Source: Microterricola viridarii
GTDB lineage: Bacteria; Actinomycetota; Actinomycetes; Actinomycetales; Microbacteriaceae
Direction of reading: 5' to 3'
NCBI RefSeq assembly: GCF_001542775.1
Contig: NZ_CP014145.1
Span: 2,914,001-2,978,000 of the forward strand
Length of the DNA stretch: 64,000 nucleotides
The position numbers and the translations under genes were made by a program. Each line of letters opens with the position of its first letter. Position 1 is the first letter of the stretch. The notes below the pieces were generated by a model. It searched no databases and was not told the origin of the DNA. It worked only from the letters and a program-made list of their open reading frames with translations. This document shows positions 1 to 64,000 of this stretch, one piece after another.

Positions 1-184
1 GACGGCCGCGGCCGATGAAGAGCCAGAGCAGCGCGCCGATCACGGGAAGAAGCAGAACGACGAGGATCCATGCGAATCGGGGGAGCCCACGGATGCGGCT
101 GCGGTCGAAGAGCGCGGCATCGACGAGCGCGTATACCGTGAGCACCACGGCCGCGACTGCGAGTCCAAACAGCAGGCGGGTCAT
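1..184 (-). CDS. PLDc_N-domain membrane protein (C-terminus cut by window edge)
   Basis: The gene reads leftward from ATG at 184 and runs off the window, leaving about 61 residues. The product starts with a hydrophobic segment (MTRLLFGLAVAAVVLTVYAL), then a short basic linker, then a second hydrophobic segment ending ALLWLFIGRGR. Two membrane helices with a terminal WLFIGR/YLIGRG-like motif are typical of the phospholipase D-nuclease N-terminal (PLDc_N) family. These are small membrane proteins of unknown biochemical role that often accompany menaquinone genes in actinobacteria. It is divergent from the DUF4229 gene at 270. The family call rests on the motif and topology only. Confidence 0.7.
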   Translation of the reverse strand, partial: MTRLLFGLAVAAVVLTVYALVDAALFDRSRIRGLPRFAWILVVLLLPVIGALLWLFIGRGR

Positions 185-257
185 GTCCCCCAGTCTAGGC
201 CGGGAAGGGTGGGAGCAAGCTGGCTGTCTGCCCGGCGGGCATCCAGCGGCATTCGCC

Positions 258-263
258 TACACT
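258..263 (+). promoter_or_regulatory. -10 element of a leaderless promoter
   Basis: TACACT ends six bases before the GTG at 270, so transcription would begin at or next to the start codon. No Shine-Dalgarno sequence lies in the gap. The same TANNNT-to-start spacing recurs before many genes in this window. Confidence 0.55.
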
Positions 264-269
264 GAAGGG

Positions 270-566
270 GTGAATAAGCGCTCCTGGATCACCTTTACCG
301 TCGTACGGCTGCTGGCCTTCTTCGTGCCGCTGCTTGTGCTGCTGTTCATGCAGGTGAACCCCTGGATCGCCACCGTGCTGGCCGCCGTGATCGGCCTCTG
401 CGTCTCCTTCATCTTCTTCCGTAAGCCGCGCGAGAACGTCGCCCGCGAGCTCTACGAGGTGCGCCACGCCGAGAAGCCGGTCGTGCGCGAGGACGACGAG
501 GCCGAGGATGCCGTGCTCGACGCGCTGGGCGAGACGCCCGCTGCGCCAGAGCAGCGTCAGAACTAG
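270..566 (+). CDS. DUF4229 domain-containing small membrane protein
   Basis: The 98-residue product begins MNKRSWITFTVVRLLAFF. It has two membrane helices (roughly residues 10-30 and 35-52), the sequence FFRKPRENVA just after the second, and an acidic cytosolic tail rich in E and D. This is the layout of the actinobacterial DUF4229 family, which is usually encoded next to menaquinone or PLDc_N genes; its function is unknown. GTG at 270 was chosen over farther upstream in-frame starts because a TACACT -10 lies six bases before it, and because the family starts immediately before the first helix. A strong hairpin follows the stop. Confidence 0.85.
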   Translation: MNKRSWITFTVVRLLAFFVPLLVLLFMQVNPWIATVLAAVIGLCVSFIFFRKPRENVARELYEVRHAEKPVVREDDEAEDAVLDALGETPAAPEQRQN

Positions 567-571
567 CAATA

Positions 572-633
572 AAACAGGAGGAGAGCCCCGCCAACCGCGT
601 ATGCGGGGCGGCGGGGCTCTCCTCCTGTTTTTT
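572..633. terminator. bidirectional intrinsic terminator
   Basis: A long G/C-rich stem is formed by AAACAGGAGGAGAGCCCCGCC and its complement around a short loop. It is flanked by an A-run on the left and a T-run on the right, so it can stop both the DUF4229 transcript and the convergent menA transcript. Confidence 0.9.
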
Positions 634-650
634 GTGCGCGGGGGCCGCGC

Positions 651-1640
651 CTAGAACGCGAACGCCGCCCCGAGGGCGAGGCCGTAGGCGAGCGCCGTGA
701 GGCTGGTCAGCTTGAGCGCCAGGATCAGCTCCGGCGCGGTCTTGGCCGTCACCGCGATGAGCGCGGCGGGCAGAGCCAGCAGCAGCACGAAGAAGGTCAG
801 CCACGCCAGCGGGTAGAACAGGGCGAAGCAGCCGGCGATCGCGAACGGCACCAGCAGGAACACGCAGAACAGCACCCGGCCGATGCGCGGCCCGACGAGC
901 ACCGCGAGGGTGCGCTTGCCCGCTGCGGTGTCGGGGGTGATGTCACGCAGGTTGTTGACCATCAGCACCGCGCAGGCGATGAGCCCGATCGCGATTCCGG
1001 AGAGCCAGCTCTCGGTGTTGACGGTTCCGGCCTGCACCCAGGCGCTGCCGCAGGTGGCGACGAGGCCGAAGAAGACGAAGACGAAGACCTCGCCGAGCCC
1101 GTAGTAGCCGTAGGGGTGCTTGCCGCCCGTGTAGAACCAGGCGGCAGCGATCGCCGCGGCCCCGACCGCGAGCAGCCACCACTGCTGGGTGATGAGCACG
1201 ATCGCGAGGCCCGACAGGGCGGCGAGTCCGAAGAAGGCGAACGAGACGATGAGCACCTGCTTGGCGGCGGCCGCCCCGGATCCGGTCAGCCGGGCCGGGC
1301 CGATGCGGTGGTCGTCGGTGCCGCGGATGCCGTCGGAGTAGTCGTTGGCGTAGTTCACCGCGATCTGCAGGCAGAGCGCGACGATGAGGCAGAGCACAGC
1401 GAGCACCGGCTCCCAGTGCCCGTTGCCGTTGGCGACGACAGCCGCCCCTGTGCCGAGCGCGACCGGCGCGACGGCCAGCGGCAGGGTGCGCAGGCGCGCC
1501 CCGGACACCCAGTCGCCCATGGTGGCGCCCTGAGCGGTGGCCGGCGCTTTCGCGCCCTTCTTCGCGCCACCGGGTCGCCCCGCGCCCGTCGGATTCAGTC
1601 GCTGTTGTTTGGGCCGCGAAGGCCGAGAGGATGCTGACAC
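651..1640 (-). CDS. menA: 1,4-dihydroxy-2-naphthoate polyprenyltransferase MenA
   Basis: MenA prenylates 1,4-dihydroxy-2-naphthoate in the membrane to give demethylmenaquinone. The product has about eight to nine hydrophobic helices and the two Asp-rich motifs of UbiA prenyltransferases: NDYSDGIRGTD after the second helix and NNLRDITPDTAAGKRT later, which bind Mg-pyrophosphate. The start is uncertain. GTG at 1640 gives 329 residues with a 40-residue basic N-terminal tail and sits directly against GGAGGT. The ATG at 1520 (MGDWVSGARLRTLPLA) matches the normal family N-terminus but lacks a clear ribosome site. It lies 9 bases after menE, the last gene of a menB-menE-menA unit. Confidence 0.93.
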   Translation of the reverse strand: MSASSRPSRPKQQRLNPTGAGRPGGAKKGAKAPATAQGATMGDWVSGARLRTLPLAVAPVALGTGAAVVANGNGHWEPVLAVLCLIVALCLQIAVNYANDYSDGIRGTDDHRIGPARLTGSGAAAAKQVLIVSFAFFGLAALSGLAIVLITQQWWLLAVGAAAIAAAWFYTGGKHPYGYYGLGEVFVFVFFGLVATCGSAWVQAGTVNTESWLSGIAIGLIACAVLMVNNLRDITPDTAAGKRTLAVLVGPRIGRVLFCVFLLVPFAIAGCFALFYPLAWLTFFVLLLALPAALIAVTAKTAPELILALKLTSLTALAYGLALGAAFAF

Positions 1641-1649
1641 ACCTCCATG

Positions 1650-3035
1650 TTAATCCCGGGTCGCCGCCCGGGTCTCTGCAACCAGCCGGGCGAGCGCGCC
1701 GCGGTCGAGCTTGCCCGACGGCAGGTGCGGCAGCTCCGTGACGGCGAGCAGCTCGCGCGGCCGGGCCGCCGGGCCGAGCGTGGAGGCCACAGCAGCACGC
1801 AGGCCCGTGAGATCGGCGTCGCCGGCATCCGCCCCCTGACGCACCACCACGATCGACTGCCCCCACTCCGGGTCTGGCACGGCGACGGCGACGGAACCCT
1901 CGAAGCCGGGCCGCGCGTGCAGCACGCGCTCGACGGCCTCAAGCGAGACCTTCTCTCCCCCGCTGATGATCACGTTGTCGGAACGGCCGAGCACCCGCAG
2001 TCGCCCGTCGACCAGCTCACCGAGGTCGCCCGTGCGGTAGCGGTGCTCGCCGCCATGGTCGGCGAAGGCGGCTGCCGTGCGCTCAATGTCGACGGTGCCG
2101 TCGGCGGCCAGGTAACCCTCGGCGAGCATCGGGCCGCTGAGCTCGATCAGGCCACCCTCAACATGCACCTCTGTACCGTGCAGCGGGACGCCGTCGTAGA
2201 CGCAGCCGCCTGCCGTCTCGGAGGATCCGTAGGTGCGGGTGACGCGAAGGCCCAGCTCGGCGGCGCGGGCGATGAGCGCCGGCGGGGTCGCCTGGCCGCC
2301 GACCAGGATGCGGTCGAAGCGCTGCGCGGCGGCGAGCACGGCGGGGTCGGACTCGGCCGCCTCGACCACGCGGGCCAGCTGGAGCGGCACCAGCGAGACG
2401 AAGCGCAGCGGCGCGTCCATCCGGGCGGCATACGCGGCGAAGACGCGCGGGTCGAAGTGCCCGGCCGGCAGGATCACCGGGTCGGTGCCGGCGACGAGGG
2501 AGCGCACCAGTACCTGCGCGCCGGCGATGTAGTGGGTGGGCAGGGCGAGCAGCCACTGGCCGGGGCCGCCGAGCGCGCCGGCGGATGCCGCGGCCGAGGC
2601 CAGCAGTGCGTCGGTGCTGAGGGCGACCCGCTTCGGCGTGCCGGTCGATCCGGAGGTCTCGATCACCAGGGCGACCCGGCGCGGCACAAGGGTTTCGACA
2701 GGCTCAACCAGCGCGACGCGCAGCGTCGCGGAAGGCGGCAGCCCAGTCCAAGGAATCCCCTGGACAGTTACCGGTGCTTGCCGGGTTTCGACAGGCTCAA
2801 CCAGCGGAGCTGTTTCGACAGGCTCAACCAACGGGGCTGTTTCGACAGGCTCACCCAGCGGGGAGCGCCGAGTGAGCCCCTCCCGTTGATTGAGCTTGGC
2901 CTGTCCTGAGCTTGTCGAAAGGTCGAAATCCGCCGCGGGCAGCACGGCGGGCCCGTCGCCAGAGAGCGCGGCGCGAAGCGCAGGCAGAACGGCGCCCGGC
3001 GCCGCGCCGTCCATCACCCGCAGTGGCCTCGTCAT
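1650..3035 (-). CDS. menE: o-succinylbenzoate-CoA ligase MenE carrying an in-frame repeat insertion
   Basis: MenE activates o-succinylbenzoate with CoA through an acyl-adenylate. The AMP-binding P-loop is seen as ETSGSTGTPKRVAL (about residues 126-139), followed by YGSSETAGG and the hinge region YRTGDLGELVDGRLRVLGRSDNVI; a C-terminal SGKLDR supplies the catalytic lysine. The 461-residue length exceeds that of short actinobacterial MenE proteins because residues about 37-116 are translated copies of an intergenic repeat (EPVET repeated four times). The frame stays open through the insertion and the domain on either side is normal, so the product may still fold with a surface loop. It lies between menB and menA on the same strand. 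Confidence 0.9.
   Translation of the reverse strand: MTRPLRVMDGAAPGAVLPALRAALSGDGPAVLPAADFDLSTSSGQAKLNQREGLTRRSPLGEPVETAPLVEPVETAPLVEPVETRQAPVTVQGIPWTGLPPSATLRVALVEPVETLVPRRVALVIETSGSTGTPKRVALSTDALLASAAASAGALGGPGQWLLALPTHYIAGAQVLVRSLVAGTDPVILPAGHFDPRVFAAYAARMDAPLRFVSLVPLQLARVVEAAESDPAVLAAAQRFDRILVGGQATPPALIARAAELGLRVTRTYGSSETAGGCVYDGVPLHGTEVHVEGGLIELSGPMLAEGYLAADGTVDIERTAAAFADHGGEHRYRTGDLGELVDGRLRVLGRSDNVIISGGEKVSLEAVERVLHARPGFEGSVAVAVPDPEWGQSIVVVRQGADAGDADLTGLRAAVASTLGPAARPRELLAVTELPHLPSGKLDRGALARLVAETRAATRD
2688..2927. repeat. dispersed palindromic repeat block inside menE
   Basis: The block holds four copies of a TTTCGACAGGCTCAACCA-like unit, a diverged inverted copy (GAGCTTGTCGAAA), and a unit of about 95 bases (2711-2807) that recurs near 27976-28072 with few differences. 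The same core is seen at 17643-17720. Elsewhere in the window these units lie only between genes; here they are translated. Confidence 0.85.
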
Positions 3036-3043
3036 TGCGGGGC

Positions 3044-3955
3044 CTAGAACTGCCAGGGGTAGGGCGACCAGTCCGGCTCGCGCTTCTCCAGGAAGGAGTC
3101 GCGGCCTTCGACGGCCTCGTCAGTACCGTAGGCCAGCCGGGTCGCCTCACCGGCGAACACCTGCTGGCCGACCAGGCCGTCGTCGACGGCGTTGAACGCG
3201 AACTTCAGCATCCGGATCGCGGTCGGCGACTTGGTGAGGATCTCCTGAGCCCACTCCAGCGCCACGACCTCCAGCTCGGCGTGCGGCACGACGGCGTTGA
3301 CGGCGCCCATCTCGTAGGCTCGCTGCGCCGAGTACTCGCGGGCCAGGAAGAAGACCTCACGGGCGTTCTTCTGGCCGATCTGCCTGGCGAAGTAGGCGCT
3401 GCCGTAGCCGGCGTCGAAGCTGCCGACGTCGGCATCCGTCTGCTTGAACTTGCCGTGCTCCGCGCTGGCGATGGTGAGGTCGCAGACAACGTGCAGCGAG
3501 TGCCCGCCGCCGGCCGCCCAACCGGGAACCACGGCGATGACGACTTTGGGCATGAACCGGATCAGGCGCTGCACCTCGAGGATGTGCAGCCGGCCGGAGC
3601 GGGCTGCGTCGATGCCGGATGCCGTCTCGCCCTCTGCGTACTTGTAACCATCTCGGCCGCGGATGCGCTGGTCGCCGCCGGAGCAGAACGCCCAGCCGCC
3701 GTCCTTCGGGCTCGGGCCGTTGCCGGTCAGCAGCACCACGCCGATGCGCGGGTTGACGCGTGCATCTTCCAGCGCCGCGTACAGTTCGTCGACGCTGCGC
3801 GGTCGGAAGGCGTTGCGCACCTCGGGGCGGTTGAAGGCGACACGCGCCACCCGGCCATCGAGGCTCTGGTGGTAGGTGATGTCACTCAGCGCCTCGAATC
3901 CGGGCACCTCGTTCCACTGGCTCGCGTCGAAGATCTCGGAAACCTGGGCAGTCAT
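3044..3955 (-). CDS. menB: 1,4-dihydroxy-2-naphthoyl-CoA synthase MenB
   Basis: MenB is a crotonase-fold enzyme that closes the naphthoate ring of o-succinylbenzoyl-CoA. The 303-residue product has the acyl-CoA oxyanion-hole motifs FCSGGDQRIRG and PGWAAGGGHSLHVVCDL, the family-specific TDADVGSFDAGYGSAYFAR stretch, and the C-terminal REPDWSPYPWQF signature that completes the neighbouring subunit's active site. Length is normal for actinobacterial MenB. It is probably the first gene of menB-menE-menA, with eight bases to menE, and is divergent from menC 36 bases away, so both halves of the pathway share one control region. Confidence 0.97.
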   Translation of the reverse strand: MTAQVSEIFDASQWNEVPGFEALSDITYHQSLDGRVARVAFNRPEVRNAFRPRSVDELYAALEDARVNPRIGVVLLTGNGPSPKDGGWAFCSGGDQRIRGRDGYKYAEGETASGIDAARSGRLHILEVQRLIRFMPKVVIAVVPGWAAGGGHSLHVVCDLTIASAEHGKFKQTDADVGSFDAGYGSAYFARQIGQKNAREVFFLAREYSAQRAYEMGAVNAVVPHAELEVVALEWAQEILTKSPTAIRMLKFAFNAVDDGLVGQQVFAGEATRLAYGTDEAVEGRDSFLEKREPDWSPYPWQF

Positions 3956-3991
3956 GCTCCCAGCCTATGACCGCGGTGACAGACTGGGCAC

Positions 3992-4996
3992 ATGACCCAG
4001 TCGCCGCTGCCGGAGCTCGCCGAGATTCTGACCCACGCCCGGGTCGTCACCCTGCCAATGGTCACCCGCTTCCGTGGCATCACGGTGCGCGAGGCCGCAC
4101 TGTTCGAGGGGCCGGAGGGCTGGACCGAATTCTCGCCGTTCGTCGAGTACGACGACGCTGAGGCCGCGAACTGGCTGCGCGCGGCGATCGACTTCGGCTG
4201 GCGGGCGGCCCCGGCGCCGCTGCGCGAGCGCATCCCCGTTAACGCCACGATTCCCGGCGTCCCAGCCGGCCAGGTGGCCGAGGTGCTGGCCCGCTTCCCC
4301 GGATGCCGCACCGCCAAGGTCAAGGTGGCCGCCGGCGACCAGACGCTCGCCGACGACGTGGCCAGGGTGCGGGCGACACGCGAGGCACTCGGCCCGGAGG
4401 GGCGCGTGCGCATCGATGCCAACGCCGGCTGGACCGTCGACGAGGCAGAGCACGCCCTGCACGCGTTGGCCGAGTTCGACCTCGAGTACGCCGAGCAGCC
4501 CTGCGCCAGCGTGGAGGAACTCGCCGAGATCCGCCGTCGCACCGCCTACATGGGCATCCCGATCGCTGCAGATGAGAGCGTGCGCCGGGCCAGCGACCCC
4601 CTCGCCGTCGCGGCGGCCGGCGCCGCGGATCTGCTCGTGATCAAGGCGCAGCCGCTCGGCGGCATCCACCGCGCGCTGGCCATCGTGCAGCAGGCGGGGC
4701 TGCCCGTCGTGGTCTCCAGCGCCCTCGACACCTCGATCGGCCTGAGCATGGGCGCCCACCTCGCGGCGAGCATTCCCGAGCTGGAATTCGACTGCGGCCT
4801 GGGCACGGCCTCCCTGCTGGCCGCCGATGTGACGCTCGAACCCCTGATTGCGGATGCCGGCTCGATCGCCGTGCGGCGGGTGCAGCCCGACGCGGCGCTG
4901 CTCGGCCGGTACGCCGCGCCCCCGGCCCGCCGCGACTGGTGGATGGCGCGCGTCGCCCGCGCCTACACGGTGCTGGAGCGCGAGCTCGCGCTGTAG
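3992..4996 (+). CDS. menC: o-succinylbenzoate synthase MenC
   Basis: MenC dehydrates SHCHC to o-succinylbenzoate and belongs to the enolase superfamily. In the 334-residue product the expected barrel residues are present: a KVK pair near 109-111, RIDANAGWT (Asp about 142), EYAEQP (Glu about 168), AADES (Asp about 194) and the second catalytic lysine in VIKAQPLGG (about 218). The N-terminal capping domain is short, as in other actinobacteria. It is divergent from menB and ends just before a long hairpin shared with the convergent ccsB gene. Other menaquinone genes (menD, menF) are not in the window. Confidence 0.95.
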   Translation: MTQSPLPELAEILTHARVVTLPMVTRFRGITVREAALFEGPEGWTEFSPFVEYDDAEAANWLRAAIDFGWRAAPAPLRERIPVNATIPGVPAGQVAEVLARFPGCRTAKVKVAAGDQTLADDVARVRATREALGPEGRVRIDANAGWTVDEAEHALHALAEFDLEYAEQPCASVEELAEIRRRTAYMGIPIAADESVRRASDPLAVAAAGAADLLVIKAQPLGGIHRALAIVQQAGLPVVVSSALDTSIGLSMGAHLAASIPELEFDCGLGTASLLAADVTLEPLIADAGSIAVRRVQPDAALLGRYAAPPARRDWWMARVARAYTVLERELAL

Positions 4997-5023
4997 CCCG
5001 CCCGCCGCCCCGCCCACGCAAAC

Positions 5024-5082
5024 ACGCCACTTCCGCATGGTCTGCGCCAGCTGAGCTGGCGCGGAGTATGCGGAAGTGGCGT
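5024..5082. terminator. long inverted repeat between menC and ccsB
   Basis: Arms ACGCCACTTCCGCAT and ATGCGGAAGTGGCGT pair perfectly, with a second nested hairpin (GCGCCAGCT and AGCTGGCGC) inside. There is no T-run, but its position between two convergent genes suggests a terminator or RNA-stabilising stem. Confidence 0.65.
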
Positions 5083-5098
5083 GAGAGCAGCTGGCGGC

Positions 5099-6136
5099 TT
5101 ACAGGCCGGAGTAGGCGTGCAGCCCCTTGAAGAAGAGATTGACGATCGTGTAGTTGAACAGGATCGCCGAGAAGCCGATGATCGAGAGCCACGCCGAGCG
5201 GGAACCGCGCCATCCGCGCGTCGCGCGAGCGTGGATGTAGCCGGCGTAGATGACCCAGATGATGAAGGTCCAGACTTCCTTGGTGTCCCAACCCCAGTAC
5301 CGGCCCCAAGCTGCCTCAGCCCAGACGGAGCCGGCCATCAGCGTGAACGTCCAGAGGATGAAGCCGACGATGTTCACCCGGTAGGCGAGGCTCTCCAGCT
5401 TGTCGGCCGGGGCCAGCGTGTCGAGGAAGCGCAGGCCGCGCGAGCGGCGCTCGAAGGGCTGGGCCATACGGCGGGTCTGCATCAGCTGCACAACAGACAG
5501 GCCGAAACCGAGTGCCATGAAGCCCATGCTGGACGTTGCCACGAAGACGTGGATGACGAGCCAGGCCGACTGCAGCGACGGCGGAAGCGGCACGACGCTG
5601 ACGTAGAAGTTCACGGTGGCCAGGCCGAGCAGCAGCACGACCATGCCGGTGACAAAGGTGCCGAGGAAGCGCAGGTCGAACTTGATGTTGACGATCAGGA
5701 ACACCGTGACCATGACCAGGGTGCCGGTCATCGCGAACTCGTACATGTTGGCCCACGGCACACGCTCCGCGGCGACGCCGCGCAGCACGGTGGCGGTGAG
5801 GTGCAGCACCCAGCCGATGACGGTGAGCGCCATGCCGACGCGCAGCGCAGGAGAGCGGCCGTAATCGACGCTGCCGAGGCCGACGCGCTTGGCCGCAGCC
5901 GTGGCGGGGGCGGGGGCGGTCAGCACGGTCGCTGAACCGGCCTGCGCACCCACAGCAGATGCCGCTGTGCTGGCTCCGGCTGACGCCTCGCGTGCGGCTT
6001 CGGCGGCCGCGGCATCCTGCACAGCGCCCACCACCGCCGAGCGCTTTGCGAGGTCTATCGAGAAGCCGATGAATGCCAACGCATACACGGCCATGGCCGA
6101 GTAGAGCGCGATGATGGAGATTTCGTCGAATGCCAC
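5099..6136 (-). CDS. ccsB: cytochrome c biogenesis protein CcsB (heme handling/export, CcsA type)
   Basis: With ResB this protein forms the System II machinery that carries heme across the membrane and attaches it to apocytochrome c. The 345-residue product is mostly membrane helices. It carries the tryptophan-rich heme-binding WWD motif as WGRYWGWDTKEVWTFIIW, with conserved histidines nearby (WVLHLTA, WLVIHVF, YIHARATRG). GTG at 6136 is taken as the start; it follows resB by four bases. A proline/alanine-rich stretch near residues 35-75 is extra to the core. It ends the operon running from about 9894, and the long hairpin at 5024-5082 lies just beyond its stop. Confidence 0.93.
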   Translation of the reverse strand: MAFDEISIIALYSAMAVYALAFIGFSIDLAKRSAVVGAVQDAAAAEAAREASAGASTAASAVGAQAGSATVLTAPAPATAAAKRVGLGSVDYGRSPALRVGMALTVIGWVLHLTATVLRGVAAERVPWANMYEFAMTGTLVMVTVFLIVNIKFDLRFLGTFVTGMVVLLLGLATVNFYVSVVPLPPSLQSAWLVIHVFVATSSMGFMALGFGLSVVQLMQTRRMAQPFERRSRGLRFLDTLAPADKLESLAYRVNIVGFILWTFTLMAGSVWAEAAWGRYWGWDTKEVWTFIIWVIYAGYIHARATRGWRGSRSAWLSIIGFSAILFNYTIVNLFFKGLHAYSGL

Positions 6137-6140
6137 GGGT

Positions 6141-7898
6141 TTACCCTAGATCGCTTGGCTCGCCAGCGCGAGCGGTGGGGGCGGATGGAGCGGACGGTGT
6201 GGAAGGATCCACGGGGTTCGAGCCGGCTCCCCCGAGCCCGTCGAAGTGTTTCTCGGCGATCGAGGCGACCGCCTCATCGAGGCCAGGGTCCTCACCGCGG
6301 GCGAGGCCGGCATACTCGATGCGCAGCGAGCCGTCGGTCTCCTCGATCGCCTTCACCCAGATGCGGCGGCGCGGGACGAACAGCGAGGTGGCCAGGCCCA
6401 GCAGCACGAGCACGGCGAAGAGCGCGACCCAGAACTGGGTCGGGTCGTGGTGGATGTCGAACGAGGCGAAGCGGTGCACGCTGTGCGAGTAGTCGGTGAC
6501 TTCCTCGCCGGCCGCCGGCGCGTTCGGGTCGACGTTGTCGAAGCTCACGCTGCCGAGGCCCCCCGGCAGTTCGGCACTCTGACCCGGCATCAACTGGATC
6601 GACTTCACACCCGTGTCGCCACGAGTGAGCTGCTTCATGGAGTCGATGTCCAGGGTGTAGACGGATGTCGGCGTGCCATCGTCGATGCCGAGGTCGCCGG
6701 AGTAGACATCGAGCGTCAGCATCGGGAACTCGAGGTCGGGGAAGCTGGAGAAGAACGGCGGCTCGCTGGCGGCCTGCGTCGGGTAGAAGAAGCCGATCAT
6801 TCCGATCTGCTCGGCCAGGCCGTCCGGCACCTTCACGACACCGAGCGAGGTCAGCTGCGCGTCCTGCGGCAGGAACGGGATCGAGTCGGTGAAGACCACA
6901 TCGCCGGCCGGGTTCTTCACCGTGATCGTCGGCGCGTAGCCGTTGCCGAGCAGGTAGACGTCGGTGCCGCCGGTGCGCAGCGGCTCGTTGACCTTGACCT
7001 GCTCCTGGGTTGGCTTCTGGCCGGGGTGCTCGATCGTGACGTTGGCGAGGAAGTCGGTCGGAGCGCCGAAGGCGTCCTGGTTCTCGGTCTCATAGACGAC
7101 CTGGAAGTTGTCCAGCGTCATCTTGTACGGGTCGAGCGAGTCCGGGTTGAAGAAACGGCCCGGGTTGAACGAGTCGAAGGCCAGCAGCGTGTTGACGAAG
7201 GTCTGCCCCTCCACGACGACGCGCTGCCCGGCGAAGCCGAAGCCGCTGCCGAAGCCGACGGTGACGAGCACCCCGACGAGCGCGGAGTGGAACACCAGGT
7301 TGCCAGTCTCGCGCAGGTAGCCGCGCTCGGCCGAGACCGAGAACTCGCGCTTGCCGCCGACCGTGCCATTGAAGAGGGCGGTGCGGTAGCCGGCCGACTT
7401 CAACTGGGAGCGTGCGGAGTCGATGGCTGATGCCGCGTCTGCCCGCTCTGCCGGAACGGTGCGCGTGGTGAAACCGGCCAACCGGGCCAGCCGCGCCGGC
7501 GTCTTCGGCGGCTTCGCCCGCAACGCCTGCAGGTGGTGCTTGGTGCGCGGGATCACACAACCGATCAGCGAGATGAAGAGCAGCAGGTAGATGCTGGAGA
7601 ACCAGACAGAGCTGTAGACATCGAAGGCCTGAACCTTGTCGAGGACGGGCGCCAGGTCGGGGTTGTTCGTGAAGTACTGGGTGACGCCGTTCGGGTCGCT
7701 CGAGCGCTGCGGCACGAGGCTGCCGGGAACGGCGGCGATGGCGAGCAGCAGCAACAGGAACAGCGCGGTGCGCATGCTGGTGAGCTGGCGCCAGAACCAG
7801 CGCAGCCAGCCGACGAAACCGAGCTGGGGCTGGTTGATCTCACCCTGCGGCGCGCGGTTCGGCGCGCCAGCGTCAACGTAATCAGATGGCCGGGACAA
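6141..7898 (-). CDS. resB: cytochrome c biogenesis protein ResB
   Basis: ResB is the partner of CcsB in System II cytochrome c assembly. The product has three helices near the N-terminus ([20 protein letters not shown] first), a large extracytoplasmic domain, and a fourth helix near the C-terminus ([24 protein letters not shown]), the standard ResB layout. TTG at 7898 was chosen because GGGGGGATCC lies upstream at ribosome-site spacing, giving 585 residues. Starting at 7964 would add 22 residues that only overlap ccdA. The TTG start overlaps the ccdA stop by 17 bases, which implies translational coupling. Confidence 0.92.
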
Positions 7899-8628
7899 AA
7901 CTGAGGATCCCCCCTTGGAGCTGGTAGATCCACAGGGTCCAGAGACCCGAGACCATGAGTACACCGATCAGGATCAGCAGCGAGCCGCCGATGATGTTGA
8001 CGGCGCGAATGTGGCGCTTGAAGAACGCCATCGATCCGGTCACCCAGCTGAGGCCGAGCGTCACGAGGAGGAAGGGCACGCCGAGGCCGATGCAGTAGGC
8101 GAGGCCGAGGACGGCCCCGCGGCCGGCAGAGTCCGAGTCCAGGCTCAGGCTCAACACCACGGCGAGCGTCGGGCCGATGCAGGGCGTCCAGCCGAGGCCG
8201 AAAATGAGGCCGAGCAACGGGGCGCCGGCCAGACCCGTCGCCGGCTTCCAGGAGGGCTTGAATGTGCGCTGCATGAACGTGAACTGGCCGACGAAGACGA
8301 GGCCCATGAGGATCACGAACACGCCGAGCACCTGGATGATCACGGTCTCGTGGGCCTTCAGCCACACGCCCAGAGCACCGAAGAGTGCACCGTATGCCAC
8401 GAAGACCACGGTGAAGCCCAGCACGAACAGCCCGACGCCGAGCATCAGGCGGCGGCGCACAGCACGGGCCGCTGCCTCGTCATCCGGGATCTCGGTGAGC
8501 CCGCCGATGTAGCCGAGGTACCCGGGTACAAGGGGCAGCACACACGGAGAGAGGAAGGAGACCAGGCCGGCCAGAACGGCGATCGGGATCGCGAGCAGCA
8601 ACTGCCCGCTCATGACGATCTCGCCCAC
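7882..8628 (-). CDS. ccdA: cytochrome c biogenesis protein CcdA (thiol-disulfide electron carrier)
   Basis: CcdA moves reducing power from cytoplasmic thioredoxin across the membrane to TlpA/ResA-like proteins. The 248-residue product has six predicted helices and the two half-motifs that hold the redox cysteines: [14 protein letters not shown] in the first helix and [12 protein letters not shown] in the middle. GTG at 8628 follows the tlpA stop by four bases; an ATG five codons downstream is an alternative start. The order tlpA-ccdA-resB-ccsB matches the usual actinobacterial cytochrome c maturation operon. Confidence 0.94.
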
Positions 8629-8632
8629 GGTG

Positions 8633-9241
8633 TTACTCCGCCTCGGCGATGGTGTCGCGCACGAGCGTGCGCAGGATCGACTCGTCCTTGATCTGGCCGA
8701 GGATCCGGGCGGCGACGCGCCCCTCCTGGTCGAGCACGAGCGTCGTCGGCACCGCGTTCGGCGGCACCTCGTTGCCGAACGCCTGCTGCATGCTGCCGTC
8801 GTTGATGTCGGCGACGGACGAGTACGTCACGCCGTAGGTCTCCTCGAAGGCGCGCGCCGTGTCGACCTGGTCGCGCACGTTCACGCCGAGCAGGCTGGCT
8901 CCCTGGCCGGCGAACTGCTTGTTCACGGCCTCCAGGGTGGGCGCCTCCGCCCGGCAGGGGGCGCAGCTGGCGTACCAGAAGTTCACGACGAGCACCTCGC
9001 CGCGGAAGTCCTCTGAGCTGACCGTCTCACCGGCGAAGTCCTTCGCCTCGAAGGCGATCGCCTCGCCGCGGTTCTCCAGCGCGATCTCCTTCACGACGCC
9101 CGTGCCGGAGATGTAGTTCTTGTTGCTGCCCTCGCGGTACTGCTCGGCCAACGGGTCGTTGGAGCATCCGGCCAGCAGGGCGACGGATGCCACGGCGACC
9201 GCCACGGCACTCAGCAGTCGCTTGCGGGTGAAAACAGCCAT
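8633..9241 (-). CDS. TlpA/ResA-type thiol-disulfide oxidoreductase lipoprotein
   Basis: The 202-residue protein is an exported thioredoxin-fold reductase that keeps the CxxCH cysteines of apocytochrome c reduced. It starts with a lipoprotein signal ([21 protein letters not shown], lipobox LLAGC) and carries the active site [18 protein letters not shown] at 9241 overlaps the TAA of the upstream gene in a TAATG arrangement, so the two are coupled. Placement just before ccdA supports a ResA-like job over general disulfide reduction. Confidence 0.92.
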
Positions 9242-9894
9242 TACACGGCTCCCAGGTCCACGGCGTGCGCCGAGATCGATGCGGCCGGCTCGGTGTAACC
9301 GGTCTCGACGAACGTTCCGCCGAAGCGGCTGAAGCTGGTGATGCTGGAGAGCGCGCAGCGACGTTGCCGCGGGTCATGCCAGAGCCGGTTGCCGGCGAGC
9401 GCGTTGTGCGTGGTCCAGATGGGCAGCTGGTGGCTGACCATCACGATGTCGCCATCGGTGCCGTCCGCCAGCGGCGCCGCGGTCTCCCAGGCGTCGTTCA
9501 TGGCTGCGATCATGCGGGCGGCGATCGAGCGGTACGGCTCGCCCCAGCTCGGGCGCATCGGGTTGATGAGCGCCGGCCAGTTGGAGGGCTGCTTCAGCGC
9601 TTCGCGCATGTTCTTGCCCTCGAAGTGGTTGGACGGCTCGATGATGCGCGGCTCGAGCTGCACGGGCAGGTTCAGGGCGGCAGCGACGGGCGCGGCCGAT
9701 TCCTGCGTGCGCTGCAGCGGAGAGGCGTAGAGCGCGGAGTAGCGGATGTCGCGGCCGGCCAGGTCGGCGGCGGCAGCAGCAGCCATCTGCTGGCCGAGCT
9801 CTGAGAGTCGGTAGCCCGGAAGACGCCCGTACAACACCCGGTCGGGATTGTGCACCTCTCCGTGACGGACGAGGTGAATCTGTCTGGCTACCAC
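9241..9894 (-). CDS. histidine phosphatase (phosphoglycerate mutase-like) family protein
   Basis: The 217-residue product opens with the phosphohistidine motif LVRHGEVHNP and carries the second conserved histidine in VMVSHQLPIW, the two hallmarks of the histidine phosphatase superfamily. It also shows ASPLQRTQES, the substrate-pocket arginine region. The substrate is not identifiable; glycolytic mutase is unlikely because residues outside the core differ and the gene sits upstream of a cytochrome c maturation operon. It is coupled to tlpA through TAATG. It is probably the first gene of this operon, since the next upstream gene is 63 bases away and reads in the same direction. Confidence 0.88.
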   Translation of the reverse strand: MVARQIHLVRHGEVHNPDRVLYGRLPGYRLSELGQQMAAAAAADLAGRDIRYSALYASPLQRTQESAAPVAAALNLPVQLEPRIIEPSNHFEGKNMREALKQPSNWPALINPMRPSWGEPYRSIAARMIAAMNDAWETAAPLADGTDGDIVMVSHQLPIWTTHNALAGNRLWHDPRQRRCALSSITSFSRFGGTFVETGYTEPAASISAHAVDLGAV

Positions 9895-9957
9895 GGGCCC
9901 AATTCTACGTAAGGGGATGCTGTGAATCTGCCCCGCCTTGCTGTGCTCCCCTCCGGG

Positions 9958-10830
9958 CTATTCGCGGCTCGCGTCTGCCTCGGCGAGGTTGTCACTCAGG
10001 ATCTCGAGAACCTGCCCGCGCACCCGCGCGGACTCTGCGCCGAGCGCCGAGCCGACCGCGTCGACGAATGCCTCGATGAAGATGGCGTGCGCCACCCGCG
10101 AGCTGTGCTCCAGCTCGCGCCGGAACGACGTCGCAGCTGGCGCGATCACCAAGCTGATGTCAGAGAGCTCGGTGAGCGGCGAGCGCGCAAACGAGGTGAG
10201 CGCGATCACCACGGCGCCGCCCTGCGCGGCAGCCCTGGCCACCTTGAGGCTCGACTCGTTGGAGCCGCTTCCGCTGACGATCAGACAGGCGTCGCCCGCC
10301 ACCAGCTGCCGGGCGGCGATCTGCTGCCCGATCGCGTCGGCCACGACATCCGCCGGGCGGCCGGTCGCCGTCAGGCGCATGGCCAGGTCGCTGGCGAGCG
10401 GCGCCGAGAGGCCGCTGGCCAGCACGAGCACGCGTCGCGCCTCGACGACGCAACGGACCGCCTCGTCGACCTCGCTCTCGACGAGCACGCTGGCGATCTG
10501 TGGCAGCGAGGCGGCCAGAGTGTCGATGCCAGAGCGGATGCGGCCAAGCGCGCTGGTGCCGTAATCCTGCGCCGGCTCCACCTGCTGCGCCAGTTCGGCT
10601 GCGAGCGCCACCCGCAGCTGCGGGTAGCCACGGTAGCCGAGGCTCTGGCAGGCGCGGATCACGGTCGAGCGGGCAACGGCGGCCCGTTCGGCGAGCTCCT
10701 GCGCGGTGCTCTCGACGACGAGCGCGGGGTCGGCGACGATGAGGTCGATCACGCGCCGCTCGCTCGGCTGCATCGTGTTGATGGCCGTCGCGATGCGCAC
10801 GCTCGGCACAACCTGGGCGTTACTGTTCAC
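9958..10830 (-). CDS. RpiR/MurR-family transcriptional regulator with SIS domain
   Basis: The 290-residue product has an N-terminal HTH_6 domain (ERRVIDLIVADPALVV to VARSTVIRACQSLGYRGYPQLRVAL, about residues 20-75). A C-terminal sugar-isomerase (SIS) domain follows, with VLASGLSAPLASDLAMRL and CLIVSGSGSNESSLKVARAA, which in this family senses phosphosugars or related phosphorylated compounds. GTG at 10830 overlaps the last codons of the adjacent phnE. Its location at the end of the phn-like operon suggests that it reports on the imported or hydrolysed phosphorylated substrate. Confidence 0.9.
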   Translation of the reverse strand: MNSNAQVVPSVRIATAINTMQPSERRVIDLIVADPALVVESTAQELAERAAVARSTVIRACQSLGYRGYPQLRVALAAELAQQVEPAQDYGTSALGRIRSGIDTLAASLPQIASVLVESEVDEAVRCVVEARRVLVLASGLSAPLASDLAMRLTATGRPADVVADAIGQQIAARQLVAGDACLIVSGSGSNESSLKVARAAAQGGAVVIALTSFARSPLTELSDISLVIAPAATSFRRELEHSSRVAHAIFIEAFVDAVGSALGAESARVRGQVLEILSDNLAEADASRE

Positions 10831-11668
10831 GAACGCGGGCCCCCTCCATAATGCGGCGACGGATGCGGCCGCTCAGCAGGTCAATACCCACGGTGACGAC
10901 GACAACCACGATGAGCAGCATGCCCACCGTTGACCACTCACGGTACTGGGTATAGGAGGTGAGCATGTCGCCGATTCCACCGACCCCGATGAGGCCGAGC
11001 ACGGCGCTGGCACGCACGTTGATCTCGAAGCGGTACAGCCAGAACGAGTAGAACTCGGGGGCAGCCTGCGGCCAGACTCCCCAGCGCAGCACCTGCATGG
11101 CGTTGCCACCGGTGGCACGGGCCGCCTCGATGGCGCCGCCCTCCACACCCTCGATGGCCTCGTAGCCCCATTTGCCGAGCGTCCCGATGCCGCCGATGGC
11201 GAGCGCGAGCGCGCCGGTCAGCGGGGTGAGCCCGGTGACCGAGAGGATGACGATGGCGATGATGATCTCGGGAACCGCGCGGATCACCGAGAACAGCAGG
11301 CGCATGGCGCCGCGCACGGGCAGCGGCGAGTAGCCGCGGGAGGCCAGGAAGCTGAGCGGCAGCGAGATCAGCACGCCGAGCACGGTTCCGACCCAGGCCA
11401 TCTGCACGCTGCGCCAGGTCTGCCAGAGTGCGTCGCCGAGCTTGTCCCAGTTGGGGTCGGAGAACATCAGCCAGAGGTAGCGCACGATCTCGCTGGGCAG
11501 ATCGGCCAGGCGCGACCAGGTGATGTCGACCGACCACACACTGGCGACCACCAGCACGGTGATCAGCGCGGCGGCAATGGCCGGCAGCGGGCGGCGCGGC
11601 TTGCTGGGCAGTTTCGGCCGCGCCCGCGTGGGCTGCGGGGCGCGGGACGGAGCGATCACGGCAGTCAC
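10820..11668 (-). CDS. phnE: phosphonate/phosphate-ester ABC transporter permease PhnE (second copy)
   Basis: The 282-residue product has about six helices and the permease EAA loop (EAARATGGNAMQVLRWGVWP) that docks on the ATPase. The C-terminal NVRASAVLGLIGVGGIGDML segment is typical of the PhnE family. It overlaps the preceding phnE by an ATGA-type junction and would pair with it as a heterodimeric channel. Use of two PhnE proteins with one PhnC and one PhnD is known in phosphonate and phosphite-type importers. Confidence 0.93.
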   Translation of the reverse strand: MTAVIAPSRAPQPTRARPKLPSKPRRPLPAIAAALITVLVVASVWSVDITWSRLADLPSEIVRYLWLMFSDPNWDKLGDALWQTWRSVQMAWVGTVLGVLISLPLSFLASRGYSPLPVRGAMRLLFSVIRAVPEIIIAIVILSVTGLTPLTGALALAIGGIGTLGKWGYEAIEGVEGGAIEAARATGGNAMQVLRWGVWPQAAPEFYSFWLYRFEINVRASAVLGLIGVGGIGDMLTSYTQYREWSTVGMLLIVVVVVTVGIDLLSGRIRRRIMEGARVREQ

Positions 11669-12545
11669 ACGAGCCTCTTTCTGAGTGCGCCGCTCACCCA
11701 GTCCAGCACCAAGACCACGACAAGGATCTCGAGGATGATGAGGGAGAGCTGGTCGTAGCGGTAGAAGGTGCGCACGGCGTCAATAAGTAGGCCGAGTCCG
11801 CCGGCACCGACGAGGCCGAGCACGGTCGACGCGCGCACATTGAGTTCGAGCACGTACAAGGTCTGGTTGGCGAACGCCGGCCAGGCGTCGGGCAGCGCGA
11901 TCGCGCGGTTGATCTGGGTCTGGCTGGCACCGGCCGCCCGACCGGCCTCGCTGGGGCCAGGGTCCTGCGTCTCGATCGACTCGGAGACCAGCTTGACGAT
12001 GATGCCGACGTTGAACAGCACGAGGGCCAGGATGCCGGGCAGCGCACCGACGCCCACCATGGCCACCAGCACGGCCGCGTAGAGCAGTTCCGGCACCGAG
12101 CGGATGATGTTGAGCAGGGTGCGCACGATGCCCCGCAGAACCGGGTTGGGGTTGGTGAGCCTGGCCGACCAGAAACTGATCGGCAGCGAGATCAACGCCC
12201 CGACGGCGGTGGCGATGACGGCCATGCGCAGCGTTTCGAGCACCGGCTCGACGGTGCGCGGGAAGAAGGACCAGTCCGGGCTGAGCAGCTGCGCGATCTT
12301 GTCTGCGCCGTTGCGCCAGTTGCGGATGATCGCGTCGAACGAGAAGTCGATGCCAATCCCCGGCGACATGGTCACGGCCGTGATGGCCAGCACGACGCCG
12401 AGGACCGCCCACGGCTTCCAGCGGCCGCCCGGCCGCGGCGGGAGCACGAGACGGGGGGCCGCGTCATCCCCCGCGGCGCCCGGGGCGGGGCTGAGCGGGG
12501 AGGGGCTGAGCTGGGAGGGGCTGAGCGGGGAGGGGCTGAGCTGGG

Positions 12546-12549
<4 letters not shown>
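11665..12549 (-). CDS. phnE: phosphonate/phosphate-ester ABC transporter permease PhnE (first copy)
   Basis: The 294-residue permease has an EAA-like loop ([20 protein letters not shown]) and the PhnE C-terminal motif [20 protein letters not shown]. Its first 20 residues are encoded by four 15-base tandem repeats ([10 protein letters not shown]), a low-complexity cytosolic tail before the first helix. It overlaps phnC by four bases and the second phnE by four bases. The two permeases are clearly paralogous but far from identical, so the duplication is old. Confidence 0.93.
12487..12546. repeat. four 15-base tandem repeats coding the PhnE N-terminus
   Basis: Units alternate GGGGCTGAGCGGGGA and GGGGCTGAGCTGGGA. 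Each unit is five codons, so gain or loss of a unit keeps the frame and would only change the length of the cytosolic tail. Confidence 0.85.
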
Positions 12550-13369
<820 letters not shown>

Positions 13370-13370
<1 letters not shown>

Positions 13371-14341
13371 TACTGGAGTCCGAGCGCCTGAGCCGCGCGG
13401 GCGACGACGTCGAGCGACGTGGGGTCAGCCGGGGCCAGCTTGGTGATCGAGTAGATGTCGGTGAGGATCTTCGAGCCCTCCGGGGTGGCCGAGAACGCGG
13501 CCAGCGAGGTGGCGATCTTGGTGCGCAGCTCGGGCGAGAGGTCCTGGGTGATGGCGACGCCGTCGTTCGGGATCTCCTCGCTGAGCGCGAAGACGACGAC
13601 CTTCTGGCCGACATCCGGGACATCCTTCTTCACGATGTCGCGGGCGTCCCAGAAGCTGAAGCCGACCTCGGCGTCACCGTTGTAGACGGCGAGCACCGAG
13701 GCATCGTTGGCCGTGACCGGGAGCAGGTCGAGGTCTTTGTCGGTGTTGATGCCGGCCTCCTGCATCGCCAGCATCGGGTAGATGTAGCCGGCGGGCGAGC
13801 CGGGGCCGAGCAGCGCGACCTTGGCACCCTTGATGGCACCGATCGAGTCCAGGCCGGCCGGGCCGACGAGGGCGTCGGCGCCGTTGCAGAACAACTTGCC
13901 GTCGCGCTCCACTGGGGTGTCCTCGCAGTACTTGTCCGGGTTGTTCGTCATGAACTGGGCGGGGTAGCTGATGTTGCCGTTGCGCTCGGTCTGCAGCACG
14001 ACCTCCGCGCCGTACATGTCGCTGGCCTGCCAGAGCTGCAGCGACGGCAGGAAGCCGATCTGGGCCTGGCCGGCGCCCATGGCCTCGACGGCCGCCTGGT
14101 AGTCCTTGGAGACGACGCCGGTCACGGGGATTCCGAGTTCCTCGCTCAGGAAGTCGGTGAGTGGGGCGGCGGTGTCGACGAGGCCGGACTGGTCCTGTGA
14201 CGGCACCAGCGCGAGCGTCAGCGACGTCGGGTCGGCGGCGGGGGCGGCCGCGCCGACCTCAGAGGCGGCGCTGGAGCATCCGGCGAGGGCGAAGGTCGCG
14301 ACGGCGGCTACGGCCGCGAAGCGAAGGGTCGAGGTGCGCAT
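13370..14341 (-). CDS. phnD: phosphate/phosphite/phosphonate-binding lipoprotein PhnD
   Basis: The 323-residue protein is the substrate-binding component of the importer. It has a lipoprotein signal with lipobox FALAGC near residue 22. The type-2 periplasmic-binding fold follows, with PhnD-family motifs: [49 protein letters not shown] and [14 protein letters not shown]. The residues that would separate phosphonate from phosphite or phosphate-ester binding cannot be judged by eye. Linkage to a HAD hydrolase and a SIS-domain regulator favours an organic phosphate substrate. Confidence 0.93.
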
Positions 14342-14364
14342 ACTTCTCCTGGGTTGTTGGGTGG

Positions 14365-15087
14365 TCAGACAGCGGGTGCGGGTGTGCTCGCCTGCTCGCC
14401 GGCGAGTGCCGAGTCGAGCCAGGACGTCAGGGCCGGGAAGAGCTCCTCGAGGAGCTCCGCCCGGAAGTCGGGGGCGGCGGCCGGCGGCGTGTGCCGCCCG
14501 ACGAGCGCCGTGCGGTGGCCGCGCTCGCGGGCGGGGGCCAGGTCGTTGTGCCAGATGTCGCCGATGCTGAGCATGGCGGTGCCCTCAGGCGCGAGCTCGT
14601 CCAGGATTCGGGCGAAGCCATCCGGCTTGCCGGCAGAGGTGATGATGCGGTCGAAGGAGTCGCCGAGCCCGATCGCCTCGAGCGTCTCCCGCACCCGGAT
14701 CGCCGGGGCGTTGGTGACGAGCACCCGGTGGGCGGATGCCGCGGCGGCGAGGAACTCGGCCAGGCCGCGGGGTGCCGCGACCGGGGCCTCGGCGGTGCCG
14801 AGCAGCCAGCGGCTGGCGGTGTAGGCCTCGGCGAGCACTGACTCGTCGGCACCAGCGGCCGCGGCGGTGCGCTGCACCAGGTCGTAGCCGTCCAGCGGCG
14901 CGTCCGCAGTGGACTCGCGGGCTCCGGCCTCATCGGCGGCGAGCGCGCCGTCGAACTCGGCCAGCATGCGCTCGGCGGCATCGAGCGGGAGCCTGCGGGC
15001 GACCTCGCGGGCGAAGGCCCGCACGGGTCCGTGGCCGAGGGCAACGGTCCCATCGAAGTCGAAGACGATCACGGGGGTTTGGGTCAC
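14365..15087 (-). CDS. HAD-family hydrolase, first gene of the phn-like operon
   Basis: The 240-residue product has the HAD motifs in order: FDFDGTVALGHG (nucleophile Asp, residues about 9-13), LVTNAPAIRV (motif II), SAGKPDGFAR (motif III lysine) and SIGDIWHNDLAP (motif IV acidic pair). This is a phosphoglycolate/phosphonatase-like subgroup with an alpha-helical cap. It is followed by phnD-phnC-phnE-phnE-rpiR. The simplest reading is that it dephosphorylates the compound brought in by the transporter; a phosphonoacetaldehyde hydrolase role is possible but not shown. The -10 candidate TAGTGT (15126-15131) and a PHO-box-like repeat lie upstream. Confidence 0.88.
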   Translation of the reverse strand: MTQTPVIVFDFDGTVALGHGPVRAFAREVARRLPLDAAERMLAEFDGALAADEAGARESTADAPLDGYDLVQRTAAAAGADESVLAEAYTASRWLLGTAEAPVAAPRGLAEFLAAAASAHRVLVTNAPAIRVRETLEAIGLGDSFDRIITSAGKPDGFARILDELAPEGTAMLSIGDIWHNDLAPARERGHRTALVGRHTPPAAAPDFRAELLEELFPALTSWLDSALAGEQASTPAPAV

Positions 15088-15159
15088 GGCGTTCTTTTCT
15101 CATGGTCGGTATGGACGATGCGTCCACACTACTGAGCGCACATCGACCAAAGGGCCACG

Positions 15160-15181
15160 ATTTGGTAAACACTGGGTGAAC
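15160..15181 (-). promoter_or_regulatory. PHO-box-like direct repeat (PhoP operator candidate)
   Basis: Read on the minus strand, two adjacent 11-base units occur: GTTCACCCAGT then GTTTACCAAAT. This matches the known actinobacterial PHO-box design (tandem 11-mers beginning GTTCACC). It ends about 28 bases upstream of a TAGTGT -10 candidate, a position suited to activation of the HAD-phn operon under phosphate limitation. Confidence 0.6.
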
Positions 15182-15263
15182 CTCGCCCGGGCCCTCGCCC
15201 ACGCAGACCGGGGCCGGCCACGCGTGCTCCGCGCCAAGCGGCACCAGCACCTAACATGGCGGC

Positions 15264-16022
15264 GTGAGCACTCCCCCCAACGGCCCCGCCGGCACCACCG
15301 GCATCCCCGTGCACCTTCCTGTGCCGAGCTGGCTGGCGCGCCAGCTCGAGCGCGACGCCACTGCCGGGCTCTTCGCTGCCTGGGGGCGCTCCACCGTCGT
15401 CGACGAGAACGTCGGCGCCGCCGTGGTCGGCCGCGACGCGGTGGCCGCGCTGGCCGAGATTTCGGGCCAGGCCGATGGCTACCCGGAGGGCAACGCCGGG
15501 CTCCTGCACGTCTACGGCTACCTGTTCTCGGACGTGCTGACGCCCTACGGGCTGAAGAGCGACCGGTGGCTCGATGGCATGCTGGCCGAGGCGCTCGGGC
15601 TGGACTCCGATGCGTTCCACCCACGGGCGGGCGCGGCTGGCGGGCCGACCATGCTCAGCCGCGTGACAGCTGCCGCACGCCCGCTGTTTGACGCCAGCCC
15701 CGTCGACGGCGCGCCCGGCGGCGGCGGCTTCACGCTGGCCCGGCGCGATGCCATCTCCCCCGGGCTGGCCGCGCTCACCGTGCTGCGGCGCGTTCCGGGC
15801 GCCGCAGCGACGGCGCTGGCCTACGCGCTCGAGACGCCAGACGGAATCCGCCTGATCACCCTGTTCCCGATCGCGGCAGACCCGGGCGGCGTGCTTGCCG
15901 CGCTCGACGCAGAAGCGCCGCGCCTGCGCTACAACGCGCTCGGCTCAGCTCCCCCGATTCGCGCCGGGAGCCTCGATCTGCCCGACCACGCCGCCGGAGA
16001 CCGCGCCCCCGGCACGCAGTGA
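15264..16022 (+). CDS. conserved hypothetical protein upstream of aspS
   Basis: No family was recognised for this 252-residue product. It has no signal peptide or membrane helix, is rich in Ala, Gly and Pro, and contains the segments RSTVVDENVGAAVVGRDAVA, GYPEGNAGLLHVYGYLFSDV and LTPYGLKSDRWLDGMLAEAL. The latter two look like an ordered domain of about 130 residues. The start is GTG at 15264, six bases after a TAACAT -10 at 15252-15257, so the message is leaderless. It precedes aspS on the same strand but aspS has its own promoter. Function is unknown. Confidence 0.75.
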   Translation: MSTPPNGPAGTTGIPVHLPVPSWLARQLERDATAGLFAAWGRSTVVDENVGAAVVGRDAVAALAEISGQADGYPEGNAGLLHVYGYLFSDVLTPYGLKSDRWLDGMLAEALGLDSDAFHPRAGAAGGPTMLSRVTAAARPLFDASPVDGAPGGGGFTLARRDAISPGLAALTVLRRVPGAAATALAYALETPDGIRLITLFPIAADPGGVLAALDAEAPRLRYNALGSAPPIRAGSLDLPDHAAGDRAPGTQ

Positions 16023-16171
16023 GCGACCGAGCAGGCACGGTTGCAGATGCGAGAACCACGCCGATTTTTCTCGTGCCTGACGATATCGCCGCTGCATCCA
16101 TTCGTGTCGCCCCCATTTCCTGTGCCTTCCGGCAGTTCGGGGCACAGACGGCCGAAGGTAGGATTGACGTC

Positions 16172-17551
16172 GTGACTTCTCGTGTATTGATCAAGGACCT
16201 TTCCGCTCTGGCCGACGGCCCCGTTACGGTGTCGGGCTGGGTCGATACCGTGCGTGACCAGAAGAAGGTGCAGTTCATCGTGCTGCGCGACGAATCGGGT
16301 GCCGCCCAGCTGGTTAATCCGGCACTGCGCGCGCTGCCCGTGACGGATGCCGAGGCAGGCACGCTCGCCCTCGAAGGTGACGAGCTGGCTGCCGCCGAGG
16401 CGCGCCTGGCCACCACGGAGGCCATCTCTGCCCTCGCCAACGGCTCCTTCATCACCGTCACCGGTGAGCTGAAGAAGGACGAGCGCGTCAAGCTCGGCGG
16501 CCTCGAGGTCAAGATGGAGAGCCTCACCGTCGTGACCGAGGCCATCGCCGAGACGCCGATCGCCACCGACTCGGGCCTCGACAAGCGCATGGACTGGCGT
16601 TTCCTCGACCTGCGCCACCCCAAGCAGAACCTCATCTTCAAGATCCAGACCACCTTCCTGCACGCCATGCGCGAGTACTGGGTCGACAACGACTTCATCG
16701 AGATCCAGACCCCGAAGCTGATGGCGTCGGCGAGCGAGTCGCGCGCCGAGTTGTTCGAGGTCGAGTACTTCGAGGGCAAGGCCTACCTGGCGCAGAGCCC
16801 GCAGTTCTACAAGCAGATGGCGCAGTCCGCCGGCTTCGGCAAGATCTTCGAGGTCGGGCCGGCCTTCCGCGCCGACCACTCCTTCACCAGCCGCCACGCG
16901 ACCGAGTTCACCAGCGTCGACACCGAGATCAGCTGGATCGACTCGCACGAAGACGTGATGAACCTGCACGAGGAGCTCCTCGTCGCCGGCTTCACGGCCG
17001 TCAAGGCCAAGCACGGCGAGGCCATCAAGGAGCTGTTCGACGTCGAGGTCACCGTGCCGTCGCGTCCGTTCCCGCGCATCCCGCTGGCCGAGGCGAAGCA
17101 GATCGTGGCCGACCGCGGCTACGAGATCCCCCGCGCCGACGACGACATGGACCCGGAGGGCGAGCGCCAGATCTCGGCCTACGTGGCAGAGAAGTTCGGC
17201 CACGAGTTCGTGTTCATCACCGACTACGCGTCCAGCATCCGCCCGTTCTACCACATGCGCCACGAGGGCGACGCCGGCCTGACCAACAGCTACGACCTGC
17301 TGTTCAACGGCACCGAGATCTCCACCGGAGCCCAGCGCGAGCACCGCATCGACGTGCTCGTCGCGCAGGCCGAGGAGAAGGGCATGGACCCGGAGGAGCT
17401 CGAGACCTACCTCGACTTCTTCCGCTACGGCGTGCCGCCGCACGGCGGATTCGGCATGGGCCTGGCCCGCGTGCTGATGCTCATGCTGCACCAGGCGTCG
17501 ATCCGCGAGGTCACCTACCTGTTCCGCGGCCCGACCCGCCTGGAGCCGTAG
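16172..17551 (+). CDS. aspS: aspartyl-tRNA synthetase of the short archaeal/eukaryotic type (AspRS, possibly nondiscriminating)
   Basis: The enzyme charges tRNA with aspartate. The 459-residue product has an N-terminal OB-fold anticodon domain (VTVSGWVDTVRDQKKVQFIVLRD, about residues 17-39). The class II catalytic domain follows, with RFLDLRHP, AQSPQFYKQMAQSAGFGKIFEVGPAFR (motif 2 region), TDYASSIRPFYHM and motif 3 GFGMGLARVLMLM. The roughly 590-residue bacterial AspRS has a GAD insertion that is absent here; length and motifs match the archaeal-type enzyme, some of which also charge tRNA-Asn and rely on GatCAB. GTG at 16172 was chosen because TAGGAT (16159-16164) sits seven bases upstream, giving a leaderless start; upstream in-frame starts overlap the preceding gene. 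Confidence 0.93.
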   Translation: MTSRVLIKDLSALADGPVTVSGWVDTVRDQKKVQFIVLRDESGAAQLVNPALRALPVTDAEAGTLALEGDELAAAEARLATTEAISALANGSFITVTGELKKDERVKLGGLEVKMESLTVVTEAIAETPIATDSGLDKRMDWRFLDLRHPKQNLIFKIQTTFLHAMREYWVDNDFIEIQTPKLMASASESRAELFEVEYFEGKAYLAQSPQFYKQMAQSAGFGKIFEVGPAFRADHSFTSRHATEFTSVDTEISWIDSHEDVMNLHEELLVAGFTAVKAKHGEAIKELFDVEVTVPSRPFPRIPLAEAKQIVADRGYEIPRADDDMDPEGERQISAYVAEKFGHEFVFITDYASSIRPFYHMRHEGDAGLTNSYDLLFNGTEISTGAQREHRIDVLVAQAEEKGMDPEELETYLDFFRYGVPPHGGFGMGLARVLMLMLHQASIREVTYLFRGPTRLEP

Positions 17552-17569
17552 GCCTCACCACCCAGCCAT

Positions 17570-17608
17570 GCGAATGGCCGGTGTTCCGCGTGAACACCGG
17601 CCATTCGC
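17570..17608 (+). terminator. hairpin after aspS
   Basis: Arms GCGAATGGCCGGTGTT and AACACCGGCCATTCGC pair perfectly around a seven-base loop. No T-run follows, so the call rests on stem strength and position directly after the stop codon. Confidence 0.65.
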
Positions 17609-17642
17609 GCATCCGGGCCCCGCTCATCGAGCGCCCTGCCGC

Positions 17643-17720
17643 CGGTTGGACCCCTCCCGCTGGTTGAGCCGCTCCCCCGTTGGGTGAGCCCCTCCCGCCG
17701 GTTGAGCTTGTCGAAACCTC
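17643..17720. repeat. short block of GGTTGAGC...GTCGAAAC dispersed repeat
   Basis: Three degenerate GGTTGAGC or GGGTGAGC units separated by CCCCTCCCGC end in a full GGTTGAGCTTGTCGAAACC core. The same core recurs inside menE and at 27969-28205. Confidence 0.7.
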
Positions 17721-17744
17721 GCCGGCTCGCAGGAAAAGGGCTGA

Positions 17745-18116
17745 CTAGGCGAGCTCGTACCCGGCCTCGTCGATCGCTGCAGCCACGGCCTGCGGATCTA
17801 GCGGGGCCGCGCTCTGCACGGTGACGGTCGAGACGCCGCCCGCGACAAGAGCCACGTTGACACCGGTGACGCCCTCCAACGCGCTGAGCTCGGCGGTCAC
17901 GCTCGTGACGCAGTGGCCGCAGGTCATGCCCGCCACCTGCAGCTCGGTGCTGACGCCCGCAGGGGCACCGGCTGTCGCGGCATCCGCCCCGTCGGTGGCC
18001 GAGTTTCCACAGCCGCCCCCGCCGCAGCAGCTCCCACCTTCCGACGCGCTCGTCAGGCCCAGATCGACGAGCTTCGGCGTGGACGGGTTCAGGGCGGAGG
18101 GCGCAACGTTCATCAT
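17745..18116 (-). CDS. heavy-metal-associated (HMA) domain protein, CopZ-like copper chaperone
   Basis: The 123-residue product has a Cys/Gly-rich stretch (GGSCCGGGGCGNS, about residues 28-40) and a C-terminal HMA domain with the metal-binding motif GMTCGHCVTSV (Cys-x-x-Cys), followed by the ferredoxin-like fold expected of Cu(I) carriers. The extra cysteine cluster could bind additional metal. The start is placed at 18116 because the farther upstream start would put codons across the palindromic operator. No P-type ATPase or CsoR gene lies nearby in the window. Confidence 0.88.
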   Translation of the reverse strand: MMNVAPSALNPSTPKLVDLGLTSASEGGSCCGGGGCGNSATDGADAATAGAPAGVSTELQVAGMTCGHCVTSVTAELSALEGVTGVNVALVAGGVSTVTVQSAAPLDPQAVAAAIDEAGYELA

Positions 18117-18123
18117 GCTACGA

Positions 18124-18144
18124 ACATACCCCCAGGGGGTATGT
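18124..18144. promoter_or_regulatory. perfect 21-base palindrome, CsoR-like copper operator
   Basis: Ten-base arms ACATACCCCC and GGGGGTATGT flank one A. The C5/G5 core bounded by TA resembles known CsoR-family operators. It lies 8 bases upstream of the HMA-domain gene and contains its probable -10 (TATGTT on the minus strand), so a bound repressor would block transcription. Confidence 0.7.
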
Positions 18145-18156
18145 CTGTGCAACCGC

Positions 18157-18828
18157 TCAGAAGCTCGCGATCCCCTTGCCGACCATGACGACGCCGATCA
18201 CCGACAGCAGCACGGCCATCACCGTGGAGTTGTTCCGCTGCAGCCAGACGCGCAGCCGCTCGAGCGGCGCCTCCATCGCGGGGGCCGCGACGAGGTAGGC
18301 AATCACCGGCACGGCGACGGATGCCGCGGCGATCACGACGAAGATCACCAGGCTGAGCACGATCGCGCCGCCATCGAGGCCGGCGCTGCCGACGATGACG
18401 CCGGCGCCGGCGGCCATCAACAGGTTCTTCGGGTTCACCGCCGAGAGCAGAAAGCCGAGCCCTGCAGCGCGCACCGCGGTCATCGAGTCAATGGCCGACA
18501 TCCACCCGGGCAGGGCTGCCTCCTCGCCCTCCTTCGGCCGGCCGCGCCACTGTTTGAGGGCCAGCAGCAGCAACAGCGCGCCGATCGCGATCTTGATCCA
18601 CCCGGCGATCGGCTGGGAGGCATCCGGATCCTTCTCCGGCAGCACGCTGGAGAGCAGGGTGAACACGCCGACGGCGACGATGATGCCGAGCACCCAGCCG
18701 ACCAGGAACCCGACGCTGGTGCTGCGCGCCCGGGGCGAGAGCAGCATGAGGATCGCCGCGATGATCGGGATCGGGCTGATCGCAATGCCGAGGGCGAGCG
18801 GGAGGATGCTGCCGATTACTGGACCCAT
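18157..18828 (-). CDS. GAP-family membrane protein (Sap / sulfolipid-1-addressing protein-like)
   Basis: The 223-residue product has six predicted helices. The GAP-family features are ALGIAISPIPIIAAILMLLS near the N-terminus, FLVGWVLGI, and the internal LSAVNPKNLLMAAGAGV, which resembles the LysE-like helical repeat. GAP proteins export lipids or small metabolites in mycobacteria; the substrate here is unknown. It is the last gene of the arylsulfatase operon, 28 bases after the ClC-like gene. Confidence 0.85.
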   Translation of the reverse strand: MGPVIGSILPLALGIAISPIPIIAAILMLLSPRARSTSVGFLVGWVLGIIVAVGVFTLLSSVLPEKDPDASQPIAGWIKIAIGALLLLLALKQWRGRPKEGEEAALPGWMSAIDSMTAVRAAGLGFLLSAVNPKNLLMAAGAGVIVGSAGLDGGAIVLSLVIFVVIAAASVAVPVIAYLVAAPAMEAPLERLRVWLQRNNSTVMAVLLSVIGVVMVGKGIASF

Positions 18829-18856
18829 GGTGCTCCTTCGTGGCGCGGAACGCGCA

Positions 18857-20170
18857 TCAGTGGGGTGGGGTCGACGGGCCGGCGGGCGCCGCCGTCGGGG
18901 TGCTGCTGCCGATCAGCATCGGCGGTTGCCGGGTGACCATCAGCCAGATCGGCAGCACGATGATGCAGAGCAGCGGCAGCACCGTGATGTCGGCCACCAC
19001 GGTCACCGCCATGAACAGCGAGAGCCAGCCGTCCCTGGTGACCACCAGGACCATGCCGAGCACGCCGGACGCGATCGCCAGGCTGGCCGGGATCCCGGCG
19101 AACACCGCATGGGCGACCAGGCCGACCGCAACCCCGATGAACGCGGCAGGAAAGACGCGCCCGCCCCGGAACCCGGCCGTTGCGGCGATGAGGAGGGCGG
19201 CCAGCTTGATCAGTGTCACGGCCACAAGCTGTCCGACGCTGAGCTCGGCGGCATTCGCCGTGAGGTCCTTCATCTGCGTCAGGCCCTTGAACAGTGTGTC
19301 CGGGCCGCCGAGGACGCCGAGGACGCCGAGCAGCGCCCCCGCGATCGTCAACGGCAGCACGGGGTTGCGCAGGAGGTGGAAGAGGCGGTGCAGCAGCGGG
19401 AAGAGGTAGACGCCGAGGAGGCCGAGGAGCACGGCGACGGCCGCGACGGCAACGCCGCTCACCAGGTCGATCAGCTCGGGGGCGCCCAGCGCCGGCACGT
19501 CGACGGACAGGTTGGGCCGACCGGCGATCGCCATCACCAGCGATCCGGTCCCGGCCGAGACCAGCGGCAGGAAGAGTTTGTCCCAGAGTGCGCCGCCGCC
19601 GCTCGTCATCCCCACGATCCCGGTGAGGACCAGGGCCGCCCCGACCGGCGTCCCGAACAGTGCGCCGATCGTGCCGGCGGCGCTCATCAGCACCACGAGT
19701 TGGAGGGGCACCCGGGGCCAGAGCTTGGCCGTGATGGCCACGGTCAGCGCGGTGTTGATCGCGATGACCGGATTCTCCGGGCCGAGGCTCACACCGCCGG
19801 CCTCGCCGATCACCAGCACGGCGGCGAGCGCGGGAAGCACGCCGATCGCGAGCGGCGGCGCCACGAGGCCCGTCGTCGCCGGGTCCGGCCCGGCGTGGCC
19901 GGGCGCGAGCCAGACGATCAGCCCGACGATGAGCCCGGTCAGCGTGAGCACGCCCATCGTCCACCAGCCGGTGGTGTCGCCGACGCCGAGAAGGCCGGGC
20001 AACCCCTGCCAGACGAGCGTCTGCAGCCAGTCGGCGAGCACGGTCAGGGCGATCAGCACGACGGCCGTCACGAGGCCGATCAGGATCGCTGGGATCGAGA
20101 GCAGGAGCGCCGTCCGCGGGGACGGCGCACCCGCTGGCTGCTCGCCGTGTGTATCGGTCGACGCGGTCAT
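18857..20170 (-). CDS. ClC-superfamily ion channel protein, YfeO-like
   Basis: The 437-residue product has ten or more helices and the ClC pore motifs in variant form: GPENPVIAINTALTVAI (the gating Glu is kept in G-P-E-N-P) and GFRGGRVFPAAFIG. The GPENP variant is typical of the YfeO subgroup rather than classical chloride channels. ATG at 20170 overlaps the stop of the upstream MscS gene (ATGA); the farther upstream start would overlap that gene by 26 codons without a ribosome site. It may move an anion such as chloride in balance with SulP; this is inferred from neighbours. Confidence 0.88.
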   Translation of the reverse strand: MTASTDTHGEQPAGAPSPRTALLLSIPAILIGLVTAVVLIALTVLADWLQTLVWQGLPGLLGVGDTTGWWTMGVLTLTGLIVGLIVWLAPGHAGPDPATTGLVAPPLAIGVLPALAAVLVIGEAGGVSLGPENPVIAINTALTVAITAKLWPRVPLQLVVLMSAAGTIGALFGTPVGAALVLTGIVGMTSGGGALWDKLFLPLVSAGTGSLVMAIAGRPNLSVDVPALGAPELIDLVSGVAVAAVAVLLGLLGVYLFPLLHRLFHLLRNPVLPLTIAGALLGVLGVLGGPDTLFKGLTQMKDLTANAAELSVGQLVAVTLIKLAALLIAATAGFRGGRVFPAAFIGVAVGLVAHAVFAGIPASLAIASGVLGMVLVVTRDGWLSLFMAVTVVADITVLPLLCIIVLPIWLMVTRQPPMLIGSSTPTAAPAGPSTPPH

Positions 20171-21000
20171 CAGAGCTCCCCTGCCGGCGTGAGCGGCGGT
20201 TCCGGCAGTGCCGACGTGACGCTGGCCGGCAGCCGGCGCTCTGCGCACGCGGCGGCGAGCGCCGTCACGACGGCAGAGGTGACGGTGACGCCGCGCATCG
20301 GATGGTGCCAGTACTGCACCCTGGCGGTGACCCGCCGTGGCTCGACGGAGACGATGAGGGTCCGCGCCGGTTCGGTCGTCTGCACCCCGTCGACCGCGGA
20401 TGCCGCGGCGGAGAGCACCTCGCCCAGCCGTTCCGGCGGCAGCACCCCGGCGGCAACGCGCACCTCCACCTCGCTGCGGCGCGCACCCGCCTGCGAGTGG
20501 TTGACGACCGGGTCCTGCAGCAGCCGCCCGTTCGGCACGTGCACGGTGCGCCCGTCAGCGGTGCGCAGGATCACCGTGCGGCCGTTGAGCTCGAGCACTG
20601 TGCCGACGTAGTCGTCGGTGGCGATCTCGTCGCCCGGCTTGATCGGATGCCGCGACTGCAGCACGACGCCGGCCGCGAAGTTGTCGGCGACGCCGCGCAG
20701 CGCGAGCGCGATGACGACCCCGACGATGATCGCGATGGCGAGCAGCGGCTGCACCGAGGCGCCGAGGAAGCTCAGTCCGATTCCGATGCCCAAAAGGATC
20801 ACCACGTACTTCGCGATCCGCGCGATGAGCAGGGTGGCGCCCGGCGAGATGCCCGGAGTCCGGGTGAGCAGCGCCGTCACCCCGCGCTTGACGAAGATCG
20901 ACACGACCCAGCCCGCGACGACCACCAGCGTCGCGATCAGCAGGTCCCATCCGCTGATGTCGCTGGAGCCGAAGAAATCACCCACCGCACCGCTGTCCAT
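20170..21000 (-). CDS. mechanosensitive ion channel protein (MscS family)
   Basis: The 276-residue product has two to three N-terminal helices, a glycine/alanine-patterned pore helix (ALRGVADNFAAGVVL), then the beta-domain motif PIKPGDEIATDDYVGTVLEL and VPNGRLLQDPVVNHS, which define MscS channels. This length is that of a minimal MscS. It opens under membrane tension to release solutes. It lies five bases after sulP and overlaps the ClC-like gene. Confidence 0.92.
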   Translation of the reverse strand: MDSGAVGDFFGSSDISGWDLLIATLVVVAGWVVSIFVKRGVTALLTRTPGISPGATLLIARIAKYVVILLGIGIGLSFLGASVQPLLAIAIIVGVVIALALRGVADNFAAGVVLQSRHPIKPGDEIATDDYVGTVLELNGRTVILRTADGRTVHVPNGRLLQDPVVNHSQAGARRSEVEVRVAAGVLPPERLGEVLSAAASAVDGVQTTEPARTLIVSVEPRRVTARVQYWHHPMRGVTVTSAVVTALAAACAERRLPASVTSALPEPPLTPAGEL

Positions 21001-21004
21001 CCTG

Positions 21005-22657
21005 TTACCCCATCCCGGACTCGACGCTGGCGAACACCCGCGCCTCGGATTCGAGCCCGCTGAACCAGCTCGTGCGCCGGGCGATCAGGAGTGCGGCGTC
21101 CGGGACGGCCGCGATGCGCAGCTGCACCCCCTGCGCCGCCAGCTCGCGGTCGAGGTCGGCGAGCGCGTCGAGCACGGTGACCGAGGTTGTGGCCATCCGG
21201 CCGAGGTCGAGCACGACCGCACCGACCCCGTCGGCCTCGGCGACCGCGGCGAGCACCGCCTGCTCGGTCTCGAGCACGTTCGCGGTGTACAGCGGCCCGC
21301 CCACGACCACCGCGAGCACCGGGCCCCGCCGCTCCCCCACGGTGACCCTGGTCTTGCTCAGCTCGCTGAGGATCAGCAGCAGCGTCAGGGCGACCCCGAC
21401 GGCGACGGCTGCGAGTAGCCCGGCGGTGAGCCCGACGCCGGCGGTGGCCAGTGCCGTCCAGAAGTCGGGCCGGTTGACGCGGGCCAGCCGCACCAGGGCC
21501 GGCACGTCGATGAGCCCGATCACGGCGACGAACACCATGGATGCGAGCGTCGCCTGTGGCATCAGGCTGAGCACCGGGCCGAGGAACAGGGCGACGAGCA
21601 CCGCGAAGGCCACGGTAACCAGGCTCGACAGCTGTGAGCGGGCGCCCGCCGAGAGGTTCACAGCGCTCTGAGAGAAGCCCCCGGCCGCCGGCAGGGTGGA
21701 GAAGAACGACCCGGCGAGGTTCGCGGCCGAGGTGGCGAGCAGCTCCTGATTGCTGTCGATCTGCCTCTCCCCGGCCGCGCGGATGCCACGGGCCACGGCC
21801 GCCGATTCAAGGAACGCCATCACGGCGATCGCCAGAGCGCCGGGGATCAGGTCGACGACGTCGCCGAGTGCAGGCAGGCTCGGCAGCGGGAGCCCCTGCG
21901 GCACCGGGGCGATGACCGCGACCCCCGCATCCTGCAGCCCCGCAAAGGCGACGAGCACGATCCCGCCCACCACGACGATGAGGGGCGCCGGAACACGCGG
22001 AGCGAAGCGTTTGAGCACGAGCAGCACGGCGATCGAGCACACCGAGAGCACGAGCGTCGGGGCGTTCATCGACGGCAGCGCCGCGATCACCGCGTTGATC
22101 GAGTGGAAGAAGCCGTGCCCGGTGAAATTGCTGTCGACCCCGAGCAGCGTCGGCAGCTGTCCGACGGCCACCGTGGCGCCCACGCCGATCTGGATGCCGA
22201 GGATCGTCGACTTGTTGATGTTCTCGACGAGCGCGCCCAACCGCAGCAGTCGGGCCAGGAGCAGGATGGCTCCGACCAGCAGCGTGAGTGTCGTCAGGTC
22301 GCGCACGGCATCCGCAGAACCGACGGCGACCCCGGCGCTGACCAGCGTCGTCGCCGTGAGGGTGGCGATCGTCGAGGTGGTCGACACGCTCATTGCGCGC
22401 GAGCCGCCGAGCAGCGCGTAGACGAGCATCGGCACCATGCAGCTGTACAGCCCGATCTGCACGGGCAGGCTGGCGATGGTGGCGTAGGCCATGCCCTGCG
22501 GGATGACGACCGCGCCCGCCGCGAGGCCGGCGAGCACGTCCGGCCCGATCCAGCGCCTGCGGTAGCCGCGCAGCGTCGGCGCTAGCCAGTCGCGCGAGCG
22601 CGGCGCAGGCCGCGAGGCCGGCGCCGGCGTCACCGCCTCCCCCCTGGCGGCGCCCAC
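21005..22657 (-). CDS. SulP-family anion transporter with STAS domain
   Basis: The 550-residue product has the SulP N-terminal signature (VVIPQGMAYATIASLPVQIGLY), 10-12 helices and a C-terminal cytosolic STAS domain (about residues 430-540, including VGAVVLDLGRMATTSVTVLDAL). SulP proteins carry sulfate, bicarbonate or other anions. Sulfate is the natural guess here because arylsulfatase is two genes upstream. The GTG start overlaps the TAG stop of the HAD gene. Confidence 0.93.
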   Translation of the reverse strand: MGAARGEAVTPAPASRPAPRSRDWLAPTLRGYRRRWIGPDVLAGLAAGAVVIPQGMAYATIASLPVQIGLYSCMVPMLVYALLGGSRAMSVSTTSTIATLTATTLVSAGVAVGSADAVRDLTTLTLLVGAILLLARLLRLGALVENINKSTILGIQIGVGATVAVGQLPTLLGVDSNFTGHGFFHSINAVIAALPSMNAPTLVLSVCSIAVLLVLKRFAPRVPAPLIVVVGGIVLVAFAGLQDAGVAVIAPVPQGLPLPSLPALGDVVDLIPGALAIAVMAFLESAAVARGIRAAGERQIDSNQELLATSAANLAGSFFSTLPAAGGFSQSAVNLSAGARSQLSSLVTVAFAVLVALFLGPVLSLMPQATLASMVFVAVIGLIDVPALVRLARVNRPDFWTALATAGVGLTAGLLAAVAVGVALTLLLILSELSKTRVTVGERRGPVLAVVVGGPLYTANVLETEQAVLAAVAEADGVGAVVLDLGRMATTSVTVLDALADLDRELAAQGVQLRIAAVPDAALLIARRTSWFSGLESEARVFASVESGMG

Positions 22658-23601
22658 TACATGTCCGCCGCGCCGGATGCGGCGAACACGCTCGTCCAGT
22701 CGTCGCGCACGCTGACGACCGTGAAATCGTGTTCCTTGGCCGCGGCAAGCGCCTTCTCGGCGCCGGAGTCGTAGGCGGCGTCGCCCCGATCGGCAGTGTC
22801 GTCGTGGTGGATCAAGAGGGCGAGCGAATGGGGGCTGCCCTGCGTGTAGCGCAGCATCTCGATGTCGCCGTTGGAGTTGCCCGCGGCCATGATCGGCCGC
22901 CGGCCGATGCGGGTCCAGATGCGCACGGGCTTGATCGGCCCGTCATCCATGAAGTCGAACGTCGTGCCGTAGCGCACCTCGGCGCTGTCTGCGTCGTAGC
23001 TCAGCCCGACCGCGGAGCCGACCACCCGCTCGGGTGGGATGCCGTAGTACTCGGCTGTGATGGGGCGCATGAAGTCTCGATCGCCGCCAGAGATGATGTA
23101 ACAGGTGAAGCCGTGCTCCTCCAGGTAGCGCAACAACTCCACCATCGGCCGGTAGACGGCGTCACGGTAGGGCGTGCCCAGAGTCAGGTGCTTCGCGCTG
23201 CGGTAGAACTCGGCCACGGATCGCTCGTAGTCGACGACGCTCTCTCCCGCCGTTGCCGCCAGAATGGCCCCGATCACGAGCTGCAGATCGCTGTCGTCGC
23301 CGTCGTAGTGTTTGTCGAGCGCGGCGCCGAGCCAGGCGAAGTCGCCGCTCACCGCCGCCAGGTAGGGCTGGTGCTCGGCCAGATCCGGGTCGGCCGCGGC
23401 GGCGGCCGCCCACTGCTGCACGATGAAGTGCAGCTGGGTCGGCATCGGTTTCTCGGTCCAGAGCGTTCCGTCGTTGTCGAACACGGCAACGCGCTCCGGG
23501 GCCGGAACGGCCCCATCGCCGCCCCCGCTCACCCGCTCCACGAACTCGATGATTCCCCGCGTGGTCGCCGAATCGGCCCACGACGGCAGTGGTTGAGACA
23601 T
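22657..23601 (-). CDS. HAD-superfamily phosphatase-like hydrolase
   Basis: The 314-residue product shows motif I VAVFDNDGTLW, motif II IISGGDRDF and motif IV AAGNSNGDIEML, as in the phosphoserine-phosphatase-like HAD subgroup. There is no signal peptide. ATG at 23601 was chosen because AAAGGCAGG precedes it; an upstream ATG-less extension adds 18 low-complexity residues. HAD proteins of this kind are repeatedly found next to arylsulfatases in actinobacteria, but their substrate is unknown to me. Confidence 0.88.
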   Translation of the reverse strand: MSQPLPSWADSATTRGIIEFVERVSGGGDGAVPAPERVAVFDNDGTLWTEKPMPTQLHFIVQQWAAAAAADPDLAEHQPYLAAVSGDFAWLGAALDKHYDGDDSDLQLVIGAILAATAGESVVDYERSVAEFYRSAKHLTLGTPYRDAVYRPMVELLRYLEEHGFTCYIISGGDRDFMRPITAEYYGIPPERVVGSAVGLSYDADSAEVRYGTTFDFMDDGPIKPVRIWTRIGRRPIMAAGNSNGDIEMLRYTQGSPHSLALLIHHDDTADRGDAAYDSGAEKALAAAKEHDFTVVSVRDDWTSVFAASGAADM

Positions 23602-23655
23602 TGACCTGCCTTTCGGATGCCGTGGGGCCGCCGCTGAGGCGGCCCCACGAGCCAC

Positions 23656-26001
23656 TCAGTCTCGGGCGTACGCCGCCGCGAGGTGCGCCTCGACGTCGAC
23701 GTACACGTCGTCGCCGATGTCGAACACGACCTTCTCGATCGTGCCGCCGGTGAACTCGAACCGCGACCCGGTGTAGGCGCTGGAGACGGCGTCACCGCTG
23801 TCGTAGCCGATGCAGAGCCCCTCACCGCAGAGCGAGAAGTGGCCGAGAACCGTGCGGATCTCCTGCTGGGCGACGAGCTGGTCGTCGATGTAGAGCTTGA
23901 GCGGCCCAACTCCCTCGCGGTACTCACCCATCCGCTCCTTGGTGAACTCCACACCGATGATGTGCCTGCCGGTCAGCTTGAGCGGCGCCGAGATGCGGTC
24001 CTCCGGCGGGATGCCGAGGAAGTTGTACGCGTAGCTCACCTCGCCGTCCTTGATGAACAGGGCGTGGCCGCCGAACCGCGAGCCGTGGGCAAAGATGACA
24101 CCCTCCGTGTCGGCCGTGAGGTCGAGCTCGGCGAGGATCTTGTAGGAGACCCCGTGCACATTCGCCGCGGAGCGCTCCGGGATCTCCGTCGTGCCCGGAT
24201 AGTAGGTGTACTGGCCGCTCGGGGGCACCGGCACCTTGAACTCCATGCCGAGGAACGTCTCGTAGTCCTTGGGGTTGCCGATCACCTGCAGGTCGTTGAG
24301 CGGCAGAACGTGGTTCGCCTCGGCCTCCCGCATCCACAGGGCCTTCAACTCCTCGAGCTTCTCCGGGTGCTCTGCCGCGAGGTCAGTCGACTCTGAGCGG
24401 TCGACGTCCGTGTGGTAGAGCTCCCAGACATCGTTCTCGAAATCGCCCTTGCCGCTCACCGGCCCGTGCACCGTCACGGCCTTCCAACCCTTGTGCCAGA
24501 TGCCACGGTTGCCGAACATCTCGTAGTACTGCGTCTCCTTCTGCGTCGACCCATCCGCCGGCGCGTCGAAGGAGTAACGCATCGACACCCCGGCGAGCGG
24601 GCTCTGCTCGACCCCGTTGTAGCTCTGTGGCATCTCGACGCCACAGACGTCGAGGATCGTCGCGACGATGTCGGTCGAGTGGTGGTACTGGTTGCGCACC
24701 TCTCCCTTGGCCCGGATGCCGGCCGGCCAGTGGATCACCATGGGGTCACAGACCCCGCCCTGGTAGGTGTAGCGCTTGAACATCTTGTACGGGGAGGAGA
24801 AACCCATCGCCCATCCGGTCGGGTAGTGGTTGTAGGTGTCGGGGCTGCCGAGCTTGTCGACCATCGTGAGGTTCTGCGCCTCGTCATCCGGATAGCCGCC
24901 GAAGAGCTTGCCCTCGTTGACGGAGCCGTTCGGGCTGCCCTCGCCGGAGGCCCCGTTGTCGGCGCAGTAGATGATGATCGTGTTCTCGAGCTGGCCGGAT
25001 TCCTCGAGGTAGTCGACGATGCGCCCCACCTGCGCGTCGGTGTACTCCGAGAATCCGGCGAACACCTCGGCCATCCGTGAGAACATCGCCCTCTCCTCTT
25101 CGCTGAGCTCGGCCCACGGCCGCACCTCATCGGTCGGGCTGAACGTGCCGTCCGGCATCGGGTTGATGTCGCCGAACGTCGTCCCCTCCGGCAGGAGCCC
25201 GCGCTCGATCATGCGTGGCACGACCCAGTCGCGGTAGGCCTCGTAGCCGTCGTCGAACTGGCCCTTGTACTTGGCGATGTACTCCTCTGGCGCGTGGTGC
25301 GGGGCGTGGTTGGCGCCCGGGCAGAACCACATGTACCAGGGCTTGTCCGGCTCCGTCTGCTTGGAGTCCCTGATCATCTTCAGGGCCTGGTCGGCGAGAT
25401 CCTTGGAGAGGTGGTAACCGTCCTCTGGCAGGTACGGCTGGTCGATGTAGTGGTTGTCCTCGGCGAGCGAGGGGTACCAGTTGTTCGTCTCTCCGCCGAT
25501 GAATCCGTAAAAGCGGTCGTAGCCCTGGCCGAGCGGCCAGTTCTTCTTCGAGGCGCCCGCCGTCCACTCGTCGATCGGCACATTGTGGTTCTTGCCGACC
25601 CAGTACGTCGACCAGCCGGCATCGCGGAGGATGTTCGCCATCGTGGCGTTCTCCGGCGGGATGTGGGAGTTGTAGCCGGGGAACCCGGTCGAAGACTCGG
25701 AGATGGTCGCGAATCCGTTGGAGTGGTGGTTGCGGCCGGTCAGGAAGGTCGACCGAGTCGGCGAGCACAGCGCCGTCGTGTGCCACTGTGAGTAGGTGAG
25801 GCCGTCGGCAGCCAGCCGGTCCATCGTCGGCATGTTGATGCGGCCGCCGTACGGCGACCACGCGGCCTGCCCGGTGTCGTCGTAGAGCACGACGAGCACG
25901 TTCGGCGCCCCCTTCGGTGCCTTGTCTGGGAGGAAGGCGTCCCAGTCGGACGTCGAGTCCCGCACATCCTGCTTGATGACTCCAGTGAATTCCTTGGCCA
26001 T
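23656..26001 (-). CDS. arylsulfatase (type I, formylglycine-dependent)
   Basis: This enzyme hydrolyses sulfate esters. In the 781-residue product, metal ligands appear in VLVVLYDDTG (Asp 41-42) and the active-site signature is CSPTRSTFLTGRN with Cys79, which must be converted to formylglycine. The second metal motif is YCADNGASGEG. A C-terminal lectin-like beta domain of about 200 residues (LGHFSLCGEGLCIGYDSGDAVS) is characteristic of large AtsA-type enzymes. No signal peptide is visible. ATG at 26001 follows GGGGAG. The formylglycine-generating enzyme is not in the window. It is the first gene of a six-gene operon. Confidence 0.96.
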   Translation of the reverse strand: MAKEFTGVIKQDVRDSTSDWDAFLPDKAPKGAPNVLVVLYDDTGQAAWSPYGGRINMPTMDRLAADGLTYSQWHTTALCSPTRSTFLTGRNHHSNGFATISESSTGFPGYNSHIPPENATMANILRDAGWSTYWVGKNHNVPIDEWTAGASKKNWPLGQGYDRFYGFIGGETNNWYPSLAEDNHYIDQPYLPEDGYHLSKDLADQALKMIRDSKQTEPDKPWYMWFCPGANHAPHHAPEEYIAKYKGQFDDGYEAYRDWVVPRMIERGLLPEGTTFGDINPMPDGTFSPTDEVRPWAELSEEERAMFSRMAEVFAGFSEYTDAQVGRIVDYLEESGQLENTIIIYCADNGASGEGSPNGSVNEGKLFGGYPDDEAQNLTMVDKLGSPDTYNHYPTGWAMGFSSPYKMFKRYTYQGGVCDPMVIHWPAGIRAKGEVRNQYHHSTDIVATILDVCGVEMPQSYNGVEQSPLAGVSMRYSFDAPADGSTQKETQYYEMFGNRGIWHKGWKAVTVHGPVSGKGDFENDVWELYHTDVDRSESTDLAAEHPEKLEELKALWMREAEANHVLPLNDLQVIGNPKDYETFLGMEFKVPVPPSGQYTYYPGTTEIPERSAANVHGVSYKILAELDLTADTEGVIFAHGSRFGGHALFIKDGEVSYAYNFLGIPPEDRISAPLKLTGRHIIGVEFTKERMGEYREGVGPLKLYIDDQLVAQQEIRTVLGHFSLCGEGLCIGYDSGDAVSSAYTGSRFEFTGGTIEKVVFDIGDDVYVDVEAHLAAAYARD

Positions 26002-26248
26002 GGTGGTCTCCCCTACATCGCACAAGCCCGTTGTGCGTGCTGTTTCCCCACCGCACAGCCGGCGGCGCCGCAGGCGCGGCGCGTGGACGCCAATCTAGAC
26101 CCGGCGCAATGGAGAGCGCTAGGGCAACTTCCCCCTTTTCAGGGGGCATATTCCGCACAAAGCCTCGCGAAAGCTGGGAGAACGACGCTAAGTTGTGAGC
26201 AGCGACTTCCATACGGGGCCGTGTCACAGCACCACGAGGGGAAGCAAC
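26002..26248. other. divergent intergenic region between arylsulfatase and the SHOCT protein
   Basis: No ORF of quality is present. A hairpin of CCCCC, TTTTCA and GGGGG sits at about 26130-26146 in an AT-richer patch and may be part of a promoter or operator. No -10 could be assigned with confidence. Confidence 0.4.
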
Positions 26249-26641
26249 ATGAGCATTTGGGAAAACTTTTGGAACGTCCTCTGGGCCTTCTTCTGGGCAT
26301 TCGCCTTCATCGCCTACCTGTTCGCGATCTTCGCGATCATCGGTGACCTGTTCCGCGACCACAAGCTGAACGGCTGGTGGAAGGCCCTCTGGATCATCTT
26401 CCTGATCTTCGTGCCCTTCCTCACGGCGCTGATCTACCTGATCGCCCGCGGCCGCGGCATGGCCGAGCGCCAGGCCAAGGATGTCGTCGCGGCTCAGAAG
26501 GCCAGCGAGCAGTACATCAAGCAGGTTGCCGGCTCGTCGAGCCCCGCCGAGGAGATCAACAAGGCGAAGGCGCTGCTGGATTCCGGCGCCATCAACCAGG
26601 CTGAGTTCGAGGCGCTGAAGGCCAAGGCACTCGCCGGCTAG
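26249..26641 (+). CDS. small membrane protein with PLDc_N-like and SHOCT domains
   Basis: The 130-residue product has a Trp/Phe-rich helix (MSIWENFWNVLWAFFWAFAF), a second helix pair ending ALIYLIARGRGM, and a C-terminal SHOCT motif (EEINKAKALLDSGAINQAEFEALKAKAL). SHOCT domains mark small oligomerising stress proteins of unknown biochemistry. ATG at 26249 follows GAGGGGAAGC at good spacing; earlier in-frame starts have no ribosome site. A strong terminator follows. Confidence 0.9.
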   Translation: MSIWENFWNVLWAFFWAFAFIAYLFAIFAIIGDLFRDHKLNGWWKALWIIFLIFVPFLTALIYLIARGRGMAERQAKDVVAAQKASEQYIKQVAGSSSPAEEINKAKALLDSGAINQAEFEALKAKALAG

Positions 26642-26651
26642 TCTTCCCACA

Positions 26652-26694
26652 CAAAACGCGCATGCCCCGGACTCCGGGGCATGCGCGTTTTTTG
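26652..26694 (+). terminator. intrinsic terminator
   Basis: Stem AAAACGCGCATGCCCCGG pairs with CCGGGGCATGCGCGTTTT and ends in a T-run. It can also act on transcripts from the minus strand through its A-run. Confidence 0.92.
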
Positions 26695-26720
26695 TTGGCG
26701 CGGGATGCGTGGGGGCGAGT

Positions 26721-27029
26721 CTAGGCTCCGAGCTCGAAGTCGACGCAGCTGCGCTCGGCCACGATCGGCTTGATAAATCCGGTCACGGCGAGGTGCGCCG
26801 GGTGCACCTGGTAGCCGGCGAGTGCGGCCTCGTCGTCGTAGTCGGCGATGAGCACGACATCCCAGTTCGCACCGGGATTCAACACGTTGATGCCGACGTC
26901 GATGGCGCTCATGCCGGCGATCTGGCCGCGCAGGCCCTCCAGCCCGGCCTTCATCTCGGCCGCCTGGGCTGCCTTGAGCGCGGGGTCGCTCGCGGCGAGC
27001 CTCCACGACACGATGTGACGAATGGTCAT
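26721..27029 (-). CDS. Dabb-family (stress-responsive alpha/beta barrel) protein
   Basis: The 102-residue product begins MTIRHIVSWRLAASD and ends VAERSCVDFEL, with the central GINVLNPGANWDVVLIADYDD. This is the dimeric ferredoxin-like Dabb fold (conserved N-terminal His and D-V-V-L-I/Y strand). Members bind or convert small hydrophobic or polyketide-like compounds; no substrate can be named. ATG at 27029 overlaps the stop of the upstream glutaredoxin gene (ATGA). Confidence 0.88.
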   Translation of the reverse strand: MTIRHIVSWRLAASDPALKAAQAAEMKAGLEGLRGQIAGMSAIDVGINVLNPGANWDVVLIADYDDEAALAGYQVHPAHLAVTGFIKPIVAERSCVDFELGA

Positions 27030-27295
27030 TGCGCCTCCTGCAGGGCTGCCTTGAGGCGCACCAGGTCGATGCGCCAGTAGTTGTGCACCGCGCCGTTGAT
27101 CAGCACGACGGGAATCTCCTCGACGAAGCGCTCGTGCAGCGCGGCGTCCTCCAGGATCGACTTCTCCTCGAAGTCGACCGGGGTGGCCGGCGACTCGGTC
27201 GCCAGCTGCTGCAGCACCGCGGAGACGACCACGCGTGCGTCGTCGCAAAGGTGGCATCCGGGCTTGCCGATGAGTGTCAGAACGGGGGTGGGCAC
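27026..27295 (-). CDS. glutaredoxin-family protein
   Basis: The 89-residue thioredoxin-fold protein starts MPTPVLTLIGKPGCHLCDDA, with a CxxC redox site at residues 14-17. The cis-proline strand EIPVVLINGAVHNYWRID is also present. It belongs to the short glutaredoxin-like (DUF836-type) group common in actinobacteria, where no glutathione exists, so mycothiol or another thiol would be the partner. It is translationally coupled to the Dabb gene. Confidence 0.9.
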   Translation of the reverse strand: MPTPVLTLIGKPGCHLCDDARVVVSAVLQQLATESPATPVDFEEKSILEDAALHERFVEEIPVVLINGAVHNYWRIDLVRLKAALQEAQ

Positions 27296-27378
27296 CGTTC
27301 CAGCCTAGCTCGCGGCCTGAGCGCCCCGCGTGCGGTGCCGGGCGCAGGGCCGGCGAAACTGGCCCATTAACAGCAATA

Positions 27379-27404
27379 AGCGCTAGACCCGAGGGTCTAG
27401 CGCT
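27379..27404 (-). terminator. hairpin downstream of the bS22 gene
   Basis: AGCGCTAGACCC and GGGTCTAGCGCT form a perfect stem with a two-base loop, 45 bases beyond the bS22 stop codon on the minus strand. The following sequence is only moderately T-rich. Confidence 0.65.
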
Positions 27405-27448
27405 CGCTGCCATCTGGGCTCACCCAATGAAGCGGTGAGCTCTCCGGC

Positions 27449-27547
27449 TTACTTCTTGTTGCGACGCTGGTGGCGAGTCTTACGAAGCAACTTACGGTGC
27501 TTCTTCTTCGCCATACGCTTGCGGCGCTTCTTGATTACAGAACCCAC
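27449..27547 (-). CDS. bS22-type small ribosomal protein (AURKAIP1/COX24 domain)
   Basis: This 32-codon gene encodes an extremely basic peptide beginning MGSVIKKRRKRMAKKKH and ending HQRRNKK. This is the conserved AURKAIP1/COX24 peptide, shown in mycobacteria to be the small-subunit ribosomal protein bS22. GTG at 27547 is preceded by GAGGTTT. It is located as usual, downstream of an excisionase-type HTH gene. It is short enough to be missed by most gene callers. Confidence 0.92.
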   Translation of the reverse strand: MGSVIKKRRKRMAKKKHRKLLRKTRHQRRNKK

Positions 27548-27637
27548 ACAAACCTCACAAGATTTTGGATGACTGCGAGTGCAGCCGAAACTAAGTGGCC
27601 AGTCTACCGGATTCGACGGGGTTCTCTTGCCGAATTC

Positions 27638-27832
27638 TCAACCGGGCCCCGCGACGTGGTGCTGGAGGGCCTCTTGGACGGCGGACTCGGGCACCCTGAA
27701 AGAACGCCCAAAGCGGATCGCGGGCAGTTCTCCCGCGTGCACCTGGCGGTAAACGGTCATCTTCGAGACGCGCATCATCGCGGCGACCTCGGCGACCGTC
27801 AGAAAGCGCACATCAGAAAGGTCGGGTGCCAT
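27638..27832 (-). CDS. excisionase-family (BldC-like) helix-turn-helix protein
   Basis: The 64-residue product is almost wholly one winged-helix domain: FLTVAEVAAMMRVSKMTVYR forms the HTH, followed by GELPAIRFGRSFRVPESAVQ. This matches the excisionase/MerR-like DNA-binding family, which includes BldC-type regulators. ATG at 27832 was chosen because upstream codons are repeat-derived. Its pairing with bS22 is a conserved actinobacterial arrangement; no phage genes are nearby, so it is a chromosomal regulator. Confidence 0.9.
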   Translation of the reverse strand: MAPDLSDVRFLTVAEVAAMMRVSKMTVYRQVHAGELPAIRFGRSFRVPESAVQEALQHHVAGPG

Positions 27833-27968
27833 GGATCCTCGCTCGTGGCCCTGCGGGCCCCCGGGTGGGCCCTCGCTGCGCGGTGCTCGTGCGACGAATG
27901 TGACTCGAGTGGCGCGTGCGCGTGACGAAACTCTAGGCCCCGGGCGCGGGCTTGTCCAGAGCCGGGAT

Positions 27969-28205
27969 TTCGACAGCGCGACGCGAAGCGTCGCGAAAGG
28001 CGGCAGCCCAGTCCAAGGAAACCTCTGGACAGTTACCGATGCGTGCCCGGTTTCGACAAGCTCAACCAACGGGTGGCTCAACTAACGGGGTGGCTCACCT
28101 GACGGGGTGACTCAACCAACGGGTGACTCAAACCAACGGGTGACTCACCTAACGGGGTGACTCAAACCAACGGGGTGGCTCAACAAACGGGGTGGCTCAC
28201 CGAGC
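27969..28205. repeat. dispersed repeat block plus degenerate tandem array
   Basis: The left part (27976-28072) is a second copy of the roughly 95-base unit found inside menE. It begins with a near-perfect palindrome (CGCGACGC / GCGTCGCG) and ends in TTTCGACAAGCTCAACCAACGG. The right part holds about nine degenerate units of the type GGTGACTCAACCAACGG. No gene lies between 27833 and 28232. Confidence 0.85.
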
Positions 28206-28232
28206 GGCACGGCCCGATCGACGGCGGTGGAC

Positions 28233-28679
28233 CTACTCGTAGCGGCGCCACTTCTTCGGCGCGACATCCTTCACGACGGCGCTGACCTTGACGGAGGTGT
28301 CGGCGAATGCCTTGCCGATGGCGGTCGCGAACGCCCGCTGCTCGTCCTTCAGGCCGGCATCCGCATAGTCGCCCTCGCGCACGACGGCGTCGAAGTCGAC
28401 GCTCAGGAAGGGGATCAGCCAGTCTTCGATGGCCTCCAACGGTGCGTGGTCGAGGTGGTAGTAGCGGTGCTGCCCCTCCTCGCGCACGGAGACGAGGCTG
28501 GCCTCGCGCAGCACCTTGAGGTGCTTCGAGACGGTCGGCTGGCTGAGTCCGAGCTCCGCGACGATCTCCGAAACGCTGATCTCGCCTGCCGCATCCGAAC
28601 GGGTGTTGTGCTTCGCCAACAGGATGCCCAAGATGTCGCGTCGGGTCGGGTCTGCAACCACGTCAAAGATGTCCGCCAT
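28233..28679 (-). CDS. ArsR-family HTH transcriptional regulator
   Basis: The 148-residue product has an N-terminal winged helix (MADIFDVVADPTRRDILGIL, then VSEIVAELGLSQPTVSKHLK, about residues 1-75). A C-terminal extension of about 60 residues follows. The usual metal-site CxCxxC is absent, so it is not an obvious arsenic or cadmium sensor. The ATG at 28679 starts the domain directly. It is divergent from the potassium transporter genes by 76 bases and may control them. Confidence 0.88.
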   Translation of the reverse strand: MADIFDVVADPTRRDILGILLAKHNTRSDAAGEISVSEIVAELGLSQPTVSKHLKVLREASLVSVREEGQHRYYHLDHAPLEAIEDWLIPFLSVDFDAVVREGDYADAGLKDEQRAFATAIGKAFADTSVKVSAVVKDVAPKKWRRYE

Positions 28680-28755
28680 GAGATCAAAACTAGTCGCTCC
28701 CCTTGGGGAGTACCATGACCATTCGACACAGCGCGTGTCAGGTGAAGGGGAATTG

Positions 28756-30197
28756 ATGCAAACAGCGATGCGCCAACAGCGTGCACCGCTCAGGTTGAGC
28801 TCTCTGCCCGGGCGCCTCCGCGACGGCATCGATCACTTCGCCGGCCACTCCCCCTCCCGCTTCGCGATCCTCATCTTCACCGCGCTCGTGATGCTGTTCA
28901 CCCTGCTGTTCTCGCTGCCGATCTCCGCCTCCAACGGCCAGGTGACCCCGCTCCCCGACGCACTCTTCACGGCCGTGTCCGTTATCTGTGTCACCGGACT
29001 GTCCACCGTGGACATGGCCACCCACTGGTCGGACTTCGGCGACGTGCTGGTGTTCATCGGCGTCAACGTCGGCGGTATTGGCGTGCTGACGTTGGCCTCG
29101 ATCCTCGGCATGGTCATCAGCCGCCGGCTCGGGCTGCGCGCCAAGCTGCTGGCCGCCAGCGACACCAACCCGTCCAGGATCCACGTCGGCCCGGTCAACG
29201 AGGGCCAGACGGTGCGCCTGGGCGAGGTCGGCAACCTGCTCGCGACGGTGGCGGTGAGCGCCCTCGTGATCGAGGCCGTCGTCGCGCTGCTGCTGTTCCC
29301 ACGCATGCTCGCCGTCGGCGTGCAGGTCGGCGAGGCCGCCTGGCACAGCCTCTATTACGCGGCCATGGCGTTCACGAACACGGGCTTCAACCCGAACCCG
29401 GAGGGGCTGACGCCCTGGGCCGACGACTACTTCTTCCTCTCAGCGCTCATGGTGGGCGTCATCCTCGGGCCATCGGCTTCCCGGTGATCTACGCCCTGGT
29501 GCGCGGATGGCGCAGGCCCCGCCGCTGGTCGGTGCACGTGAAGCTCACCCTCGTGACGTTCGGCCTGCTGTTGGTCGCCGGCGGACTGCTCTACATCCTG
29601 CTCGAGTTCGACAACCCGAAGACGTTCGGCGGCCATGGCGCGGCCGAGACGATCTTCCAGGCGTTCTTCCTCTCGGTGATGACCCGCTCCGGCGGTTTCG
29701 CCACGATCAACATCGCCGACCTGCACGGCTCCAGCCTGCTGGTCAGCGACATGCTCATGTTCATCGGAGGCGGCTCGGCCTCCACCGCCGGCGGCATCAA
29801 GGTCACCACGCTCGCCGTGCTGTTCCTGGCCGCCTTCGCGGAGGCCCGCGGCAACGAGTCGATGGAGGCATTCGGCCGCCGCATCCCCCGCGACATCCTG
29901 CGCCTCGCCGTCAGCGTCGTGCTCTGGGGTGCGACCATCGTCGCCGTCTCCAGCATCGCCATCCTGCAGATCACCAAGGCACCGTTCGACTATGTGCTGT
30001 TCGACGTGATCTCGGCCTTCGCCACCTGCGGGCTCTCCACGGGGCTCACCGCCGAGCTCCCGCCCGAGGGCGTCTACATCATGGCTGCCACCATGTTCAT
30101 GGGCCGGATTGGTACAGTGACACTCGCGGCAGCCCTGGCATCCAGTGAGCGCCGCCAGCTGTTCAAACGCCCTGAGGAAAGGCCAATCGTTGGTTGA
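28756..30197 (+). pseudogene. potassium uptake protein TrkH/KtrB, split by a frameshift
   Basis: All four selectivity-filter loops of a TrkH/KtrB potassium channel are present: SVICVTGLSTVD, AFTNTGFNPNPEG, VMTRSGGFATIN and FATCGLSTGLT. The first two are in one reading frame and the last two in another. The frames join at GGG 29467-29469; one more G would give VILGAIGFPVIYAL, a normal sequence. Total length would be about 480 residues. ATG at 28756 follows AAGGGGAATTG. The gene overlaps trkA. Either the gene is inactivated or a base was lost in sequencing; the open frames on both sides show no further decay. Confidence 0.85.
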
Positions 30198-30861
30198 CCG
30201 CAATAGACACGACGCCCCGGTTCTCGTCATCGGCCTCGGCCGTTTCGGCGCGGCCACGGCCGGCCAGTTGGACCGGCTCGGCCGCGAGGTGCTCGTCGTC
30301 GACGACAGCGCTGCCCTCGTGCAGAAGTGGGCGGAGCGCGTGACGCACGCCGTGCAGGCGGACGCCCGATCGATCGACGCGCTGCGTCAGATCGGCGCCC
30401 AAGACTTCTCTGTCGCCGTCTGCGCCGTCGGCTCCTCTGTCGAGGCCAGCGTGCTGATCACCGCGAACCTGGTCGACCTCGGCATCCCGCAGATCTGGGC
30501 GAAGGCCATCTCGCAGTCGCATGGAAAAATCCTGGAGCGCATCGGCGCCAACCACGTGATCTACCCGGAGGCGGAGGCCGGCGAGCGCACCGCCCACCTG
30601 GTGAGCGGCCGCATGCTCGACTTCATCGAGTTCGACGACGACTTCGCGTTGGTCAAGATGTACCCGCCGAAGCCGATCCGCGGCAAGTCCCTGACGGATT
30701 CCGGCGTGCGCACCAAGCACCGCATCACCGTCGTCGGCGTGAAGAGCCCCGGCCGCCCGTTCACCTACGCAACCGCCGACACCGTGATCTCCAACCACGA
30801 CCTCATCATCGCCTCCGGCACCGAGGCAGATCTCGAGCGCTTCGCGGCCCTCGGCGTCTAG
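30190..30861 (+). CDS. trkA: potassium uptake regulatory subunit TrkA/KtrA
   Basis: The 223-residue cytosolic protein has an N-terminal Rossmann RCK domain with the nucleotide motif VIGLGRFGAATAGQLDRLG and the acidic end of beta-2 (VLVVDDS), then a small C-terminal RCK_C domain (FALVKMYPPKPIRGKSL). A single RCK domain of this size is the KtrA type, which gates the membrane channel with ATP/ADP or NAD(H). TTG at 30190 is preceded by GAGGAAAGG and overlaps the trkH stop, so the genes are coupled. Confidence 0.92.
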   Translation: MVDRNRHDAPVLVIGLGRFGAATAGQLDRLGREVLVVDDSAALVQKWAERVTHAVQADARSIDALRQIGAQDFSVAVCAVGSSVEASVLITANLVDLGIPQIWAKAISQSHGKILERIGANHVIYPEAEAGERTAHLVSGRMLDFIEFDDDFALVKMYPPKPIRGKSLTDSGVRTKHRITVVGVKSPGRPFTYATADTVISNHDLIIASGTEADLERFAALGV

Positions 30862-30963
30862 GCAGCGAGGCACCTAGGAAGTCACTATCGGCAGCCTTCA
30901 GCTGTGCGTTAGCTATGTGCTGGCTGGATGTCAGCTGGGGAAAATGCGCCCATAATTGGGTAA

Positions 30964-31608
30964 GTGAATGCCCCTGAAGTCCCCAGTACTGCCCGCCGTA
31001 AAAACCCTCTCGCCCGCTGGGCGAACGCCATTGGCTACCTCATCTTTCTCAGCCGTTGGCTGCAGGCGCCGCTCTACCTGGGGCTGATCGTCGCGCAGGG
31101 GCTCTACGCCGCCGTGTTCATCAATGAGCTGATCGGCATGAGCGAAGCGGTGCTCTCCGACCCGATGGACATCGACGCGAACTCGGTCATGCTCGGCGTG
31201 CTCGGACTGATCGACGTCGTCATGGTCGCGAACCTCGTCATCATGGTCGTCGTCGGCGGCTACGAGACATTCGTCTCCAAGATCGACACCGGCGAGTCGC
31301 AGGACCGGCCGGAGTGGTTGAGCCAGGTCAACGCCAATGTGCTGAAGACCAAGCTCGCAATGTCGATCGTCGGCATCTCCTCCATCCACTTGCTGAAGAC
31401 GTTCATCGAGGTCTCCAACCTCGGCGGCAGCTCAGCGCACGGCGCCACCGAGACCTACACCGTGTCCGGCGTGCTCTGGCAGTCGATCATCCACACGATC
31501 TTCATCGTCTCCGCGATCAGCCTGGCCTGGATCGACCGGTGGGGCGCGATGGCCGATTTTGAAGAACGCGAACTTGTAATCGAAGAGACCGAGGCAGGCA
31601 TCCGATGA
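30964..31608 (+). CDS. YqhA/UPF0114-family membrane protein, first of a tandem pair
   Basis: The 214-residue product has the family core: YLIFLSRWLQAPLYLGLIVA, VMLGVLGLIDVVMVANLVIM and GGYETFVSKI, with about four helices and a final IDRWG. UPF0114 proteins are found across bacteria; their function is unknown. GTG at 30964 lies seven bases after a CATAAT -10 at 30951-30956, a leaderless start. It overlaps the second copy by ATGA. Confidence 0.9.
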   Translation: MNAPEVPSTARRKNPLARWANAIGYLIFLSRWLQAPLYLGLIVAQGLYAAVFINELIGMSEAVLSDPMDIDANSVMLGVLGLIDVVMVANLVIMVVVGGYETFVSKIDTGESQDRPEWLSQVNANVLKTKLAMSIVGISSIHLLKTFIEVSNLGGSSAHGATETYTVSGVLWQSIIHTIFIVSAISLAWIDRWGAMADFEERELVIEETEAGIR

Positions 31609-32384
31609 ACCCCGCAACACCCACCCCCGACATCGGATCCCGCTGGACAAACTCCGTCGGCAGCCTGATCTTCCTCAGCCGCTGGCTGCAGGCCCCCCTT
31701 TACCTGGGCCTCATCGTCGCCCAGTTGCTCTACGTCCTGCAGTTCATGGGCGAGCTGCTGCACCTCGCGGAGCACGTCGTCTCTGACCCGCGGAAGGCGG
31801 AGCAGGCCGTCGTCATGCTCGGCGTGCTCGGCCTCATCGACGTCGTCATGATCGCGAACCTGCTGATCATGGTCATCATCGGCGGCTACGAGACGTTCGT
31901 CTCGAAGCTGAACCTCGATGACAATCGGGATCGCCCGGAGTGGCTCTCCCACGTCAACTCGAACGTGCTCAAGACGAAGTTGGCCATGTCGATCATCGGC
32001 ATCTCGTCGATCCACCTGCTGAAGACGTTCATCGAGGTGAACGACCTCGGCGCGGAAGAGGTGGAGAACCTCACCGGCGAGGTCTACTCAGAGGCCGGCG
32101 TGTTCTGGCAGGTCGCCATCCACACCATCTTCATCCTCTCCGCCCTCGGGCTCGCCTGGATCGACCGGTGGCACAACAAGGACGCGGCCCGCAACCGCCG
32201 CCTGCTGATCAAGGAGCGTCAGCTCGGCATCGCCCACCTGGCCGCCGAGGGCGAGGTCGATGAAACCGGTGCCCAGCACATCGACGCACAGGAGCCTGGT
32301 GCCGCATCGACCGTTGCCGCGGAGACCGAGGCCGCCGACACGACAGAGGAGCCCGAGCTCGTCGGAGCCTCCCCCCGCGCCTAA
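31605..32384 (+). CDS. YqhA/UPF0114-family membrane protein, second of a tandem pair
   Basis: The 259-residue product repeats the core of its neighbour closely (LIFLSRWLQAPLYLGLIVAQ, LGVLGLIDVVMIANLLIMV, LKTKLAMSIIGISSIHLLKT). It adds a cytosolic C-terminal tail of about 60 residues, the last 45 acidic and low complexity. The pair probably arose by duplication and may form a hetero-oligomer. It is translationally coupled to the first copy and followed by a terminator. Confidence 0.9.
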   Translation: MNPATPTPDIGSRWTNSVGSLIFLSRWLQAPLYLGLIVAQLLYVLQFMGELLHLAEHVVSDPRKAEQAVVMLGVLGLIDVVMIANLLIMVIIGGYETFVSKLNLDDNRDRPEWLSHVNSNVLKTKLAMSIIGISSIHLLKTFIEVNDLGAEEVENLTGEVYSEAGVFWQVAIHTIFILSALGLAWIDRWHNKDAARNRRLLIKERQLGIAHLAAEGEVDETGAQHIDAQEPGAASTVAAETEAADTTEEPELVGASPRA

Positions 32385-32397
32385 GACGCAACGCACA

Positions 32398-32426
32398 ACG
32401 GCCTGGCGGGCACGCCGCCAGGCCGT
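32398..32426 (+). terminator. intrinsic terminator after the YqhA pair
   Basis: ACGGCCTGGCGG pairs with CCGCCAGGCCGT around a five-base loop, followed by TTTCT. Confidence 0.75.
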
Positions 32427-32536
32427 TTCTGCTGCCCGGATGCCGCGGCGCGGCCGCGCGTCCTGCGCCACTTTGTCGCCCTCCGCGCCACATGAGGTGG
32501 CTCGGAGGCGCACAATCTGGCGTTGGGCGAGAGCTG

Positions 32537-33376
32537 CTAGCCGGCGGCAAGCTCGCGGGCTCGGGCGAGCGCGGCATCCGTCGCCTCGGCGAACAGGGTG
32601 CTCAGGCCGGCCTGCTCGAGCACGGCGATGGCACGCTCCGTTGTGCCCTTCGGGCTGGTGACGCGGCGGCGCAGCTCGGCCGGCTCCTCCCCGGAGGCGG
32701 CGAGCAGCTCGCTCGCGCCGAGGAACGTGTCGTTCACCATCAGGGCGGCCTGCTCGGGCGTGAAGCCCTTCGCCACGGCGGCGGCCGTGAGCTGCTCGAT
32801 CAGGTAGAAGACGTAGGCGGGTCCGGAGCCGGAGATGGTGCTGAGCGCGTCGATCTGCTCCTCCGGGATCACCAGCACCGAGCCGACGGTCTCGAACAGG
32901 CCGACGGCGAGCGCCAGCTGCTCATCGGAGGCGCGCGTGCCTACAGAGAGGCCCGTGACGGCGCGGCCGACGACGGCCGGCGTGTTCGGCATGCTGCGGA
33001 TCACCGCGACGCCCTCCGGCAGCAACGACTCGAAGGTGGCGATGGTGACGCCGGCGGCGACGCTGATAACCAGCGTGCCGGGCTCCACGGCATCCGCGAT
33101 CTCACGCAGCAGGTCGGGCACCATGGCTGGTTTCACCGCGACGACGACGATCTGCGCGCCGCGCACGGCCGCCCGGTTTGCGTCGGGGTCGTTCTCGGTC
33201 GCGAACGCGGTCACGCCCTCCAGCGCGGCGGACTCGGCCGCCTTGGCCGCGCTGCGGTTGGTGGTGCGGATGCCGCCGGCGACGACGACCTCTGGTTTCA
33301 GCAGGCCCGCGATGACGGCACCGGCCATCGATCCGGCGCCAAGGAAAGTGATTGCTGGCAGGTGTGTAGTGGTCAC
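32537..33376 (-). CDS. proC: pyrroline-5-carboxylate reductase ProC
   Basis: ProC makes the last step of proline synthesis. The 279-residue product has the NADPH-binding motif FLGAGSMAGAVIAGLL at the N-terminus, VVVAVKPAMVPDLL, VIRSMPNTPAVVG and the C-terminal family signature SGSGPAYVFYLIEQLTAAAV ... VTSPKGTTERAI. GTG at 33376 is leaderless: a TAGGAT -10 on the minus strand (33383-33388) ends six bases before it and overlaps the promoter of the opposite gene. Confidence 0.96.
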   Translation of the reverse strand: MTTTHLPAITFLGAGSMAGAVIAGLLKPEVVVAGGIRTTNRSAAKAAESAALEGVTAFATENDPDANRAAVRGAQIVVVAVKPAMVPDLLREIADAVEPGTLVISVAAGVTIATFESLLPEGVAVIRSMPNTPAVVGRAVTGLSVGTRASDEQLALAVGLFETVGSVLVIPEEQIDALSTISGSGPAYVFYLIEQLTAAAVAKGFTPEQAALMVNDTFLGASELLAASGEEPAELRRRVTSPKGTTERAIAVLEQAGLSTLFAEATDAALARARELAAG

Positions 33377-33382
33377 GCCACC

Positions 33383-33392
33383 ATCCTAGGAT
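33383..33392. promoter_or_regulatory. symmetrical bidirectional promoter core (ATCCTAGGAT)
   Basis: The ten-base palindrome contains TAGGAT on both strands, the two copies sharing the central TA. Each is followed after exactly six bases by a start codon: GTG of proC leftward at 33376 and ATG of the CDF gene rightward at 33399. Both messages would be leaderless and polymerase can engage only one direction at a time. Confidence 0.7.
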
Positions 33393-33398
33393 TGCTCC

Positions 33399-34367
33399 AT
33401 GAGTGCATCGGGTGGAAACAAGGCGATCATCGCGGCCTTCCTCGCAAATACGGGTATCGCCATCACCAAGTTCATCGCGGCGGCCCTTTCGGGCTCGTCC
33501 TCGATGCTCGCCGAGGGTGTACACTCCATCGCGGATGCCGGCAACCAGCTGCTCCTGCTACTCGGCGGCCGCAAGGCCAAGCGCAAGGCGAACGCCGAGC
33601 ACCCGTTCGGCTTCGGCCGGGAGCGCTACGTCTACGCCTTCGTCGTCTCGATCATCTTGTTCTCGGTCGGTGGTGTCTTCTCGCTCTACGAGGGCGTCAG
33701 CAAACTGCAGGACCCCCACCCGCTCGACCCCGCCTGGTGGTGGCTGCCGATCGTCGTGCTGCTCGTCGCGATCGTGCTGGAGTCGTTCTCTCTGCGCACC
33801 GCCGTTGGCGAGAGCAACCTGGTGCGTGGCAAGCAGGGCTGGGTGGCGTTCATCCGCCACTCCAAGGCGCCCGAGCTGCCCGTCGTGCTGCTCGAGGACG
33901 TCGCTGCCCTCTGCGGTCTGGTCTTCGCCCTCATCGGAGTCGGCCTCACCGCCATCACCGGCGACGGCATCTACGACGCCATCGGCACGCTGTTCATCGG
34001 TGTGCTCCTCATCGCCGTCGCCGTGGTGCTCGGCATCGAGACGAAGAGCCTGCTCGTCGGTGAGGGCGCGAACCCCGCGGATGCCGCCGCCATCGAGGAC
34101 GCGATCCTGGCCGGCACGGAGCACGAGGGCATCATCCACATGAAGACCCTCTACCTCGGCCCGGATGAGCTGCTGGTCGGCGCCAAGATCGCCTTCCCGG
34201 CCGGCAAGCGCTTCTCTGACGTCGCGCACGACATCGACGCGATCGAGGCCCGCATCCGCGTGGCCGTGCCGATCGCCCGGGTGATCTACCTGGAGCCCGA
34301 CGTCTTCTCGAAGTTCAACGGCCCGAACCCGCCGACCGACACCATCGTCATCAAGGGACTCGAGTAG
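33399..34367 (+). CDS. cation diffusion facilitator (CDF) family transporter
   Basis: The 322-residue product has six helices with the CDF metal-site residues in SSSMLAEGVHSIADAGNQ (second helix, H-x-x-x-D) and a second pair in VVLLEDVAALCGLVFALIG (fifth helix, E/D-D). The loop RRKAKRKANAEHPFGFGRERYVYAF is typical of the SLC30A9-like branch. It exports Zn, Fe or similar divalent ions. The ATG is leaderless on the shared promoter with proC. The C-terminal cytosolic domain is present. Confidence 0.93.
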   Translation: MSASGGNKAIIAAFLANTGIAITKFIAAALSGSSSMLAEGVHSIADAGNQLLLLLGGRKAKRKANAEHPFGFGRERYVYAFVVSIILFSVGGVFSLYEGVSKLQDPHPLDPAWWWLPIVVLLVAIVLESFSLRTAVGESNLVRGKQGWVAFIRHSKAPELPVVLLEDVAALCGLVFALIGVGLTAITGDGIYDAIGTLFIGVLLIAVAVVLGIETKSLLVGEGANPADAAAIEDAILAGTEHEGIIHMKTLYLGPDELLVGAKIAFPAGKRFSDVAHDIDAIEARIRVAVPIARVIYLEPDVFSKFNGPNPPTDTIVIKGLE

Positions 34368-34369
34368 CC

Positions 34370-35122
34370 ATGGCCGCCACGGGCGAGACCCAGACCCCGG
34401 ATGCCGCTGGCGAGGCCGCGCGGCTGCGCACGGCGCTCGTGCTGCGCCACGATGAGACGATTCACCTCGGCAATCTGGAGCCGGTGCTGCGCGAACACGG
34501 CTACGCGTTGACGGTGCTCGACACCCCGGGCGCCGACTTCGCCGCCGTCGACCCGGCCGCGGCCGACCTTGTCGTGGTACTCGGCGGCGACATGGGTGTC
34601 TACGAGAGCGAGCAGCACCCCTACCTCGCCGACGAGATCGCGCTGATCCGCGCCCGGATCGACGCGGAGCGGCCGGTCTTCGGCGTCTGCCTCGGCGCCC
34701 AGCTGATGGCGGAATCTCTTGGCGGCACCGTGTTCAAGGGCGGCAGCAACGAGATCGGTTACCGCAGCGTCGAGCCGACCGTCGAGGGCGCGCAGTCGCC
34801 CGTGCGCCACATCGCCGGCGTTCCGGTGATGCAGTGGCACAGCGACACGTTCGAGCTGCCGGAGGGTGTGACGCGGCTGGCCGGCTCACCGGAGTACCGC
34901 AACGAGGCATTCGGCATCGGCAACTGGGCGCTGGCCGTGCAGTTCCACCCCGAAGTGACGCCGGAGATGCACGAGCGCTGGGTGGCAGACAGTGTGGGAG
35001 AGCTCGCCGCGGAGGGCATCGACGCCGACGCGCTGCGGGCAGAGAACGAGCGCTACAACGCGGCGATGCAGCAGGCGTCGCGGCGGATGTTCAGCGAGTA
35101 CCTCGACGGCATCGCCGGGTAG
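34370..35122 (+). CDS. class I glutamine amidotransferase-like protein
   Basis: The 250-residue product is a stand-alone type 1 glutamine amidotransferase domain with nucleophile GVCLGAQLMAESLGG and the His-Glu pair in AVQFHPEVTPEM; VVLGGDMGVYE forms the oxyanion strand. This subgroup is annotated as GMP-synthase-like or gamma-glutamyl hydrolysing, with the true substrate unknown. It lies two bases after the CDF gene, so it is probably co-transcribed. It is followed by a long repeat array. Confidence 0.9.
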   Translation: MAATGETQTPDAAGEAARLRTALVLRHDETIHLGNLEPVLREHGYALTVLDTPGADFAAVDPAAADLVVVLGGDMGVYESEQHPYLADEIALIRARIDAERPVFGVCLGAQLMAESLGGTVFKGGSNEIGYRSVEPTVEGAQSPVRHIAGVPVMQWHSDTFELPEGVTRLAGSPEYRNEAFGIGNWALAVQFHPEVTPEMHERWVADSVGELAAEGIDADALRAENERYNAAMQQASRRMFSEYLDGIAG

Positions 35123-35139
35123 TACCGGCATCGTGCGCT

Positions 35140-35806
35140 GTTGGCTTCGGTCGCTGGCGCTCCCTCGAGCCAACGGGGAGAGGGCAGCCCGCGCGAGGCC
35201 TCGATACGCTCGTTCCTCGCTAGTCGACCGACGGGGAGGCCCCTCTCCCGCTGGTCGAGTAGGCCCGCCAGGGCCGTATCGAGACCCCGACACCACCGGA
35301 ACCGAGCCTCGTGCGCTGTTGGCTTCGGTCGCTGGCGCTCCCTCGAGCCAACGGGGGGGGGGGGGCTCTCCCGCTGGTCGAGTAGGCCCGCCAGGGCCGT
35401 ATCGAGACCCCGACACCACCGAAAACCGACACTCGTGCGAGGTCTCGATACGCTCGTTCCTCGCTACTCGACCGACAGGGGCGGCCCCTCTCCCGCTACT
35501 CGACCGACGAGGAGGCCCCTCTCCCGCTGGTCGAGTAGGCCCGCCAGGGCCGTATCGAGACCCCGACACCACCAGGAACCGAGCCTCGTGCGAGGTCTCG
35601 ATACGCTCGTTCCTCGCTACTCGACCGACGGGGAGGCCCCCTCCCGCTACTCGACCGACGGGGCGGCCCCTCTCCCGCTGGTCGAGTAGGCCCGCCAGGG
35701 CCGTATCGAGACCCCGACCCCACCGGGAACCGAACCTCGTGCACTGTTGGCTTCGGTCGCTGGCGCTCCCTCGAGCCAACGGGGAGGCGGGCAGCCCGCG
35801 CGAGGC
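35140..35806. repeat. intergenic array of REP-like palindromic units
   Basis: Three unit types alternate: TTGGCTTCGGTCGCTGGCG (three copies, near 35140, 35320 and 35746), GGTCGAGTAGGCCCGCCAGG (four copies, near 35254, 35375, 35538 and 35680) and CTCGATACGCTCGTTCCTCG (three copies). The last two units share ends in opposite orientation (GGTCGAGTAG / TATCGAGACC) but differ in the middle. A 13-G run lies at 35353-35365. No gene is credible in this stretch. Confidence 0.85.
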
Positions 35807-36276
35807 TAGGGCCGGCGGGCCGGGTCGGCGAAGAAGTCGGTGAGCAGCGCCGCGCACTCGGCCTCCTCGACGCCGGCGAACACCTCGACGCGGTGCTGCA
35901 GCCTGCGGTCACGCAGCACGTCGTAGACCGAGCCGGATGCCCCGGCCTTCTCGTCCCAAGCGCCGAACACGATGACGGGCAGTCGGGCCGCGAGGATCGC
36001 GCCCGCGCACATCACGCAGGGCTCCAGGGTGACGACGAGCGTGCAGCCCTCCAGCCGCCAGTCGCCCCGCGCCGTCGTCGCCGCCCGGATCGCGACGATC
36101 TCGGCGTGCGCGGTTGGATCGTTCAGCAGCTCCCGTTCGTTGCGGCCGAGGGCGATGACGGAGCCCGTCTCGTCGAGCAGCACGGCACCGACGGGCACGT
36201 CGTTGGTGGCCAGTGCCGCCCTCGCCTCGGCGATGGCGCGCCGCATCCATTCGCTGTGCAGGGCCCGCTGGCTCAT
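35806..36276 (-). CDS. tadA: tRNA adenosine(34) deaminase TadA / nucleoside deaminase
   Basis: TadA converts A34 to inosine in tRNA-Arg(ACG), a substrate whose gene is present at 55704-55776. The 156-residue product carries the zinc motifs [10 protein letters not shown] (H-A-E, catalytic Glu) and EPCVMCAGA (P-C-x-x-C), plus [12 protein letters not shown] at 36276 follows GGAGGAGATC; the longer frame adds 34 unsupported residues. It is divergent from upp. Confidence 0.92.
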
Positions 36277-36339
36277 GATCTCCTCCGGAACAGCCGTTTT
36301 CGACTCATTCCGAGGCGCGGCCGAACTAAGATTGAGCCT

Positions 36340-36972
36340 ATGCGAGTCCACGTTGCAGACCACCCGCTCATCACGCACAAGCTGACGGTGCTGCGCGACA
36401 AGAACACCTCGTCGCCGGTGTTCCGCTCACTCACCGAAGAGCTCATGACCCTCCTCGCTTACGAGGGCACCCGCAATGTGCGGGTCGAACCGGTCACCAT
36501 CCAGACCCCCGTCGCCGAGACCCAGGGTGTGCGCATCGGCGACCCCAAGCCGCTCATCGTGCCGATCCTGCGCGCCGGCCTCGGCATGCTCGAGGGCATG
36601 GTCAAGCTGGTCCCGACCGCAGAGGTCGGCTTCCTCGGCATGGCCCGCGACGAGGAGACGCTCGAGCCGACCACCTACGCCGAGCGTCTGCCGGAAGACC
36701 TCTCCGACCGCCAGTGCTTCGTGCTCGACCCGATGCTCGCCACCGGTGGCTCGCTGGCCGCTGCCATCGAGTTCCTGTTCCAGCGCGGCGCGAAGGATGT
36801 GACCGCGATCTGTATCCTCGGCACCCCTGAGGGCCTGGCCGCTGTAGAGAAGGCGATGGCCGGCCGTGAGATCACGATCGTGCTCGGCGCCCTCGACGAG
36901 CGCCTGAACGAGCACGGCTACATCGTTCCCGGCCTCGGCGACGCCGGCGACCGGCTCTACGGCACCGTCTAA
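36340..36972 (+). CDS. upp: uracil phosphoribosyltransferase Upp
   Basis: Upp salvages uracil to UMP. The 210-residue product starts [16 protein letters not shown] and has [10 protein letters not shown], the PRPP loop [20 protein letters not shown] and the uracil-binding C-terminus [19 protein letters not shown] at 36340 is leaderless: TAAGAT (36327-36332) ends seven bases upstream. Confidence 0.97.
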
Positions 36973-37234
36973 CCACCTTTTTCACGGATGCCGCGGCATC
37001 CGTTCACGCCGCCATCGGTCCTGCGCATTGCCAGGTCGGTGGCGGCTCTGTCGTAACACTGCAGTTTCTTCGCGCGGCAACGCGCCGAACGCGCTACGCG
37101 TAACGAAAATCCGATGAACTCGTATTTCATCGAGGAATCTGTGACGAGATCGCCTCTCGTCATGGATCATGCCGTCGCGCCCATCGCACGCCGCACACCA
37201 TGCGTGTCGGAATGCGTCTTTTTCCGTCACTGAA
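36973..37234. other. intergenic stretch without a gene
   Basis: It contains a short inverted repeat right after upp (GGATGCCGCGGCATCC at about 36987-37002), a possible weak terminator. A lower-GC patch around 37050-37220 leads into the promoter at 37235. No credible ORF was seen on either strand. Confidence 0.5.
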
Positions 37235-37264
37235 TTGACACCCGGCGTAACACTCGCTTAGCTA
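37235..37264 (+). promoter_or_regulatory. strong sigma-70-type promoter for a leaderless small ORF
   Basis: A consensus -35 TTGACA (37235-37240) is followed after 18 bases by TAGCTA (37259-37264). The ATG of the small ORF begins five bases later. A perfect -35 is rare in this window. Confidence 0.65.
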
Positions 37265-37269
37265 CACCC

Positions 37270-37371
37270 ATGACAACGAACGCTCACCCCCTGACCTCCT
37301 TCGAGGCACAGAGGACTACCGGGATGATGATGCCCGGTGGTAGCGCTCCGTACTGTCGAATGTGCCGCTGA
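37270..37371 (+). CDS. leaderless 33-residue ORF ending in a Cys-x-x-Cys tail
   Basis: The peptide begins MTTNAHPLTSFEAQ, has three consecutive methionines in the middle and ends SAPYCRMCR. It has a strong promoter, no Shine-Dalgarno and no known family. It is followed by 246 bases with small hairpins and then by the winged-helix regulator gene. Cys-rich leaderless small ORFs act as attenuators in mycobacteria, so a leader-peptide role is one possibility; a free-standing small protein is another. Translation is not proven. Confidence 0.5.
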   Translation: MTTNAHPLTSFEAQRTTGMMMPGGSAPYCRMCR

Positions 37372-37617
37372 CCCGCGAACCACAGTCGAGAACGCTCTGA
37401 TCGAGCCACGCGCCCATCAGACGAACTCCCGGAGCCCCGCACACGGACGGCTTCGAACCGGCGACGGCCTCTGAACGCCGTCTCGCCCGCAGCCTCGCTG
37501 CTTCGTTCTCGAACCTCAGGTCGCCAATGAACGCCGACCCGCTGGACCCTCCGTAGGGTCGCCGGTGGCGTGTCTGCGCGGGGTTCTACGCGTCTCACAT
37601 CATCAGAAGGACATCTC
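37372..37617 (+). other. untranslated leader of the winged-helix regulator gene
   Basis: The segment holds small inverted repeats, for example GACCCT and AGGGTC near 37549-37564. It ends in AGAAGGACATCTC before the next ATG. No second ORF of note was seen. Confidence 0.45.
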
Positions 37618-38340
37618 ATGTCGATCGCACAGCTCTCCCCCGCTCCCCTCACCGCCACCCGGCCCGCCCGCGCCGAGCTCTCGCTCGCCCCCGCCCCGAG
37701 CGCCGTCGCCCCCGCCCCCCGCATTCGCGCCGTGCCCGAGGGCACCGAAGCCCGCGGCTTCGTGCTCTACGTCGGAATCGACGAGGCCAAGGCGGCCGCG
37801 GAGGGCACCAGCCTGCACCGCCTCGTCGAGGCCATCAAGCAGCTCACCGCCGAACTCGCCCCGAGCGCCCAGACCTACGCCGCCGTCGCTCTCGCGCCGC
37901 AGGGCTCCGGCGGTCGCGACGTCGACGTCGTGCGCCTCGCCCTGCAGGACCCGGCCGCCCTGGCCAAGCACCGCCAGCTCGACGAGCCGGATGCCGACCG
38001 CCACCCGGCCGGCGTGATCGTCGACATCAGCCGCAAGCGCGTGCTGCTCGACGGCGACGCCGCCGCGCTCACCTACAAGGAATTCGAGCTGCTGCAGTAC
38101 CTGGTGCTGCGCGAGGGTCGCACCATCGACCGCGCCGAGCTCATCAGTTCGCTGTGGAGCGCCGACGAGGACGAGTCGCCCAACGAGCGCACCATCGACG
38201 TGCACGTGCGCCGGCTGCGCTCCAAGCTCGGCGGCTACGAGGACATCGTGCGCACCGTGCGCGGCGTCGGCTACCGCTTCGACCGCCACGCGGACGTGTC
38301 GATCCGGCAGGCCTCGACGCCCAGCCCCGACTTCTTCTAG
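37618..38340 (+). CDS. winged-helix (OmpR/PhoB-type) DNA-binding protein without receiver domain
   Basis: The 240-residue product has a Pro/Ala-rich N-terminus and a middle region of unknown fold (ARGFVLYVGIDEAKAAAEGT). A C-terminal Trans_reg_C winged helix covers about residues 145-225: DISRKRVLLDGDAAALTYKE, ELISSLWSADEDE, ERTIDVHVRRLRSKLGG and TVRGVGYRF. It lacks a phosphoacceptor receiver domain and no kinase gene is near, so it is an orphan regulator. ATG at 37618 follows AGAAGGACATCTC. Confidence 0.92.
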   Translation: MSIAQLSPAPLTATRPARAELSLAPAPSAVAPAPRIRAVPEGTEARGFVLYVGIDEAKAAAEGTSLHRLVEAIKQLTAELAPSAQTYAAVALAPQGSGGRDVDVVRLALQDPAALAKHRQLDEPDADRHPAGVIVDISRKRVLLDGDAAALTYKEFELLQYLVLREGRTIDRAELISSLWSADEDESPNERTIDVHVRRLRSKLGGYEDIVRTVRGVGYRFDRHADVSIRQASTPSPDFF

Positions 38341-38349
38341 GACACGGGC

Positions 38350-38601
38350 TCAGCTTCGGCGAGCACGGACGCCCTGGTACGCACGCATGAGCTGCGGCAC
38401 GACGAGGTACACGGCGAGCGGCACGACGACGATCGAGAGCACGAGCGCGCGGAGGACGGGATTCCAGTCGCTCGCGAACGGCTCGATCGCGTAGAAACCG
38501 ACGGTGACGAGGGGGAAGATCGCCAGCCAGGTGATCAGCGCCCGTGCGTGAATCGACGGTGGGCGCTGGGTTCCAGGCGACTGGGGAACAGTGTGTGACA
38601 T
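38350..38601 (-). CDS. small two-helix membrane protein
   Basis: The 83-residue product contains ALITWLAIFPLVTVGFYAI and ALVLSIVVVPLAVYLVVPQL, two helices that resemble the C-terminal membrane tail of some antibiotic-biosynthesis-monooxygenase-like proteins, here as a stand-alone gene. AAGGAAAGG precedes the ATG at 38601. It is convergent with the winged-helix gene, nine bases from its stop. Function is unknown. Confidence 0.8.
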   Translation of the reverse strand: MSHTVPQSPGTQRPPSIHARALITWLAIFPLVTVGFYAIEPFASDWNPVLRALVLSIVVVPLAVYLVVPQLMRAYQGVRARRS

Positions 38602-38747
38602 GGCGTGTGCCTTTCCTTGGGTGTGCGGCGTGACATCGGCTGCTCAGCCAGCGGACGCCGGGTGGAGGTCTTTCTCGAGGAGCCGGCCGGTGACGGCGAG
38701 AGCGGCCGCACCCGAACGATTACGTCGTGGTGTGCCGTGTTCGTCAT
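38535..38747 (-). CDS. possible small basic ORF with a strong ribosome site
   Basis: GAGGAG lies six bases before ATG 38747, from which a 70-residue Ser/Arg/Pro-rich peptide (MTNTAHHDVIVRVRPLSPSP at the start) can be read. It overlaps the next gene by 67 bases and has no recognisable fold. Codon content is weak, so it may be an unexpressed frame. Confidence 0.25.
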   Translation of the reverse strand: MTNTAHHDVIVRVRPLSPSPAGSSRKTSTRRPLAEQPMSRRTPKERHTPCHTLFPSRLEPSAHRRFTHGR

Positions 38748-38837
38748 GGTCATCTCCTCGGCGTTCACGATGACACCCACGGCGTGAATTCTGGGAAGTT
38801 TGTTGCCGAAACAGGAACACGCTGCTTCGATGGGGGC

Positions 38838-39431
38838 ATGAGCGCCACCCTCAGAGTCACGACCGAGCTGGAGCAGATAGCTCCGCGTCTGCGCCGCATC
38901 CGACAGAAGAAGAACCTGACCCTGGCCGAGCTCGCTGCCGCGACCGGGATCTCGAAGAGCACCCTCTCCCGGCTGGAATCCGGGCAGCGGAAAGCCAGCC
39001 TCGAGTTACTTCTTCCGATCGCGGCGGCGCTGATGGTTCCGCTGGACGAGATCGTGACGGCCCCGAGGGTCGAGGACCCCCGCGTTCCGCAGAGATCAAC
39101 ACGATCCGACGGGCGCATGCTCACCCCGCTCTCTCAGCACCAGGGCGAACCGCAGGCCTACAAGGTCCTGATCCCCGCAACCGAGCGGGCCGTCGAACTC
39201 AAGGTGCACGGAGGATACGAATGGCTGTACGTGCTCTCCGGCCGCCTGCGGCTCGTGCTGGGCGAGCACGACATCGTGCTCGGCCCGGGAGAGGCTGCCG
39301 AGTTCGACACCCGGAACCCGCACTGGTTCGGGTCGACGGGAACCGGTGCCGTCGAGATCCTCAGCATGTTCGGCACACAGGGCGAGCGCATCCATCTGCG
39401 CGCCCGCAGCACAGGGGTTGCGGGTCCGTGA
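38838..39431 (+). CDS. XRE-family regulator with C-terminal cupin domain
   Basis: The 197-residue product has an N-terminal HTH_3 domain (APRLRRIRQKKNLTLAELAA, then TGISKSTLSRLESGQRKASL) and a C-terminal cupin (YEWLYVLSGRLRLVLGEHD, GPGEAAEFDTRNPHWFGS). Such regulators control amino-acid or polyamine metabolism genes, with the cupin as sensor. ATG at 38838 starts the family's usual N-terminus. It is divergent from the small membrane protein genes. Confidence 0.92.
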   Translation: MSATLRVTTELEQIAPRLRRIRQKKNLTLAELAAATGISKSTLSRLESGQRKASLELLLPIAAALMVPLDEIVTAPRVEDPRVPQRSTRSDGRMLTPLSQHQGEPQAYKVLIPATERAVELKVHGGYEWLYVLSGRLRLVLGEHDIVLGPGEAAEFDTRNPHWFGSTGTGAVEILSMFGTQGERIHLRARSTGVAGP

Positions 39432-39820
39432 GCTGCGGGCGGAATGGGACGAGCGCGCGATCCTGCTCGTCTCGCCCGGCCGAAGGATGCGCGCAATGGC
39501 GGGCATCCTCGTTGAGAATCGATGCCAGAAACGGTCATTGGAAACTCGCAGGAAAAATAACGATCCGATAACTAGCTTTCGTTACCCCTTCGTTATATAT
39601 TCGGAGAGCGCCAGTTGTTTGCTGTGGCAGCTGGCGCAGAATGTGATTGCAGGACACTCTTGGTGCAAAGGGAGAGGGCCGGTCGTTAGCCTCAACGACC
39701 GGCCCTCAGCACGTTAACGGGCACCTTGAGAAGCGGACTTCGGCACGGGATCCCGGCCGACCCGCCCACCGGTTACATACCGGGCGCCCCGACTGCCTAT
39801 CCTTGTGCTGGGGAGGCGAA
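39432..39820. other. 389-base intergenic region with hairpins, no gene
   Basis: An AT-rich patch with TTCGTTATATATTC near 39589-39602 could hold a promoter. It is followed by an imperfect stem GCGCCAGTTG / CAGCTGGCGC (about 39609-39638). A perfect stem GAGGGCCGGTCGTT / AACGACCGGCCCTC lies at 39674-39707 and looks like a factor-independent stop without a long T-run. TATCCT at 39798-39803 may serve the MarR gene. Confidence 0.5.
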
Positions 39821-40261
39821 ATGAGCCAGAAGGCCGACGCGGTTGCCGCGTGGGAAGCGTTGTTCCGGGCACAGGTGAGCGTCATGCGCACCCTGGCGAG
39901 CGAGTTTCCCTCGCGCGAGGTCTCACTCAACGAGTACGACGTCATGTTCACGTTGTCGCTGCATCCGGAGCACCGGCTGCGCCTGCGCGAGCTGAACCGC
40001 CAGATGCTGCTCACCCAGCCGAGCGTCAGTCGCCTGGTCGACCGCATGACCGCCCGCGGGCTGCTCGCGAAGGAGCACGACCCCACCGATGGCCGCGGCA
40101 CCGTGATCGTACTGACGGATGCCGGCTACGAACTCTTTCGCCGGGTGGCCGTCACGCACATGGACTCGATCACCCAGCGCGTCGGCGGCGCACTCGACGA
40201 GGACGAGCTCAAGCAGCTGCGGGCCCTCTGCGAGAAGCTGCTCCGCAACGGCCAGGACTGA
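39821..40261 (+). CDS. MarR-family transcriptional regulator
   Basis: The 146-residue product has the MarR winged helix: EYDVMFTLSLHPEHRLRLRE, LLTQPSVSRLVDRMTARGLL and the wing DPTDGRGTVIVLTDAG, flanked by dimerisation helices. ATG at 39821 follows GGGGAGGCGAA. No adjacent transporter or enzyme indicates its target or ligand. Confidence 0.92.
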   Translation: MSQKADAVAAWEALFRAQVSVMRTLASEFPSREVSLNEYDVMFTLSLHPEHRLRLRELNRQMLLTQPSVSRLVDRMTARGLLAKEHDPTDGRGTVIVLTDAGYELFRRVAVTHMDSITQRVGGALDEDELKQLRALCEKLLRNGQD

Positions 40262-40764
40262 GCCCCACCCTCCGACAGGACAGCTGGTCGACATGAACAG
40301 TGGGGCGGAGGCCCTACCCCCACCCCACCGCGGCAATCCCTTGCAGGATGCCTCTCACACAGGCAACCCGAACATTGTCTGGTGAGTAGCGATGCATCCC
40401 GGCGCGTGGCGCGGAGGATGCCCGATCGTGGGGCGGAAAGCCGCGCGCTGGGTGCGGCGTCGAGAACGTGGCGGGGCCACCTTTCGCCACCTGCGCCAGG
40501 CGCGCGCCGCAACGTCGTGTGCTGACTGCTGGAGTTCGGGCTCCATAGCCTGTCTGCCTCTCGAATCGGCGACGGCGGCGGTGCACAGGGGCCGGACGGC
40601 CGGTGCGACAACGCGATCTCTGTGCGCGCGAGGGGAGCGCACACAGCGATAGTAACCCTCGCACCCCCCGAACGGGTAGCATCGGATTCGGGGAGTACGA
40701 GGCATCCGCCCGAAGCAGACGGGCTACCCCTTCGCCGGCGCCGTCGGCCGGGCGCGACGGCGGA
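40262..40764. other. 503-base intergenic region, no gene identified
   Basis: Six-frame reading gives only Arg/Pro/Ala-rich shadow frames. On the minus strand, GGGTTACTATCGC near 40653-40665 holds TACTAT and is followed by a hairpin (TGTGCGC / GCGCACA around 40619-40642), which could be the start of a non-coding transcript. Nothing firmer can be said. Confidence 0.35.
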
Positions 40765-41124
40765 CTAGCCGGCGGCGACGAGCTCGCTGGCGGCCTGGGC
40801 GAGCCCGGCCTTCCACGCGGATTCGAGCGCCTCGCACTCGTCCGAGCTGAGTTCGGCGCGGAACGCGGCGGCGAGCCCTGCCCAGCGCGTGGCCGACTGG
40901 GCGCGCACCTTCTCGCCCGTGAAGCCGGATTCCCGCACGGCGCTGAGGAAGCTCTCCTCGATGCGTGCCGCAACGGTGCCGCCCTCGTCGAGGCGGGCGA
41001 CGTGCTCACGCCCCTGTCGGTAGGCGGATCCGCGAGCGGTGCGCTGCGCTGCGGCCTGTGCGGATGCGATCAGCGCAATCTCCTCACTGGTGAGCGACTC
41101 CACTCGTTTCAAAAATGCGTCCAC
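40765..41124 (-). CDS. hypothetical alpha-helical protein
   Basis: The 119-residue product is predicted almost all helical, with repeated Ala/Glu/Arg heptad-like stretches (SEEIALIASAQAAAQRTARG, RIEESFLSAVRESGFTGEKV, AFRAELSSDECEALESAWKA). It has no signal or membrane segment and no recognised family. GTG at 41124 follows AGAGGAG. Codon use is that of its neighbours. Confidence 0.7.
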   Translation of the reverse strand: MDAFLKRVESLTSEEIALIASAQAAAQRTARGSAYRQGREHVARLDEGGTVAARIEESFLSAVRESGFTGEKVRAQSATRWAGLAAAFRAELSSDECEALESAWKAGLAQAASELVAAG

Positions 41125-41269
41125 AACGTACTCCTCTCTCGTGAACCGTAACCGCCCACCCTAGCAACTTTCGGCAGCTTTTTTGCTGGTCAGATACGAG
41201 ATGCTTTCGTACAGGGAATGGGCTATGGTCTTCGGAAGCTCACCGACCGAGGAGAAGGAGTGATGTTCC

Positions 41270-41401
41270 ATGGCAGATAAGTCTCCCAAGGGCAATAACG
41301 CGAAGAAGGCCCCGCAGGCGTCGCTGAAGGACAAGCGGGCGGCCAAGCGCGAAGAGAAGTCCGAGTCCGGATTCATCAAGCAGCGCAAGGGCCACAGCTA
41401 G
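41270..41401 (+). CDS. 43-residue highly basic protein (AKKAxxSLKxKRAxKR family)
   Basis: The peptide contains AKKAPQASLKDKRAAKREEK and then SESGFIKQRKGHS. A ribosome site GGAGAAGGAG lies nine bases upstream. It shares the pattern AKKA-SLK(D/E)KRA-KR-KSES with the 45-residue protein at 56298-56435. The strongly charged, probably disordered chain suggests nucleic-acid or ribosome binding; no function is known to me. Confidence 0.75.
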   Translation: MADKSPKGNNAKKAPQASLKDKRAAKREEKSESGFIKQRKGHS

Positions 41402-41516
41402 CCCCAACTACCCCACACGTCGAGACGACCCGGGTCGGATGCCGCACGGCGCCGACCCGGGTCGCTGTGTGTCCGCGTGCGCTGAATCCGCGCGGGGCCG
41501 GCCCTAGGCTGGGCCC

Positions 41517-42488
41517 ATGCCGACCGCCGTTCGTGCCAGCCTGAACCCATTCACCGCCGGGTTCCGGGGCGGCGCGCGCCTCGGCCGGGCGTATTTCGCG
41601 GCGCAGGCCATAGCCGGGGCCCTGTGGTGGCTCGGCGTCTTCACCTCAGACGTGGTGCGCACCGCGACCCTCGGCGAGCTGGATGCCGTCGCCATCGCCG
41701 TGTTCGACGTTCCGCTGTTCGTCGTGGCATCCGCCCTCGCCGCCGCCGGCTCCCGCGCGGCGCTCTGGGTGCTCCTGCCCTGGACCGCCCTCGTGTCCGC
41801 CGGGATGGCGCTGTACGCCACCATCACCGGGCTCGCCGGCTGGGGTGCCCTGCTCATGATCGCCGCGATGCTCGGCAGCACGGCCGCCGGGTTGCTCGTC
41901 ACGATGGGGTGGATTCCGGCCGAGCGTCTCCTTGTCGGGCCGCTCGGATTCCGGCTCGCCCGCCCCGCGGGGAGACTCGGCCATCTCGGCCGCACCGGCG
42001 CTCAGATCGTCGTGTTCTGGGGCCTGTTCCTCGTCGTTCTGCCCGCGGCCATCGTGCTCGTGGAGGCGCGCTGGCAGCTGGACATCGCGCTGCCCGCCGC
42101 CGTGCGCCTCATCGGGCTGATGCTCGTGGTCGCCGCGAGCGGGCTCGGGCTCTGGGCCGCTTTCACCATGTCGACCCGTGGGGAGGGAACTCCCCTGCCG
42201 TCGGCAATGCCGCACAGGCTGGTGATCGCCGGGCCCTACCGGTACGTGCGGAACCCGATGGCCGTCGCCGGCATCGCGCAGGGCGTCGCAGTGGGGCTGA
42301 TCGCGGGCTCCTGGCTCGTCGTGGTCTACGCGCTCTGCGGCTCACTGCTGTGGAACTGGGTCGTGCGCCCGCTCGAGGAGGCCGATCTCGAGTCCCGGTT
42401 CGGCGCCGACTTCGTCGCCTACCGCCGCCAGGTGGCGTGCTGGCTGCCGCGGCTCCGGCCGGTGCCGGTGCCCGCAGCGACGGACTAG
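41517..42488 (+). CDS. isoprenylcysteine carboxyl methyltransferase-family membrane protein
   Basis: The 323-residue product has about eight helices. Its last third carries the ICMT/phospholipid methyltransferase signature GPYRYVRNPMAVAGIAQG and then RPLEEADLESRFGADFVAYR, which bind SAM and the acceptor. The N-terminal half is an extra membrane domain. The substrate is unknown since prenylated proteins are not expected in bacteria. ATG at 41517 lies six bases after TAGGCT (41505-41510), a leaderless start. It is followed by a long hairpin. Confidence 0.88.
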   Translation: MPTAVRASLNPFTAGFRGGARLGRAYFAAQAIAGALWWLGVFTSDVVRTATLGELDAVAIAVFDVPLFVVASALAAAGSRAALWVLLPWTALVSAGMALYATITGLAGWGALLMIAAMLGSTAAGLLVTMGWIPAERLLVGPLGFRLARPAGRLGHLGRTGAQIVVFWGLFLVVLPAAIVLVEARWQLDIALPAAVRLIGLMLVVAASGLGLWAAFTMSTRGEGTPLPSAMPHRLVIAGPYRYVRNPMAVAGIAQGVAVGLIAGSWLVVVYALCGSLLWNWVVRPLEEADLESRFGADFVAYRRQVACWLPRLRPVPVPAATD

Positions 42489-42489
42489 C

Positions 42490-42551
42490 GCCGAGACGAC
42501 AGTTGAGCGTGTCCCCTGGCTGCGGGAACACGCTCAACTGTCATCTCGGCA
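42490..42551. terminator. long inverted repeat between convergent genes
   Basis: GCCGAGACGACAGTTGAGCG and its near-perfect complement (one mismatch) form a stem of about 25 pairs between the ICMT-like gene and the MFS exporter gene. Lack of a T-run leaves open a role in RNA stability. Confidence 0.65.
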
Positions 42552-42569
42552 CGGGGTGCCGGGCCGGGG

Positions 42570-44327
<1,758 letters not shown>

Positions 44328-44981
44328 CTAGCGACCGAGCGCAGCCGCGAAGAGGGCGGTGGTGGCGTCCGCCGAGCTCTTCAGGTGTGTCGTGAACTCT
44401 TCGGTGTTGTCCGGCCGGAAGTAGAGCGAGGCGGCCCGGCGCACGATGGCAGTCAGTACCGCCACGGTCATCTCGGCCACGGGGTCACCCTCTGGCAACC
44501 CCTCGCGGGTGGAGATGACGCTGGCGAGCAGGCGCTCCATCTCTGCACCCTCGCGGAGGAACTTGCCGAGCAGCTGGGGCTCGCGGGCGATCACGGCCTC
44601 CGGGGTCGTCAGATCGCCGCCCTCTGCGCGGAACTGACCGAGGCTGACGATGACCATGTCGAGCAGGTCATCCAGCAACGTCGGGGAGATTCCGACGCAG
44701 TCGGCGGGGCGGGCCTCGATGAACGCGGTGAGCGCCTCACCGTCCAGGCCGTCGTCGCGGTGGCCGATGACCGCCTCTTCCTTCGACGGGAAGTAGTTGA
44801 AGAAGGTGCGGCGCGAGACGCCGACGATCTCGCAGAGCTCCTCGACGGTGAAACCATTCAGGCCGTGTTCGACCGTGAGGAGGCGGGCCTGACTGGTGAG
44901 ATCCCGGCGGGTGCGCTCCATGCGCCGCTCACGCAGGCCTGGCGCGGCGGCATCCGGCACACTTTTTGCACTCTCAGACAC
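44328..44981 (-). CDS. TetR-family regulator of the adjacent MFS exporter
   Basis: The 217-residue product has the TetR HTH near residues 25-65: ARLLTVEHGLNGFTVEELCE and VGVSRRTFFNYFPSKEEAV. A ligand domain follows. GTG at 44981 was chosen: a CATAAT -10 (minus strand, 44990-44995) lies eight bases upstream, making the start leaderless. The alternative TTG at 44990 would lie inside the -10. Inverted TGCA-containing repeats overlap the promoter, consistent with self-repression. Confidence 0.92.
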   Translation of the reverse strand: MSESAKSVPDAAAPGLRERRMERTRRDLTSQARLLTVEHGLNGFTVEELCEIVGVSRRTFFNYFPSKEEAVIGHRDDGLDGEALTAFIEARPADCVGISPTLLDDLLDMVIVSLGQFRAEGGDLTTPEAVIAREPQLLGKFLREGAEMERLLASVISTREGLPEGDPVAEMTVAVLTAIVRRAASLYFRPDNTEEFTTHLKSSADATTALFAAALGR

Positions 44982-45020
44982 GAAGTGCAATTATGCACGA
45001 ATCTGTCCGGAGTGCAAAAA
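44963..45020. promoter_or_regulatory. three TGCA-type repeats around the tetR promoter
   Basis: The outer elements TTTTTGCACTC (44963-44973) and GAGTGCAAAAA (45010-45020) are exact inverted copies. Between them GTGCAATTATGCAC (44985-44998) is itself an inverted repeat covering the -10. The three sites share GTGCA/TGCAC, so they are good candidates for TetR operators, one inside the coding start. Confidence 0.6.
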
Positions 45021-45046
45021 CAGCGGCGCGCGCGCCGTAACCGGGC

Positions 45047-45081
45047 ACAAAAACAGCGCCCGGAGCGTGCTCCGGGCGCTG
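45047..45081 (-). terminator. intrinsic terminator of the transglycosylase gene
   Basis: On the minus strand CAGCGCCCGGA pairs with TCCGGGCGCTG and is followed by TTTTTGT. Confidence 0.85.
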
Positions 45082-45096
45082 CTTGTCAGGTGCGGC

Positions 45097-45957
45097 TTAG
45101 TACCAGTTCATCGCCTGCGAGTGCGACCACGCGGCGGCAGGGGTGCCGTAGCTGCGGGCGATGTAGTCCAGGCCCCACGCGATCTGGGTCGCGGCGCTGG
45201 TCTCCCAATCGGCGCCTGCGGTGGCCATCTTGCTGCCGGGCAGCGACTGCGGGATGCCGGTGGCGCCGCTCGAGTCGTTGTAGGCGGTGTACGACCAGCC
45301 GGATTCCTTCTGCCACAGCTGCTCGAGCGCGGAGAACTGGTCGGCGCCCCAGCCGTACTTCTCGGCGGCCATGGTGCGGGCCACGGCCCTGGCGCCGTCC
45401 GGCGTGTTGGCGTTCGCCAGCTGGGCCGCGGCTTCTGCGGCGGCGGCCTGCGCCGCCTGGGCCCGGTCGTACTCGGCGACGGCGGCCTGCACGGTGCCGA
45501 TCTGGGACTGGGTCTGCGCCGTGCGGTTGGTCAGGTCGTCGAAGGCGAGCAGCTCGAAGCCCTCGAGCGATGCGACGGATGCCGCCAGCGGGGCGGTGTC
45601 AACCTTGCCCTCAGCGCCGGCGAGGGCCACGCCGGCGGCATCGATGGTGGCCGCGGCGTCCTTCTTGGCGTGGGCGGCGACGAGGCCGCCGTAGACATCT
45701 TGTGCGTCGTTGTTGAGGGAGGAACCGGCGTTCAGGACGGCGGCCTCATGTGCGGCGGCCTGCTGGTTACTGACACCGGCAACGGTGAAGGCGGTGCCTG
45801 CGATGACTCCGACGGCCAGCACGCCACCAGCGGCGAGCATGCGGCGCCGTGCCCGACGCTGTGCGGTCAGGCGGTTCCGCGAGCGGGTGAGTTCTTCGGC
45901 GGTGTCGGGGCGGCTCGGGGCTGCGGTGGTCGTGGGGGCGTTGGAGTCGGGCTGCAT
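45097..45957 (-). CDS. secreted or membrane-anchored lytic transglycosylase-like protein
   Basis: The 286-residue product has a basic N-terminus, one helix (MLAAGGVLAVGVIAGTAFTV, about residues 40-60) and a coiled-coil-prone Ala-rich stalk. The C-terminal SLT-like domain shows FSALEQLWQKESGWSYTAYN, SGATGIPQSLPGSKMA and WGLDYIARSYGTPAAAWSHS; the Glu in KESGW is the expected catalytic acid. This domain resembles Rpf- and aggregation-promoting-factor-type muralytic modules. It likely trims peptidoglycan outside the membrane. A structured leader lies just upstream. Confidence 0.9.
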   Translation of the reverse strand: MQPDSNAPTTTAAPSRPDTAEELTRSRNRLTAQRRARRRMLAAGGVLAVGVIAGTAFTVAGVSNQQAAAHEAAVLNAGSSLNNDAQDVYGGLVAAHAKKDAAATIDAAGVALAGAEGKVDTAPLAASVASLEGFELLAFDDLTNRTAQTQSQIGTVQAAVAEYDRAQAAQAAAAEAAAQLANANTPDGARAVARTMAAEKYGWGADQFSALEQLWQKESGWSYTAYNDSSGATGIPQSLPGSKMATAGADWETSAATQIAWGLDYIARSYGTPAAAWSHSQAMNWY

Positions 45958-45967
45958 AACTGGGGGA

Positions 45968-46011
45968 TGATCCTTCGTTTGGGGGGCGGCGCCCTCAGGC
46001 GCGAAGGATCA
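45968..46011 (-). promoter_or_regulatory. nested hairpin covering the ribosome site of the transglycosylase gene
   Basis: Perfect ten-base arms TGATCCTTCG and CGAAGGATCA enclose a smaller GCGCC/GGCGC hairpin. On the mRNA the downstream arm contains AAGGA, the probable Shine-Dalgarno, so folding would hide it. It matches no riboswitch consensus I can recognise. Confidence 0.45.
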
Positions 46012-46111
46012 AGGATGACCAACGAGGATGGACGAAACCTCAGTTTTCACTGGGTAAAGCATCCAAACGCATGGATTTTGCCCGATTGGCGGCGCCCCCG
46101 GCGCCGTCGCC

Positions 46112-47881
46112 TCAGCCGCGCTTGAGACCCGGGAAGTCCTCTTCTCGCCACTCTCCCGGGGCGCGTAGGCCCGCCGCGGCGGCGTCGACCTCGCGCTGGC
46201 GCAGCTCAACCCTGCGAATCTTCCCTGAAGCGGTCTTCGGCAGCTCGAAGAACTCGATCCGGCGCACCCGCATGTACGGCGGCAGGGCGGCGCGGGCGTG
46301 CGCGAGCACGGCCAACGCGGTCGCCTCGTCGGGCAGGGCGCCGGCGGCCAGGGCGATGTAGGCCTTGGTGATGTTGAGCCTGGTGGCATCCGGGGCTCCG
46401 ACCACGGCGGCCTCAGCAACGGCCGGGTGCTCGATCAGCACGCTCTCGACCTCGAACGGCGAGACCTTGAAGTCGCTGGACTTGAAGATGTCGTCGGTGC
46501 GGCCGATGAAGGTGAGCGTGCCGTCGGCGGCTCGGCTGGCGACGTCGCCGGTGTGGAAGAAGCCGCCGCGCATCGCGGAGCGGGTGCGCTCCGGGTCGCC
46601 GAGGTAGCCGGTCATCAGGTTGAGCGGGCGGCTGGCGAGGTCGAGGCAGATCTCGCCCTCGTTCGTCTCTGACGGCTTGCCGGTGAGCGGGTCGACGAGG
46701 GCAATGCTCACGCCGGGCAGCGGGTGGCCCATGGCGCCGGGAACCAGCGGCGTGCCCGGGGTGTTGCCGATGAGGGCCGTGGTCTCGGTCTGGCCGTAGC
46801 CGTCGCGGATCTCCAAACCCCACCAGTCGCGGATGCGGCCGATCACCTCTGGATTCAGCGGCTCGCCGGCCGAGAGCAGCTCGCGAAGGGCGTGCGGCTT
46901 CTGCCGCACCTCGCTCTGGATCAGCATCCGCCAGACGGTCGGCGGCGCGCAGAACGTCATCACGCCGGCGCGGTCCAGCTGGGCGACGAGCGCCGCGGCG
47001 TCGAAGCGGGCGTAGTTGTAGACGAAGACGGTCGCGCCTGCGATCCACGGCGCGAAGAAGCTGCTCCAGGCGTGCTTGCCCCAGCCGGCCGAGCTGATGG
47101 CCATGTGCACGTCGCCGGGCTGCACGCCGAGCCAGTACATCGTGCTGAGGTGCCCGACCGGGTAGGAGAGGTGGCTGTGCACCACCATCTTGGGCAGGCT
47201 GGTGGTGCCGGAGGTGAAGTAGATCAGGGCCGGGTCACCGCTGCCGACGGTGTTCTGGATGGCGGATGCCGGCGAGCCGGCCGCGTCGGCCATGTCGAGC
47301 CAGCCGGCGGGGGCCGCGGCGGGGCCTCCTGTGACTCCGGCGCCCACGCAGATGCCGCGGTAGTCGCCAGGCACGTCGGCGAACTTGGCGGCATCCGTCG
47401 GGTCGGCGATCACGAAGCGCACCGCTGCCCGCTCGACGCGGTCGGTCAGGTCGGCGGGGCCGAGCACGACGGAGCTGGGCAAGATGACGGCGCCGAGCTT
47501 GAGCACCGCCAGCATGGAGTCCCACAGCTCGACCCGGTTGCCGAGCATGAGCATGACGGCGTCGCCGGGCCGCACGCCCTCTGCACGCAGCCAGTTGGCG
47601 AGGCGGTCGGAGCGCTCGCGGAGTTCGGCGAAGCTGTAGCGGGCCTCGCTGCCGTCCTCCTCGACGATCCACAGCGCGGTGCCGTCATTGCCGGTGCCGT
47701 CTGGGCCTGCTGCGAGCGCGTCGAACCAGTGCTGGGCCCAGTTGAAGTCGGGTCCGACATCCGGCCAGCGGAATTCGGCGCGTGCCGCCGCGCCGTCGCT
47801 GCGCAGCTCGAGGAGTTGGTCGCGGGCGGCCCTTAGAGCCGTCGTTCCGGGGTGTTCGCGCGTGCTGTCGGTGGCGGCCAT
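46112..47881 (-). CDS. AMP-dependent acyl-CoA synthetase (medium-chain/ACSM-like)
   Basis: The 589-residue product carries the adenylate-forming motifs: P-loop YFTSGTTSLPKMVVHSH, GYGQTETTALIGN, FHTGDVASRAADGTLTFIGR and the C-terminal lysine in LPKTASGKIRRVEL. The N-terminal WFDALAAGPDGTGNDGTALW and GWGKHAWSSFFAPW resemble the ACSM/benzoate-CoA-like branch, which activates medium-chain or aromatic acids. ATG at 47881 was chosen: CAGAAT ends six bases upstream, consistent with a leaderless start. It lies next to the MHS transporter gene. Confidence 0.93.
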   Translation of the reverse strand: MAATDSTREHPGTTALRAARDQLLELRSDGAAARAEFRWPDVGPDFNWAQHWFDALAAGPDGTGNDGTALWIVEEDGSEARYSFAELRERSDRLANWLRAEGVRPGDAVMLMLGNRVELWDSMLAVLKLGAVILPSSVVLGPADLTDRVERAAVRFVIADPTDAAKFADVPGDYRGICVGAGVTGGPAAAPAGWLDMADAAGSPASAIQNTVGSGDPALIYFTSGTTSLPKMVVHSHLSYPVGHLSTMYWLGVQPGDVHMAISSAGWGKHAWSSFFAPWIAGATVFVYNYARFDAAALVAQLDRAGVMTFCAPPTVWRMLIQSEVRQKPHALRELLSAGEPLNPEVIGRIRDWWGLEIRDGYGQTETTALIGNTPGTPLVPGAMGHPLPGVSIALVDPLTGKPSETNEGEICLDLASRPLNLMTGYLGDPERTRSAMRGGFFHTGDVASRAADGTLTFIGRTDDIFKSSDFKVSPFEVESVLIEHPAVAEAAVVGAPDATRLNITKAYIALAAGALPDEATALAVLAHARAALPPYMRVRRIEFFELPKTASGKIRRVELRQREVDAAAAGLRAPGEWREEDFPGLKRG

Positions 47882-47933
47882 TGTTCTATTCTGCCGCGCT
47901 CCGCTTTCGAGGCGGCGTGACGCGCTCGCTGCC

Positions 47934-49286
47934 CTAGTAGCTGGCCGCCGCCCCGGCGCCGGCACTGGTCGAGATGGCCTCCGTGTGCAGCGCCTCCTTC
48001 GCGCGATCCGGCATGAGCAGCACGGCGATGAGGGAGAACACGCACAGCACCGATCCGTACAGGGCGAGCGGCAGGATCAGCCCCTGCCCACCCAGCCACG
48101 TCATGACGTACGGCGCGGTTCCGCCGAACAGGGCGACGGCGATGGCGTAGGGGAACGCGACACCGACGGCCCGCACCTCGGTCGGGAACAGCTCCGCAAG
48201 TGCGGCGTTCGAGACGGACGCCCCCGCGGCGGCCGGGATCACGACGAGCATCTGGAGCCCGATCACGACGGCCGGGTCGGCGGAGACCCAGAACAGCGCC
48301 GGCCAGGAGGTGACGAGCACACCGAGCACGGAGAACAGGAGCACCCGGCGGCGACCCACCCGGTCGGAGACCCAGGCGAAGAGCGGCTGCAGCGCGGCGA
48401 ACACCACGATGACCAACGCGGTCAGCATCTGGGCCTGGGACAGCTGGATCCCGGTCACGATGTTCGCATAGGTCGCGTACTGCAGCACGAACACGTAGTA
48501 CGCGAAGGTCGAGCCGGAGATCAGCAGCATTGTGATCAGGCTCTGCTTCCAGTACCGGGTGAGGAGCACGGTCAGCGCGGAGCGGCGCTCCGTGTTGACC
48601 TGCTTCGCCTCGGTGAAGAGCTGCGTCTCTGTCATCGTGCGACGCATCACCACGGCGAACACGGTGAACAGCGCGCCGAGCAGGAACGGGATGCGCCAGC
48701 CCCACGTGGCCATCGCCTCCTGGCCGATCAGCATCGGGAGCACGGCGGCAAGCAGCACGGCGAAGAGCACGGCCACCGAGCTCGCGATGTACCCGAGCGC
48801 GTTGTACATCGCACGCTTCCCGGGAGGGGCGATCTCGCTGAGGAAGGACACCGCGGCGCCCTGCTCCCCGCCGACGCCCAGCCCCTGGATGATGCGGGCG
48901 GCAACGAGGATGAAGCCGGCCGCGGCACCGATCTGCGCGTAGCTGGGGATCAGCGCAATCACGAGCGAACCCGCACCGAGCAGGTACATGCCGAGGATCA
49001 TGCCCGACTTGCGCCCGAACTTGTCGGAGTACGCCCCGATGAGCGCGCCACCGATCGGGCGCATGACGAACCCGACCGCGAAGACGAGGAGTGCGTTGAG
49101 CAGCCCGGCGAAGGGGTCCGCCGGGTCGAACAGCTGACCGGCGACGTACACGGCCATGAAGCCGAAGACCTGCCAGTCGTACATCTCAAGCATCATCCCG
49201 ACAACGCCGGAGAGGAGCTGTCTGGTGGGTGGACGTGTGCCGGCGGTGGCGTCGGCCTGGGTGGTCGTTTCGGAGGTACTCGACAT
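47934..49286 (-). CDS. MHS-family MFS transporter (metabolite:H+ symporter)
   Basis: The 450-residue product has 12 helices with MHS-type motifs: MMLEMYDWQVFGFMAVYVA in helix 1, FVMRPIGGALIGAYSDKFGR (motif A) and RIIQGLGVGGEQGAAVSFLS. Relatives take up organic acids, betaine-like solutes or shikimate. ATG at 49286 lies five bases after the M20 amidohydrolase stop, so the genes form an operon. The likely cargo is the substrate or product of the adjacent amidohydrolase. Confidence 0.93.
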   Translation of the reverse strand: MSSTSETTTQADATAGTRPPTRQLLSGVVGMMLEMYDWQVFGFMAVYVAGQLFDPADPFAGLLNALLVFAVGFVMRPIGGALIGAYSDKFGRKSGMILGMYLLGAGSLVIALIPSYAQIGAAAGFILVAARIIQGLGVGGEQGAAVSFLSEIAPPGKRAMYNALGYIASSVAVLFAVLLAAVLPMLIGQEAMATWGWRIPFLLGALFTVFAVVMRRTMTETQLFTEAKQVNTERRSALTVLLTRYWKQSLITMLLISGSTFAYYVFVLQYATYANIVTGIQLSQAQMLTALVIVVFAALQPLFAWVSDRVGRRRVLLFSVLGVLVTSWPALFWVSADPAVVIGLQMLVVIPAAAGASVSNAALAELFPTEVRAVGVAFPYAIAVALFGGTAPYVMTWLGGQGLILPLALYGSVLCVFSLIAVLLMPDRAKEALHTEAISTSAGAGAAASY

Positions 49287-49291
49287 CGTTG

Positions 49292-50488
49292 TCAGCCTTT
49301 CTGTGTGGCCTCGGTGGCCAGCGGGGAGTCGGAGAGCAGGCGCGCGCGCAACTGCGGGGTGAGCGCGGCGTCGATCGCGGTGGCGGCGAGGAGGATCGCG
49401 CCGTCGAGCACGGCGGCGTCGCCGGCCGCCGACCCGGCAAGGGCGGCGAGCGCGGGCGTGTGGATGACGACTCCTGGCTCTCCCAGCCCGAGCATGGGGT
49501 GGATGCTCGGAAAGCGCTGTGAGATGTTGCCCATGTCGGTGGAGCCGGCCTTCGGCCAGGGCGCTGCGGCCGTGCGGCCGACGCGGGCGAGGTTCTCGAT
49601 GTAGGCCGCGGTGAGCTCGGCATCCGGGGTCAGGTTCTCGTAGCGGAACGGGCCCTCCGTGATCGACACCGTGACGGCTGCGGCCAGGGCTCCGGCCTCG
49701 GCGCAGCGGCGCACGACGTCGACGACCCGCTGGAGCGAGTCCTTGTCGGCCGCGCGCACCATCCAGCGGCCGCTGGCGGAACCCGGGATGACGTTGGGGG
49801 CGGAGCCGGCGTGATCGATCACGCCGTGGATCTGCTGGTAGGGCTCCAACTGCTGGCGGGCCAGGCCGATCGCGGTGAGCATGATCGTCATGGCGTCGAG
49901 CGCGTTGGCACCCATCCAGGGCATCGCGCTGGCGTGCGCCTCGCGGCCGGTGAACTCGACCATCAGGATGCCGGAGGCCAGCGGGTCCATCCACGGCACG
50001 TCCTCGCCGGCTGGATGCACCATGAGCGCCGCGTGGGTGCCGTCGAATGCGCCCTCGTTCAGCATCGTCACCTTGCCGCCCGCGTTCTCCTCGGCCGGGG
50101 TGCCCAGCAGCCGCACCGTGACACCGAGCTCGTCGGCGAGCGGTGCCAGGGCCGCGAACGCGCCGAATGCGGCACCGGCGATGACGTTGTGCCCGCAGCC
50201 GTGGCCGATCTCGGGCAGAGCGTCGTACTCGGCGCAGAGCGTGATCACCAGCTCGCCGGATCCCGCCTCCGCACGCACGGCGGTCGGCAGGCTGCCCAGG
50301 CCGAGCTCGGCGTCGAAGCCGAGCTCGGCCACGGCGGCGACAAGCGCGCGGGCGGCTGCGTGCTCCTCGAGCCCGAGTTCGGGGTGGGCGTGGATCGTGC
50401 GGTGCAGGCCGAGCACGGTGTCCTGCGCGCTCGTCAGGGTCTGGGCGGCGCGCTGTTTGGCCTGCTCAACCTGCGACAGTTCAGGCAT
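49292..50488 (-). CDS. M20-family amidohydrolase (AbgB/IAA-amino-acid hydrolase-like)
   Basis: The 398-residue zinc peptidase has TIHAHPELGLEEHAAARAL, the metal site GHGCGHNVIAGAAFG, TPAEENAGGKV and the dimerisation insert VEFTGREAHASAMPWMGANA. The subfamily cleaves N-acyl or p-aminobenzoyl amino acids. As read, the frame is continuous with the upstream C26 gene because of an apparent frameshift there; the ATG at 50488 (MPELSQVEQAKQ) is the normal start of this protein. It is followed directly by the MHS transporter. Confidence 0.92.
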   Translation of the reverse strand: MPELSQVEQAKQRAAQTLTSAQDTVLGLHRTIHAHPELGLEEHAAARALVAAVAELGFDAELGLGSLPTAVRAEAGSGELVITLCAEYDALPEIGHGCGHNVIAGAAFGAFAALAPLADELGVTVRLLGTPAEENAGGKVTMLNEGAFDGTHAALMVHPAGEDVPWMDPLASGILMVEFTGREAHASAMPWMGANALDAMTIMLTAIGLARQQLEPYQQIHGVIDHAGSAPNVIPGSASGRWMVRAADKDSLQRVVDVVRRCAEAGALAAAVTVSITEGPFRYENLTPDAELTAAYIENLARVGRTAAAPWPKAGSTDMGNISQRFPSIHPMLGLGEPGVVIHTPALAALAGSAAGDAAVLDGAILLAATAIDAALTPQLRARLLSDSPLATEATQKG

Positions 50489-51202
50489 GGTTCTCTTCTC
50501 TCTCGAGTGCGCGTGCCAGCGCGAGGAACGGCGCGTTCTGTTCGGCCGCGGGGTGTCTGGCGCCTCCGGGTGCCACTGCACGCCCAGGATGCGCCCGGTC
50601 TCGTCTTCGAACGCCTCGGCGAGGCCGTCATCCGCACGGGCCGTGATGCGCAGGCCGTCGCCAATCTGGTCGATGCCCTGGTGGTGGCCGGTCGCCACCG
50701 AGATCGTGGGCGCGCCCAAGGCGTCGCGCAGCTGCGACGGCTCGACCGCCACATCGTGCCACAGGAACTTGAGCTCCTCACCCTCGGCCGGCACGTGGTA
50801 GTGGTGAACGTCACTCGGCGCGAGGTCGGCGTAGAGAGTGCCGCCCTGGGCGACGTTGAGGATCTGGGCGCCACGGCAGATGCCGAGGACGGGCAGCTTC
50901 TGCTCGATCGCGTACCGGGCCACGGCGAGGTCGAGCGCATCCTGCTCTGGGTTCACGTCGTAGAGCGCATCGCAGGGCTCGCCGGCGTACAGGGCGGGGT
51001 CGATGTCTCCACCGCCGGGCAGCACGATGCCCTCGATGCCCTCGGGCAGCTCGGCGTCGCGAATGATCACCGGCTCCATTCCGTTGGAACGGATCAGCTC
51101 GACCACATCCTGGAAGATGGCATTCGCCGCGGCGACGCGCGGGTCTCCGTCGCCCACCGATAGCCTTGCCGTGATGGCGACGCGTTTTGCTTCTTTGCTC
51201 AT
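50481..51202 (-). pseudogene. gamma-glutamyl-GABA hydrolase-like peptidase C26 with a 3' frameshift
   Basis: The product shows the class I amidotransferase catalytic set: LPGGGDIDPALYAGEP, nucleophile LGICRGAQILNVAQGG and VQWHPEAPD with the His-x-Glu pair. After that motif the frame breaks at GGGG 50550-50553. Adding one base restores AAEQNAPFLALARALE and a stop at 50481-50483 that overlaps the next ATG. Without it the frame fuses into the amidohydrolase. ATG at 51202 follows GGAGGGG. All catalytic residues precede the break, so even the altered form could be active. Confidence 0.8.
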
Positions 51203-51224
51203 GACCCCTCCGAGCCGCATTGCT

Positions 51225-51230
51225 TACTAT
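51225..51230 (+). promoter_or_regulatory. -10 element of the gntR gene
   Basis: TACTAT lies 31 bases before the TTG start of the GntR gene, with AGAGGATAGAGG as ribosome site in between. The region also faces the promoter of the C26 gene. Confidence 0.45.
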
Positions 51231-51261
51231 GTGGTCTGAACTCTAGAGGATAGAGGTTTTC

Positions 51262-52002
51262 TTGGACAACCCCGCTGGCCGATTGTTTTCGCCGATCCAT
51301 TCGGCCGGCGTCTCTGAGGCGATCGTGCGGCGCATCGGCGAGCTGATCGGATCCGGCGAGCTGCGCCCTGGCGATCGGTTGCCCACGGAGGCCGAGCTGT
51401 CGCAGGCATTCGAGGTCGCGCCGATGACGGTCCGTGCGGCACTGCAGGCCCTGCGCGACTTCCACCTGATCGAGACTCGGCGCGGCCGCAACGGCGGCAC
51501 CTTCATCCACGCGGACGCAGCGCAGGCGGCGTACTTCCAGGATGACAGCATGCCCACCATCACCGAGTTCGCGGACTTCACGGTGTGGCGCGAGGCGATC
51601 TCCGGCGAGGCCAGCGCCCTGGTCGCCGGGCGCATCGCGGCAGGCGAGCTCACCGAGGCCGAGGTGCAACGCCTGGTCGAGCTGCGCGATGCGAGTCATC
51701 AGGCGGGGCTCAGCTCCAGCGCCTTCCGTTTCGCCGACGCCGAGTTTCACCGGTACATAGCGGAGCTCTGCGGATCGCCCCGGCTCCTCGACGCCGAGCG
51801 CAGCATTCAGGCCTCGCTCACCAAGATCTTGCGCCGCATGGTGCAGCCGCCGAATGTCGCCAGTCTCACCACGCAGTCTCACACCGCGCTCTGCGCCGCC
51901 CTCCTGGCCGGCGACCCCGAGCGGTCGCGCCGCGAGCTGCGCGCCCACGTGCGCTCGACGGTGGATGTCGGGGTCGGGCTGGGCTATCTGCGCGCAGACT
52001 GA
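51262..52002 (+). CDS. GntR-family (FadR/FCD-type) transcriptional regulator
   Basis: The 246-residue product has an N-terminal winged helix (GELRPGDRLPTEAELSQAFE, then VAPMTVRAALQALRDFHLIE) and a helical FCD ligand domain with metal-site residues (FRFADAEFHRYIAELCGS, LTTQSHTALCAALLAGDPER). TTG at 51262 has GATAGAGG six bases upstream. It is divergent from the C26-M20-MHS operon, the likely target. Its 3' end overlaps the convergent padR gene by 19 bases. Confidence 0.92.
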   Translation: MDNPAGRLFSPIHSAGVSEAIVRRIGELIGSGELRPGDRLPTEAELSQAFEVAPMTVRAALQALRDFHLIETRRGRNGGTFIHADAAQAAYFQDDSMPTITEFADFTVWREAISGEASALVAGRIAAGELTEAEVQRLVELRDASHQAGLSSSAFRFADAEFHRYIAELCGSPRLLDAERSIQASLTKILRRMVQPPNVASLTTQSHTALCAALLAGDPERSRRELRAHVRSTVDVGVGLGYLRAD

Positions 52003-52565
52003 GCCGCGCCCGGCGCCCGGCGGTCCAGGCGAGGGTGGCCCGGGCGCATCGGCGGGGCGGTCAGGGCAGCGCGGCTCTCGGCGATCCAGTCCAGGGCGGC
52101 CCGGCCGCTGTGCTCCCCCGCGCTCACCGTGATGAGGGCGAAACGCTCGTCGGGGTCGCTCGGGTCGAGCTCGGCCCGGATCCCCGCCAGTACGCGGAGT
52201 TTCTCAAGCGCCTCGCGCTCCAGCTGGTCGAACAGCTCCAGGCAGCCGTCGATGCCGAGCTCCCGGCCGAAGAACAGGCGCAGCAGTGCGCCGTTGCGCG
52301 GCGGCGAGCCCTCGGGCGCCTCGCGGAGCAGGTCCGTGAGGCGCAGCCGGCCGGGCTCGGTGAGCTCGTAGAGGGCGTTGGCGTCGCGGGCCACCAGCCC
52401 GGCCGCCTCCAGGCGGGCCAGCGTCGGGTAGATCTGCCCAAAACTCTCGGCCCAGAAGTGGCCGAGGGTCGAGAGAATCTCCGCGCGCACGCGGTAGCCG
52501 GACATCGGCGCCAGCGACAGCGCGCCGAGCACCGCCAGCTCCGTCTGTGATCGCTTGCGAACCAT
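51984..52565 (-). CDS. PadR-family transcriptional regulator
   Basis: The 193-residue product has the PadR winged helix (LAVLGALSLAPMSGYRVRAE, FWAESFGQIYPTLARLEAAG) and a C-terminal helical dimer domain. ATG at 52565 is leaderless: TATACT (minus strand, 52572-52577) ends six bases before it. A perfect palindrome at 52576-52588 sits between this promoter and the divergent membrane-protein gene, the probable target. Confidence 0.92.
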   Translation of the reverse strand: MVRKRSQTELAVLGALSLAPMSGYRVRAEILSTLGHFWAESFGQIYPTLARLEAAGLVARDANALYELTEPGRLRLTDLLREAPEGSPPRNGALLRLFFGRELGIDGCLELFDQLEREALEKLRVLAGIRAELDPSDPDERFALITVSAGEHSGRAALDWIAESRAALTAPPMRPGHPRLDRRAPGAAQSARR

Positions 52566-52575
52566 CCCTTGAGTA

Positions 52576-52588
52576 TATCTGGCAGATA
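52576..52588. promoter_or_regulatory. 13-base palindrome, PadR operator candidate
   Basis: TATCTG-G-CAGATA is perfectly symmetrical. It overlaps the -10 of padR (52572-52577) and the -10 TACAAT (52587-52592) of the rightward gene, so one bound dimer could silence both. Confidence 0.6.
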
Positions 52589-52603
52589 CAATACGGTCGA
52601 GAG

Positions 52604-52981
52604 GTGCCCACACTTGCTGCGTTCGCCGCGACCGCGATCCTCGCCGGCCTCGCCGTGTTCCAAGGCGCGCTCGCCGCGGGGGCGCCGATCGGCCGATTTG
52701 CCTGGGGTGGTGCGCACACCCGCCTGCCCGTCGCCCTGCGCATCGGCAGCGCCGTGTCGATCGGCCTCTATGCGCTCTTCGCCGTCGTGCTGCTCGATCG
52801 CGCCGCCGTAATCTCGGTGCTGCCGGGCGCGGTGAGCGCCGTGGGCGCGTGGGTGCTCTTCGGCTACTTCCTGCTCGGCACGGGCATGAACGGGATCTCC
52901 CGCAGCCGCGCGGAACGGATGACGATGACGCCCTGCTGCCTCGTCCTGGCCGCGCTCACCCTCGCCGTCGCGCTCGCCTGA
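52604..52981 (+). CDS. small four-helix membrane protein, likely PadR target
   Basis: The 125-residue product has four predicted helices (FAATAILAGLAVFQGALAAG, IGSAVSIGLYALFAVVLLD, VSAVGAWVLFGYFLLGTGMN and a C-terminal LVLAALTLAVALA). No family is recognised. GTG at 52604 follows CGAGAG, with TACAAT 11 bases upstream. Divergent pairing with a PadR repressor suggests an inducible membrane stress or efflux-type role, but no pump signature is seen. Confidence 0.75.
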   Translation: MPTLAAFAATAILAGLAVFQGALAAGAPIGRFAWGGAHTRLPVALRIGSAVSIGLYALFAVVLLDRAAVISVLPGAVSAVGAWVLFGYFLLGTGMNGISRSRAERMTMTPCCLVLAALTLAVALA

Positions 52982-53008
52982 CCGCCCGGCGGGTGGTCAC
53001 AACCAGGG

Positions 53009-54367
53009 CTACGCCAGCCGTGCCACGCGATCGAGCCCGCGGCGGAGGTCGGCGAGCAGGTCGTCGAGTGACTCGATGCCCACCGACAGCCGCAGCATCC
53101 CGGGCGTGATGCCGAGGCGGGCGTTCAGCTCGGCGGGGAACGACGCATGCGTCGTGGTGAGCGGGTGCAGCACCATCGAGCGGGTGTCGCCGATGCCGGT
53201 CATCCGACTGAACACGCTCAGCCCGTCGGAGAAGGCGCGGGCGCCCTCGATGCCGCCGGCGACGGTGAAGGCGAACACCGAGCCGGTGCGGCCGCCGTAG
53301 TGGCGCTGCGCCAGCTCGTGCAGCGGGTTCTCCGGCAGTCCGGCGTAGTCGACGCCGACGACCTCCGGCTGCTCGGTGAGCCAACGGGCGATGGCCAGCG
53401 AGTTCTCGACGTGGCGGTCCATCCGCAGCGACAGCGTCTCGATGCCCTGGTGCAGCAGGAATCCGTTGAACGGGGAGAGCGAGGGGCCGATGTCGTTGAC
53501 CACGGCCTCGCGCACGTACTGGGCGTATGCGGTCGGCCCGAAGCGGTCGAGGTAGGAGCCCGCTCCCGGCCGGGGCGGGTCGGTGAGCAACGGGTAGCGG
53601 CGGCTGGTCGCGGCCCAGTCGAAGCGGCCGCCATCGACGATCGCACCGGAGACCCCGGCGCCGTGGCCGGAGAGGAACTTCGTGCTGGAGTGCACCACGA
53701 TGTCGGCGCCGTGCTCGAACGGCCGCAGCAGGTAGGGCGTCGCGACCGTGTTGTCGACGACGAGCGGGATGCCGTGGCGGCGCGCCACCTCGGCGATCCT
53801 GGCGATGTCGACGACGTCGTTGCGCGGGTTCGGGATGGTCTCGGTGTAGATCGCCTTGGTCTCCGGGCGGATGGCCTGCTCCCACTCGGCGTCGTCGTCG
53901 ATGTTCCAGACGTAGTCGACGCTCACGCCGAAGCGGCGGAAGCTGCGGCCGAACAGGATGCGGGTGCCGCCGTAGATGCTCGCCGTCGACACGATGTGCT
54001 CGCCGGACTCGGCCAGTGCGAGCAGGGCCGCGGTGATGGCCGCCTGCCCCGACGACACCACGACCGCGGCGGTACCGCCCTCCAGCGACGCGATCCGCTG
54101 CTCGGCGACGGCATTGGTGGGGTTCCCCTGCCGGGAGTAGATGGGCTCCTGTGACTCGCCGGCGAAGCGGGCGACGCCGTCATCGAAGGAGTCGAACACG
54201 TAGCCGGCACTCAGGGTGATCGGGGGCACGCGCGCCCCGCGGTTCTGGTCGGCGTAGTCGCCGGCGTGCACCTGCCGGGTGTCGAAGCCGAGGCCCTCCC
54301 AGTCGAAGAGTGGGGCTGCCGGGGCCTGCTCGGCCTGCCGGTTCTCAGGCAGCTCGGTGTGCGGCAT
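53009..54367 (-). CDS. metY: O-acetylhomoserine aminocarboxypropyltransferase / homocysteine synthase
   Basis: The 452-residue PLP enzyme makes homocysteine from O-acetylhomoserine and sulfide. It shows FDTRQVHAGDYADQNRGARV at the N-terminus, YSRQGNPTNAVAEQRIASLE, the Asp of PLVVDNTVATPYL and the PLP lysine in VHSSTKFLSGHGAG, all of Cys/Met metabolism fold type I. Length fits MetY rather than the shorter MetB. ATG at 54367 follows AGAAGGGA and overlaps malY by 23 bases. This places direct sulfhydrylation next to C-S lyase. Confidence 0.93.
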   Translation of the reverse strand: MPHTELPENRQAEQAPAAPLFDWEGLGFDTRQVHAGDYADQNRGARVPPITLSAGYVFDSFDDGVARFAGESQEPIYSRQGNPTNAVAEQRIASLEGGTAAVVVSSGQAAITAALLALAESGEHIVSTASIYGGTRILFGRSFRRFGVSVDYVWNIDDDAEWEQAIRPETKAIYTETIPNPRNDVVDIARIAEVARRHGIPLVVDNTVATPYLLRPFEHGADIVVHSSTKFLSGHGAGVSGAIVDGGRFDWAATSRRYPLLTDPPRPGAGSYLDRFGPTAYAQYVREAVVNDIGPSLSPFNGFLLHQGIETLSLRMDRHVENSLAIARWLTEQPEVVGVDYAGLPENPLHELAQRHYGGRTGSVFAFTVAGGIEGARAFSDGLSVFSRMTGIGDTRSMVLHPLTTTHASFPAELNARLGITPGMLRLSVGIESLDDLLADLRRGLDRVARLA

Positions 54368-55582
54368 CGCCGGTCCCTTCTGTTGTAGCGGCCTCTGTTG
54401 TGGTGGCCGCGCCGCCCTCGGCAACACCCGCGACGCGCGCGACGAGATCCGCGATGCGGGTGACCGCCTCACGCAGCGTCTCCGGCGAGCAGGCGAGGTT
54501 CAGCCGGGCGAACCCGGCGCCCCCGCTGCCGAAGCTGGCGCCGTCGTTGAGTGCGACGCGGGCCTCATGCAGGATGCGGGTGTGCGGGGATTCGCCGAGT
54601 CCCAGCCCGCGCAGGTCGAGCCAGGCGAGGTAGCCGGCGCGCGGCCGGTGGTAGACGGCGGCGGGGAGCTCTGCGCGCAGCAACTCGTCGAGCAGGCGGT
54701 CGTTGGCCACGATCCGCTCGACCGTCTCGTCGAGCCAGTCGGTGCTGCGGAACGCGACGATGTTGGCGTGCAGTCCCAGGATGCTGGTGCGACACGCCAC
54801 CTCCTCTGGCAGCAGGTTGAGCAGGTCGGCGGTGGCGGCATCCGCTGCCACGATGATCGCGCACTTGGCGCCGGCGATGTTCCAGCCCTTGCTGGCCGAG
54901 GTGACGATGGCGGCCCGGCCGCCGGCCGCGGCTGCGAGCGGCGCGAACGGGGTGAAGGTGACGCCCGGGTGGGTCAGCGGCGCGTGGATCTCATCCGAGA
55001 CGACGAACACGTCGTGTTTGGCTGCAATGCGGGCGAGTTCGACCAGTGTCGCCCGGTCGAAGACGACGCCGTGCGGGTTGTGCGGATTGCAGAGCAGGAA
55101 CGCGTCGATGCCGGCCGCGAACTCGCGCTCCAGTGCGGGAGGTTGAGGGTCCAGCCGCCGTCGGCCTGCCGCAGGGGCACCTCGATGACGGATGCCGAGG
55201 CCTCCTCGACCAGCTCGAAGAACGGCGGGTACACCGGCGGCGTGATTGCGACCCGCCCGGCCGCCGGCAGCGCCAACCGCAGGCTCTCGACGATGCCGAC
55301 GCTGACGTCGGTCGCCAGGTGCACGTGTGCCGGGTCGACGACCCAGCCCCAGCGGTCGTTCGCGAACTGGGCGAAGACCGGGGCGAGCTCACCCGGACCG
55401 TCGAGATAGCCGATGTCGGAGCTCTGAACCCGCTCCACCAGACGCTGCACGATCGCGGGGGCGATGGCGTAATCCATCTCGGCGACGAACAAGGGGAGCA
55501 CATCGGCGGGGAACCGGGTCCACTTGATGCTGCTGCGCTCGTGCCGAAGCGTGTCGGTCGGCGCACACGGTACGGGGGTCAT
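54345..55582 (-). pseudogene. MalY/PatB-type aminotransferase (C-S lyase), split by a frameshift
   Basis: The first frame holds IKWTRFPADVLPLFVAEMDY and PPVYPPFFELVEEASASVIE. The second holds VVSDEIHAPLTHPG and the PLP lysine site VTSASKGWNIAGAKCA. Both belong to one cystathionine beta-lyase-like enzyme of about 410 residues. The frames join at GGG 55137-55139; one extra base restores LNLPALEREFAAGIDAFLLC. ATG at 55582 is the likely start. Sequence on both sides is undamaged, so a base-calling error or very recent mutation is likely. Confidence 0.83.
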
Positions 55583-55662
55583 GAAGCCAGCATCGCTCAG
55601 CCTCGTGCCCGGCGCGATGGGTGCTGAAATGATTCGACATACGCCGAACCCATCAGAGGGCA

Positions 55663-55698
55663 CAAAAAACCCCGCAATCGCTATGATTGCGGGGTTTT
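55663..55698 (-). terminator. intrinsic terminator of tRNA-Arg
   Basis: AAAACCCCGCAATC pairs with GATTGCGGGGTTTT, with a T6 run on the minus strand beyond the stem, six bases past the tRNA 3' end. Confidence 0.9.
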
Positions 55699-55703
55699 GT
55701 CTG

Positions 55704-55776
55704 TGCGCCCGGAGGGATTCGAACCCCCAACCTTCTGATCCGTAGTCAGATGCTCTATCCGTTGAGCTACGGGCGC
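55704..55776 (-). tRNA. tRNA-Arg (anticodon ACG)
   Basis: On the minus strand the acceptor arms GCGCCCG and CGGGCGC pair fully, with discriminator A. The D arm reads GCTCAACGGATAGAGC. The anticodon stem TCTGA/TCAGA holds loop CTACGGA (anticodon ACG). The T arm is GGGGGTTCGAATCCCTC. The CCA end is not encoded. A34 should be edited to inosine by TadA (35806-36276). Confidence 0.97.
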
Positions 55777-55815
55777 ATGTTGGGCATCTGGGCGAGCTAG
55801 GCGCTCAGAAGCAAC

Positions 55816-56220
55816 TTAGTTACTATAGCCCGAGCCACGCGGTCGCGCCAATTCGAGCAGTCGCGCCTGGCGTGTCACGGCCACCTGGCGGTACGACGTC
55901 TCGATCAATTCGGCGAGGAATTTCCACTCTGTGTGCGGCTGGTCGAAGTCGATCGCGAGCCATTTGCTGCCGTCGTAGTAGGGCGGGTGGAAGAACCGCT
56001 CGTCCTGTTCCCAGGCGGCGTGCTCGTCCGGATCCGTCTTGAATACGATCGAGTACGGCCGCTGCGCCGAGGCGGCCATGTGCACGAAGATCGGCTTGCG
56101 GGCCCGGAAGGTCGGCCGACCCCATGCCTGCACCTCGATCGCCTCCGGCAGGTCTAGGCAGAGCTCACGCACCCGCTGCACGAGCGGGTCGCCGGGCTCG
56201 AAGATCGGTGGGTGATCCAT
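55816..56220 (-). CDS. MmcQ/YjbR-family protein
   Basis: The 134-residue product has the CyaY-like double-wing fold pattern of MmcQ/YjbR proteins: LCLDLPEAIEVQAWGRPTFR near the N-terminus and FFHPPYYDGSKWLAIDFDQP in the middle, ending ELIETSYRQVAVTR. The family is often annotated as DNA-binding; evidence for function is thin. ATG at 56220 has no strong ribosome site. Confidence 0.88.
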   Translation of the reverse strand: MDHPPIFEPGDPLVQRVRELCLDLPEAIEVQAWGRPTFRARKPIFVHMAASAQRPYSIVFKTDPDEHAAWEQDERFFHPPYYDGSKWLAIDFDQPHTEWKFLAELIETSYRQVAVTRQARLLELARPRGSGYSN

Positions 56221-56297
56221 GTCGACAGGTTAGGCGCTGCCGGCGCCTGCGGCACCCGTCGCCGACCAGGATCAATCGACAACGGGTGCCAGCGCAG

Positions 56298-56435
56298 CTA
56301 GCGCTTCTTCACGTTCGTGACAGCGTCGCTGTCTCGCGATGAGGATTCGCTCTTCGCGCGCTTGTCGGCCCGCTTTTCTTTCAGCGATCGCTCCGCCTTC
56401 TTGGCAGTCGCTTTTCGTTGAGTTTTCTCTGCCAT
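56298..56435 (-). CDS. 45-residue highly basic protein (AKKAxxSLKxKRAxKR family)
   Basis: The peptide runs MAEKTQRKATAKKAERSLKE, KRADKRAKSESSS and ends VTNVKKR. It shares AKKA-SLK(E/D)KRA-KR-KSES with the 43-residue protein at 41270-41401, so these are paralogues. GACGGAGGCACGACC precedes the ATG. The chain is probably disordered. Base use is lower in GC than the neighbours because of lysine codons. Confidence 0.75.
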   Translation of the reverse strand: MAEKTQRKATAKKAERSLKEKRADKRAKSESSSRDSDAVTNVKKR

Positions 56436-56574
56436 GGTCGTGCCTCCGTCGAGAGCCACGGTGACCCTGTAGCGCTGAGGCTACGCGGGTTCGCACCGTT
56501 GGCCGCCGATTCGCGCTCATTCCCTGCTGACTGCCACGTTGGCGGGTTCTGAAAGGCCCCACCGAGGGCTGGCA

Positions 56575-56958
56575 CTAGGTGAAAAGCTGCACCAGCACGA
56601 TCTGGTTGCCGTACAGGTCGTGCACGTGCGCCCAGCGGGAGCCGGCGCCGGCGCCCGGTGGCTGCGCCGGCAGCGTGCCGATCGAGGCCAGACGGGAGAG
56701 CGCGGCATCACGGTCGTCGACGTAGACCACGCCCAGCGGATGCCCACCGGTCTGCGCACCGACCAGGTGCTCGTCGCCGGGCAGCACCCGCATCAGCCAG
56801 AGGCCGGTCTCGCCGCCGGTGCCGAGGTGCAGCAGCCGGAATCCGCCCTCCCCCGGCTCGTCGAAGAGAACCTCGAAGCCGAAGCCGTCGCGGTAGAAGG
56901 CGATCGCCTCGTCGTAGTCGTGCACCAGCACGACCGTCCTGCCCCAGTGCGTGCCCAT
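56575..56958 (-). CDS. glyoxalase/VOC-family protein
   Basis: The 127-residue product is one vicinal-oxygen-chelate unit with beta-alpha-beta modules: TVVLVHDYDEAIAFYRDGFG, FEVLFDEPGEGGFRLLHLGT and AHVHDLYGNQIVLVQLF. The Glu/His metal-ligand pattern is partial. Members are dioxygenases, lyases or resistance proteins; none can be chosen. ATG at 56958 is preceded by GGGAGCAGG; GTG at 56973 is an alternative. Confidence 0.88.
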   Translation of the reverse strand: MGTHWGRTVVLVHDYDEAIAFYRDGFGFEVLFDEPGEGGFRLLHLGTGGETGLWLMRVLPGDEHLVGAQTGGHPLGVVYVDDRDAALSRLASIGTLPAQPPGAGAGSRWAHVHDLYGNQIVLVQLFT

Positions 56959-57060
56959 GCCTGCTCCCGTCACTTGCCGCCACTGTAGAGGCGGCTGCGC
57001 GGGCGCACAACGCCCAGCCCACCCCTAGCCAGCACCGGAACGCGGTGTTTGACTACGGCC

Positions 57061-57783
57061 ATGAGTACCCCGACTTCTTTTGACTATGCGGGACTGCGAG
57101 CACTGTTCATCAACTGCACCCTCAAACGCTCGCCCGAGATCAGCAACACCCAAGGCATCATCGACCTGAGCGCCGGCCTGATGCGCCGGCAGGGCGTGCA
57201 CGTCGACCTGGTGCGGGCGATCGACCACGACATCGCGACGGGCGTCTACCCGGACATGACAGAGCACGGCTGGGCGAGCGACGCCTGGCCGGAGCTGTTC
57301 GAGACGGTGCGCGCCGCCGACATCCTCGTCATCGCCGGGCCGATCTGGCTGGGCGACAACAGTTCCGTCACCAAGCGGATCGTGGAGCGGCTCTACGCAA
57401 TGTCCGGCCTGTTCAACGAGGCGGGGCAATACGTCTACTACGGCAAAGTCGGCGGGGCGATCATCACCGGCAACGAGGATGGCGTCAAACACTGCGCCTC
57501 GAACCTGCTCTACAGCATGCAGCACATCGGTTACACGATTCCGCCCGCCGCCGACGCCGGCTGGATCGGCGAGATCGGCCCGGGGCCGAGCTACCTCGAC
57601 CCGGGCTCCGGTGGGCCGGAGAGTGACTTCACGAACCGGAACACCACGTTCATGAGTTGGAACCTGATGCACCTGGCGGCCATGTTGAAGGCGAACGACG
57701 GTATCCCCGCGTTCGGCAATCTGCGGCGCGAGTGGGACGACGGCGAGCGCTTCGGCTTCGAGGCGAACCCGGAATACCGCTAG
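57061..57783 (+). CDS. flavodoxin/NADPH-dependent FMN reductase-family protein
   Basis: The 240-residue product has the flavodoxin-like FMN-binding P-loop ALFINCTLKRSPEISNTQG, then DILVIAGPIWLGDNSSVTKR and YYGKVGGAIITGNEDGVKH, as in NAD(P)H-dependent oxidoreductases that bind FMN. The start is ATG at 57061. No partner oxidoreductase gene is adjacent. A perfect convergent hairpin follows. Confidence 0.9.
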   Translation: MSTPTSFDYAGLRALFINCTLKRSPEISNTQGIIDLSAGLMRRQGVHVDLVRAIDHDIATGVYPDMTEHGWASDAWPELFETVRAADILVIAGPIWLGDNSSVTKRIVERLYAMSGLFNEAGQYVYYGKVGGAIITGNEDGVKHCASNLLYSMQHIGYTIPPAADAGWIGEIGPGPSYLDPGSGGPESDFTNRNTTFMSWNLMHLAAMLKANDGIPAFGNLRREWDDGERFGFEANPEYR

Positions 57784-57801
57784 CGCGCTGACGCCTGAAC
57801 G

Positions 57802-57841
57802 CCGGATGCCGGGGCGACACGTGTGTCGCCCCGGCATCCGG
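57802..57841. terminator. perfect hairpin between convergent genes
   Basis: CCGGATGCCGGGGCGACAC pairs with GTGTCGCCCCGGCATCCGG with a two-base loop, serving the FMN-reductase gene and the lipoprotein gene. Confidence 0.8.
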
Positions 57842-57884
57842 GTCTCGAAATTGCTGTTCGAGCGTTACCGCTCGGCGTCGCTAC

Positions 57885-58328
57885 TTACTCAGCGGAGCAG
57901 TTCGCGGCAGCCTCGGCGGCGGCGTCCTGCACGGCCGTGGTGGCGGCGATGAGGGCGGGGTCGGTCTCGGCGCCCTCGGCCGGGGCCTCGGTCGAAACGG
58001 TGGCGACGTATGCGCCGGCCTCGCCCAGTGCGGCGGCGAAGCTCGAGAACGCGGCGTCGGCCGACTTGTTGTCGACGGTGCCGAGGAGCGCGTCAACGCG
58101 CTCGGTCAGCTGGCCGAAGTACTCGGACTTGCCGGCGGGGTCGGCGGCAAGGTCGCCGGCGAGGGTGTTCAGGGCACCGTTGGTGACGTTGCGCACCTCC
58201 GAGCAGGCCTCAACGGTGGAGCTGGCTGCGGGGCTGCTCTCGGGGGTGGCCTCGGCGGCGCAACCGGTGAATGCGAGGGCGGCGCCCAGGGCGAGCGCGG
58301 CGACGGTGACCATACGGGTCGACTTCAT
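57885..58328 (-). CDS. small secreted lipoprotein, hypothetical
   Basis: The 147-residue product has a signal peptide with lipobox AFTGC (Cys23). It is followed by an Ala/Ser/Thr/Glu-rich helical domain with two further cysteines (VEACSEVRNVTNG and AANCSAE at the C-terminus) that may pair. No family is recognised. ATG at 58328 follows AAGGAGAT. Its envelope location is supported by the lipobox; its role is unknown. Confidence 0.85.
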   Translation of the reverse strand: MKSTRMVTVAALALGAALAFTGCAAEATPESSPAASSTVEACSEVRNVTNGALNTLAGDLAADPAGKSEYFGQLTERVDALLGTVDNKSADAAFSSFAAALGEAGAYVATVSTEAPAEGAETDPALIAATTAVQDAAAEAAANCSAE

Positions 58329-58427
58329 GACTGTGTATCTCCTTGGGTGCGTGCAAGCGCAGACAATCGCGTGATGCCTGGTGAGGCCGAACGGATGCCG
58401 CAACTGCGCGGCCCGTTTTAACGCGCA

Positions 58428-58451
58428 AAGGCGCCCCGGTAAGGGCGCCTT
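58428..58451 (-). terminator. hairpin beyond the first LLM oxidoreductase gene
   Basis: AAGGCGCCC pairs with GGGCGCCTT, 20 bases after the stop codon on the minus strand. The tail has only short T stretches. Confidence 0.65.
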
Positions 58452-58470
58452 CGTCGCTTGCGTATACAGT

Positions 58471-59484
58471 CTACAGATCGTCGCCCGACGCCTCGGCGAG
58501 CGCCGGGATCACGGTCTGCTCGAACAGCTGCTGGGTGCTGCGGTCGTAGGCCGCCTCGGGGAAGTAGTGGATCGAGTAGCCGAGGCCGTGCTTCTGGCGC
58601 TCGAGCAGGCGCTCGATCACCTGCTCCGGCGTGCCGACGCCCGGGGCGTCCGAGTGGTAGTTCGCGTGCACGTACTCGGCGGCGGTGTCCGCGCCGACGT
58701 GGCGGGCCATGCGCGCCTCGACGGCGTCGATGCGCTCGGCCACCTCCGCCTCGGTGTCGGCGATGATGGTGTTGAAGTTGGAGGAGCGGGTGATGCTGCC
58801 GAAGTCGCGGCCGATCGCCTCGCAGTGCCCGCGCAGCACGGCGCTCTTATGGTCGAACTCCTCGAGCGTGCCGGTGAAGTTGGTGTAGTCGGCGTACTGG
58901 GCCGCGATCTTCAGCGTGACCTTCTCGCCGCCGCCGGCCACCCAGATCGGGATACCACCCTGCTGCGGCGGCATCGGCTGCACGATGGCCTTGTTCACCT
59001 GGAAGTACTGCCCGTCGAGGGTCGCCTCGCCCGTCGTCCACGCCTGCTTCATGATCTCGACGCCCTCGCGGAGGCGGCCGAGGCGCTCCGGGATGCCGGG
59101 GAAGCCGTAGCCGTAGGCACGCCACTCCTGCTCGTACCAGCCGCCGCCGATTCCCATCTCGGTGCGGCCGCCGCTGATCATGTCGACGGTCGCCGCGACC
59201 TTGGCCAGGTAGGCCGGGTTGCGGTAGCTCATGCACGTGCACATCTGGCCGATGCGCACCCGCTCGGTGACGGCGGCGAAGGCGCTCATCAGCGTCCACG
59301 CCTCGTGCGTGGCCTGGTCGGTGGGGGCGGGCACGGTGTGGAAGTGGTCGTACACCCAGATCGACTCCCACGGGCCGGCATCCGCCGACTGGGCCAGGGC
59401 CCGCATGGTGTCCCAGTGCTCACTGGGATCGATGTCGACGAGGTCATGGCGCCAGCCCTGGGGGATGAAAGTTCCGAATCGCAT
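58471..59484 (-). CDS. LLM-class F420-dependent oxidoreductase (LLM-A)
   Basis: The 337-residue product has the luciferase-like TIM barrel: MRFGTFIPQGW, ESIWVYDHFHTVPAPT, VRIGQMCTCMSYRNPAYLAK, GRTEMGIGGGWYEQEW and IPIWVAGGGEKVTLKIAAQY. These motifs fit F420-dependent members. The substrate is unknown. ATG at 59484 is leaderless with TAGACT at 59492-59497. It was originally divergent from the LLM-B gene; a single-gene island now separates them, starting at its own first codons. Confidence 0.93.
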   Translation of the reverse strand: MRFGTFIPQGWRHDLVDIDPSEHWDTMRALAQSADAGPWESIWVYDHFHTVPAPTDQATHEAWTLMSAFAAVTERVRIGQMCTCMSYRNPAYLAKVAATVDMISGGRTEMGIGGGWYEQEWRAYGYGFPGIPERLGRLREGVEIMKQAWTTGEATLDGQYFQVNKAIVQPMPPQQGGIPIWVAGGGEKVTLKIAAQYADYTNFTGTLEEFDHKSAVLRGHCEAIGRDFGSITRSSNFNTIIADTEAEVAERIDAVEARMARHVGADTAAEYVHANYHSDAPGVGTPEQVIERLLERQKHGLGYSIHYFPEAAYDRSTQQLFEQTVIPALAEASGDDL

Positions 59485-59558
59485 GCTCGGCAGTCTAGGG
59501 CGGCCGGAATAATGGCGTGCTCTCAGGCGCTGCATCCGGTGTGAAACGCATCGGATTC
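59475..59558. repeat. left copy of the duplicated LLM intergenic region
   Basis: It contains the start and TAGACT promoter of LLM-A and, at its right end, a six-codon remnant of the LLM-B start (GTGAAACGCATCGGATTC), after which the island sequence begins. The last 32 bases (59527-59558) are identical to 61265-61296. Confidence 0.85.
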
Positions 59559-59604
59559 GAGTCAGCGATCCCACAGCCAAGCCTGCAAGATCACTCGCTC
59601 TGAC

Positions 59605-61095
59605 CTAATCCGTTGCCGAGAGCCATCCAACTCCTCGCGCATAATTCTTGAGCTTCGTAAGGCAATACTGCGCGACAGTGGATCGGTTCTTCGACTGCAG
59701 GAAGTCCCCCTTGCGATAGGTGAACTCAAAGCAACGAATTCCCTCTTCGGTCGCGATAGACACATCAGGGAGCAGCGCGGGAAGAAAATCCACGGACTTC
59801 TCCGCCCGAATGGTGGGCTGATCGCCTCCACCGAAGGCAAAGCTCGCTTCAAGCGCCTTGCCGAACGCGACATTGAGCTGCTTGTCTTTTGCCCCCTGAA
59901 AGCCGACGTAGTCGGCAAATGCCTCAAATATTTGTCGGGCCTCTTCGGCGGGGTTTCCACGCGTCTCGCCCACGGACCGCTGTTCGTGGGCGAGATGCCG
60001 ACCAAAGTCACTTCTCGTCAAGTATGTAGTCACTTCCGCGGGTGTACGCGAGGCAAGCCCAAGTGAACTAAGCGCTTCTTGAACATCTGGAGGGCCGTAG
60101 CGGCGGAAGGTGGAAAGCGCCAGCGGCGGCGAAATTGAAAACACATGCGCGTCCAGCGCGACGATGGTCTGGACAAGCAGTCCGCGGTGCCCGGCCCACC
60201 ACTTACCAATGACGCTATCGCCGCATGCTTGCAAGAGCGCGCTCGGATCTAGCATTCCGAAGCGCCTACTCGACGTGAGGCTCGAGAGGATGCCGTGGCC
60301 CGACGTCTCACTCACGAAGAGAATCGTCATATCGACTGGCTTTACAGTCTCCCTCTCGAGTGCAAGCCGTCGTTTGTTGAAGTCCAGCGCGATCTGCTTT
60401 AAGAAGTCGCCCAATGATCTAAAGGATGCAGTGTCGTACTCCGCAAGGTCCACAAGGGCCTCCAACGAATCCACTTGGTTGGCTAGCTGGAGTGTCTGCG
60501 CGGCCAAGCCACTCCACGCATCTACGGGAGGACCATCGACCTTAACGGGAAGGTCGAGTGGCACAACCCCGGCGATCTCACGGTACGCTTCCGACATCGC
60601 CGCTGCCTTGCTCTGCACAGTCTCTGGCCAGACCAGTAGTACGCGCTGGCCAATTCCTTGGCGGAGAAATCGCTTGATTTCGCTCACCTCTTCTGCAGTG
60701 GCCGGGCGCCCCTCTCGATGGTCCACATTCACCGGAATAATTCGCGCATCGTTGGACGCAACCTCATCGCGCACAAAGGGCGAAAGTGCCGCCTCAAGGT
60801 TTGCTGCAGAAACGTCGCCGATGAAGGTGAGCGTCTTGGTGAAGGATCTTGGCAAGAACGTCGTGAGGTTCTCCGCCAGCGTTGTTTTCCCGGTGCCTGA
60901 GTCGGCGTAGATGGGAAGGAACAAACCCTCACCGAGAGAAGCGACCGCTTCCGCTGCTTCTTCAAGCACTTCGACCGTGGATGTCGCCGGCGGTAAGAGG
61001 ATATTGAGTACTTCAAGTCCGATCTTTGCCACCAGCGGCTCGTAACGCGAAGGTAGAGATAGCGTGCGTAGCAGGTGTCGATCTTCAGCGGTCAT
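59605..61095 (-). CDS. P-loop ATPase with a possible PD-(D/E)XK-like C-terminal domain (island cargo)
   Basis: No named family was recognised for this 496-residue protein. The N-terminal third is an AAA-type ATPase: Walker A ADSGTGKTT at residues 64-72, a likely Walker B in RVLLVWPE (151-158) and a sensor-like strand MTILFVSET (256-264). The middle is helical. Near the C-terminus LPDVSIATEEG (442-452) then CFEFTYRKGDF (455-465) resembles the P-D ... E-x-x ... K pattern of restriction-type nucleases, though the lysine is displaced. ATG at 61095 is leaderless: TAGGGT (minus strand, 61102-61107) ends six bases upstream. Codon use and GC differ strongly from the neighbours, indicating transfer. 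Anti-phage defence is the leading guess, not shown. Confidence 0.85.
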   Translation of the reverse strand: MTAEDRHLLRTLSLPSRYEPLVAKIGLEVLNILLPPATSTVEVLEEAAEAVASLGEGLFLPIYADSGTGKTTLAENLTTFLPRSFTKTLTFIGDVSAANLEAALSPFVRDEVASNDARIIPVNVDHREGRPATAEEVSEIKRFLRQGIGQRVLLVWPETVQSKAAAMSEAYREIAGVVPLDLPVKVDGPPVDAWSGLAAQTLQLANQVDSLEALVDLAEYDTASFRSLGDFLKQIALDFNKRRLALERETVKPVDMTILFVSETSGHGILSSLTSSRRFGMLDPSALLQACGDSVIGKWWAGHRGLLVQTIVALDAHVFSISPPLALSTFRRYGPPDVQEALSSLGLASRTPAEVTTYLTRSDFGRHLAHEQRSVGETRGNPAEEARQIFEAFADYVGFQGAKDKQLNVAFGKALEASFAFGGGDQPTIRAEKSVDFLPALLPDVSIATEEGIRCFEFTYRKGDFLQSKNRSTVAQYCLTKLKNYARGVGWLSATD

Positions 61096-61215
61096 TGGCT
61101 CACCCTAGCGGGGAACTGAGTTTTGTCTGAATGGAAGCTGTGCAACTTGTCAGCAGCGGCCGCCGCTGATTTGGAGCGCTGTGGCCGTGAGCGCTCGTCC
61201 GCACCGCAGGCCAGG

Positions 61216-61296
61216 CGAATCGCATGCTCGGTAGTCTGGGGCAGGAATAAGCTCGGCACCCTGAGCGCTGCATCCGGTGTGAAACGCATCGGATTC
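61216..61296. repeat. right copy of the duplicated LLM intergenic region
   Basis: It begins with a remnant of the LLM-A start (CGAATCGCAT, reading ATGCGATTCG on the minus strand) and runs into the intact start of LLM-B. The TAGACT promoter seen in the left copy is here CAGACT, as expected if it no longer serves a gene. Confidence 0.85.
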
Positions 61297-62304
61297 CTCT
61301 CCTTCGGGCACTACCAGGCCATCCCCGGCTCCCGCACGCGCAACGCCAGCGACGTGCTGCTGCAATCCATCGAGCTGGCCGAGGCTGCCGAGGAGATCGG
61401 CATCGACGGCGCCTACTTCCGGGTGCACCACTTCGCCAAGCAGCTGGCCTCACCGTTCCCGCTGCTCGCCGCGATCGGCGCGCGCACTTCGCGCATCGAG
61501 ATCGGCACCGGCGTCATCGACATGCGCTACGAGAACGCGCTCTACATGGCCGAGGAGGCGGCCGCCGCCGACCTGATCAGTGGCGGCAGGCTGCAGCTCG
61601 GCGTGAGCCGCGGATCACCCGAGCCGGCCATGAACGGGGCGCGCACCTTCGGCTACGTTCCGCCGGAGGGCGTGGCGGATGCCGACCTCGCCCGCGCCAA
61701 GACCGAGCTGTTCCGCGCTGCCATCACCGGGGCCGGGGTCGCCGAGCCGAACCCGCAGATGACGGGCAGCTACGAGCCGCTCTCGATCGAGCCGCAGTCC
61801 CCCGGACTCGCCGACCGCATCTGGTGGGGTGCCGGCAGCCGGGCCACCGGCCAGTGGGCGGCCGAGCAGGGCATGAACCTGATGAGCTCCACGCTGCTCA
61901 CCGAAGACACGGGTGTGCCGTTCGACCAGCTGCAGGCCGAGCAGATCGCTCTGTTCCGCGCGGCTTGGGCCGAGCAGGGCTGGGAGCGCACGCCCCGCGT
62001 CTCGATCAGCCGCAGCGTCATCCCCGTCATCACCGACGAGGACCGCCGCTACTTCGGCGGCGGCCGTGACAGCGAAGACCAGGTCGGCTACATCGACGGC
62101 GGCATCGCCCGTTTCGGCAAGAGCTACACCGGCGAGCCCGACAAGATCGCGGCCGAGCTGGCCGCCGACGCCGCCGTGCAGGCCGCCGACACCGTGCTGC
62201 TCACCATCCCCAATCAGCTCGGCGTCGACTACAACGCCCGCCTGCTGCAGACGATCGCCGACCACATCGCACCCGCGATCGGCTGGGAGCCGAACCTGGC
62301 GTAG
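61279..62304 (+). CDS. LLM-class flavin/F420-dependent oxidoreductase (LLM-B)
   Basis: The 341-residue luciferase-like protein has RIGFLSFGHYQAIPGSRT, YFRVHHFAKQLASPFPLLAA, TSRIEIGTGVIDMRYENAL, SGGRLQLGVSRGSPEPAMNG and DRIWWGAGSRATGQWAAEQG. The pattern is closer to the alkanal-monooxygenase-like group than LLM-A is. GTG at 61279 is the start; its first six codons also occur as a remnant at the far side of the island. A terminator follows. Confidence 0.92.
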   Translation: MKRIGFLSFGHYQAIPGSRTRNASDVLLQSIELAEAAEEIGIDGAYFRVHHFAKQLASPFPLLAAIGARTSRIEIGTGVIDMRYENALYMAEEAAAADLISGGRLQLGVSRGSPEPAMNGARTFGYVPPEGVADADLARAKTELFRAAITGAGVAEPNPQMTGSYEPLSIEPQSPGLADRIWWGAGSRATGQWAAEQGMNLMSSTLLTEDTGVPFDQLQAEQIALFRAAWAEQGWERTPRVSISRSVIPVITDEDRRYFGGGRDSEDQVGYIDGGIARFGKSYTGEPDKIAAELAADAAVQAADTVLLTIPNQLGVDYNARLLQTIADHIAPAIGWEPNLA

Positions 62305-62320
62305 CCCTGATCGAGTCAGC

Positions 62321-62358
62321 AGAGAATGCTCCAAGATTTCGGTCTTGGAGCATTCTCT
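62321..62358 (+). terminator. hairpin after LLM-B
   Basis: AGAGAATGCTCCAAGA pairs perfectly with TCTTGGAGCATTCTCT around six bases. It may also serve the convergent CPBP gene. Confidence 0.75.
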
Positions 62359-62396
62359 GGTGAGTGGAGTGAATCGAGCGGGTTCCGGCTCTCAGA

Positions 62397-63191
62397 TCAC
62401 TTGGTGAGGGCGTACGAATCGGTGCCGATTCGCTCGTGTGAGCCTCGGATGACGAACGCGACAACCGCGAGTCCGGCGATACCCGCGATGAGGTAGACGG
62501 TGCCGCCCAGAGCCGCGAGCGGTCCAGGAGTGCCGTGGCCGACCGCAAATGTCGAGAAGTCCCAGAAGCCGTGGAGCACCATGGCCCAGATCAGCGTCCC
62601 GGTCGTGCGCCGCAGGATGTAGAACACCGTGCCGCCGAGGAACGCCATCCCCACCTGAGCGAGGGTCGTGCCGAGATCCTGCCCCATGAGCGCGTTCACG
62701 AGGTGCATCAGGGCGAAGGCCGCCGTGCTGATGAACCAGACCCACAGTTCCCCGAATCGGCTACGGAGGCTCGTGAGGAGGAGACCCCGGGTTGCCAGCT
62801 CTTCGGTGAATCCCACGAGCAGCAACACGAGGGAAGCCGCGAAGAACGCGCCATCGTAGGAGCCCCAGTCGGTGCTGGCGAGGTTGATGAGCAACGCGAC
62901 GACCATGAGCGCGGGCACGAAGAGGGGCCAGCGCGCACTGTGCTTGCGGTCGAAGAGCGCAGGACGCCACCACCCCAGGAGGCTCGTCGTGATGGCGAGG
63001 AAGATCGCGCCGACGATGAGCGAGAGCCCGGCGCCGAGGAACAGGCTTTCGCCGTCGCGGCCGAACTGCGTGTAGGGGACGCCGGAGAGCGTTCCCACGA
63101 TGAACACGAGTGCGGTGTAGGCCAGCCAGATTGCCAGGCCGATCCAGACGCGGGGGCGGACACGAAGCGTCGCAGTGGGCGATTCAGACAT
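62397..63191 (-). CDS. CPBP-family intramembrane glutamic endopeptidase
   Basis: The 264-residue product has about eight helices and the CPBP (Abi/CAAX protease) motifs: VGFTEELATRGLLLTSL (E-E-x-x-x-R), AAFALMHLVNAL (F-x-x-x-H) and MVLHGFWDFS (H-x-x-x-D). Relatives act as immunity proteins, CAAX-like proteases or scaffold proteins; no peptide-toxin gene is adjacent. ATG at 63191 has only a weak ribosome site (GAAAG). Confidence 0.92.
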   Translation of the reverse strand: MSESPTATLRVRPRVWIGLAIWLAYTALVFIVGTLSGVPYTQFGRDGESLFLGAGLSLIVGAIFLAITTSLLGWWRPALFDRKHSARWPLFVPALMVVALLINLASTDWGSYDGAFFAASLVLLLVGFTEELATRGLLLTSLRSRFGELWVWFISTAAFALMHLVNALMGQDLGTTLAQVGMAFLGGTVFYILRRTTGTLIWAMVLHGFWDFSTFAVGHGTPGPLAALGGTVYLIAGIAGLAVVAFVIRGSHERIGTDSYALTK

Positions 63192-63343
63192 CACGTTTGC
63201 ACTTTCTCGTTTGGGATCTTGCGATGCACGCGATCGTATTGGCCTGATCGCTCGCGGGAGAGCGACACACAGAACGAAAAGGGTGTTTGGGTCGGCGCGA
63301 CAGAGCGGCCCGATGGCAAAGCCACTCGGCGTCCACCGCCCGG

Positions 63344-63751
63344 TCAGTCCACGACGGCGGCGACGGCCTCGATCTCGACGAGCTGATTGTCGTAGCCCAG
63401 CACCGTCACCCCCATCAGCGTGCTGGGCACGTCGTGCGCGCCGAAGGCCTCTCTGACAACGTTCCACGCCGCCACGAGGTCGGCCTGCCGGGAGGACGCA
63501 ACGAGGACACGGGTGCTGATGACATCCTCGATCGTCGCCCCCGCGGCCGCCAGTGCGCTCGTCATCGTCTCGATGCAGACGGCGGCCTGCCCGGCGTAGT
63601 CGCCCACGGCGGCTGTGGTGCCGTCGGCGGCAAGCGGGCACGCACCGGCGAGGAAGATCAGGCGCGCTTCCTTGGGGGCTGTCGCCGCATACGCGTACTG
63701 CGCAACGTCGGAGAGGGTGTCAGAGCGGATGAGGCGCACGGAGCCAGGCAT
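63344..63751 (-). CDS. RidA/YjgF-family protein
   Basis: The 135-residue product has the RidA core: YAYAATAPKEARLIFLAGAC, QAAVCIETMTSALAAAGATI, EDVISTRVLVASSRQADLVA and a final LVEIEAVAAV. The canonical active-site Arg is replaced in context by STRVLV, as in several subgroups. RidA deaminates reactive enamines; some subgroups do not. ATG at 63751 is leaderless: TAGGCT ends seven bases upstream. Confidence 0.9.
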   Translation of the reverse strand: MPGSVRLIRSDTLSDVAQYAYAATAPKEARLIFLAGACPLAADGTTAAVGDYAGQAAVCIETMTSALAAAGATIEDVISTRVLVASSRQADLVAAWNVVREAFGAHDVPSTLMGVTVLGYDNQLVEIEAVAAVVD

Positions 63752-63839
63752 GGCCCAGAGCCTAGCGGCACGCGGGGCCACCTCGCGGGGAGCCGAGCCC
63801 AGCTTCCCCACGCAGCCGAGAGTCCCCTACTCTACGAGG

Positions 63840-63890
63840 ATGCCTGGGTTGATCGTGTGTCGTCGTGTGCCAGCCGTGGGGCGGCGATGA
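63840..63890 (+). CDS. leaderless 16-codon upstream ORF coupled to the GNAT gene
   Basis: MPGLIVCRRVPAVGRR is encoded from ATG 63840, six bases after a TACTCT -10 (63828-63833). Its TGA overlaps the ATG of the GNAT gene (ATGA at 63887-63890), which itself has no Shine-Dalgarno. Ribosomes ending here could restart on the acetyltransferase. Confidence 0.45.
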   Translation: MPGLIVCRRVPAVGRR

Positions 63891-64000
63891 GCCTCGGCCA
63901 CGCTCCCGGCGCGATCCGCATTCGCGCGGGAGTGGTGCCCGATGACGTCGAACGCTGCGCCGAGATCTGGGTGCGCGCCCTCGAGGCGCGCGACGGCACC
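63887..64000 (+). CDS. GNAT-family acetyltransferase (N-terminus only; cut by window edge)
   Basis: Thirty-eight codons are visible: a short leader followed by GAIRIRAGVVPDDVERCAEI and WVRALEARDG, the beta-1/alpha-1 start of a GCN5-related acetyltransferase. The catalytic acetyl-CoA motif lies outside the window, so the family call is provisional. The ATG overlaps the stop of the preceding small ORF. Confidence 0.65.
   Translation, partial: MSLGHAPGAIRIRAGVVPDDVERCAEIWVRALEARDGT

Follow-up and report, generated by a model that had tools for sequence, protein, structure and literature searches.

How can a gene enter the divergent promoter region of two genes and leave both of them undisrupted? 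The question is raised by a locus of Microterricola viridarii, lying in a window of 64,000 nucleotides (the whole stretch of DNA analysed here), where a single gene separates two intact luciferase-like monooxygenase genes (Table 1). The insertion is bounded by two direct-orientation copies of the LLM-B/LLM-A junction, 81–84 bp long, which align over 85 columns with 83.5% identity (E 6e-16, window against itself). An earlier sequence-only reading had described two direct flanks of about 80 bases that agree at every position of their first 16 and last 32 bases, and the alignment that it called for bears this out. The middles of the copies differ, so they do not represent an ordinary target-site duplication. 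The 32-mer is found twice in the window at up to three mismatches, with an expectation of 0.00 from 100 shuffles, and a 161-base query including the left copy retrieves only the two junction copies from the 3,689,726-base genome.

The codon assignment first proposed requires amendment: the six codons kept in the left flank belong to LLM-A, the right-hand gene, and the approximately three in the right flank to LLM-B, the two gene labels having been swapped or applied loosely. Outside the insertion both genes do survive in full, LLM-A starting with GTG at 61279 and LLM-B with ATG at 59482–59484. As also stated at the outset, the insert is low in GC and holds one long gene; its ORF list and a Pfam search revealed no recombinase, transposase or transfer domain.

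Table 1. Features of the Microterricola viridarii insertion locus (positions within the window)
Feature	Position	Strand	Basis and remarks
LLM-B, intact left host gene (luciferase-like monooxygenase)	58471..59484	-	ORF, shorter start taken; PF00296 E 3.5e-51; adjoins LLM-A in 4/4 congeners
J_L, left junction copy (LLM-B start, intergenic DNA, six LLM-A codons); attL-like	59475..59558		Truncated LLM-A 5' end; closest to G004/G001
32 bp identical stretch, left copy	59527..59558	+	Likely crossover region
Cassette body, 1657 bp	59559..61215		GC 0.581 vs 0.683 in flanks; missing from 4/4 congeners
Cargo gene, 496-aa P-loop NTPase	59605..61095	-	ORF; homologues elsewhere
J_R, right junction copy (about three LLM-B codons, intergenic DNA, LLM-A start); attR-like	61216..61296		Cassette-borne promoter and 5' end; closest to G003/G002
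32 bp identical stretch, right copy	61265..61296	+	Likely crossover region
LLM-A, luciferase-like monooxygenase, right host gene, likely target, intact	61279..62304	+	ORF, shorter start taken; PF00296 E 1.2e-26; congener proteins 94–96% identical

Empty sites were found in all four congeners (G001–G004), which have one junction of 54–55 bp and lack the NTPase gene, supporting the earlier proposal that a foreign segment brought the attachment region along in a copy of its own. In 29 loci of other genomes, the four congeners included, the LLM-A start is not repeated within 1.5 kb upstream. Other cargo, also suggested for inspection, was absent from the junction in these 29 loci and present at two other genes holding NTPase homologues. 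The left copy shows its highest identity to the closest congeners (80% and 79% to G004 and G001), the right copy to those further removed (83% to both G003 and G002), as expected if the right copy derives from another lineage, with differences of just 4–9 points over 53–56 bp in one occupied example at this site. By the same small margins LLM-A is the likely insertion target, and the reverse polarity, with LLM-B as the target, is disfavoured. Self-comparison of about 1.26 Mb of the 3.69 Mb genome gave 102 short direct-repeat rows, from which 18 pairs were picked by eye with this pair included, a choice that left out most clustered paralogue or repeat rows and the three rows of the 0–80 kb stretch; of these 18, this pair alone encloses an insert whose GC falls more than 2 points under that of its flanks.

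The cargo NTPase has a Walker A motif, GTGKTT, at residues 67–72, and its Pfam matches are weak and of the AAA type alone (AAA_22, E 0.0022, below its cut-off). Structure prediction from three sequences was poor (mean pLDDT 44.7), and a profile run against solved structures matched MinD P-loops twice, weakly in both cases (E 0.2 and 0.31). Homologues are 61% identical in Agrococcus, 66% in Cellulomonas and 44% in genome G704. Counting the window's own, four NTPase genes exceed 40% identity, and three of them lie in the same 5'-end cassette anatomy, at three different genes. One might guess that the cargo acts against phages. The window NTPase matches none of the PADLOC families and thus no defence family described there, and for the homologue from C. 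triticagri there is a single weak match (PDC-S73, E 0.0042); in a Pfam scan of eight long cargo ORFs, the cargo of another cassette (G488) matches CAP12/Pycsar TIR (PF10137, E 2.7e-13).

The Agrococcus and Cellulomonas homologues are found at yajQ and at an HhH-GPD repair gene, respectively, in the same order: first a shortened copy of the target gene's 5' end, next the cargo, and last the full target gene, whose diverged start is borne by the cassette. The cassettes at yajQ occur in Agrococcus, those at the HhH-GPD gene in Cellulomonas relatives. Altogether, 11 cassettes occur in seven genomes (G000, G324, G360, G468, G472, G473 and G488) at three target genes, with cargo that varies at the yajQ and HhH-GPD slots and with tandem arrays of three units in G468 and of two in both G472 and G488. 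Equivalents of the two putative recombination-site copies bounding the window's insertion can be recognised in sequence at the 10 other cassettes. The cassettes measure 0.7–2.5 kb (boundaries as cut in the analysis), contain one to three long ORFs and have a GC content 5–16 points under the flanks of their own array.

The position of the crossover is best delimited by comparing G473 with the empty genome G552. Native sequence, with 2 mismatches, runs from -400 to +95 in the truncated copy, and the full gene is foreign to +56 and native thereafter (5 mismatches from +57 to +399); the crossover is confined to a shared stretch of 39 bp, with 0 host bases lost. This breakpoint, yajQ and LLM-A all indicate, at the level of sequence, that the target gene receives a new promoter and 5' coding sequence. 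The cassette-borne yajQ start has one extra codon in the three yajQ cassette genomes, a codon that may be native in other families, as seven order-level matches also align from residue 1. The HhH-GPD start reads DFFALL in G472 and G473 versus DPFALL in 28 other starts read.

Some cassettes also share motifs at their ends. GGTCGAC lies 10 bases past the core in four of the five yajQ left ends, the fifth being a variant, and native yajQ also has GGTCGAC nearby, at a different spacing. A motif of 30–31 bp, 87% identical, is found in only three of the five HhH-GPD left ends (the second cassettes of G472 and G488, and that of G473), and G472 shares it though its cargo is unrelated to the other two. 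Since the end motifs differ between sites, no single recognition sequence unites the cassettes. A strict yajQ end pattern gave five matches in 398 family genomes, including one known cassette (G324), and missed G360, whose end deviates; the left-end motifs had no match among viral contigs.

In the loci fetched, neither a recombinase nor an autonomous element was detected at the LLM-A, yajQ and HhH-GPD sites themselves. With 25 tyrosine and one serine recombinase queries chosen by motif, 122 site loci (27 first-round loci included) yielded no cassette recombinase homologue, at a sensitivity that a very diverged recombinase would escape. The sole match in these loci is a tyrosine recombinase of G464, which lies near yajQ and upstream of the 3' end of a tRNA-Tyr. 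At the genome scale, tyrosine recombinases were surveyed in 13 genomes, taking in G000, G324, G360, G468 and G472 (G473 and G488 lay outside), and serine recombinases in 13 genomes including all seven with cassettes. The extra tyrosine recombinases of G000, G360, G468 and G472 share at most about 30% identity between genomes. Serine recombinases matched in G360, G468 and G472 and in none of G000, G324, G473 and G488; the cassette genome G324 has two tyrosine recombinases, both Xer-like, and zero serine ones.

The NTPase homologue of G704 had been predicted beforehand to share the 5'-end cassette anatomy, and this prediction failed as stated. A 241-base direct repeat of 80% identity there covers a RepSA gene in its 5' portion; the full gene (L175:630-2315) and a broken copy (about 11433–11704) enclose 9.1 kb in which the NTPase gene, an FtsK-type gene and further genes lie. 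Two more RepSA starts, truncated to a shorter length, are located at about 3026 and about 3423, amid small ORFs, and a tyrosine-integrase-like ORF adjoins a tRNA-Ser. We read this locus as a pSAM2-like element and not as a small 5'-end cassette. The presence of an NTPase homologue on such an integrase-bearing element indicates that the cargo family travels on mobile elements.

The M. viridarii insertion is probably a small, integrase-less, one-gene cassette that replaces the 5' end of its target gene and is moved in trans, one of a set. Its circular form would consist of the NTPase gene with a substitute LLM-A promoter and first codons, and one conservative crossover between this substitute and the 5' end of the host LLM-A would insert the opened circle into the chromosome. 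Upstream, six LLM-A codons and their native promoter would be left as the truncated J_L, and LLM-A would gain the promoter and start of the cassette as J_R. With LLM-A resupplied in this way by the cassette, neither LLM gene is broken. We infer that a site-specific recombinase, most likely of the tyrosine type, acted in trans on this circle from a phage, plasmid or ICE since gone; pSAM2-like elements are candidate sources, as one of them carries an NTPase homologue.

Alternatively, a larger integrase-bearing island at LLM-A could have been reduced to one cargo gene, immobile or mobilised only in cis. We regard such a decay as possible but doubtful; being an account of origin, it overlaps with the preferred explanation, and the odds of the two do not sum to one. 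In CIMEs the att sites persist and the recombination genes are lost (PMC7563491), and no recombination or transfer gene was found inside the cassettes here (by ORF list and Pfam for the cassette of the window, by the 26 recombinase queries and Pfam of eight long cargo ORFs for the others). The NTPase homologue of the integrase-bearing G704 element would also fit a larger parent. However, the loci fetched contain no integrase-bearing parent at the three gene starts, the small size of all 11 cassettes is unlike random decay, and the presence of homologous cargo at three genes presupposes that it has moved.

A site-specific recombinase might also be dispensable, if DNA from a relative sharing the junction, circular or as a linear fragment, had entered by homologous recombination, RecA-type or through phage annealing, in the manner of Campbell. 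The two copies do differ as if from separate lineages, no recombinase was detected, and the crossover falls inside identical DNA (32 bp in the window, 39 bp in G473). Moreover, the truncated RepSA starts of G704 alternate with small ORFs and are fused directly to what looks like the terminal part of the FtsK-type gene next to them, an arrangement suggestive of tandem duplication of a junction. We nevertheless find this route unlikely: the identical stretches are short and their surroundings only 75–84% identical, the point of exit from the target gene is common to cassettes with different cargo, tandem accretion takes place there, and some cassettes have end motifs in common. A local duplication of the junction in tandem, with a gene later captured by chance between the two copies, would account for the pair present but is very improbable, as another lineage is matched better by the right copy than by the left, and the same arrangement with homologous cargo recurs in other genera. 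Transposition with a long target-site duplication, the least credible reading, has the flanking direct repeats in its favour and was rejected because the copies are only 84% identical, the insert contains no transposase, and the repeats are target-gene sequence, different at each site.

Going further than the trans-mobilised cassette of the window, one may tentatively picture a recombinase-free cassette system spread across Actinobacteria, made of small, often one-gene and possibly defence-related units. Each would combine a cargo with a substitute 5' end for one housekeeping gene; the units would stack in tandem at that gene and swap cargo between targets, with the recombinase provided in trans. 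Such a system, if true, would achieve an integron-like economy without the integron integrase. The size and content of the cassettes likely let them escape integrase-led island finders, so that a layer of gene exchange, possibly with defence genes, may be unseen in surveys. Their end sequences provide a direct search handle for more cassettes, and the arrays a system for finding the missing recombinase.

Integron gene cassettes and CALIN arrays are likewise small tandem units without an adjacent recombinase; integron cassettes are marked by attC sites and dependence on IntI, and the likeness drawn here is one of layout, the shared ends of the present cassettes being target-gene 5' ends. The pSAM2-like element of G704 shares a 44% identical NTPase with the window cassette and differs by its RepSA, FtsK-type and tyrosine-integrase-like genes. 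In PMC7563491, CIMEs of 1.2–13 kb and microCIMEs of 130–220 bp are described; they are att-bounded, without recombination genes and accreted in tandem, as are our cassettes. CIMEs are defined there as decayed ICEs or IMEs, detectable only beside ICEs or IMEs, with composites at gene 3' ends, whereas the cassettes lie at 5' ends, have one to three long ORFs and no adjacent autonomous element was seen. The ssrA islands of Dehalococcoides, as PMC3146451 presents them, share the tandem layout bounded by target-gene direct repeats, and 15 of them without integration modules were suggested to be cis-mobilizable; they differ in targeting the 3' end of the tmRNA gene and in having sister islands with serine recombinases.

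A further parallel is offered by IMEVchUSA3 at dusA and SXT at prfC, which, according to PMC8409611, insert into a gene at its 5' end and provide it anew with a promoter and a diverged in-frame N-terminus, just as the cassettes replace a 5' end with a promoter and diverged start. The replacement N-terminus of the dusA element is 61% identical over 35 residues, with a 21 bp imperfect repeat (PMC8409611). The elements of this kind tabulated there span about 23–37 kb and encode their own integrase, whereas in the cassettes, of 0.7–2.5 kb and at other target genes, none of the integrases proper to 5'-end-targeting tyrosine-integrase elements was detected. The literature searched (titles and abstract openings, with few subscription journals) yielded no description of such cassettes. 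Replacement of the 5' end, as at dusA and prfC, and integrase-less islands such as CIMEs were already known, and it is their combination that looks new.

The same arrangement, in which a truncated 5′ end of a target gene, a cargo and an intact target gene with a diverged start follow one another, was found at three different genes. We call this unit a cassette. At LLM-A, one of two luciferase-like monooxygenase genes, it lies in the window between two direct copies of the junction that separates LLM-A from LLM-B (see table). The first 16 and last 32 bases of the copies are identical, with 83.5% identity over 85 columns (E 6e-16, self-comparison within the window), and a query containing the left copy, run against the 3,689,726-base genome, matched these two copies only. 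The insert of 1,657 bases has a GC content of 0.581 against 0.683 outside and holds one long gene, coding for a 496-aa P-loop protein (hereafter NTPase). Among 18 short direct-repeat pairs, hand-picked from 102 rows covering 1.18 Mb of the window genome with the window included, this pair alone encloses an insert whose GC content is lower than that of the adjoining DNA by more than 2 points. The identical direct ends, the one-gene insert of lower GC and the wholeness of both neighbours had been proposed in the sequence-only reading and agree with our comparison. Its assignment of codons was crossed: the left copy ends in codons of LLM-A, not LLM-B, and the right copy starts in those of LLM-B.

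Other repeats of the window include an adjacent direct duplication of 0.53 kb with 76% identity (31013-32171), probably paralogous genes, and clustered direct repeats of 60-250 bp with 79-96% identity (35131-35806). A perfect, terminator-like 19-base inverted repeat (57802-57841) lies directly past a gene end at 57783.

Features of the cassette locus and of related loci (window coordinates unless a locus is named)
Feature	Location	Strand or orientation	Remarks
LLM-B, luciferase-like monooxygenase	58471-59484	minus	intact
Left junction copy	59475-59558	direct with right copy	ends with six LLM-A codons
NTPase cargo gene	59605-61095	minus	sole long gene of insert
Right junction copy	61216-61296	direct with left copy	starts with about three LLM-B codons
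LLM-A, luciferase-like monooxygenase	61279-62304	plus	intact
RepSA 5′-end copies, truncated or broken	L175 (G704) 2045-3800 and 11433-11704		interspersed with small membrane-protein-like ORFs
Third tyrosine recombinase of the window genome, 284-aa phage-type integrase	L239 (G000:C1:1004000-1011000) 2973-3827		adjoins tRNA-Arg; M23 peptidase gene nearby

Empty sites, which the sequence-only reading had proposed to look for among relatives, are present in all four congeners searched (G001-G004): LLM-B adjoins LLM-A across a single junction of 54-55 bp with no insert, and the NTPase has no match in these genomes. The left copy is nearest to G004 (80%) and G001 (79%), ahead of G003 (75%) and G002 (74%), and G004 and G001 are also nearest in the flanking LLM-B gene (95-96% DNA identity). 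The right copy is nearest to G003 and G002 (83% each), followed by G004 (79%) and G001 (74%). By small margins, these similarities suggest that the left copy would be native and the right copy derived from another lineage.

In Agrococcus lahaulensis (G324; L037), a truncated yajQ start and a full yajQ with a diverged start enclose an NTPase homologue. Extra truncated yajQ starts occur in three of the 21 loci scanned, with one cassette in G324, one in G360 (L075) and three in tandem in G468 (L082). A contig end cut four of the 21 stretches down to 2.5-5.8 kb, and the gene's own start in one of them, L091, fell below the cut-off. Cellulomonas triticagri (G472) carries two tandem cassettes before an HhH-GPD repair gene, with an NTPase as cargo in one and a 296-aa protein in the other. 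This gene matches 141 of 198 relatives at E 0.1 or better, weak matches counted, and among the matches listed at least three relatives have truncated upstream starts (G472 two, G473 one, G488 two). In total, there are at least 11 cassettes in at least seven genomes. By our own gene calls, most contain one clear long ORF, and two or three are found in G324, G473 and the second G488 cassette. The yajQ cassettes of G360 and G468 have a 191-aa cargo family in common, those of G324 and G468 a 132-base stretch.

The ends of the cassettes allow the exchange to be located. Between -400 and +95, the truncated copy of G473 shows 2 mismatches to the empty genome G552. The full HhH-GPD gene has foreign sequence as far as +56 and agrees with G552 from +57 to +399 apart from 5 mismatches. 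This places the exchange inside a shared stretch of 39 bp, with no loss of host bases. Truncated yajQ copies diverge from the gene shortly past a common TTCGAYG core, followed after 10 bases by GGTCGAC in four of five copies and by a variant in the fifth; native yajQ has GGTCGAC there too, with a spacing of five. At the HhH-GPD site, the left end of G472 cassette 2 recurs in the G473 and second G488 cassettes (30-31 bp, 87% identical) and is lacking from the other two left ends. The cargoes of G473 and the second G488 cassette are related to each other and unrelated to that of G472 cassette 2. A pattern built from this motif matched only G472, G473 and G488 among 198 genomes, a result that is circular for these genomes and informative for the remaining 195.

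Cassette-borne starts have features missing from native starts of the same groups. All three yajQ cassette genomes show one extra codon, which may be shared by seven order-level hits that align from residue 1. HhH-GPD starts read DFFALL in G472 and G473 and DPFALL in the remaining 28 of 30 read. The present HhH-GPD start of G488 and one inner yajQ copy of G468 are native-like.

The NTPase has matches in three of 398 family genomes (the window genome, G324 at 61% and G013 at 25%), three of 149 relatives and two of 325 class genomes (the window genome and G704). On genome contigs, a first scan found none, and a search with alignment gave two (C. triticagri, 66%; A. lahaulensis, 61%). Plasmid and phage records gave no match and viral contigs no confirmed one. 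Four NTPase genes exceed 40% identity if that of the window is counted, and three of them are housed in small 5′-end cassettes; G013 and G103 carry homologues of 25% identity.

A Walker A motif and weak AAA-type hits were found in the NTPase, which gave no PADLOC match and no informative structure from structure prediction or solved-structure search. Its C-terminal D...EFTYRK stretch, which is conserved, may resemble PD-(D/E)XK nucleases. One G488 cargo has a CAP12/Pycsar TIR domain (PF10137, E 2.7e-13), a G473 protein has a sub-threshold hit to Abi_C (E 0.11), and another protein one to PadR (E 0.0047); the remaining cargo proteins scanned gave no convincing named domain. A role in defence is a reasonable guess rather than a result.

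The fourth NTPase gene, in G704 (43.6% identical, 486 residues), was predicted beforehand to lie within small 5′-end cassette boundaries, and the prediction failed in that form. It seems to sit in a pSAM2-like integrative element with a RepSA gene (PF20199, E 4.9e-99), an FtsK-type gene (PF01580, E 3.7e-9) and, by eye, a 447-aa tyrosine-integrase-like ORF adjoining tRNA-Ser. The closest repeat to enclose the NTPase is a broken copy of the RepSA 5′ part at a distance of 9.1 kb, with the NTPase and further genes in between. Two more truncated RepSA starts are flanked by small ORFs close to the RepSA gene. These copies are possibly an array of the cassette kind or a tandem duplication, whose form they look more like. 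The G704 observations speak to some extent for movement on an element, and likewise for duplication through recombination.

As the sequence-only reading stated for the insert, a recombinase is missing from what was detected: a search of 122 loci turned up no homologue inside the cassettes or close to them, and the sole hit, in G464, lies beside a tRNA-Tyr 3′ end. All 13 genomes searched, five of them with cassettes (the window genome, G324, G360, G468 and G472), have two strong tyrosine-recombinase matches, read as XerC and XerD, and G324 has two Xer-like enzymes only. Extra tyrosine recombinases of the window genome, G360, G468 and G472 share at most about 30% identity between genomes. Genome searches for serine recombinases found none in G324, the window genome, G473 and G488, and one match each in G360, G468 and G472. 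These surveys leave four options for the mover: it is missing, it comes from elsewhere, it is Xer, or it is general homologous recombination. Larger serine-recombinase islands (L162 in G055, L164 in G129, L165 in G139, L166 in G088) interrupt LLM-A too, at around codon 83, a site different from that of the cassette. Their recombinases are 76-100% identical to that of G055 in four of five islands compared, G055's own counted; the fifth, L163, has masked stretches.

A literature search found no report of such elements at these target genes. Elements of the dusA and prfC kind insert in the 5′ end of a gene and resupply promoter and N-terminus (PMC8409611), CIMEs are att-bounded, lack recombination genes, measure 1.2-13 kb in one survey and are accreted beside ICEs and IMEs (PMC7563491), and some Dehalococcoides ssrA islands have no integration module (PMC3146451). 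Set against these descriptions, the present cassettes unite traits of all three at a smaller size. From their sequences, they appear CIME-like in anatomy, with a possible descent from ICEs or IMEs, and we file them as a new variant.
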